DNA from: Candidatus Hydrogenedentota bacterium
Lineage (GTDB): Bacteria; Hydrogenedentota; Hydrogenedentia; Hydrogenedentales; JAEUWI01
Reading direction: 5' to 3'
DNA length: 33,002 nucleotides
NCBI GenBank assembly: GCA_016182605.1
Contig: JACPGE010000020.1
Coordinates: forward strand, 1-33,002
Each line of letters starts with the position of its first letter. Within the stretch, counting starts at the first letter, position 1. Of the stretch, positions 1 to 33,002 are shown piece by piece. The translations under genes were made by a program, and so were the position numbers. The notes under the pieces were generated by a model. It made no database searches and was not told the DNA's origin. It worked only from the letters and a program-made list of their open reading frames with translations.

Positions 1-3
1 ACT

Positions 4-22
4 CCTTTTCGACCCGAAAAGG
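4..22. other. Short perfect hairpin near the left edge
   Basis: Arms CCTTTTCG and CGAAAAGG are separated by a 3-nt loop. It lies about 110 nt beyond the stop of the minus-strand TIR-WD40 gene. No T-run follows it on the minus strand within the window, so a terminator role is possible but unsupported. I see no gene in positions 1-134. Confidence 0.3.
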
Positions 23-134
23 AAAAATCATGACCAAAACGGAGGGGCAAGATGAAATCGAAAAAACGAAACGTGTCACCTAATATATTGCTCAGCAATG
101 ACTTGGGGCAGAACGAGAAAAACTCAACCGGACA

Positions 135-1583
135 CTAGTGATTCCATTTGTATATGGTATCGTCACCTCCGCCCGAAAAGGCCCATCGGCCATCCGGACT
201 AAATGCAACACTCCAAACTTTGTCGGAATGCCCTTGAAAGAGTTGGTCGTATACTCCAAAATTGAGATTCCATATCCGTACCGTATGGTCCTCGGAGCCA
301 GAGAGAGCCCATAACCCGTCAGGACTGTACGATACGCTTGTGACTGGCGCCGTGTGTCTCCTGATTACGCGAATGCATTTACCTGTACTGGATTTCCAGA
401 ATCGTAGAGTGTCGTCGTGGGCGCCAGACAGGATAGATTTACCGTCGGGACTGAATGCCACGCTGAATACGGATCCAGTATGCCCCTTCAGCACATGGAC
501 GCATTCTCCCGATTTGAGGTCCCATAGTCGTATTTCAGCTCCGGCTGCCCCGGAAGCCGCAAATCGTCCATTAGGGCTGTACGCCACACTGTGAATGACT
601 CCGTTGTGCCCGTCGAGCACACGCACGCATTTGCCCGTTTTGACGTCCCAGAGCCGCAAAGTGTAGTCTCTCCCCCCCGAGAGTATCGATAGTCCGTCCG
701 GACTGAATGTCACACTGTTGAGCAAAGCACTGTGGCCTTCGAGCAAGAAGATGCATTTGCCAGTTTTGGCGTTCCATAATCGCAAAATTGGGTCATAGCC
801 CCCTGAGAGGGCGTGCTGGCCATCTGGACTAAAGGCCACACTATTAACCTTATCTGTGTGTCCTTCGAGGACGCGCAGGCAGCGACCGCTTTGCGTGTCC
901 CACAGCCGCACCGCATTATCATCGGCCCCGGAGAGGGCGTACTGGCCGTCTGGACTGAAGGCCACGCCATTGACCCCACCGGAGTGGCCTTCGAGGACAC
1001 GCAGGCAGCGACGGCTTTGCGTGTCCCACAGCCGCACCGTATAATCGTCGGCCCCGGAGAGCGCTTGCTGACCGTCCGGACTGAAGGCCACGCTCCGGAC
1101 CGCGTCGGTGTGTCCCAGCGACCACGCCGCGACCTGAAAATTTTCCTGGATCTCCGGAGAAAGGGGTGTAGGGGCGGGGCGGCAGGCGCCAGCCAGCTTA
1201 CCGTAGGCCGCCTCCCGATCCGCGTCTTTCTGCCAGTCAATATACAAAAACTGCGCCAGGGAGCCTTTGGCGGGTGCCTCGTCGAGGCGCAAGGGGATGA
1301 AGCGGCGCTCCTGATTCAGCGGATCGCGGAAGCGGAAGGTACCCGCTTCCAGTTGGGCCCAGTCCGAGCCGAAGGCGTTGGCGGACATGCAGAGGACGAG
1401 TACACGGGTGTTTTCCAGGCCCGCCTCGATCTTCGCGGGAATGCTGTCGCCGGGCTTAAGTTCCCATTCGTCGAACCATACCCGCAGGCCGTCGGCCCTG
1501 AGGCGTTCGGCTATCTCGCGGACGATCGGCTTGTCCTTTGCGCTGTGACTGATGAAGACGTCGTGGGTGAAGGACTCACGCAT
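135..1583 (-). CDS. TIR domain - WD40 beta-propeller protein
   Basis: 482 aa with two parts. Residues about 6-120 are a TIR domain: FISHSAKD near the N-terminus, then WFDEWELKPGDSI, and SDWAQLEAG with Glu79 at the position used as the catalytic glutamate in NAD-cleaving TIR proteins. Residues about 156-482 are eight WD40 repeats of 42 aa with GH, FSPDG, SGxxDxxxRLW and GxCxxxL signatures, enough for one closed propeller. No signal peptide or membrane segment is present, so it should be cytoplasmic. Family knowledge: bacterial TIR domains often hydrolyse NAD or make cyclic ADP-ribose signals in phage defence, with the fused repeats acting as sensor or scaffold. That role is inference here. A weak AAGG precedes the ATG at 1583. 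It stands alone; no partner defence gene is adjacent. Blades 1 and 2 are nearly identical in DNA, suggesting recent blade duplication or exchange. Confidence 0.9.
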   Translation of the reverse strand: MRESFTHDVFISHSAKDKPIVREIAERLRADGLRVWFDEWELKPGDSIPAKIEAGLENTRVLVLCMSANAFGSDWAQLEAGTFRFRDPLNQERRFIPLRLDEAPAKGSLAQFLYIDWQKDADREAAYGKLAGACRPAPTPLSPEIQENFQVAAWSLGHTDAVRSVAFSPDGQQALSGADDYTVRLWDTQSRRCLRVLEGHSGGVNGVAFSPDGQYALSGADDNAVRLWDTQSGRCLRVLEGHTDKVNSVAFSPDGQHALSGGYDPILRLWNAKTGKCIFLLEGHSALLNSVTFSPDGLSILSGGRDYTLRLWDVKTGKCVRVLDGHNGVIHSVAYSPNGRFAASGAAGAEIRLWDLKSGECVHVLKGHTGSVFSVAFSPDGKSILSGAHDDTLRFWKSSTGKCIRVIRRHTAPVTSVSYSPDGLWALSGSEDHTVRIWNLNFGVYDQLFQGHSDKVWSVAFSPDGRWAFSGGGDDTIYKWNH

Positions 1584-1956
1584 GGGTACGCTGCCTTGAA
1601 ATTGGCGTGCGGTGCTGTGGATTCGCGGGCTCGCGCGGGTCTTGATTCATGGCGTCTCTCTCGTTACCTCGCGGGTAGCAGAGGTGAAGGTGCGATTCTT
1701 AAGTTGGCGGGTACAGTCCCTCGCCGGTGCTGGCTATCTTACCGGGTCGTGGCATTGCAGGCCGGCAGGTACAGTCCCCTTGGGCATCAAAGTTTTGGAT
1801 TTGCAAACCGGCGGACACCTTCCCCTGAGTACGATCCTGTGTGACTAAATCCTGACGAATACAGCCCTCTCTCTGTGTACACGGAATCCTACTTATCCCG
1901 TCTTGCCAAGTCAATGGTTGGCAATCAGGCATGGGCACACCGGATTCACCATCCCC
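1584..1956. other. Intergenic region with a dispersed repeat and a hairpin
   Basis: 373 bp between the TIR-WD40 start and the stop of the beta-helix gene. It holds one copy of the GGGTAC...GTCCCC repeat (1709-1779) and a hairpin at 1903-1924 (TTGCCAA / TTGGCAA, 8-nt loop) just beyond the beta-helix stop. The hairpin has no T-run, so it is at best a weak terminator. I see no convincing gene, RNA or promoter in the rest. Confidence 0.5.
1709..1779 (+). repeat. Isolated copy of the ~72-bp GTCCC hairpin repeat
   Basis: 71 bp starting GGGTACAGTCCCT and ending GCCGGCAGGTACAGTCCCC. The two ends are direct repeats of GGTACAGTCCC, and just inside them GCCGG and CCGGC form an inverted repeat. The final 19 bases are the exact reverse complement of a motif occurring five times in the array at 32116-32892, so this is the same family about 30 kb away. 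It resembles a REP-type palindromic element. Confidence 0.7.
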
Positions 1957-3696
1957 TTACGGCGCCACCTTCCGTCCCGGGCCGACGCCGAAGCTGTTGT
2001 TTTCCCACGTGAAATTCTCTGCGTTCGTCTGGTTGAAGCGGATCGCTTCCCCCGAGGTGTTGTAGATGGTGTTGTCAACAACGTGAAAGCCCTTGCTGCC
2101 CTCGTCGAAGAAGATGCCGTTGTTGGGCGCGCCGCCATGGGCGAAGCCGCTGCGGTGCGCGTCGTGGAAGACGTTGCCGCGAATGACCGTGCCCGGTTGA
2201 TAGCCCAGCGTGTAGAGACAGCCGCCGTCGGCGAGCATCTTCATCGTATCGTGGACGTGGTTGTGCGCAATGACGGCGTTCTTCTGACTCGTGTCCGTGG
2301 AGTCCCAGCGGAAGCCCACGGAGATGCCGGTGTAGGGCATGTCGTAAACCACGTTCTGCTCGATCCGGGTGCCGTCGGAAAAGGCCGCGAATATGCCCAC
2401 ACAGCCGTGGTTGACCGCGCCACACTGGCTGACCAGGGAACCGATGACGCGATTGCCCACGGGCACATCTTCCGGATGGACCCAGTCGCCGGCGAGATGG
2501 AAATCGCCGCCTTGATCCTTGCCCTCGATCTCGCCCTTGCCACGCCAGCCCACCATGACGCCGTTGCCGCCAATGTCGGTGATTTCACAGGCCTCCACCA
2601 CGTTCCGGCGGCAGCCCGCGCCGAAGACCACACCACAGGCGCCGGTATGGGCAATGCGGCTGTTCTTGATGGTGCAGTCTTGCGCATAGGTGAATTCGAG
2701 TGCGGCAGGCAGCACATGGGAGGGATCCACGGTCCGCGTGCCGTAGTGTCCGGCCTGAATGCCGAGATAGCCAAACTCGGGCAGTTCCCAGCGCGTGTAC
2801 TTGAATTGCAGTCCCTCGAAATGCAGATTCAGGACGGGTGCTTCACTGCGGCCTTCCACCACCAGGAGCTTGCTCAAATAGGGCGCGACAAATCGCTGCC
2901 CGTTCGGGTCTTCGTCCTGGGCCGCCTGATAGGTGAGCACGCCCTTCGCATAGTCGAGATACCATTCGCCGGGCACGTCCACATACTGCAAGACGTGCTC
3001 CACATAGGCCGGTTTCCCGGGACTGGCCGTGGTCATGGGACCGTGGCCAATCCAGCCCATGGGGTTCGCCAGGGATAGACTCCGCTCTTGTGTGGAGAGG
3101 ATCGACACGCGGGAAATGGACCAGTTCTGGTACATGACCAGTTCGGCGTTCTGCCCTGCGAGATCCACCTCGGAGAAGGGCTGTTCCATCACCACCGTCT
3201 TCACGTCTTCCGAGACGCTCTCCACGCGCAGCAGATCGGGCGCGTTGGGATGGCGTCCGCGTGGCAGGCGCACGCCGTTGGCAAACAACTGCCTTATGCT
3301 CCAGCCGCCCTCCACCACCCCCGGGACCGCCGCCGTCCATTGGTTATTGCCGATGGGTTTCCATCCCGTGACGGCCTTGCCACCGGAAAGCACGGCCACT
3401 TCACCCTGAACCGCGCGCCACGTGATGCTGTGTTCCGCCGTGCCGGAGTCCTGCGGATCGAAAACCAGCGCGCGCTCCAGAAGGTAGTCGCCGCCATGAA
3501 GCAAGACCTCCACATCGTGATCCAGCCCCGCAGCCACCAGCGCGCGCACGGCCTGCTGCGCCCGCTCCAGAGTGGCGAAAGGCGCGGCGTCATTGCCGGG
3601 GTTGCTGTCATTTCCGTTGGGAGAAACGTAATAATCGGCCGCCTGCGATGCCGCACACGCGCCCAACAGGGCCGCCATCCAAATCCAGTGCTTCAT
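1957..3696 (-). CDS. Secreted right-handed parallel beta-helix protein (GH141-like)
   Basis: 579 aa from the ATG at 3696, chosen because AAAGGAAG lies just upstream and the protein then starts with a clean signal peptide (cleavage after ASQA, residue 19). The mature protein opens with DYYVSPNGNDSNPGN and APFATLERAQQAV, the usual start of secreted beta-helix carbohydrate-active proteins. The first third carries RQLFANGVRLPRGRHPN and a PGEWYLDYAKGVLTY segment seen in GH141-like and related proteins. The second half is rich in N/G/V turns typical of stacked coils (for example NRVIGSLVSQCGAVNHGC). Catalytic residues cannot be assigned from sequence alone, so substrate is unknown; a plant or algal polysaccharide is likely. 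The frame stays open upstream to 3849, but that part overlaps a palindromic repeat and lacks a better start. It is expected to be periplasmic or extracellular. Confidence 0.85.
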   Translation of the reverse strand: MKHWIWMAALLGACAASQAADYYVSPNGNDSNPGNDAAPFATLERAQQAVRALVAAGLDHDVEVLLHGGDYLLERALVFDPQDSGTAEHSITWRAVQGEVAVLSGGKAVTGWKPIGNNQWTAAVPGVVEGGWSIRQLFANGVRLPRGRHPNAPDLLRVESVSEDVKTVVMEQPFSEVDLAGQNAELVMYQNWSISRVSILSTQERSLSLANPMGWIGHGPMTTASPGKPAYVEHVLQYVDVPGEWYLDYAKGVLTYQAAQDEDPNGQRFVAPYLSKLLVVEGRSEAPVLNLHFEGLQFKYTRWELPEFGYLGIQAGHYGTRTVDPSHVLPAALEFTYAQDCTIKNSRIAHTGACGVVFGAGCRRNVVEACEITDIGGNGVMVGWRGKGEIEGKDQGGDFHLAGDWVHPEDVPVGNRVIGSLVSQCGAVNHGCVGIFAAFSDGTRIEQNVVYDMPYTGISVGFRWDSTDTSQKNAVIAHNHVHDTMKMLADGGCLYTLGYQPGTVIRGNVFHDAHRSGFAHGGAPNNGIFFDEGSKGFHVVDNTIYNTSGEAIRFNQTNAENFTWENNSFGVGPGRKVAP

Positions 3697-3744
3697 GGTA
3701 CTTCCTTTCTTGACGAATTCCACAAGATGGAGATCTGCGCGCGG

Positions 3745-3796
3745 CTCCACATCCCCCTTAGTCCCCCTTCGAAGGGGGATTAAGGGGGATGTGGAG
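3745..3796. repeat. 52-bp near-perfect palindrome between divergent genes
   Basis: Two 26-base arms (CTCCACATCCCCCTTAG... and its complement) meet at a TTCGAA centre with a single G-T type mismatch. It sits between the divergent starts of the beta-helix gene (3696) and the methyltransferase (3936), so it is not a terminator for either. A shorter relative with the same CCCCCTTCGAAGGGGG core lies at 30484-30508, which points to a dispersed palindromic repeat. Confidence 0.75.
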
Positions 3797-3935
3797 TTCA
3801 GAGAGCAAGTTCTCAACTCTTGTGACTCTTGATCGTCGTGGTCTTTCAACGGCTTTCGGCCCGCTGGCCTTATTCGTGAAATTGCGCTACCATAGAGGGC
3901 GGAGCAACCGCAGGCAGTGCAACCAGGGTATCCTT

Positions 3936-4553
3936 ATGGGCTTTTACGGCAATGTTATCTTCCCCCGGGTCCTCGATTATGTCATGTCCACGGGGCAGAT
4001 GAAAAAGACGCGGGCCGCGCTCCTCACCGAGGTCTCCGGCGATGTGTTTGAGGTCGGCTTCGGCACCGGGCTCAATCTGCCCTTTTATCCCGAGCAGGTG
4101 AAGCGCCTCGTCACCGTCGACCCCAATCCAGGCTGCAACAAACGCGCCCGCAAGCGTATCGCCGCCTCCAGCATCGACGTGGAGACCCACGAACTGGGCG
4201 GGGAAAGCCTCCCCTTCGACGACGCCTGCTTCGATTCCATCGTCTGCACGTGGACCCTGTGCAGCATTGCCGAGGTGGACAAAGCCCTGGCGGAGATGCA
4301 CCGGGTCTTGCGCCCCAAAGGGCGGCTCTTCTTCGTGGAGCACGGCCTGGCGGATGAGGACAGGACGCGCGGCATTCAACACCGCCTGAACCCCCTCTGG
4401 AAAATCATCGGCGACGGGTGCCACCTCAACCGGAACATGAAAGACCTGATTCAGGACGCCCACTTCCAATTCGCAAGCCTGGAAAACTTCTACATGCCCA
4501 AGTCCCCCAAGTGGGCCTCGTACATGTACAAGGGCATCGCCGTGAAGGGGTGA
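3936..4553 (+). CDS. Class I SAM-dependent methyltransferase (METTL7/UbiE-like)
   Basis: 205 aa from the ATG at 3936. A longer frame upstream runs into the palindromic repeat and shows no homologous-looking sequence. SAM-binding motif I is EVGFGTG (residues 39-45), followed by the acidic strand end VTVDPN (Asp62). The Methyltransf_11 region continues through FDSIVCTWTLCSI and HRVLRPKGRLFFVEHG. The GCHLNRNMKDLI segment and the C-terminal YMYKGIA resemble METTL7-type and small lipid or thiol methyltransferases. The acceptor cannot be told from sequence. There is no signal peptide. Its stop (4551-4553) is only 3 bp from the stop of the converging pbpC, with no terminator between, so transcripts probably overlap. 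Ribosome-binding sequence is weak (CAGGG). Confidence 0.85.
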   Translation: MGFYGNVIFPRVLDYVMSTGQMKKTRAALLTEVSGDVFEVGFGTGLNLPFYPEQVKRLVTVDPNPGCNKRARKRIAASSIDVETHELGGESLPFDDACFDSIVCTWTLCSIAEVDKALAEMHRVLRPKGRLFFVEHGLADEDRTRGIQHRLNPLWKIIGDGCHLNRNMKDLIQDAHFQFASLENFYMPKSPKWASYMYKGIAVKG

Positions 4554-4556
4554 GGA

Positions 4557-6851
4557 CTACCGGAACACGCGCCGCGGCAGGCTCACACTGTACTTCACCG
4601 TTTCCTGTTTTCCGTCGTGGGTCATGCACGTCACCTGGTGCTCGCCTTCCGTAAGATCCAGGAAGAGGGGCGCGCCCGGCGGTGCCGCGCCGAGGTATTT
4701 CCCGTCCAAGTACCAGTGCACGGTCTGCTCGGCGTCCACCGAAGATTGGAGCCGCAGGCGATCCCCCCGTTCCTCCCCAGTCAAGACGAACTCCGCGCCA
4801 TCCGCCGGGTTCAGGAGGCTGAGTTGGGTGGCGCGCTGAACCGCGGCTTCCTCAACGCCTTGCGTGATGGGCGCAATTACCTTCGCCAGGTCCCAGCCCT
4901 TCACGTTGCCCGGCCAGCGCTCCACCACCGGGCCACCGGGCTTGCTGGTCACCACGGGACTCGGGCTGTGCACGTCGCAGGTGCGGTGCAGATACTGTTC
5001 CCGGGGCAGGCGCGCCGTTCTCGTCTGGGCGCACCATGCGGATACGGGGAGTCCCGTCACGGCGCAGATCTTCACGTCCACGAGGGCGTCGTCCGCCTCG
5101 GGCCAGGCGGGCGCGGGGAGCGGGGGCAGGCTCTGAAAGACTGCGGCGGCCAGGGGCAGCGCGGCCAGGGCACCCACGAGTTTCGGAGAGTACGCGCCGT
5201 CGTTATTCCCCATCCACACGCCCACGACGTACTGCTGATTGAAGACAAAGGCCCACGCGTCGTGCAGCCCCGTGGAAGTGCCGGTCTTCCAGCAGACCCG
5301 GGGCCGCGCGTTGACGGAGGGCAGGTAGCGCTGATCGAATTCCTCCGGCAGCGGCTGTTCCATCATTTCATAGAGCTTGAGGCAGACCCCGCGCGAGAGC
5401 AGTCGCACCCCCTCCGTGCTGGCAGCGTGGACCGCCGAGAGTGGGCGATACTCACCCAGCCGCGCCACCATGGCATAGGCCGCGGCCAGTTCTTCCAGGC
5501 GCACCTCGCAGTTGCCCAGGGTCAGCCCGAGCCCATACGCGGCGGCAGACCGGTTCAGCGTGCGCAGTCCCGCGCGCTTCAGGAAATCCTGCAGGCTCTC
5601 CACGCCCACGCGCTCGAGGAGAAGCACGGCCGGCACATTCAATGAATGGCGCAGGGCCGATCCCGCGGGAATGAGCCCGCGATAACGGCCGTCAAAATTG
5701 CCGGGCTGATAGAGACCGTAATCCAGCACGCCGTCACTCAGGGACTCGGAGGCATAGAGGACGTTCCGATCCATGGCGAGGGCATAGGTGAAGGGCTTCA
5801 GCGCCGATCCCGGTGAGCGCGCTGCTCGCAGGGCATCCACCTGTCCACCCTTTGCGGCGAAGAAATCCGCCGAGCCCACGCGCACGCGCTCCACACCAGC
5901 CGCCACGTCGGCCACAATCACCGCGCCGTTCCCGATCTCCCCTTCAAATTTCTTCAGATACTCCGCCAACAGGGCCTCCGTCGCGCGCTGCAGGGGCAGG
6001 TCGAGCGTGCTGTGCACAACGCCCTCGCGCTCTGCCTGACGCCGGAACTGCTGTGCGAGGTGGGGCGCATTGCGCGGGTAATCGTGCCACGCCGCGCCGA
6101 GGGGCGTCGCAACAGCCCGATCATGATCCGCCGTGTTGATGAATCCCTCGGCAAGCATGCGACCGAGCACATAGTCCCGGCGCTCCAGCGCGCGCTTCGG
6201 ATAGCGCAGGGGCTGGCGCGCCGAGGGTCCCTTGGGAAGGCCCGCCAGCAGGGCCGCCTCGGGAAGGGTCAGTTCCTTCGCCCGCTTCCCGAAATAGCGC
6301 CGTGCGGCCGCCTCCGCCCCCACGAGATTCATGCCGTAGGGCGCGCCGTTGAGATAGGCCTCCAGGAGCGCGGCCTTGGAGGTCTGCCGCTCGAGGCGCA
6401 GGGCCTGGAGCGCCTGCCACGCTTTGCTGGGGAGCGAGCGGGGCCCCGGATTGGCGAGTTTGATCACCTGCATCGTCAGCGTGGAGGCGCCGGAACGCAC
6501 CTCGACATGGCGGAAGTTCTGCCAGAAGGCCCGCAGCACGGCGGCCGGGTCCACCCCTTGATGCGTGTAGAAGCGCTGGTCCTCTGCGGCGATGGTGGCC
6601 TGCGCGAGCACCGGACCCAACTCGGCCAGGGGCCGCGGAAAACACCAGGCGTCATCCGCCCGGAGATAGGCATAGAGCAGACGCCCTTCCCGATCCTGCA
6701 ATTCGCCCGAGCTGGGCACGTGTAGATAGGGGGCTGGGTCCAGGGGCCACAGGACGAGCGCCGCCCCGCCCGCCGCGAGAAGGAGTCCTGCGGCGAGCAC
6801 GATCGAAGTGCGCCTGCGCAGCCAGCGCCGGGCCATGCTGCGCAGTCCCAT
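4557..6851 (-). CDS. pbpC: Penicillin-binding protein 1C (bifunctional peptidoglycan synthase)
   Basis: 764 aa from the ATG at 6851; a GTG one codon earlier (6854) is equally possible and gives a GTGA overlap with the upstream gene. A basic N-terminus (RRWLRRRTS) leads into one membrane anchor (about residues 17-36). The GT51 glycosyltransferase follows with EDQRFYTHQGVDP (catalytic Glu about 90) and GASTLTMQ. The transpeptidase has the three penicillin-binding motifs: SALK (Ser about 349), SLN (about 403-405) and KTGTS (about 522). The last ~95 residues form a BiPBP_C domain (LLNPADGAEF...). Length and order match PBP1C. All catalytic motifs are intact, so it should polymerise and crosslink glycan strands in the periplasm. 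It is translationally coupled to the alpha-2-macroglobulin gene, the same pair as yfhM-pbpC in enterobacteria. Confidence 0.95.
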   Translation of the reverse strand: MGLRSMARRWLRRRTSIVLAAGLLLAAGGAALVLWPLDPAPYLHVPSSGELQDREGRLLYAYLRADDAWCFPRPLAELGPVLAQATIAAEDQRFYTHQGVDPAAVLRAFWQNFRHVEVRSGASTLTMQVIKLANPGPRSLPSKAWQALQALRLERQTSKAALLEAYLNGAPYGMNLVGAEAAARRYFGKRAKELTLPEAALLAGLPKGPSARQPLRYPKRALERRDYVLGRMLAEGFINTADHDRAVATPLGAAWHDYPRNAPHLAQQFRRQAEREGVVHSTLDLPLQRATEALLAEYLKKFEGEIGNGAVIVADVAAGVERVRVGSADFFAAKGGQVDALRAARSPGSALKPFTYALAMDRNVLYASESLSDGVLDYGLYQPGNFDGRYRGLIPAGSALRHSLNVPAVLLLERVGVESLQDFLKRAGLRTLNRSAAAYGLGLTLGNCEVRLEELAAAYAMVARLGEYRPLSAVHAASTEGVRLLSRGVCLKLYEMMEQPLPEEFDQRYLPSVNARPRVCWKTGTSTGLHDAWAFVFNQQYVVGVWMGNNDGAYSPKLVGALAALPLAAAVFQSLPPLPAPAWPEADDALVDVKICAVTGLPVSAWCAQTRTARLPREQYLHRTCDVHSPSPVVTSKPGGPVVERWPGNVKGWDLAKVIAPITQGVEEAAVQRATQLSLLNPADGAEFVLTGEERGDRLRLQSSVDAEQTVHWYLDGKYLGAAPPGAPLFLDLTEGEHQVTCMTHDGKQETVKYSVSLPRRVFR

Positions 6852-9800
6852 CACGGTGAAACTTCGAGGACACCCGCTTCGGTGGATGCCCGTTTCGTGG
6901 CATCATACATGCACTCGGCGTAGGCCCCGGGCGAAGTGAATTTCCCGGGGGTCACGGCGCGAACCACGTAGTAGAAGCGGTGCGTTCCTGGCTCAAGCGC
7001 ATCGAAGGCCGCCACAATGCGGTCGTCCCGAATTTCGAGGTAGGAGGGGACGGCGGCATCCTTGAATCGATCACCCAGGGCCGCATCGGCCTCCAGCCGC
7101 GCGTTCTCGATTTCGAAGCCCGCAGGCAGCAGGTCCGACAGCGCCACATACTCCACCGCATTCTCGGGCATCAGTGCAAGTTCGACCACGAAGCTGTCAC
7201 CCCGCGAGTAGGTTGTGGCCTCGGCCTTTTCGCCCGCACGGGTATAAAGTGTTCGCTGGAGCGCCATACCCTCTTTGATCGCGCCGGACTCCACCTGTTG
7301 CGGCACACCTTTCCGGGTAACGTTCACGTAGATGGGGGACTGGCCCGTGTTCGTCACGGTATAGACCCCGCCTGGGCCCGCGTGGGCGTGGGTGAAGACG
7401 CCCAATCCCGCAACGCTTCCGGGTTCGCCCGGAGCCACAATCTGCGCCGACGCCTGATCGGGATTGGTGGTTATATTGGCGAGGTAGTCACTCAGCGCGG
7501 CGACAGCAAAGGCCGTTTCCTGGGTGGATCGGTATGCAGCTCCCTCGACAAACGCGAGTAACTCGTTGGCCTTCTCCGCAACTAGACTTGGATCGCCGCC
7601 GCTGCGCTGCAACATGAGCAATTCCACCGCGGTGTCCCGCGAGGTGCTGCCGAAGGTCGTGCCATATGCTTCCGTCACCGGCGATTCCGACACCGCCTTG
7701 GCCAAGTAGAGCTTAACGCGATCCGTATCCTGGGAACTCATGGCCAGCGCCCCGGCGAGCAGATAGCGCGCCGCACGCGGCATCGCCACGTCATCGAAGC
7801 GTTCAATCTGTTGAATGGACTGCAGATCGCCGTCCATCGCGAGATCGAAGAGCGCATAGACGCGGGTATACATGTCTGCGCCCGCATTCATGCCGGAGCT
7901 GTAAGCGAATTGCCGCACGTAATTCTGCAAGTCCTTAAAGCTCTCTTCAGGCAGTGCATAGGACTTGTCACGCTTTACCATCGTGAGGAAATGCAATGCA
8001 TAGACCGAGCCATAGGGCGAGGACGTTTGGGCGCCCGGCCAGAAGCTCAAGCCACCGTCCGAGGCCTGCATGGCAAAGAGGCGCGCAATTCCGGCCTGAA
8101 TATAGTTTCCAATGGGTTCCTTCATCGGCATGGCGGTTTGCGCCACGGCCTCGCTCTGCCGCAACAGGTACATGGGCATCAGTCTTGAGACTGTCTGCTC
8201 CACACAGCCGTAAGGATAGCCCACGAGATCCTTCAAGGCCGCGGAGAGGCGCGTAAGCGGGTTCGCACTTACGGTAATCTCTGTTCCAGACTGCTCGTTC
8301 TCGACAAAGAACGTATTGTTGAACTGGTGGGTCTCACCGGCATTCACCACCGCGCTCTCGTGACGCGTCTGGTATACCGCCGGAGGATTAACGGGAAGCG
8401 GATCGTTTTCTACAAGCCGCTCCAATGCCGCTCCGGCGCCGTCCGTGATCACCGCCTCCCACAGAATCCCGCCTTGACCGAGCGCATCGCGCGCGGCGAG
8501 GACCGCATCAAAGCTCACCTCGCCCTTGGCCGTTATCTCCACTTCGTGGCTGCCTTCAGTCGCTTCGAGCGCGCCAGAGGCGATCCAATTCACGCGTACC
8601 TTGCAGGGGGCGTCGCTATGGTTGAAGAGGACCACCTTGCTCGTGAATCGATCGCCGGGCAGCACGAAGCGCGGCAGACTTGTCCGCATCATGTACGGTC
8701 GGCGCACGAAGAAGTTCGCGCTCTGCGCTCCGGCGCCCGTGCCGGAAGCGGCCACGGCCACCAGGCGCAATTGCCCGGTGAACTCTGGAATCGGGAGGGA
8801 TACCAGGGCCTTCCCTTCCGAATCGGTCTGCACGACGCCAGTCCACAGCGACACGGGGCGGATCCAGCTCTCCTGGGCCGCGCCGATGCGCGCCGCGAGA
8901 TCGCCGTCGCCACCGATCCGGGGCGCCTCGAAATCGTAGGCCACCTTGTCATAATAGTGGGTGCGGCGGTAATCCGGCTTGCGGAAGCGCGCCAGCCAGT
9001 CGAAGGGCGCCGGTGACTTGTAACTCGTAATGGAGTGAATCCCTTCATCCACCGCAGCCACCGTGATCTCCGCCGCCACGGGCGTGCCGCCCGCATCGCG
9101 GGTTTCGATCCGCACCTGCATATCGCCCGCGGGACGAACCTCCTGGGGAAGATCCGGGAATGTGACCGCGATACTTCGCGTTGGACTGTTGACTTTCAGG
9201 GGAATCGCCGCCGCGCTGGAGAACGGATAGACCTGCGCCTTCCCCTCCTGAATCGCGTGCACCACGGTCACCTCAATCCAGACGTTGGGGAAGAACTCTT
9301 CGGTGATCGGGATCTCAGCCAGCCCCGCGCCGTTTGCGATGGTCACCGGAACCATGGTGTAGAGCTTTTCACCCTGCAACACGAGGATGCCCTGGCCGTC
9401 GAAGGGAGATTCCACCCGCACCTGCGCCGTCTCGCCTGCGGAGTAGCTCTCTTTGTCGAGCGCGATCTTCAGGAGACTTGGACGGGAGGGATCTACCATC
9501 TGTATCGACGTGCCATAGGCATAGAAAGAAGTGCTGCTAAACATGGGAGTTTCCGTGGAATTCACGCGCACCCGGAAATAGCCATAGCTCTCCGGAACGG
9601 GAATCACCACCGAGCCCTTGCCCGCGCTCAGACTTACCTCATGGGTTGATACCTCGGCATATTGCTTGGACCAGCGCGGCTCATAGCCGCTGTAGTAGCG
9701 GCGCACGTAGTAGTTCCATTCCTCACGCTCCAGCGTCACGCTCACCTTCGTGAGATCGGCCGGAGACTCATCGGCGTTGATCGCTGCGGCAAAGACCTCG

Positions 9801-12637
9801 ATCGCACGGCCCCCTTCGGCGGGAGCAGCAGACATTCCAAGTGCGATGTTCGCGGGCAACAATGGCAGTTGGAGGTTGCCGGAGACGGCGCGGCCACCCA
9901 ATTCGAAGACGCGCCCCACCAGCGTCGCCGCCATGGGCGAGGTGGCCGGTGCCGGGGCTGTGTATTTGAAGGCGAACGTGCTGATACCGTTCGCGTCCGT
10001 TTCGCCTTCGCCCAGTTGCACCGCGTCGGGAACAAATTCCGAATCGTTCTCGAAGCGGTACGCCTTCCAGTTCGCCGTCTCCAGGGCCTTACGCTGCAAC
10101 AAGACCAGCCCTTCCGTCTGTCGCCCAGACGCCGGCGATCCAAAAAGGTGCTCCGCTTTGAGTGAAATGGTGTAGTCCGTATTCGCTTTCAGGACCTTGG
10201 CATCCACGGATACCGTGGACTTGAGGCGGTTGGGCACGAACTCTTCCAGATTGAACAAATAGGCGCCAATGGGCTCCGCCGTGCCCGGTGTCATCAAGCG
10301 CACGGTGTACTTGCCAGTGGGGTAGGCCTTCTGTGTCGCCAAATCCAGACCGCCTGTGCCCATCGCGGAAAGCGTCGTGGCTTGAGAGAGTAGCGGCTTT
10401 CCATTGGGCTTGAGCACATCCACCAAGAGCGGTACATTGGCAACGGCATCACCATAGTTCTGGCGGACGAGCCAGCGCAGGTGCGCAGTCTCACCCGGCC
10501 TGTAGAGATCACGATCGGCATAGAGAAAGGCATCGTATTTGTCCCGGCCATAGGGAGACATGTCGGAGGCGAAGGCAACGCCTTCCTCTTCGCGCGGTTC
10601 AAGTTCGAGGAAGGTGTAGTCGTCCTGATACTGCACCACAACGACGCGCGGTGTTCCCAGGCGTTTCTCGAAGGCGTTGAACTGAACGATACCCTGTTCG
10701 CTGGTCTGGGCCTGGCCCATAAGCTGGTTCTTCGTCGAGAAAACCTGTACCTCCGCCTGGGCCAGCGGCACCAGTGAATAAAGATCATGCGCGAAGAGCA
10801 CCAATCCATCGTCCTGCCAATGGGAAAGCAGGCCGATATTGGTCCACAGCATGACCTTCGTTGCCGTGCGGTAGCCTTCATTCGTACGGGCTTCCAGGCA
10901 GAAGACCCCCTTCTTGTCCGCGGGAAAGAGGGCATCGAGGTCGATCGTGTCGCTGGTAAGCTGGTCCAGCTTAATGGCGAGCGGCACCTCCTTGGTTGCC
11001 ACTTCCTCGCTCCAGGATTGGATGAGGTAGTCTCCGCCGTCGCCGTTGTTCAGGCCCGAGAGGGCCACGGCGATATTGGAGGGGAACAGCCGGTGCAACT
11101 TCAGTTCCGCCGACTTCAGGTTGCGCGATTCGAGGGAGAGGGTGAGACCGGGCCGGCGCGGGAAGTAGTACTTGCCCTCCTGGCCAAATCCAAGATAGGA
11201 CGAGAGTTCGTCGATGGTGTCGCTGAACACAATGGGCTCGGAGAGGGTCGAACCCTGCCCGTGTTTAAGCCCTGCGGCCACGTTAAAATTGTAGGTGGTT
11301 TTCGAGCGGTACGAACCATAGACGGCGTACTGGCCAGAATAGACCATTTCGACACGCTGGTCTTCCAATGCCGGGGATACCGTCAAGAGCTTGCGCAGGC
11401 TTTCCAGATCCACCGCCTCCGAGAAATAGATATGGTAGGCCATGCCCTGGCGTCCATGATCTTCCCACCAGTTCGATTGCAGCGTGAGGGGCTGCACGTA
11501 GCCGTAGAGGTCGCTTTCGTAGTCCGCGGCCATACTGAGTCCATACTCGCCCTTCAAACCGGACGCGATCTTCACGTGAAACTTCAGGCCGTTGGGCCGC
11601 TCACTCATGTTCAACGTTGACTTCATAATGAGGGTGTGCTGCTCGCCCTCATTTTTCTCCACCGTTACCGGCACAGTCTCGTTTGTGTCCGTATCCAGCA
11701 CGGAGAGCTGCGCAAGCAAGTCTTCCGGCGTCACGTCGGCGTTGAATTGCACAGAGATGGTCTGCACGGTTTCGCCGGCATCGAGCACATTCATGCCGAG
11801 CACCTGAAGGGATTCATTGACCGGATAGCTAAAGGTGGCTTCCGAAGCGGTGCTGAAAAAGCCGGTGGTATCGATCAGACCGCCCACCACGGTGACCTTT
11901 ACCGGCCAACGCTCGTTTTTCTCCAGGGCGATCCGGCAAGTATTCGGATTAAAGCCGCTGTCCACCGTGAAGGGAACTGCGGTACCATCGGGTCCCGTGA
12001 CACGCACCATGGCGGGCAGGGTGTTCAGGGACACGGGCATATTAAATGCCAAGGCCAGATCCGTTCGGCCTTCCACCTCTTCCGCCAGATACAGGCGTTC
12101 CGCGGTAAACGCCGTGCGCGCGAAAGCCATCCGCTGTTGCTCCGGGGCCACGGCCTTGCCCGCTGCGGAGCGCAACTCAGGATTTAATTTCACCTCGTAG
12201 ACCGGATTCGAGTTCGGCTGCGGCAAGCGAATCGAAATGTAATTCTCTCCGAGGGCAATGGACTCGGCCACATCGGGCATCACCGTTGCAGGAGCCGGTG
12301 TGGATCCGTCGGTGCCCGGAGACAGCACAATCTGGTCGTCGAAGAAGATGACGATCTGATTGTCCAAGAAGTCCCCCTTCAACGGCACGGTCCCGATCAC
12401 GTTCAAGCCAATGGGAGGAGGCGGGGGCGTGGGGGAGGGTGGGGCCATCCCGGGGGCAGCCGCTTCAGGCGCGGTGCCGGGGGAAGCGGGAGCCGCCACG
12501 GGGGACGATTCCGGGGAGCCCGGCGCTGTGGCGGGGCCCTCGCAGGAAAGGGAGCAGAGGCTGCCCGCCACAGCCATGGCCACCAGCAGCAGATTCCAGG
12601 GGGCCACCATGCGATTTCCACCACGATTCTTTGCCAT
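6851..12637 (-). CDS. yfhM: Bacterial alpha-2-macroglobulin, thioester type (YfhM-like)
   Basis: 1928 aa from the ATG at 12637. The frame is open to 12724 but this start gives a signal sequence (LLLVAMAVAGSLCSLSC). The cysteine and the following Ser/Pro/Ala-rich linker suggest a lipoprotein, although the lipobox (SLSC) is imperfect. Repeated macroglobulin beta-domains follow. A bait-region segment is expected before the complement-like domain containing YPYGCVEQ: Cys1478 and Gln1481 form the internal thioester that traps proteases covalently. The alpha/alpha thioester domain continues (DGGLSFWPGAQ), then a C-terminal domain. Known role: periplasmic protease trap protecting the envelope after breach, partner of PBP1C, which repairs peptidoglycan. 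The gene overlaps pbpC by one base with the ATG start (four with GTG). Its leader holds a small hairpin (12655-12671, CGGCGG/CCGCCG). No clear promoter is seen, though a TGCTATACC extended -10-like site lies upstream. Confidence 0.93.
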   Translation of the reverse strand: MAKNRGGNRMVAPWNLLLVAMAVAGSLCSLSCEGPATAPGSPESSPVAAPASPGTAPEAAAPGMAPPSPTPPPPPIGLNVIGTVPLKGDFLDNQIVIFFDDQIVLSPGTDGSTPAPATVMPDVAESIALGENYISIRLPQPNSNPVYEVKLNPELRSAAGKAVAPEQQRMAFARTAFTAERLYLAEEVEGRTDLALAFNMPVSLNTLPAMVRVTGPDGTAVPFTVDSGFNPNTCRIALEKNERWPVKVTVVGGLIDTTGFFSTASEATFSYPVNESLQVLGMNVLDAGETVQTISVQFNADVTPEDLLAQLSVLDTDTNETVPVTVEKNEGEQHTLIMKSTLNMSERPNGLKFHVKIASGLKGEYGLSMAADYESDLYGYVQPLTLQSNWWEDHGRQGMAYHIYFSEAVDLESLRKLLTVSPALEDQRVEMVYSGQYAVYGSYRSKTTYNFNVAAGLKHGQGSTLSEPIVFSDTIDELSSYLGFGQEGKYYFPRRPGLTLSLESRNLKSAELKLHRLFPSNIAVALSGLNNGDGGDYLIQSWSEEVATKEVPLAIKLDQLTSDTIDLDALFPADKKGVFCLEARTNEGYRTATKVMLWTNIGLLSHWQDDGLVLFAHDLYSLVPLAQAEVQVFSTKNQLMGQAQTSEQGIVQFNAFEKRLGTPRVVVVQYQDDYTFLELEPREEEGVAFASDMSPYGRDKYDAFLYADRDLYRPGETAHLRWLVRQNYGDAVANVPLLVDVLKPNGKPLLSQATTLSAMGTGGLDLATQKAYPTGKYTVRLMTPGTAEPIGAYLFNLEEFVPNRLKSTVSVDAKVLKANTDYTISLKAEHLFGSPASGRQTEGLVLLQRKALETANWKAYRFENDSEFVPDAVQLGEGETDANGISTFAFKYTAPAPATSPMAATLVGRVFELGGRAVSGNLQLPLLPANIALGMSAAPAEGGRAIEVFAAAINADESPADLTKVSVTLEREEWNYYVRRYYSGYEPRWSKQYAEVSTHEVSLSAGKGSVVIPVPESYGYFRVRVNSTETPMFSSTSFYAYGTSIQMVDPSRPSLLKIALDKESYSAGETAQVRVESPFDGQGILVLQGEKLYTMVPVTIANGAGLAEIPITEEFFPNVWIEVTVVHAIQEGKAQVYPFSSAAAIPLKVNSPTRSIAVTFPDLPQEVRPAGDMQVRIETRDAGGTPVAAEITVAAVDEGIHSITSYKSPAPFDWLARFRKPDYRRTHYYDKVAYDFEAPRIGGDGDLAARIGAAQESWIRPVSLWTGVVQTDSEGKALVSLPIPEFTGQLRLVAVAASGTGAGAQSANFFVRRPYMMRTSLPRFVLPGDRFTSKVVLFNHSDAPCKVRVNWIASGALEATEGSHEVEITAKGEVSFDAVLAARDALGQGGILWEAVITDGAGAALERLVENDPLPVNPPAVYQTRHESAVVNAGETHQFNNTFFVENEQSGTEITVSANPLTRLSAALKDLVGYPYGCVEQTVSRLMPMYLLRQSEAVAQTAMPMKEPIGNYIQAGIARLFAMQASDGGLSFWPGAQTSSPYGSVYALHFLTMVKRDKSYALPEESFKDLQNYVRQFAYSSGMNAGADMYTRVYALFDLAMDGDLQSIQQIERFDDVAMPRAARYLLAGALAMSSQDTDRVKLYLAKAVSESPVTEAYGTTFGSTSRDTAVELLMLQRSGGDPSLVAEKANELLAFVEGAAYRSTQETAFAVAALSDYLANITTNPDQASAQIVAPGEPGSVAGLGVFTHAHAGPGGVYTVTNTGQSPIYVNVTRKGVPQQVESGAIKEGMALQRTLYTRAGEKAEATTYSRGDSFVVELALMPENAVEYVALSDLLPAGFEIENARLEADAALGDRFKDAAVPSYLEIRDDRIVAAFDALEPGTHRFYYVVRAVTPGKFTSPGAYAECMYDATKRASTEAGVLEVSP

Positions 12638-12799
12638 GATGCGTTCTTTCTGTACGGCGGACACACCGCCGGAATAGGTAGGTATAGCATAACGGCAAGT
12701 TGGGTGCGCAATCCACCATGACATCCACCACGACTGTCTGGCCGTGCTGCCAGAATCCGATACTCCGCTACGCCGTGCCGTGGCCGGCCATATCGCCCT

Positions 12800-14674
12800 C
12801 TACCGCAGGAACCCGGCGTTGAAATTCCCCACGGCCTCGCTGGTGCGCAACGCACGATCGTAAACCCGCAGGCCGCGCACGACAGCGCCCAGCTTCATGA
12901 CCGGTGCGCCGTTTGCGCCGCGAAACGTGGGGCTGAAGCGACCCCACCCGAACTGGCGCGATTCACCGCCATCACACAACACCCCATTTACCACGAAAGT
13001 GATGATCTTGGGCCCGCCGTCGACGGTAATAACCACGTGGTGCATGCCCTTCAGGGCGATGCCGCCGGGATCCGATTCCCAGACCACTTCTTGACGGCCG
13101 TCGTTCATGACCAGGCGCACCGCGCCGCCGGCCACCGCCGAGACCAGAATACCTTTTCCGGACGCGTCACGGGTGTCCAGCAGGGCCTCACCGGTCTGGC
13201 CCTCCGCATTCAGCCAGAGATCCAGACTGAACCCCGCACGCAGATCCTTCACGCCATGATCGGGCCGCTTGCCATCCCGTGCGAGGAACTCGGGCAATAG
13301 GGGCATGGGCACCTCGCCCGGCATCGGTAGGCTGCCCGTAACATCGAGCACCCGTCCGGCTTCGGCGACGGTACGATTATCAAATTGCTCGAAGAGCCCG
13401 TCTATGATCGCCTGCGGAATTTCGTGCACCCGTCCCACGTGTTTCTGGGTTTCCGTGACGAAAAATCGCCCGTCTTCTTCGAGCAGATCGGGGTAGCTCA
13501 TCCGGATAAAAGGATCGTCGTCGTAAAGCAGGATCTCGGGCTGGGTCCACACCAGCACTTTTCCCGACGGGGTATCCCGCTCTTCCCCCGCCATCAGCCA
13601 GGCCGGATTGCGATCGTTGTAGGGACCGCCGGCCCCGGGCGCCTCCGCCATCGCACGTATCGCCGCGCCGCCGTGGTTGTGAAACCAGTAGAGGAACTTG
13701 CCGTTGGCGCAGCGCCACACGAAGTTCGCCGCGCGCGGGTGTTTGATGCGTTTCCCGTCCACAGCGTAGGTCGCATAGGCGGGCTCGCTCCAGGTGTGGC
13801 CACCGTCGCGGCTGTAGGCGCATGCGGGCCAGCCGTCCACCGTGCGATAGATGCAATAGAGGGATCCATCGCTCAACGGAACGATACTCTGCTCTTCCGC
13901 GACGCGACCGCCGCCGGGTGGCGTCCGCAGGCCCACATCGCCATCGGGCAGGGTCTCGAAAACGAGTTTCTCCGGATCCGCTTCGGTCAGAATGTTGCTG
14001 CTGGCGAAGAAGGCGCCCTCCGATTGGGCGAAAAATCCTGGGCCCATGGCGCCCACCTTATGAATCACCATGATCGCGCGATCCCCCAGGATCACCGGCT
14101 TGCCCACGTTCCAGAAGAAGCGCAGCGCGCCCCCATAAACATTGTTCCGGTCGCATTCGAATTCCCGGATGGGCGCCTCGTAACGCGCACCGGACCAGCT
14201 TCGTCCGTGATCGTCGCTAAACTTGAAGACGTAGTGGCCCAGCGAATCGACCCGCTTGTAGACCCCGCCGTCCTCCCGCTTCACTTCCGCAACGCGATCG
14301 GTGTTGTGGTTGTAGAAGGCGTAGACGCGGCCCCCCGGCGCCTTGAGCAGCACGGCATAGGCCGATTCCGGACCCGAGGCGGGCTCGATGTCGACAAGGT
14401 CGCTCCACGTGCGGCCCTGATCCGTGCTGCGCATGGAAACCACGTGTTGCCCCGGTGCGCCTTCCGCGCCAGGCCCGGTGGTAATCACACAGAGCCACGC
14501 GCCGTCCTCCGTCTTTACGACATAGGGCTGATCGGCATAGCCTTCGCTCGGAATGTTCCAGCCATTGGTGAGATGCCGCGGATCCGGCGCCACCGACGGT
14601 TCTGCCCACAGCATCAGCGGCGCAAGACAGAGGACCGCCAGCACGCGCCAGGTTCGAGTCTGTAGTCTGTTCAC
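12800..14674 (-). CDS. Secreted sialidase-like (BNR) protein with LamG-type C-terminus
   Basis: 624 aa from a GTG at 14674. This start is preferred over the ATG at 14692 because AAAAGGAG lies six bases before the GTG and the product then begins MNRLQTRTWRVLAVL, a proper signal peptide ending near LWA-EP. Residues about 40-410 are a six-bladed sialidase-type propeller with three visible Asp boxes: STDQGRTW, SDDHGRSW and SRDGGHTW. Residues about 440-620 look like a concanavalin-A/LamG fold (FSLDLWLNAEGQTGEALLDT, MHHVVITVDG, GLRVYDRAL), common as a carbohydrate-binding end. Such proteins hydrolyse or bind terminal sugars; true sialidase activity is unproven because the arginine triad was not assigned. 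It lies between the lyase-like gene (180 bp upstream) and the macroglobulin (162 bp downstream) on the same strand. Confidence 0.85.
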   Translation of the reverse strand: MNRLQTRTWRVLAVLCLAPLMLWAEPSVAPDPRHLTNGWNIPSEGYADQPYVVKTEDGAWLCVITTGPGAEGAPGQHVVSMRSTDQGRTWSDLVDIEPASGPESAYAVLLKAPGGRVYAFYNHNTDRVAEVKREDGGVYKRVDSLGHYVFKFSDDHGRSWSGARYEAPIREFECDRNNVYGGALRFFWNVGKPVILGDRAIMVIHKVGAMGPGFFAQSEGAFFASSNILTEADPEKLVFETLPDGDVGLRTPPGGGRVAEEQSIVPLSDGSLYCIYRTVDGWPACAYSRDGGHTWSEPAYATYAVDGKRIKHPRAANFVWRCANGKFLYWFHNHGGAAIRAMAEAPGAGGPYNDRNPAWLMAGEERDTPSGKVLVWTQPEILLYDDDPFIRMSYPDLLEEDGRFFVTETQKHVGRVHEIPQAIIDGLFEQFDNRTVAEAGRVLDVTGSLPMPGEVPMPLLPEFLARDGKRPDHGVKDLRAGFSLDLWLNAEGQTGEALLDTRDASGKGILVSAVAGGAVRLVMNDGRQEVVWESDPGGIALKGMHHVVITVDGGPKIITFVVNGVLCDGGESRQFGWGRFSPTFRGANGAPVMKLGAVVRGLRVYDRALRTSEAVGNFNAGFLR

Positions 14675-14854
14675 GTGCTGCTCCTTTTCCATGCGGCGCG
14701 CTCAGCCCCGCCGCGTCCGGTACGGCGCCACTGTTCCAGTGGCTGTACTTCCATGAGACTGCCTTTTCGCATCCCTGATTTTGCTTGCACTACCATCAAT
14801 ACTATAGAACATTATGGAAGCGGTTCATGTAGCACAAATCCGTAGAGATTCCGC

Positions 14855-17680
14855 TTATGGATTTGTCTCCACCACCGGCCCTTCTGCTTCGGCGCTTAAG
14901 CCGTGTTTCTCCAGATAAGCGCAGAGCCACGGCGTCTGCCAGAACAGCTCCAGCGCAGTATGCCAGGTCCCGGTCTGGCACCACGCGTCCCATTGCTGCT
15001 TCGCCGCGTCGAGAAAGAAGGTATCGCCCGTCAACTCATGCGCCGCAAAGAGAGCGGGCAAGACCTGCAACGCGAATTCGGGCTTGGCCTCCTGGCGTGG
15101 CGCGGGGGAGTAGTAGGCCGCCTGCGCCGGATCGTCCCACGCGATCTGCTCACAGATGAATCCTTCTGCGAGCGCCACCAGAAGTTGCGCGGCCTGCACA
15201 TCGCCGGTTTCCATATACCAGCGGTAGAGGGGCTCGGCAAGCTGCATCGACATCCAAGGCACGCCCGCGCGGTAGGACTCCGATCCGAAGACCTCGCTCC
15301 AGACCCCGCGCCGCATGTCGGCGATCCCCAGCATCGCCTGAATGCGCGCTGTGCCCTCATCGAGCCACACAGGTTCCTCGCTCTGATCGTAGGCGTTGTA
15401 GATGGCGTCCATCGGCCCGGCGTGATGGCGGCTGCCGAGATGGCGCAGACCGGCCTTCGTGCGCCGGCAAAATTCCGCCGTCCCGAGCAGTGCATCCCGC
15501 GCCGCCGTGTCCCCGGTCAGGCTGTAGTAGAGCGCCAGCCCGCTCGTGCGCAATGCGGGATTCCAGGGCGGACCCACATGGTTCTGGCCGGGTCCGTGCA
15601 TGGCGCCGGCCCAGTCGTTGCCGGGCACGTCTGCATGGATGTACACCACATCAAGCACATGTCCGGCCAGGTCGCAGGCGCGGTCAAACCAGGCCCGATC
15701 GCCGGAGAGCAACCAGGCCGCCAGCAGACTTCCGAGGCGATCATTGTAGTTGTTCGCCCAACTGTCGGGCTGCGCCAGGTGGCGCGTGCCGGGGAAGTGG
15801 CGCAATCCGCTTTCAAAGCCCAAATCCTGCCAGGATTTTCCTGCGTATTGCGCCGTGAGCGGCCCCATAATCGCGGGCATCGCCGCAACGGTGGCCGCGG
15901 GACCGACCGCGCTCGTGCCTGCGACGTACGCCGCATTGATCAGGAGGGGAGGCGATTGCACACTCTTGCCGAACGCGACGGGGTCGACCCGATCCAGCGC
16001 GAGCCAGATTTCGTGGGTTTTCGCCTCCCCGGGCGTGAAGATAACCGGCACGCTGCCGCCCGCCACGACATCAACCTCCAGGGCCTCCTTGTTGATGGTG
16101 ATGCGCTTCGGATAGAGCGGCGCAAAATTGCGTATCACCACGGCCCCGTGTTCCCACGCAGGCACAACAAGCGTATCCGCAACAGGTTCGCCGTTCACCG
16201 TCGCCGCGCCCGCATCGCGCTGTTCGATGGTGCAGGGGAGTTCCACTTCGCCCGCACCCACGCGGAGCACCCCTGGCGGTGTGGCAAAGGGCAGCAACAG
16301 GGCCAGCGACGACACGGCCAGCGCATCGTTCTCCGTGTTTATCAGACGAAAGTTGCCTTTCAGCCAGGGCATTCCATCAAAACTGGTGAGGGCCAGGGAG
16401 AATTGACCGTAGCTGCGCATCGAAGCTTCCAGGGTGCCTTCCAGAAGCACCGTCGTGGAGAAGGGGCCGTCTTCCTGCGCCTGAACGACGCTGGGAACGG
16501 CTTCGAGCGATTCTCCCTGAACCACGGCACGCACCCGCAACTCGGAGAAGCGCGGCACGTTTCTGTATTGCAGCGTATGGGGAAAGTTTCCCAACGGGGC
16601 TTCATAAGAGATACCGGCAGACTTCACCCGCACGCCCGTTGGGGATGCTTCCGCCTCCATACCTCCAGGAGCGCGCGCCTCGTCCCTTGCGAACGCAAGC
16701 ACCGCTACGTCCCCGTTCGGCGCCGCCATATCCACCTGAAGCCAACGCACCGTGCCATCGCGCCAGGTGTTGAGCACGCGTTTCTGGGTGTAGATCGCCT
16801 TTCCCTCTGCCGTTTGAAATCGAATATCACCCGGATCGCTCACGGCGCCCTCCGGCAACGGGATGCCCATATGCAGCGGGAAGCCAGGTTCCAGCCGGGG
16901 GCCACCCAAATCAAGACGAAAGCGCACCTTGTCCGGTGCCGCCTTGCCTTCCGGTTCGGGTGCGGGCCATCGCTCCCTGTGCGCGGCTGCCATACGCTGT
17001 TGTGAAGGCCGCCCTTCCGGACTCGGCGTCACGTCGCCCGTATGCAGGGTGAGGTCGCCCCAGAAGACGGAGGTCCGGAAGCTGTATGCGCTGGCGTCGT
17101 TCTCCCGTGACGTTCCAAAATCCGGATGCCGGTAATAATCTTCCGGCAGCAGCACGGTGGAGGGCGTGTCGTCAAAGACCAGCAGGCCCAGGCGAAAGCG
17201 TTGCCCGGGGTGCACCGGCAAGGCCACGCACTCCATGGCTGGCGTGCCCGGCGCAACGGCGTCGGCCACGTCCCGGTTCCAGATCACTTCGTTGTCCACG
17301 AGGACGCGTTTGAAACGGTGCCCGATGAAACCCTGTGCCTCCAGGGTTCCTGCGTCCGGATCCGGTTTCACCCCGTGGTAATCGTCGGATTGGTAGAAGG
17401 AAAGGAAGATGGGCTCCTGCCAGGATTCCGGAATCGTGATCGTGCGCCAAGCCAGGGAAAAATTGCCCGCTTCACTGGCGCTCCAGGGGTGGTGCATGGC
17501 GAGCAGGGCGCGGTGGTCGCTTCGGGCCTTCCACGGGCCCACCGCCTCCAGACGCCAGTCCTGCTTCACGTCGAGATACGCTATATTGGAGGCCCCGTTG
17601 GAGATCAGGGGAAAAAGCAGGGATACCAGCATCCATCCGGCCCTCGGCCCATGCCAGTGATTCCTGCGCCTGCTCAGCAC
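14855..17680 (-). CDS. PcRGLX/YetA-like RIFT-barrel protein (exo-rhamnogalacturonan lyase type)
   Basis: About 941 aa from a GTG at 17680. The frame is open to 17809 but would overlap the preceding gene; the GTG gives MLSRRRN...WMLVSLLFPLIS, a signal peptide with a basic start. Residues about 35-215 look like a beta-sandwich. Around residues 250-320 is the RIFT-barrel signature: RLDLGGPRLEPGFPLHMGIP, LPEGAVSDP, then TWRDGTVRWLQVD. A middle beta domain follows, and the last ~370 residues are alpha-helical with RHLGSRHHAGPMDAIYNAYD, consistent with an alpha/alpha toroid. This order is that of PcRGLX (polysaccharide lyase family 26) and YetA. The reaction would be beta-elimination of pectin-like chains, but the active site was not verified and the substrate is inference. 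The gene starts 37 bp after the membrane sulfatase-fold gene and is probably co-transcribed. Confidence 0.8.
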   Translation of the reverse strand: MLSRRRNHWHGPRAGWMLVSLLFPLISNGASNIAYLDVKQDWRLEAVGPWKARSDHRALLAMHHPWSASEAGNFSLAWRTITIPESWQEPIFLSFYQSDDYHGVKPDPDAGTLEAQGFIGHRFKRVLVDNEVIWNRDVADAVAPGTPAMECVALPVHPGQRFRLGLLVFDDTPSTVLLPEDYYRHPDFGTSRENDASAYSFRTSVFWGDLTLHTGDVTPSPEGRPSQQRMAAAHRERWPAPEPEGKAAPDKVRFRLDLGGPRLEPGFPLHMGIPLPEGAVSDPGDIRFQTAEGKAIYTQKRVLNTWRDGTVRWLQVDMAAPNGDVAVLAFARDEARAPGGMEAEASPTGVRVKSAGISYEAPLGNFPHTLQYRNVPRFSELRVRAVVQGESLEAVPSVVQAQEDGPFSTTVLLEGTLEASMRSYGQFSLALTSFDGMPWLKGNFRLINTENDALAVSSLALLLPFATPPGVLRVGAGEVELPCTIEQRDAGAATVNGEPVADTLVVPAWEHGAVVIRNFAPLYPKRITINKEALEVDVVAGGSVPVIFTPGEAKTHEIWLALDRVDPVAFGKSVQSPPLLINAAYVAGTSAVGPAATVAAMPAIMGPLTAQYAGKSWQDLGFESGLRHFPGTRHLAQPDSWANNYNDRLGSLLAAWLLSGDRAWFDRACDLAGHVLDVVYIHADVPGNDWAGAMHGPGQNHVGPPWNPALRTSGLALYYSLTGDTAARDALLGTAEFCRRTKAGLRHLGSRHHAGPMDAIYNAYDQSEEPVWLDEGTARIQAMLGIADMRRGVWSEVFGSESYRAGVPWMSMQLAEPLYRWYMETGDVQAAQLLVALAEGFICEQIAWDDPAQAAYYSPAPRQEAKPEFALQVLPALFAAHELTGDTFFLDAAKQQWDAWCQTGTWHTALELFWQTPWLCAYLEKHGLSAEAEGPVVETNP

Positions 17681-17717
17681 CGTTTCACCGCCCCGGCCAC
17701 AGCCTGATGCGCCCTGT

Positions 17718-19868
17718 TCATTCCTGCCCGGCCTCCTGAGCGAGCGCCGCACGGCGCAATCCCTGTTCCTGCCCATAGCGCACCAGGGCCTCTGCGTACT
17801 CCTGGGCAAAGACCGGATTGAACTTCAAATAGTCCTTCTGGGGGGTCTTCGCTCGCAATTCGTTCACGTCGATGAAGGAGGTCACGCGCACATTCTGCGT
17901 GGAGAGGGCGTCCAACGCAGTTTGCCCGGCCTCCACGGAGAAACGCCAACGTTCGGTGCGCAGGGAGAGTTGCAGCGGATTCCACGAAGCGCTCATCACC
18001 TGCTGGCGCGGCGCGTACTCAAGTATGCTTTGCCCAGCGAAGGTCTTTTCGGGCAGGCCCGCGATCATCGCCAGCGTGGGCGCCAGATCGGACAGACTCA
18101 CAAGCGATTCCCGCTTGCGCGCCACCTGACCCGGCGCGTGGATGATCAAGGGCACACGCAGACAGTCTTCCTCAAATCGTATGCTTGCCGGACCGCCCTT
18201 GCGCCACGCGCCCCGTCCCGGCTCGGAGAAGTCGTAGCCATACGCGCCCGCTACCACGACCGCGGTATTCTCCATCTCGGGCATTTCGCTCAAGGCGGTG
18301 AGAAAGGCCTCGATCTGCTTGTCCACATCGGTCAGCGCCGAATCATAGACATCGATCGGGGGGGGATTGCGCTGCCACTCTGGAATGAAGGTGCGCGCAT
18401 AGCGCCGGTGGAGCACCACCTCCTCCAACTCACGCAGACGCACGAAGAGGAAAATGGGTTCATCCTTGTGACGGCCCGCCCAGTCGAGGGCCTTGTTCAG
18501 TGTCATCGCGCTGCCGCCGTGAATGCCCCGCGCCGGCCGCGGCCCCTCGCCCTCCGGCAGTTCACGCACGGGGTATGCATCGTTGAAGAAGGCAAAGCCC
18601 CGCTCCAAACCGCCGCCATGCCGGAGTTCCGTGGCCGCCCCAAAATCCCCCTCCGTAAAGGCGGCGGTGACATAGCCCTGTCGTTGCAGGAGTGCGGGCA
18701 AGAGCGACAGACCCGCAGGCAGAGACTCGACACCCCCGGGGTAATACCCGTGGGCCAGGGCGTCTTCGCCGCTCAGTATGGAGACCGCCGTGGCCGGCCC
18801 CGAGGGCATGGGGGTATAGGCATTCTCAAAAGCCACGCCGGTCCGTGCAAATTGATCGAGGAACGGTGTCGCCGCGCGCTCGTAGCCGTAATATCCGCTG
18901 TTGGCCGCGCCGAGGCCATCCACGCACAGCACCACCATCCGGGTCAGGGCCGCGTCCCGTTTCGGATCGGCGAAGGTGGGTCCCGTCATCAGCGCCTTGC
19001 GCCCGGAAAGCAACGTGGGCCGAATGCCCGTCCGGGTGACCCATTCCGGCTCGCGGTTGATGGTCCAGAACAGCGACCAGGAAGCGCTCTCACCGGGAAG
19101 CTCCTCGCGCGGTATCCGCAAGAGGGCCCAGCCATCGCTGCTCAACTTAACCTCGCGCACCACGCCGGCCTGAAAGCCGTTCTGTGCCGTGAGTGTCACC
19201 GTGATGGAATCGGGCGCGTCTGCATCCTCTCCCGGCCAGGCCCAGTTCGTGACCAGATCGCCTGCGGCCTCTTGCGCGTTGACTTCGATCACTGCCCCTT
19301 CGGAAAGTTGCCGGCCCGTCGCATACATCTCCCCGCTGCGGTAGACTCCCACCGCTGGGGCCTCCACAAAGCGGCTCGTCTGGATCGCGTGGTGCCACCG
19401 CTCCGTGCTCCAAAGCACCACCAGCGCCGCAGCCACTGCGGCGGCGGCCCAGCCCAGCGCTGCAAAGCGCCCCGCAGGCCGGGATTGGGTCATGCCGTAC
19501 AAGGTGACAAATTTGAAGAAGATGTGCATCCCCCCAAAGGCGCCCAGGTAAATGAGGGGTTCGAGTTCCACCAGTTTGGGGTGGGGCCAAGGCGCCTGGA
19601 GGTGGGCCAAGTAAGGGAGAAGAAAAACGACCGCAGCGTGGGAAATCACCTCGGCGATCAGGGGGGCACTGTCCCGGGTGGGCTTCAGGAGGCGCAAAAG
19701 CCCCATGAATAGAGTCTGCGCACAGATGTATACCATCGCACAGGCCAGCACAACCATGAGTCCGGATTGGAAGTCTGGTATATAGCCAAATTGTGCCGCC
19801 AGGCGGCGCACGAAGAGGCCCAGTAACCCGCCGGAGAGAAAGAGCGTTACTATGTAGACGGGCAGCAC
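17718..19868 (-). CDS. Membrane sulfatase-fold protein with degenerate active site
   Basis: 716 aa, GTG start at 19868 with AGGAAAGG ten bases upstream. Residues 1-160 carry about five membrane segments, then a linker domain (about 165-300), then an alkaline-phosphatase/sulfatase superfamily domain from VVLCVDGLGAANSGYYGY to LRVPLIIHAPG. The fold is clear but key residues are changed. The first metal pair, usually DD, reads DG (Asp317). The formylglycine motif C/S-x-P-x-R reads S-G-P-A-T (356-360), so the arginine is absent. The usual S-D-H-G metal site reads G-A-Y-G (541-544). Thr360 in PATAVS recalls the threonine nucleophile of phosphoethanolamine transferases, but loss of the metal ligands argues against that chemistry. 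It may be inactive or a binding or assembly protein. It starts the minus-strand block. Confidence 0.78.
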   Translation of the reverse strand: MLPVYIVTLFLSGGLLGLFVRRLAAQFGYIPDFQSGLMVVLACAMVYICAQTLFMGLLRLLKPTRDSAPLIAEVISHAAVVFLLPYLAHLQAPWPHPKLVELEPLIYLGAFGGMHIFFKFVTLYGMTQSRPAGRFAALGWAAAAVAAALVVLWSTERWHHAIQTSRFVEAPAVGVYRSGEMYATGRQLSEGAVIEVNAQEAAGDLVTNWAWPGEDADAPDSITVTLTAQNGFQAGVVREVKLSSDGWALLRIPREELPGESASWSLFWTINREPEWVTRTGIRPTLLSGRKALMTGPTFADPKRDAALTRMVVLCVDGLGAANSGYYGYERAATPFLDQFARTGVAFENAYTPMPSGPATAVSILSGEDALAHGYYPGGVESLPAGLSLLPALLQRQGYVTAAFTEGDFGAATELRHGGGLERGFAFFNDAYPVRELPEGEGPRPARGIHGGSAMTLNKALDWAGRHKDEPIFLFVRLRELEEVVLHRRYARTFIPEWQRNPPPIDVYDSALTDVDKQIEAFLTALSEMPEMENTAVVVAGAYGYDFSEPGRGAWRKGGPASIRFEEDCLRVPLIIHAPGQVARKRESLVSLSDLAPTLAMIAGLPEKTFAGQSILEYAPRQQVMSASWNPLQLSLRTERWRFSVEAGQTALDALSTQNVRVTSFIDVNELRAKTPQKDYLKFNPVFAQEYAEALVRYGQEQGLRRAALAQEAGQE

Positions 19869-20040
19869 CGCGGGTAAACCTTTCCTGAGCCAGAGGCTTC
19901 CCTCGGAAAGGGGCTCCGGCGCCGGATCCTGAAAGTGTAAAATGCCGAAACCAAAGGAGTTACACGCTCCGATCTGGAATTGTGCACGGCTCCTTTGTTA
20001 TCATGCATCCTAGCACGTCAAAACCTTTGGAGACCAATTC

Positions 20041-22785
20041 GTGGTATTTAATGCCGTTCTCAAGATGATCTTCGGCACCGAGACCGAGCGCGAAGTGAAG
20101 CGCATGCAGCCGCTCGTCGACGCCGTACGTGCCGAAGGTCAACGCATACAGTTCCTCACCAACGATCAGCTTCGCGCCAAAACCGGGGAATTCAAGACCC
20201 GGCTCGCCCAAGGCGCCACGCTCGACGACCTCCTCGTGGAGGCTTTCGCCGTGGCCCGCGAGGCCTCAAAGCGCGTTATCGGACTCCGCCCCTTCGACGT
20301 TCAGATCATGGGGGGCGCCATCCTGCACAACAGCGGCATCGCCGAGATGGTCACCGGGGAAGGGAAAACCCTCGTCGCCGTGCTGCCGTGCTATCTCAAC
20401 GCGCTTACCGGGCGCGGGGTTCACGTGGTCACCGTCAACGACTACCTGGCCCGCCGCGACAGCGACTGGATGCGCCCTATTTTCGAATTCCTCGGCCTCA
20501 CCGTCGGCCTGATCCAGCACGACATGTACGACTTCGAGCGCAAGGTCAGCTACCGCGCCGACATCACCTACGGCACCAACAACGAGTTGGGTTTCGACTA
20601 CCTGCGCGACAATATGGCCAAGCACCCGGACCGGCGCGTGCAGCGGGAGTTGAACTACGCCATCGTCGACGAAGTGGACTCCATCCTCATCGACGAGGCG
20701 CGGACCCCGCTGATCATTTCAGGACGTCCGGAAAAAAGCTCGGATCTCTACCTCAAGGTCGACGCGGTGGCGCGCCAGCTCCGCAAAGAAAAGCACTTCG
20801 AGCTGGAAGAAAAGGGGCACCACGTACTCTTCACAGAAGATGGTATGGAGGCGGCCGAGCGCATGTTGGGTGTGGAGGACCTCTTCTCCAACGACAGCCT
20901 GGGCATGGTGCACATGCTCGAACAGGCCATGAAAGCCCACCACTTCTTCAAGCGCGACAAGGACTACATGGTCGATGAGAGTGAGGTGCTCATCATCGAC
21001 GAGTTCACGGGCCGCACCATGGAAGGCCGGCGCTATTCCGACGGCCTCCACCAGGCACTCGAGGCCAAGGAGCAGGTGCCGCTCAAGTTCGAGAGCCAGA
21101 CCGTCGCCAGCATCACCTACCAGAACTATTTCCGGCTCTACAACAAGTTGGCCGGCATGACGGGGACCGCACTCACGGAAGCGGTGGAATTCCAGAAGGT
21201 CTACCGCCTCGACGTCGTGCAGATTCCCACAAACCTGCCCCTGATCCGGGAAGACTTGACCGACCTGATCTTCCGCACGGAAGACGGCAAGTTCCGTTAC
21301 GTCATCGATCAGATCAAGGAAATCAACCAGACGGGCCGCCCCATCCTGGTGGGCACGGTCTCCATCGAGAAATCGGAGCAGGTCGCCAAACTTCTCATGG
21401 AAGCTGGCGTCACGGACTTCCAGGTACTCAATGCCAAGCACCACGAGCGCGAAGCCTCGATCGTCGCCAACGCCGGCAAACGGGGCGCCATCACGATCGC
21501 CACGAACATGGCCGGCCGCGGCACCGACATCAAGCTTGCGGAAGGCATACGGGAACTCGGCGGCCTCTACATCATCGGCACCGAACGCCACGAGTCGCGC
21601 CGCATCGACAACCAGCTTCGCGGCCGCGCGGGACGTCAGGGCGATCCCGGCACCACGCGCTTCTTCGTCAGTCTTGAAGACGAGGTTGCGCGCCTCTTCG
21701 GCGGCGACAAGGTGAAACGCCTGATCGACATCTTCGGCGGGGAGGAACTGGACACCGAGCCCCTCAGCCAGCGCATGGTCACCCGCACCATCGAGCGCGC
21801 CCAGCGCCAGGTGGAAGAGCACAACTTTGAAATCCGCAAGCACGTCCTGGAATACGACGAAGTCATGGACAAACAGCGCAAGTACATCTATGCCCTGCGC
21901 AAGGAAGTCCTCGAAGACCGCGACGTCACCGGCCGCCTGCACCAAATGATTGAAGATGCCATCGCGGATCAGGTGGAGGAATACGCCGCCCCCGGCTCCA
22001 ATGAGGACGATTGGGATCTGGACAGTCTCCAGGGCGTGCTCAAGCGCCTCTTTAACATGGAGCTGGACGTGGAGCCCGAAGAAGAAGGGGCCGATCTCGT
22101 TCCCTTCCTGAAGAATCAGGTGCTCAAGGAATATGAACGCCGCGAGGCCTGCGAGGCCGAGTTGCTCCGCGGTTACCTGAAGCAGCGCTACGAAGGCGAC
22201 GTTGAGCGCATCGACATCGCCGCCACGGCCCGCAAACAGTTTCACATTTTCGAGCTGAGCGCCATCCTGGACGCGGTGGACGAAAAGTGGATCAACCACC
22301 TCTACGAAATGGACTACCTCCGCGAATCCGTGCGGCTCCGCGCCTTCGGTCAGCGGGATCCCCTCCTGGAATACAAGCAGGAAGGCTTCCAGATGTTCCA
22401 GGCGCTCATCCGCAACATTGAGGAGAACGTCCTGACGGCCCTCTTCCGCGTCACCGATCCCGACGTGCTCCAGCGCCGGCTCAGCAGCCAGAAACAGGAT
22501 GCCTTTTCGCAGCCGGAAGCCGATCAGTTCCGCCGTCTCGCCGAGTATCAGGAAATCGGCGCCGACAAGCAGGCCGACCACAGCTTCTCCGCATTCGACA
22601 CCTCCCGCTTCAAACTCGCCGGCCAGGCCGATCGCGCGGAACTCGGACCCCGCCCCCACGATCAGGAAAAGGAAAAGCCCAAGCGTGCCCCCGTAAAGGT
22701 GATCCCCAAGGCCGGTCCAAACGACCCCTGTCCGTGTGGCAGCGGAAAGAAGTTTAAGAAGTGCTGTGGCCGCGCAAACGAATAG
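20041..22785 (+). CDS. secA: Preprotein translocase motor SecA
   Basis: 914 aa, GTG start at 20041 with GGAG nine bases upstream. The N-terminus FNAVLKMIFGTETEREVKR is typical of SecA. Walker A is TGEGKT (105-110); the DEAD-like box is VDEVDS (209-214), followed by the hallmark ILIDEARTPLIISG. The preprotein-crosslinking domain, second nucleotide-binding fold (GRGTDIKL, LRGRAGRQGDPG) and helical wing/scaffold region are all present. The C-terminus ends in a zinc-binding SEC-C tail, CPCGSGKKFKKCC, which binds SecB and lipids in other bacteria. Length is normal. It hydrolyses ATP to push unfolded proteins through SecYEG. It is divergent from the sulfatase-fold gene, and its last 25 bases overlap the next gene. 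Confidence 0.98.
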   Translation: MVFNAVLKMIFGTETEREVKRMQPLVDAVRAEGQRIQFLTNDQLRAKTGEFKTRLAQGATLDDLLVEAFAVAREASKRVIGLRPFDVQIMGGAILHNSGIAEMVTGEGKTLVAVLPCYLNALTGRGVHVVTVNDYLARRDSDWMRPIFEFLGLTVGLIQHDMYDFERKVSYRADITYGTNNELGFDYLRDNMAKHPDRRVQRELNYAIVDEVDSILIDEARTPLIISGRPEKSSDLYLKVDAVARQLRKEKHFELEEKGHHVLFTEDGMEAAERMLGVEDLFSNDSLGMVHMLEQAMKAHHFFKRDKDYMVDESEVLIIDEFTGRTMEGRRYSDGLHQALEAKEQVPLKFESQTVASITYQNYFRLYNKLAGMTGTALTEAVEFQKVYRLDVVQIPTNLPLIREDLTDLIFRTEDGKFRYVIDQIKEINQTGRPILVGTVSIEKSEQVAKLLMEAGVTDFQVLNAKHHEREASIVANAGKRGAITIATNMAGRGTDIKLAEGIRELGGLYIIGTERHESRRIDNQLRGRAGRQGDPGTTRFFVSLEDEVARLFGGDKVKRLIDIFGGEELDTEPLSQRMVTRTIERAQRQVEEHNFEIRKHVLEYDEVMDKQRKYIYALRKEVLEDRDVTGRLHQMIEDAIADQVEEYAAPGSNEDDWDLDSLQGVLKRLFNMELDVEPEEEGADLVPFLKNQVLKEYERREACEAELLRGYLKQRYEGDVERIDIAATARKQFHIFELSAILDAVDEKWINHLYEMDYLRESVRLRAFGQRDPLLEYKQEGFQMFQALIRNIEENVLTALFRVTDPDVLQRRLSSQKQDAFSQPEADQFRRLAEYQEIGADKQADHSFSAFDTSRFKLAGQADRAELGPRPHDQEKEKPKRAPVKVIPKAGPNDPCPCGSGKKFKKCCGRANE

Positions 22786-24242
22786 CCATCGCACTGGTCG
22801 TCGTATTGTGGGCGGTCATGACCGGCAGCCTGCTCTACCGCGAAGTGCTGGAGCCCGCCTTCTTCCGGGCGCCCCCGCCGCCCGGCGCGCTCGCCGCACA
22901 GGATGCGTGGATGGGCATCTACATGGGCGGCGATCGGCGCGTCGGATACATGAACACCGTCGTAACCCCCGGTTTTCGCGATGGAGAAGCCGGGGCGGCC
23001 ATGCACCTCAACATGCGCATGGAACTCAACCTCTTTAATTTCCCCGCCTCCCTCGTCGTCAAAGCCGAGACCTGGACCAGCGCCGAAACCGGACTGAAGG
23101 ACTTCACGCTCTCCCTTCGATCCGGCGATCAGAATCTGGAGATCGAGGGCGCCCTGGGCGACGGCAAACTCACCGCGCAACTTCACACGGGCGGCGACAC
23201 AATCCCGCTCTCCTTTCCGATCGATCAGGACCTCCTCCTCTCGGGGGGGATGGGCATGCCCTCCGCGCAGTTGCCCGTGATGGAGGTGGGGGAGACCCAA
23301 TACATCGACGCCTTTGACCCGATGTCCATGTCCGTGGGCCGCACCAAACTGGACTGCATCGAAATCCTCCCATTCGCCAGCGGCGATCAGGAGATCCTGG
23401 CCCGTGTCATCGCCATCGACGCGAACGGACTCAAGAGCAAGGCCTGGATTGGCCCCTCGGGAGAAGTGCTCCAGGCCCAGACCCCCTTCGGGCTCACCCT
23501 GCGCGTACTGACCGCACAGGAGGCCCTGGCCCCCTTTCAGGAATCGGAGAACGCCGACCTCATTCAGGCCCTCGCCATTCGACCAACGGGCGCGACGCCC
23601 ATCCAGAACGCAAAACGCATGACCCTGCGCTTCCATGGGGTCGATACCAACGCCTTGCCCGAGCCAGGCCCCTTCCTGCTTCTCTTCGACGGGCGCTATA
23701 CCGCGCGGCAGGCTACCAGCGCCGATGTCGACGGAACGGCCACACTCGATCCCGCCGCCCTCAACGCAATCCTGGCAGACGACCCGCTCGATGCGGCGCA
23801 CAACCCCAAGATCACGCGCGCTGCTGCGGGTATTGTGGAAGGCGCCCTCACCCCGTGGGACAAGGCCCTGCGCATCTACACGTGGGTCTATGAAAATGTC
23901 GAGAAGCGCCCTGCCCTGGGCGTCCCGACGGCGGTGGAAGTACTTCAGAATCTGGAAGGCGACTGCAACGAGCACACCGTCCTCTTTACGGCCCTGGCGC
24001 GGGCCGCGGGCCTTCCCGCACGGATCGCCATCGGCCTGGTGTGGAGCGACGAAATACAGGGCTTCGGGTACCACGCCTGGCCCGAGGTCTTCATGGGAAA
24101 ATGGATCCCCATGGATCCCACGCTGGGCCAGGTTTTCGCCGACGCCACCCACATCAAACTGCTCAACGGTAACATTGACCGCTGGGTTCAGTTGATTCCC
24201 TTTGTCGGCCAGCTTCAAATAGAAGTCCTGGAAGTCGAATAA
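22761..24242 (+). CDS. Membrane-anchored transglutaminase-like protein
   Basis: 493 aa from a GTG at 22761, inside the last codons of secA. No later start keeps the anchor sequence PRKRIAIALVVVLWAVMTG, which is a single N-terminal membrane segment with a basic cytoplasmic side. Residues 45-340 show no recognised motif. Residues about 350-470 are a transglutaminase-like core with an intact triad: Cys402 (GDCNEHT), His438 (YHAWPEV) and Asp452 (MDPTLGQ). In bacteria this domain usually acts as a protease, peptidase or amidase rather than a crosslinker. The substrate is unknown. It should face the periplasm. The overlap with secA, and the ABC genes 61 bp downstream, suggest one transcript. Confidence 0.85.
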   Translation: MLWPRKRIAIALVVVLWAVMTGSLLYREVLEPAFFRAPPPPGALAAQDAWMGIYMGGDRRVGYMNTVVTPGFRDGEAGAAMHLNMRMELNLFNFPASLVVKAETWTSAETGLKDFTLSLRSGDQNLEIEGALGDGKLTAQLHTGGDTIPLSFPIDQDLLLSGGMGMPSAQLPVMEVGETQYIDAFDPMSMSVGRTKLDCIEILPFASGDQEILARVIAIDANGLKSKAWIGPSGEVLQAQTPFGLTLRVLTAQEALAPFQESENADLIQALAIRPTGATPIQNAKRMTLRFHGVDTNALPEPGPFLLLFDGRYTARQATSADVDGTATLDPAALNAILADDPLDAAHNPKITRAAAGIVEGALTPWDKALRIYTWVYENVEKRPALGVPTAVEVLQNLEGDCNEHTVLFTALARAAGLPARIAIGLVWSDEIQGFGYHAWPEVFMGKWIPMDPTLGQVFADATHIKLLNGNIDRWVQLIPFVGQLQIEVLEVE

Positions 24243-24303
24243 GCATGACGCCTGTTGTGGCACAATACCGAAGCACGAAACCCGGCACCCGAAGGAAGCA
24301 TCG

Positions 24304-25050
24304 ATGATTGTCACCCAGGACCTGCAAAAACACTTCGGCAGCAAGATGGCCGTCTCGCCACTGAACCTGACGATTCCCGAAGGCACCTTCTACTGCTTTC
24401 TCGGACCCAACGGCGCCGGCAAGACCACCACGATCAAGATGCTCACGGGACTCCTGAAGCCCTCCTCCGGCCACGCCCTCCTCGGCGGCATCGACATCCA
24501 GAAAGATCCCGTGGGCGCAAAACGCCTCCTCGGCTACGTGCCCGATCACCCCTTCCTCTACGACAAACTCACCGGGCGCGAGTTCATGCGCTTCGTCGCA
24601 GGGCTCTACCAGATTACCAGCGCCTACTATGATGAACACTGCGAAACCCTGCTGGAGATGTTCGAAGTCGCCCACGTAGCCGATCAACTCATCGAAGACT
24701 ACAGCCACGGCATGCGCCAGAAGCTTTCCTTCGCCTCGTGCTTCCTGCATCATCCGCGCATTGTGATCGTCGATGAACCCTGGGTCGGACTCGACCCGAA
24801 GAACATCCGCTTCGTGAAGGACTTCCTCAAGAAAAAGACCCGGGAGGAGGGGCTCACCGTTTTCATGTCCACCCACACCCTCAGCATTGCGGAAGAGGTG
24901 GCGGACCGCATCGGCGTCATCAACCAGGGCAAACTCCTTTTTACCGGCACGGTGGAAGAGATCAAATCGGTCCACCAGAACCCGGGCTCCCTGGAAGACG
25001 TCTTCCTGAAGCTCACCGGGGACAGCGACGGCGAAGAGGCCGCCGCGTGA
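24304..25050 (+). CDS. ABC transporter ATP-binding protein
   Basis: 248 aa, ATG at 24304 with AAGGAAG six bases upstream. Walker A is GPNGAGKT (34-41), the signature is YSHGMRQ (133-139; SHGMR in place of SGGQ), Walker B is IVIVDEP (153-159) and the switch histidine is His191 (STHTLS). The Q-loop reads YVPDHPFLYDKLTG, with Asp at the usual Gln position, as in several ABC-2 type exporters of the CcmA/DRA family. It energises the permease encoded immediately downstream, with which it overlaps by four bases. Substrate unknown; export is more likely than import because no binding protein is present. Confidence 0.95.
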   Translation: MIVTQDLQKHFGSKMAVSPLNLTIPEGTFYCFLGPNGAGKTTTIKMLTGLLKPSSGHALLGGIDIQKDPVGAKRLLGYVPDHPFLYDKLTGREFMRFVAGLYQITSAYYDEHCETLLEMFEVAHVADQLIEDYSHGMRQKLSFASCFLHHPRIVIVDEPWVGLDPKNIRFVKDFLKKKTREEGLTVFMSTHTLSIAEEVADRIGVINQGKLLFTGTVEEIKSVHQNPGSLEDVFLKLTGDSDGEEAAA

Positions 25051-26771
25051 GCGCAACCACGCCCGAGCACAGCAACTTTGCCCAGGTGTGGTCCGTCATC
25101 CTGGCCAAATTCCAGATGGGGCGCCATCAGGTCGCCTCGGTGCGCCACGAGTCCAAGCTCAAGGTCTCCGTCATCACCGTTTCCGCCATCGGCCTCTGGC
25201 TCGGCGCATTCGCGCTCTTTTACCACGGCTTTGAATGGCTCGTCAGTTTCGGCAATGTGGGCGGGGGCGAGTTTACCTTCGGCAACCTCATCATGGATCG
25301 CAGCCTGGGCATTCTCTCGCTCTCCATCTTCACCCTGCTCATCTTCTCGAACGTGCTGGTGGCCTTCTCCACCCTCTACCGCAGCAAGGAAGTCGTCTAC
25401 CTCCTCCAGGGCCCAATCTCCTACAGCCACTTCTTCTACGCGCGATTCTTCGAATGCGTCGCCTTCTCCTCCTGGTCGCTCGCCTATCTCGGCACCCCGC
25501 TCATGCTCGCCTACGGCATCACCACGGAGGCCTCACTGCTCTTCTACATCGCCGTCCTTTTCTTCTTCCTCCCCTTCATCATTATCCCCGCGTGCATCGG
25601 CTGCCTCATCACCATGGTGCTCGTCCGCATCTTCCCCCGCATGAAGGTGCACGCCATGATCGGCCTCGGCGTCCTCGGTGTCGGCGGATTCTTCCTCTAC
25701 ATCCGATCGATCATCCGCAGCACGCGCGTCTCGGATGAAACCCTGCTGCCCGCCTTCCTCGATGCGACCGCCACCACCCAATCGCCCCTGCTGCCCAGCT
25801 ATTGGGCCGCGCAAGGCGTCACCCGCGCCGCCGTGCTCGACCTGGGCGAGGCCGGGTTCTACTTCCTGCTCTTGCTCTCCAACGCACTCATGCTGCTGCT
25901 CGTTGCGGGCTGGGCCGCGGACCGCATTTTCTACCCGGGCTGGTCCTACCTCATGGGCCAGGACAAACAGCGGATCAAACCCTTCAACAAGGGCATCCTC
26001 AATGCCGGCCTGCGCCTGCTCGGCTCCATACCCAATCCCTACCGCCCGCTCATTCACAAAGACATCATCCTCTTCTGGCGCGACCCCACCCAATGGTCGC
26101 AATTCGTGCTCTTCTTCGGCATTATGGCGATCTACATCGCGAACCTCCGCAACTCCTCGCGCTTCTATGAACAGGAGTTCTGGCGCGCCTGGGTCGCCTG
26201 CCTCAACGTGGGCGCCGTCTCCCTCATACTCGCCACCCTCACCAGCCGCTTCGTGTTCCCCCTCGTCAGTCTCGAAGGCCGCCGTTTCTGGATCCTCGGC
26301 CTCGCCCCGCTCTCCTTCAGCCAGCTCGTCTGGCAAAAATTCTGGCTCAGCGTCTGCACCACCTCCGCCTTCACCGTCGGCCTCGCCGTCCTCTCCGCAT
26401 CCATGCTGCAGCTCGATCCCGTATACTACTTCATGACCGTCTACAGCATCGTCATCACCAACTTCGGCTTGGCGGGGCTCGCGGTGGGTCTCGGCGCCCT
26501 CTATCCCTCCTTCACGGAAGACAACCCCGCCCGCATCGTCTCCGGCATGGGGGGCACCCTCAATCTCCTCGTCAGCATCGCGTACATTACCCTCGTCGTT
26601 GCCAGCCAAACCCTCGTGCTCCAGTGGAACAATCTGGGGCTCTACAACGGCCCCGTCACCTTCTCCCACGCCCTCACCGGAGCCATTGTCTTCATCACCC
26701 TCCTCAGCGCCCTCTGCGTCTTCCTGCCCATGCGCCTTGGCCTGAAAAATCTAAACGACCGGGAATTCTGA
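25047..26771 (+). CDS. ABC-2 type exporter permease
   Basis: 574 aa with a GTG start overlapping the ATPase stop (GTGA). A soluble N-terminus of about 45 residues is followed by roughly eleven to twelve hydrophobic segments, for example SVITVSAIGLWLGAFALFY, FYIAVLFFFLPFIIIPACI, YFLLLLSNALMLLLVAGW and VFITLLSALCVFLPMRLGL. A cytoplasmic stretch around residues 295-345 contains PYRPLIHKDIILFWRDPTQW, typical of large ABC exporter subunits. This size suggests each chain already contains two membrane halves. It partners with the preceding ATPase. The transported compound cannot be inferred. Confidence 0.88.
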   Translation: MSATTPEHSNFAQVWSVILAKFQMGRHQVASVRHESKLKVSVITVSAIGLWLGAFALFYHGFEWLVSFGNVGGGEFTFGNLIMDRSLGILSLSIFTLLIFSNVLVAFSTLYRSKEVVYLLQGPISYSHFFYARFFECVAFSSWSLAYLGTPLMLAYGITTEASLLFYIAVLFFFLPFIIIPACIGCLITMVLVRIFPRMKVHAMIGLGVLGVGGFFLYIRSIIRSTRVSDETLLPAFLDATATTQSPLLPSYWAAQGVTRAAVLDLGEAGFYFLLLLSNALMLLLVAGWAADRIFYPGWSYLMGQDKQRIKPFNKGILNAGLRLLGSIPNPYRPLIHKDIILFWRDPTQWSQFVLFFGIMAIYIANLRNSSRFYEQEFWRAWVACLNVGAVSLILATLTSRFVFPLVSLEGRRFWILGLAPLSFSQLVWQKFWLSVCTTSAFTVGLAVLSASMLQLDPVYYFMTVYSIVITNFGLAGLAVGLGALYPSFTEDNPARIVSGMGGTLNLLVSIAYITLVVASQTLVLQWNNLGLYNGPVTFSHALTGAIVFITLLSALCVFLPMRLGLKNLNDREF

Positions 26772-26806
26772 GCAAGAGCAATCCCGGACTCCCGAACACC
26801 AGTTTT

Positions 26807-26844
26807 ATAAGTCATATAGGTCTTATAGGTCCTATATGACTTAT
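26807..26844. repeat. 38-bp palindromic element
   Basis: Perfect 14-base arms ATAAGTCATATAGG and CCTATATGACTTAT enclose a 10-base loop that repeats TATAGGT. It is AT-rich compared with its GC-rich surroundings and lies 35 bp after the permease stop. No T-run follows. It could act as a weak bidirectional terminator or be a small mobile repeat. Confidence 0.65.
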
Positions 26845-26933
26845 CGCTCCCGCCGCCATCCCCGCCCACTGGACTTTCCCGGCCCGTCCCGTGCATGCTG
26901 TTCAACACCACGAAATCACGCAGGAGCTACGCC

Positions 26934-28490
26934 ATGACCGCCACGATCGTCAAGACCAATCCGAGAACGGGGGAGACCCTCTACACCCTTCAGGAACCCA
27001 CGCCGGAGGCCCTCGCGGCCACCATGGAGCGCGCGTGCGCCGCAGCCGCCGTCATCAAGAACATGCCGGTCGAAGCACGGCTCGATGAATGCCGCAAATT
27101 GAAGCGCTATCTCATCGCGCACAAGGAGGATCTCGTCGCGGGCATCGTGGCGGAGAATGGCAAGTGCGTGACCGACGCGCTCATCGGCGACATCTTCACC
27201 TGCCTCGATCTCATCACCCACTACGAGAAGCACGCTCCCAAAATTCTGCAGGACGAAGCCGTCCCCACACCCACGCTGTTGATGGGCAAGAAATCCAAGA
27301 TCATGTATTGCCCTCTCGGCCCGGTCCTCGTCATCTCCCCGTGGAACTACCCGCTCAACACCTCCCTCACGCCCGCCCTCTGCGCCTTCATCGCGGGCAA
27401 TCCCGTCATCATCAAGCCCTCCGAATGGACCCCCATGCGCGGCATCCTCGATCGCGTCCTCACGGAGAGCGGCTTCCTGAAAGACGGCATCCAGGTGGTC
27501 TTCGGTGGACGCGAAACCGGCCAGCAACTTATCGATCTGCGGCCCGCGAAGATCTTCTTCACCGGCAGTGTCCGCGGCGGGAAAGCCATTCTCACGCAGG
27601 CCGCACAACACCTCATTCCCGTGGAACTCGAACTCGGCGGCAAAGACCCCCTCATCGTATTCGAGGACGCCAACCTCGAACGCGCCGTCAATGGCGCGGT
27701 GTGGGGAGCCCTAAACAACACAGGACAGGGCTGCACCTCGGCAGAGCGCTGCTTTGTCCACGACTCGATCTTCGACACCTTCGTCGAGCGGCTCAAAGAG
27801 AAGTTCGGCGCCCTTTCCACGCCGGACACCAAAACGGAGGATGGGGGTGCGCTCGACATGGGCTGCATGACCACGCCCTTCCAACTCGACATTGTCCGCA
27901 CCCAGGTCGACGCCGCGCGGGCCGCGGGTGCCACCGTTTGGCAGGCCTACGAACCCAAACAGGGCTCCACCACCTACCCGCCCACGATCGTCACGAAGGT
28001 CACGCCGGGCATGGCCGCGCAGTGTGAGGAGACCTTTGGACCGGCCATCACCGTGGTGCCCTTCAAGACCGAGGCCGAGGCCATCGCCCTGGCCAACGAC
28101 ACGCCCTACGGGCTCAGTTCCAGCGTGTGGACCCGCGATCTCGCCAAGGCGGATCGCGTCGCGCGCCAAATCGAGGCCGGAAACGTTTGCATCAACGACG
28201 TCATGTCCAGCGAAGGCAATACCGCGCTCCCCTTTGGCGGCGTGAAGCAAAGCGGCATCGGGCGCTACAAGGGCGTCGTTGGGCTGCATACCTTCTGCAA
28301 CATGAAATCCGTCATGACCGACAAGGGCGCCAAGAACGCGGAATTGAATTGGTACCCCTACACCCCGGAGAAGTACCAACTCTTCCTCAAGATCGTAGAC
28401 GTCGCCTTCCTCGGCGGCCTCACCGGACTCCTCAAACTGGCCCCCGTCGGCATGAAGGCCGACAGCCTCGTGAAAAAACTCTCCAAATAG
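26934..28490 (+). CDS. NAD(P)-dependent aldehyde dehydrogenase
   Basis: 518 aa from the ATG at 26934, chosen over the in-frame ATG at 26895 because CAGGAG lies seven bases before it. The ALDH family core is intact: Asn138 in SPWNYPL, Glu233 in ELELGGKDP and catalytic Cys267 in GQGCTSAER, then ETFGPAITVVPF and LPFGGVKQSGIGRYKG near the end. The cofactor region includes KPSEWTP and FTGSVRGGK. It oxidises an aldehyde to its carboxylate; the aldehyde is not predictable. The C-terminal ~45 residues continue past the usual ALDH end (VDVAFLGGLTGLLKLAPVG), a hydrophobic tail that resembles membrane-associated fatty-aldehyde dehydrogenases. It appears to be a single-gene unit; 162 bp separate it from the ABC permease. 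Confidence 0.93.
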   Translation: MTATIVKTNPRTGETLYTLQEPTPEALAATMERACAAAAVIKNMPVEARLDECRKLKRYLIAHKEDLVAGIVAENGKCVTDALIGDIFTCLDLITHYEKHAPKILQDEAVPTPTLLMGKKSKIMYCPLGPVLVISPWNYPLNTSLTPALCAFIAGNPVIIKPSEWTPMRGILDRVLTESGFLKDGIQVVFGGRETGQQLIDLRPAKIFFTGSVRGGKAILTQAAQHLIPVELELGGKDPLIVFEDANLERAVNGAVWGALNNTGQGCTSAERCFVHDSIFDTFVERLKEKFGALSTPDTKTEDGGALDMGCMTTPFQLDIVRTQVDAARAAGATVWQAYEPKQGSTTYPPTIVTKVTPGMAAQCEETFGPAITVVPFKTEAEAIALANDTPYGLSSSVWTRDLAKADRVARQIEAGNVCINDVMSSEGNTALPFGGVKQSGIGRYKGVVGLHTFCNMKSVMTDKGAKNAELNWYPYTPEKYQLFLKIVDVAFLGGLTGLLKLAPVGMKADSLVKKLSK

Positions 28491-28520
28491 ATCGGCCTCC
28501 CCAGCATCAACGCACCCCGG

Positions 28521-28556
28521 CTGTCTTGGCTGTCTCTGCTGTCGTTGCTGTCCACA
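28521..28556 (+). repeat. Four copies of a 9-bp CTGTC-containing tandem repeat
   Basis: CTGTC recurs at 28521, 28530, 28539 and 28548, each followed by four variable bases. It lies between the aldehyde dehydrogenase stop and the GGGGGCTGTCCCC repeat. No function is apparent; it may be a slippage product. Confidence 0.6.
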
Positions 28557-28574
28557 GCGATGCGCCAACCACTC

Positions 28575-28646
28575 GGGGGCTGTCCCCGCCGGTCCCACAA
28601 ACCCCAATCCCGCAGCACCGTCCCGCACCGGCGAGGGGCTGTCCCC
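28575..28646 (+). repeat. 72-bp GTCCC hairpin repeat, GGCTGTCCC subtype
   Basis: Begins GGGGGCTGTCCCCGCCGG and ends CACCGGCGAGGGGCTGTCCCC. The inner GCCGG / CCGGC pair can form a stem. A second 72-bp copy with the same ends and a similar middle is at 30248-30319. Length and order of motifs match the GGGTAC subtype at 1709 and 32379, so both appear to belong to one repeat superfamily. Confidence 0.75.
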
Positions 28647-28668
28647 GGAGTAACCCCCCACACAAACG

Positions 28669-28702
28669 AAAAAAGGAGAGGCCCCCTCGCGGCGTCCTCT
28701 CC
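28669..28702 (-). terminator. Rho-independent terminator of the PmoA-like gene
   Basis: On the minus strand a GGAGAGG / CCTCTCC stem is followed directly by six T. It begins 26 bp after the stop of the PmoA-like gene (28728), the right place and orientation for its terminator. Confidence 0.75.
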
Positions 28703-28727
28703 CAAAATTCCAATTCGCAACCACGCC

Positions 28728-29606
28728 TTAATGCGTCAGTGCTGCATACGACATATATTCCTCTTCGATCTGATCCCCGCTCATAATCCCGTCGTGCACC
28801 AGCACGCGGTAGCGCAGCGTAAAGCCATCGCCGATATCCAGCCGGATCGGTTCTTCCAGCACCGGCGAAGGATTCACAAACCCGTAATGATCCAGCCCCG
28901 ACGTCTTCCACAGATTGGGCGTGCGCAGGTTCTCCGGGTGCTCCATCAGACTCAACCCGCCCACAAGATCCCACCCGCCGTCGGAGGTCCCCGTTATGTC
29001 CACCCAGCGCGCGGGCGCGTGCTGCGTGGCGTCGTCCTCATAGCCCTCGCTGTTGAGAATCTTGAAATTCCCCATCGTGCGCGCCATCCGCACCGACAGC
29101 CCCGAATAGCCGCTCGCCTCCTGCGGATCCCGGCTGATGACCAGATTCGTCCGCGCATGATAGGCCAGCGACCAGTCTATCGTGTAGATCCCATTCCTCG
29201 GTGCATGAAAACGCAGCGTCCGCAGCCCCTCCATCACCACGCCCCCCTCCGGCGGCACATATTCATAGCGGCTCACCAGCTTCACCCGCTTCCCGTTCAC
29301 GCTCACCGACTCCGGCCCCACAAAGCGCAGGTGCCCCTCGCCCCGGCCCGGCGGCACGCCATCCCGTTCTTCCCAATAATCCGCGTCGTTAATATAGTGC
29401 CAAGAGAACCACAGCCCCCGGTGCCAGTGGTAGTCCCACGGCTCAAAACAGGTCAGCATGATGCCTGACGGCGTGCACAGCGGATGCACAAAAGGCTTCT
29501 CGTGATCCGTCGCAAAGTGGTAGCTCCATAAAACAGAACCCCGAAAGCGCATGGAGATCTCGCCATTCGGGGTATACGCATACTCTATTTCGTTGGATGT
29601 ATCCAT
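28728..29606 (-). CDS. PmoA-like (DUF6807) family protein
   Basis: 292 aa from the ATG at 29606, preceded by AAGGAGG eight bases upstream; an in-frame ATG at 29660 lacks such a site. The diagnostic PmoA-like region is KPFVHPLCTPSG followed by FEPWDYHWHRGLWFSW (residues about 37-70); the usual PxDHxHHRG appears here as PWDYHWHRG. The rest alternates beta strands (YEYVPPEGGVVMEGLRTLRFH) and ends RLDIGDGFTLRYRVLVHDG, as in this family. No signal peptide. Despite the family name, these proteins are not shown to be methane oxygenase subunits; they occur with sugar-degradation genes in Bacteroidetes, Planctomycetes and relatives, and the biochemical function is not established. The gene has its own terminator and stands alone. 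Confidence 0.85.
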   Translation of the reverse strand: MDTSNEIEYAYTPNGEISMRFRGSVLWSYHFATDHEKPFVHPLCTPSGIMLTCFEPWDYHWHRGLWFSWHYINDADYWEERDGVPPGRGEGHLRFVGPESVSVNGKRVKLVSRYEYVPPEGGVVMEGLRTLRFHAPRNGIYTIDWSLAYHARTNLVISRDPQEASGYSGLSVRMARTMGNFKILNSEGYEDDATQHAPARWVDITGTSDGGWDLVGGLSLMEHPENLRTPNLWKTSGLDHYGFVNPSPVLEEPIRLDIGDGFTLRYRVLVHDGIMSGDQIEEEYMSYAALTH

Positions 29607-29868
29607 AATTCGGCCCTCCTTCGTACTGAGTTGCATCTCACCGGGCCCGTGGCCCGGCATCCAAGCGCATCACGTATCCAGACGCCCCGCGCGCGCGGCG
29701 CCCAATGCCGATGGGTGTCACATCCTCCTTTCCATTGCCGTATGCTGCCTTCAACTGTTTCCAGGCCCACATCCGCTGCGTAACCCATACATACCATAAC
29801 CGATCGCCGCCGCGCCACCATGCGTCATCGCCTGTGGAGATCTTTCCCACGGCCCCTCGTTTCGCACG

Positions 29869-29897
29869 GTCCATCCCCGTCCATATCGTCCATCCCC
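29869..29897 (+). repeat. Short tandem GTCCAT repeat
   Basis: GTCCATCCCC, GTCCATATC and GTCCATCCCC follow one another in 29 bp. Too short for more than a note; no function is visible. Confidence 0.5.
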
Positions 29898-30247
29898 CCG
29901 CACCTCTCGTTTGGACTGCGGTTCCAGGGACCGAGTGCAACAAAAGGACATAGTATTGGGGGGCTTCCCTCTTTTTCCCTCTTTTTTGTCTTTTTCCGTG
30001 TGGTCCGTGCTGCGCGAAGCGCCCAGAGATGCCCTTCGCTCGATGGCGAAGGGATTGCCCATCGAAGCACCCGAACAGCCCCCTTGCACGCACGGGATCG
30101 CCCAACAGCAAGTTCCTCAACAGTCAACTCCACTTCCCCCCAAGGCCGCTTCTGTTCGCTACACACCGTACGCGTTGACGCGCCAATCACGACGCTCGTC
30201 GAGCGACGTGCTACTTCGAAAGCGTCGATGCTTACTTCAACAAACAA

Positions 30248-30319
30248 GGGGGCTGTCCCCGCCGGGCGCCACAGACCCCGGCCCCGCAGCACCATCCCAC
30301 ACCGGCGAGGGGCTGTCCC
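30248..30319 (+). repeat. 72-bp GTCCC hairpin repeat, GGCTGTCCC subtype, second copy
   Basis: Same ends as the copy at 28575-28646 (GGGGGCTGTCCCCGCCGG at the left, CACCGGCGAGGGGCTGTCCC at the right). The middle shares CCCGCAGCACC but differs at scattered positions, so the copies are not very recent. Its right end touches the inverted repeat that begins at 30317. Confidence 0.75.
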
Positions 30320-30572
30320 GAATGGCCCTAACTTAAGGACCTGGCTCGAAGCATTGCCACGTAAAAACACGTGAATGACATCAACAAACCGGACAAAGTA
30401 GGCCTTCGCTCGCCGAGCGTAGGCATTTCCACACGAGCCAGCCGCGCCACACTCTAACAATGACGTTCCAAACGTTGAAATGGTCCCCCTTCGAAGGGGG
30501 AAGGGGGATGTAAAAAGCTTACGCAAGACCAGACACCAGCATGACTTGTCTCTTAAGTTAGCGCCATTCGGG
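30317..30572. repeat. 256-bp segment with 21-bp inverted ends (MITE-like)
   Basis: The left end 30317-30337 (CCCGAATGGCCCTAACTTAAG) is the inverse complement of the right end 30552-30572 at 20 of 21 positions. The interior has no gene and includes the TTCGAA palindrome at 30484. GGGGCTGTCCC lies at both outer borders in direct orientation. The arrangement fits a small non-autonomous element or a repeat inverted by recombination. Confidence 0.55.
30484..30508. repeat. Short relative of the 3745 palindrome
   Basis: TCCCCCTTCGAAGGGGGA followed by AGGGGGAT. It shares the core and right-arm bases of the 52-bp palindrome at 3745-3796 but lacks the outer arms and the internal TTA. Confidence 0.6.
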
Positions 30573-30747
30573 GCTGTCCCCAGGCTTTGCGCTCCCCCTC
30601 CCCATCGGTGTCCATCCGTGCTTGATTTCCCCCAGGCCGATCCCCCAACACCCAAGAACACCGCGCTGCCAAATGCCTGCACCACCCCTTCACTTGCCCT
30701 CCGCCGCCGCAGGCAAAATGTGAAATCTACAATAATTCCTCTTAAGC

Positions 30748-30802
30748 GGGTAAATCTTGCTTTCTATTCGGTGCATGCGGACGCGAAAATTGACATTTAC
30801 CC
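30748..30802. promoter_or_regulatory. Possible operator pair upstream of the pseudopilin promoter
   Basis: GGGTAAAT (30748-30755) and ATTTACCC (30795-30802) form a perfect 8-base inverted repeat 39 bp apart, ending 30 bp before the -35 box. An extra TTGACA lies at 30790-30795 without a matching -10. A regulator site is possible; chance is not excluded. Confidence 0.25.
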
Positions 30803-30832
30803 TAAAAGTTAGAAGTCAAGCAAAACTCCCTG

Positions 30833-30861
30833 TTGACAGAATTCAGACTCTCCGATATAGT
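30833..30861 (+). promoter_or_regulatory. Sigma-70-type promoter for the pseudopilin gene
   Basis: TTGACA (30833-30838), a 17-base spacer and TATAGT (30856-30861): a near-consensus housekeeping promoter. The surrounding DNA is distinctly AT-richer than the rest of the window. Transcription would begin near 30868, giving a leader of about 225 nt before the ATG at 31092. Confidence 0.8.
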
Positions 30862-30867
30862 AGCCAA

Positions 30868-31091
30868 ATCCCTACGCGGATTTAGCGTGCCGCGCGGGGC
30901 TGTGCAATCATCAATTTTATCTTTTTTATTGCGTTGGGCCGGTCCTTGCGACCGTCCTCTTGCGCACAGCGTGCCGCCAAAGGAAAGGAGGCTTTACACT
31001 GGCGGACGGCACTTGCTCGCGAATGACGGATTTCGGGCTGATCTCCGTCTGACCCATCGAAATCAAACGTTTCTCAGGAGGCTTTCTAGCA
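30868..31091 (+). other. Long 5' leader of the pseudopilin mRNA
   Basis: About 224 nt. It has a T-rich stretch (30916-30928), a CGGTC/GACCG hairpin near 30941, and the ribosome-binding-like AGGAGGCTTT twice: at 30986-30995 and, as the true site, at 31076-31085. A 9-codon frame ATG-TGA (31023-31052) lies between them. No known riboswitch class is recognised. A structured or translated leader is possible. Confidence 0.4.
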
Positions 31092-32057
31092 ATGAAAAAG
31101 CACGGTTTCACCCTCATCGAACTCTTGGTGGTTATCGCCATCATCGGCATCTTGGCCGCCATCCTGCTCCCGGCGCTCGCCCGCGCCCGCGAAGCAGCCC
31201 GCCGCGCAAGCTGTCAGAACAATCTGAAGCAGCTCGGTATCGTCTTCAAAATGTACTCCAATGAATCGAAGGGCGAAAAGTACCCCGCAATGGCGGCTCA
31301 GATTTCGTACGAGAATGACGAAGTCGACGGGTTGCGGGTTAATACCTATGCTACTTGCGGCTATCCGAATCCCTACGCGGACAACGGCTCCGGTGGCGAC
31401 GCGGAATTCGTCATGGATGGTACTTCGGTTTACCCCGAATATCTTACGGATATGAACGTGCTCGTCTGCCCCTCCGATGCCAGCGCGGACACTGCATTGG
31501 GTTCGGCAGGTGTTTGGTACAACCAAACCGAACTGGCTCTTGGCAACGAACAGATCGATCCTTGCGCCCTGACGGCGGAATCCTACCTCTACCTCGGCTG
31601 GGCCATCAACGGCCGCCCCGGCCAGGATTACCTCCTGGATGGCGTGGACGCGAATGATCCGGGCGTGCCGACCGGACTCACCCTGCTTGGCTCCTTTGTC
31701 GATCCGTTGTTTGTTGGTGCTCTTATTGGATTGATCGACGGCAATGCCACAGCATCTGAAGGCTACGATCAGGAAGTCGAATTCACCACGACCGGTGGTC
31801 TTGACCGCACCCTGTATCGTACCCGCGAAGGCATCGAGCGCTTCTTCATCACGGACATCAACAATCCGGCCGGCTCCGCGGAAGCCCAGAGCACCATCGC
31901 CATCATGGGCGATTTGGTGAGCACGACGACCGCCGAATACAACCACATCCCCGGCGGATCGAACTGGCTCTTCATGGATGGTCACGTGTCCTTCCAGCGC
32001 TTCCCGAGCGACTTCCCGACCACCCGCGCCTTTGCGTCGCTGATTGCCCTGTTCTAA
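31092..32057 (+). CDS. Type II secretion pseudopilin-like protein (H-X-DG family)
   Basis: 321 aa, ATG at 31092, AGGAGG ten bases upstream. It starts with a prepilin leader, MKKHG, then [20 protein letters not shown] with Glu10 (the +5 glutamate), so prepilin peptidase should cut after Gly5. The helix continues through [22 protein letters not shown]. The C-terminal half is beta-rich and ends with [18 protein letters not shown], the H...DG signature of the large DUF1559-related families of Planctomycetes, Lentisphaerae and Hydrogenedentota. Dozens of copies per genome are usual in those groups; the role is generally unknown, probably surface or periplasmic fibre or secretion-related. It has a strong promoter, a strong terminator and no operon partner, so it is likely a highly expressed single gene. 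Confidence 0.92.
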
Positions 32058-32079
32058 GCTAAATTCATAGATCCACTCC

Positions 32080-32112
32080 GAGCCGGAGGCACCCGCCTCC
32101 GGCTCTTCTTTT
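32080..32112 (+). terminator. Strong rho-independent terminator of the pseudopilin gene
   Basis: Perfect 11-bp stem GAGCCGGAGGC / GCCTCCGGCTC with a 4-nt loop, followed by TTCTTTT. It starts 22 bp after the stop codon at 32057. Confidence 0.92.
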
Positions 32113-32115
32113 GGA

Positions 32116-32892
32116 TTGCGAATCCCTGCGCCAAGGGGAGCGCCACGGGGACTGTACCTGCCGGCAAACAAGTCCCTGAACCGGACTCAAGCCGCGCACC
32201 GGCAGGGACTGTTGCGAATCCCTGCGCCAAGGGGAGCGCCACGGGGACTGTACCTGCCGGCAAACACAAGTCCCTGAACTGGACTCAAGCCGCGCACCGG
32301 CAGGGACTGTACCCAAGAACCAGCGCACACTACTTTGCGCCACGGGGACCAAGAAGCGGCGCTCTCCAAGTTGCGCTCGGGTACGGTCCCTTGCCGTTGT
32401 AAATCTCCAGACCCGTTCGTGGTCTTGCACACCGGCAAGGTACAGTCCCCTCAGCCCACGTTCGCTTCTGTCAAACAGCATACTTTTGCAACGCCACGGG
32501 GACTGTACCTGCCGGCAAACAGTCCCCTCAGCCCACGTTCGCTTCTGTCAAACAGCATACTTTTGCAACGCCACGGGGACTGTACCTGCCGGCAAACAAA
32601 TCCCTGAACTGGACTCAAGTCGCGCACCGGCAGGGACTGTACCCAAGAACCAACGCACACTACTCTGCGCCACAGGAACCAAGAAGCGCCGCCCTCCAAT
32701 TTACGCTCGGGTACGGTCCCTTGCCGTTGTAAATCTCCAGACCCGTTCTCGGTCTTGCACTCCGGTAAGCTACAGTCCCCTCAGCGCACGTTCGCTTCTT
32801 CAAACAGCATACTTTTGCAACGCAACGGGGACTGTACCTGCCGGCAAACAAGTCCCTGAACCGGGCTCAAGCCGCGTACCGGCAGGGACTGT
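32116..32892. repeat. BIME-like array of GTCCC hairpin repeats in alternating orientation
   Basis: 777 bp built from a ~66-72 bp unit. Minus-strand copies lie at 32147-32212, 32243-32314, 32575-32644 and 32827-32892; plus-strand copies at 32379-32450 and 32709-32780; a truncated minus copy at 32498-32520. Read in its own direction a unit starts GGGTACnGTCCCT, has inverted GCCGG / CCGGC parts, and ends GGTACAGTCCCC. Linkers are of two kinds: about 64 bp (CCAAGAACC...) and about 46 bp (TCAGC...ACGTTCGCTTCT). A 96-bp direct duplication begins at 32116 and 32212, and a 77-bp one at 32496 and 32573. The layout is that of REP elements in BIMEs. No gene is supported here: frames through it encode only repeated low-complexity peptides. 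Confidence 0.85.
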
Positions 32893-32925
32893 TAGCATGC
32901 ATAGGCGTGGTTTTTTCAAGCGGAG

Positions 32926-33002
32926 ATGAAAAAGTGGGAAGCCTCCGGGCAATATTCGCAAATCGAATGGCGTGGACCGACGGGTCGGCCACGAAACCCA
33001 AG
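32926..33002 (+). CDS. Possible N-terminal fragment of an unidentified protein, cut by the window edge
   Basis: An ATG at 32926 opens a frame of 25 codons that runs off the window (MKKWEASGQYSQIEWRGPTG, then RPRNP). GGAG touches the ATG, which is too close for an ideal ribosome-binding site. The same DNA can fold into hairpins (ATTCG/CGAAT and CGTGG-CCGAC/GTCGG-CCACG), so it could instead be non-coding. I do not recognise the peptide. Its position right after the repeat array makes it worth extending. Confidence 0.25.
   Translation, partial: MKKWEASGQYSQIEWRGPTGRPRNP

What the first reader, a model, noticed from the sequence alone, without database searches (positions are those of the whole stretch)
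32116..32892. Mosaic array of ~70-bp hairpin repeats in alternating orientation
Six full or nearly full units and one truncated unit alternate between strands, joined by two recurring linker types, and share GGTAC(A/G)GTCCC ends with an inner GCCGG/CCGGC stem. Differences between copies partly keep pairing (AGTCC/GGACT in one copy, AGTCC/GGGCT with a G-T pair in another). This is the design of BIMEs made of REP elements, but with a GTCCC foot that is not the classic enterobacterial REP sequence. The unit may be mobilised by a REP-associated tyrosine transposase encoded elsewhere.
Basis: partly seen in the sequence, partly recalled or inferred. Interest (0 to 1): 0.6.

Follow-up and report, generated by a model that had tools for sequence, protein, structure and literature searches.

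The report
Direct-footed RAYT-linked DNA hairpin repeats
The array is the largest assembled cluster of a genome-wide family of about 100 small intergenic DNA hairpins in a probable Hydrogenedentota bacterium; two REP-type transposase genes are flanked by the same hairpins, which makes them very probably tiny passengers of that transposase, in an unusual form with the same end sequence on both sides of the stem.

Summary
In detail: six units plus one fragment lie at 32147-32892, though orientation is not strictly alternating. The unit is a genome-wide family. The foot GGTACRGTCCC occurs 195 times (reversed control 4), the two-foot unit 76 times (control 0); about 104 units fall in about 65 clusters, nearly all intergenic. 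The foot is a direct repeat on both sides of an 8-bp stem. The stem arms covary: 71 of 95 units are perfectly complementary (permutation maximum 31) with almost no G.T pairs, pointing to a DNA hairpin rather than an RNA. Two Y1 transposase genes (83% identical; NHIH/YVELNP; predicted fold closest to E. coli TnpA-REP) are flanked on both sides by these units. By motif they belong to the RAYT group called TIRYT or subclass 2.1, for which Quentin et al. found no REP-like sequences. Hairpins beside related RAYTs have inverted feet; direct feet were seen beside a RAYT only here. Seven solo feet look like precise loss of the hairpin. An IS110-like element sits in the foot at all 24 IS ends found, including the one that cuts the last unit and ends the window. 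Mobilisation by the RAYT is inferred, not shown. New variant of a known kind.

The parts
32147..32212 (-). Unit 1; 5' foot replaced beyond ACAGTCCC (joined to 31-bp linker)
32244..32313 (-). Unit 2, both feet perfect
32314..32379 (.). Linker 1 (66 bp); 92% identical copy next to units in contig C120
32380..32449 (+). Unit 3, both feet perfect, stem CCTTGCCG/CGGCAAGG
32450..32497 (.). Linker 2 (about 47 bp); 98% identical copy in contig C120
32498..32521 (-). Unit fragment made by a 77-bp tandem duplication joint
32576..32643 (-). Unit 5, both feet perfect
32710..32779 (+). Unit 6, one change in the 3' foot
32828..32892 (-). Unit 7, 5' foot interrupted by the IS end
32893..33002 (+). Transposase-proximal end of an IS110-like insertion sequence, inserted in the foot of unit 7; start codon lies just beyond the contig end in longer copies
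1710..1778 (+). A further, single intergenic unit of the same family in the window
28576..28645 (-). Related second family (feet GGGACAGCCCC / GGGGCTGTCCC), intergenic
30249..30319 (-). Related second family, intergenic

Best explanation
The array is a cluster of non-autonomous, REP-like elements mobilised (now or recently) by the RAYT-type Y1 single-strand transposases encoded on contigs C72 and C89. Each unit is foot (GGTACRGTC), an 8-bp stem (CCNNNCNG/CNGNNNGG), a free loop of about 34 nt, and the foot again (TACRGTCCC), with preferred flanks TTCCCG...CTTGGG. Shown: genome-wide family, direct feet, stem covariation, intergenic location, flanking of two RAYT genes, solo feet. Inferred: the transposase binds the hairpin in single-stranded DNA (for example at the replication fork), cuts at equivalent points in the two feet, and joins or inserts the excised hairpin; excision leaves one foot. 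The array itself then grew by ordinary tandem duplication, and an IS110-family element used a foot as its target.
For: 195 feet vs 4 control; 76 two-foot units vs 0; 147 covariance-model hits among 150 scored candidates, including a second family. Variable stem pairs 90-97% Watson-Crick vs about 50-60% expected; 71/95 perfect arms vs permutation mean 17.5, maximum 31, and G.T only 0.4% in register vs 5-21% when slid. 102/104 units intergenic. RAYT on C72 (581-1219) and C89 each have units within about 150 bp on both sides. RAYT has invariant H60, H62, Y119, N123, P124 across 46 homologues; model pLDDT 94.5; best PDB fold match 4er8, RAYT bound to a REP hairpin, E 2e-8 (by sequence E 2.5e-6). 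The two-foot unit is essentially private to this genome among 68 of the phylum (76 vs 0 to 1), as expected if tied to its own RAYT. Seven perfect solo feet with both flank motifs, control 0; on C72 the solo foot at 1641 repeats the upstream flank of the intact unit at 1551.
Against: No excision or insertion was observed and no empty site in a related genome could be compared (nearest relatives differ at genus level). Solo feet can also arise by replication slippage between direct repeats across a hairpin. The array's growth looks like tandem duplication, not transposition. The foot does not match GTAG, and subclass 2.1 RAYTs have been reported as not REP-associated (PMC6006769).
Confidence: 0.8

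Rival explanations
1. Relic family: units were spread in the past by a RAYT but now change only by recombination, tandem duplication and slippage; the transposase is a domesticated bystander.
For: Array joints look like tandem duplications; inner loops have diverged strongly while feet and stem remain; half of neighbouring pairs are direct repeats.
Against: Feet and stems of about 100 units stay nearly perfect while loops diverge, and both RAYT genes are intact.
Confidence: 0.35
2. The units are RNA elements or terminators selected for transcript structure, not mobile DNA.
For: Intergenic position; strong hairpins.
Against: G.T pairs almost absent in the covarying stem; conserved direct feet outside the stem and no T-run; no Rfam match above its gathering score; flanking of two transposase genes.
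Confidence: 0.05
3. The units are passive target sites kept by, or derived from, the IS110-like element rather than a RAYT system.
For: All 13 transposase-proximal and all 11 distal IS ends abut the foot.
Against: Only about 13 IS copies for about 100 units; stem covariation and RAYT flanking are unexplained; IS110 elements elsewhere use pre-existing REPs as targets (PMC1525189, PMC11208160).
Confidence: 0.04

Closest known systems
TIRYT / TIRtron (Di Nocera et al. 2013, PMC3733652) = TnpA-Y1 subclass 2.1 (Quentin et al. 2018, PMC6006769; corresponds to Bertels group 1 there)
   Same: RAYT-like Y1 protein with NHxH and YxELNP motifs flanked by inverted copies of a repeat with a GGGGAC-type core; moderately abundant repeats of the same sequence elsewhere in the genome.
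   Different: Here the repeat is a covarying hairpin with DIRECT feet and about 100 copies; Quentin et al. found no REP-like sequences for 2.1. Core is GGGGACTG, one base off the published GGGGWSAS.
REP / BIME / REPtron of E. coli and Pseudomonas (PMC2817692, PMC3733652)
   Same: Multi-copy intergenic hairpins, clustered in mixed orientation, flanking a RAYT gene; predicted fold of the RAYT closest to E. coli TnpA-REP (4er8).
   Different: Foot GGTACRGTCCC instead of GTAG; about 69 bp rather than 20-40; foot on both sides.
Double-foot REPs of subclass 2.4 (PMC6006769)
   Same: Foot sequence at both ends of a hairpin.
   Different: Their second foot is the reverse complement of the first; here both feet read the same way. 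Hairpins beside other relatives of this RAYT also have inverted feet.
IS110-family elements that insert in REPs (IS621, ISPpu9, ISPpu10, ISPa11; PMC1525189, PMC11208160, PMC11187229)
   Same: A DEDD-type element inserted at one exact place in a RAYT-associated repeat.
   Different: Target is the GGTACAGTCCC foot; IS body not assembled here and its guide RNA not identified.

Membership tests
Classical REP (GTAG type) | 5' GT[AG]G tetranucleotide at the foot of the hairpin | tested here: not met
   Feet are GGTACRGTCCC in 70 units used.
Classical REP (GTAG type) | High-copy, intergenic, palindromic | tested here: met
   About 104 units, 102 intergenic, covarying stem.
BIME | Repeats regularly in alternating orientation | tested here: inconclusive
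   True in parts of the array; genome-wide 21 opposite-strand vs 19 same-strand neighbours.
REPtron / TIRtron | Y1/RAYT gene flanked on both sides by the repeat in inverted orientation | tested here: met
   C72: unit 453-519 (-) and 1253-1321 (+) around gene 581-1219; C89 likewise.
TIRYT, subclass 2.1 | NH[V/Y/F]H, W[EQ], Y[I/V]xLNP motifs and a C-terminal extension | tested here: met
   NHIH, WQ, YVELNP, helical C-terminus with high pLDDT; the hydrophobic residue is I rather than V/Y/F.
TIRYT, subclass 2.1 | GGGGWSAS motif in the flanking inverted repeats | tested here: not met
   C72/C89 feet read GGGGACTG (one mismatch); the C77 RAYT has GGGGACAG, and 30 of 74 homologous loci have GGG[AT]C[AT]G on both sides, commonly about 55 bp upstream.
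TIRYT, subclass 2.1 | HTH/DnaA-C-like C-terminal domain by Pfam | tested here: not met
   Pfam finds only Y1_Tnp.
NCBIfam REP_Tyr_transpos (NF047646) | Score above curated cut-off 80 bits | tested here: not met
   70.5, 74.9 and 62.9 bits.
IS110 family (for the element at 32893-33002) | DEDD transposase | tested here: inconclusive
   IS body absent in this assembly; the 80% identical element in a relative encodes 95 aa that match PF01548 at E 2.5e-5, 24.6 bits, cut-off 29.
RAYT-mobilised element | Strand-specific cleavage by the transposase | not testable with these tools
   Needs protein and DNA assay.

The most novel reading that the evidence does not exclude
The direct-footed unit is a minimal single-strand transposon: the RAYT cuts the same point in both identical feet, releases the hairpin and leaves one foot, so that solo feet are true excision scars, and subclass 2.1 RAYTs are active mobilisers of hairpins with a geometry not described before.
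Probability: 0.3. Interest if true: 0.65.

Novelty: new variant of a known kind. Interest (0 to 1): 0.5.

Why it matters
RAYTs of subclass 2.1 are among the most widespread (14.9% of species in PMC6006769) but have been described as lacking REP-like partners. This genome offers about 100 covarying hairpins tied to two such genes, occupied and solo-foot versions, and a second mobile element (IS110-like) that reads the same foot. That makes the question of what these RAYTs act on directly testable in vitro.

Tried and rejected
Inner AGTCC/GGACT hairpin as a conserved structure: not supported. Alternating orientation as a family rule: not supported. Truncations at GGGACTGT in several units as a sign of a transposase cut site: explained instead by IS insertion in seven of them. 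Rfam: no family above its gathering score for the array or the IS ends. Exact two-foot search beside 96 RAYT loci was too strict, as it missed the C72 units; the looser search showed inverted feet in relatives and direct feet only here. A first reading of ORFs near the related IS end in G010 as the IS body was wrong; the coding part lies on the other side and is IS110-like. MAFFT misaligned the stem of the TTGCCG-type units, so covariation was counted on sequences anchored at both ends. Bertels et al. 2017 is not held in the library.

Full report
What is in the window. The window is the whole of contig C79 of a 6.76-Mb draft genome in 130 contigs. The array at 32147-32892 lies downstream of a pilin-like ([14 protein letters not shown]) gene that ends at 32057. 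It holds six units and one fragment; read in unit sense a unit is GGTACRGTC, stem CCNNNCNG, about 34 nt of loop, stem CNGNNNGG, TACRGTCCC. The order of strands is - - + -(fragment) - + -. Repeats with start-to-start spacings of 96, 77 and 330 bp show growth by tandem duplication. A module of linker 1, unit, linker 2, unit is present at 92-95% identity in contig C120, bounded there also by feet.

It is a genome-wide family. GGTACRGTCCC is found 195 times (98 and 97 on the two strands; the reversed pattern 4 times). The two-foot pattern is found 76 times, 38 on each strand, control 0. A covariance model gave 147 hits among 150 scored candidates, the weaker ones belonging to a related second family with feet GGGACAGCCCC/GGGGCTGTCCC. 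About 104 first-family units form about 65 clusters: 34 single, 25 pairs, 5 triplets and this array. With a codon-usage gene caller trained on genes of this window, 102 of 104 units are intergenic although 73% of the surrounding sequence is coding.

Stem covariation. Anchoring units at both ends, the four variable stem pairs are 90-97% Watson-Crick where shuffled partners give about 48-61%. Seventy-one of 95 units have perfectly complementary six-base arms in several haplotypes (TGCCGG, CGCCGG, TTGCCG, CACCGG, TCGCCG, CGACGG, TCCCGG), against a permutation mean of 17.5 and maximum of 31 in 5,000. G.T pairs make up 0.4% in register and 5-21% when one arm is slid. Absence of G.T is what a DNA hairpin would give and argues against an RNA. 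The loop shows no shared fold (mean z -0.31).

The transposase. Ten Y1_Tnp genes or fragments are present. Two of them, on C72 (581-1219) and C89, 83% identical, are flanked on both sides by units with the 5' foot towards the gene. With about 65 clusters in 6.76 Mb, a cluster within 150 bp on both sides of even one of ten genes by chance has a probability of the order of 1e-5 (own estimate). The protein has invariant H60, H62, Y119, N123 and P124 over 46 homologues, a confident model (pLDDT 94.5), and its best fold match in the PDB is 4er8, the E. coli RAYT bound to a REP hairpin (E 2e-8; by profile E 2.5e-6). The motifs NHIH, WQ and YVELNP place it by inference in subclass 2.1 of Quentin et al. 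(PMC6006769), the TIRYT group of Di Nocera et al. (PMC3733652). The former found no REP-like sequences with that subclass; the latter described inverted repeats sharing GGGGWSAS.

Relatives. Among 68 genomes of the phylum, 43 have a homologue of the RAYT, but the GGTACRGTCCC two-foot unit is abundant only here (76 vs 0 or 1). G036 has the same RAYT coordinates and identities as records titled Candidatus Hydrogenedentota, so the phylum is very probably Hydrogenedentota (inference). Of 74 homologous RAYT loci in many phyla, 30 have a GGG[AT]C[AT]G motif on both sides, usually about 55 bp upstream and in inverted orientation downstream. Hairpins beside those genes have inverted feet, for instance GGGGACAGTCACC...GGTGACTGTCCC; the direct-foot form was found beside RAYTs only in this genome. 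Single direct-foot copies with a different stem occur in two related genomes (G004, G006).

Solo feet. Seven sites carry both flank motifs around one foot, CCGGGTACRGTCCCCTTGG, control 0. On C72 the solo foot at 1641 follows the same upstream flank (GCGTGAGTTCCCG) as the intact unit at 1551, so the hairpin was lost, or gained, precisely between feet. Transposase excision and slippage across direct repeats both predict this.

The insertion sequence. From 32893 to the contig end runs the end of a mobile element. It is found at 13 contig ends, 98-100% identical, and all 13 abut ACAGTCCC; the opposite end is found 11 times, always next to the other half of the foot, GGTACA. The feet hit include 5' feet and 3' or solo feet. 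The body is not in the assembly, but an 80% identical element in genome G010 encodes the start of an IS110-type transposase (PF01548, E 2.5e-5, below the curated cut-off), and both its copies also sit at GCTAACAG next to that genome's own hairpin feet. Insertion of IS110-family elements into REPs is well known (PMC1525189, PMC11208160, PMC11187229). This explains why unit 7 is truncated and why the contig stops here.

Reading. The best explanation is a non-autonomous, REP-like element family of a subclass 2.1 RAYT, in a direct-foot form. That it works like a REP family is well supported; that it is a classical REP is not (the foot is not GTAG). Mobilisation, cut sites and excision are inferred. 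No paper on RAYT-linked repeats in Hydrogenedentota was found in the library searched.

Noticed in passing
window 32893-33002; L182-L194, L197, L209, L216, L302: IS110-like element inserted in the unit foot at every one of 24 sequenced IS ends; body unassembled. Possible 3-bp overlap ACA at the two junctions.
   Followed up: partly
L011:1-141 compared with L198:1501-1570: The distal noncoding end of the IS has CCGGTAC where a relative whose target reads GGGACA has CCGGTCCC, followed in both by AAGAACAGCGG; it may be part of a target-guide RNA.
   Followed up: no
window 28576-28645 and 30249-30319: Second family with feet GGGGCTGTCCC (52 two-foot copies in the genome), followed at 30312 by GAATGGCCCTAACTTAAG, which recurs after other solo feet.
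   Followed up: partly
window about 30150-30215 and 30395-30420; L028, L029, L031: Another palindromic repeat (GCTCGNCGAGC type, with AAGTAGGCCTTCGCTCGCCGAGCG) that also lies beside other Y1 transposase genes of this genome.
   Followed up: no
L195 about 1000-1150 (minus strand): Related genome G010 has an adenine-rich reading frame RGGGWNNNFNNCRLINRNNNTPTNTNNNIGLRL next to the IS end, resembling the template repeat of a diversity-generating retroelement.
   Followed up: no
L149 (C88:17474-17598): Two identical units in tandem that share one foot (foot-hairpin-foot-hairpin-foot).
   Followed up: no
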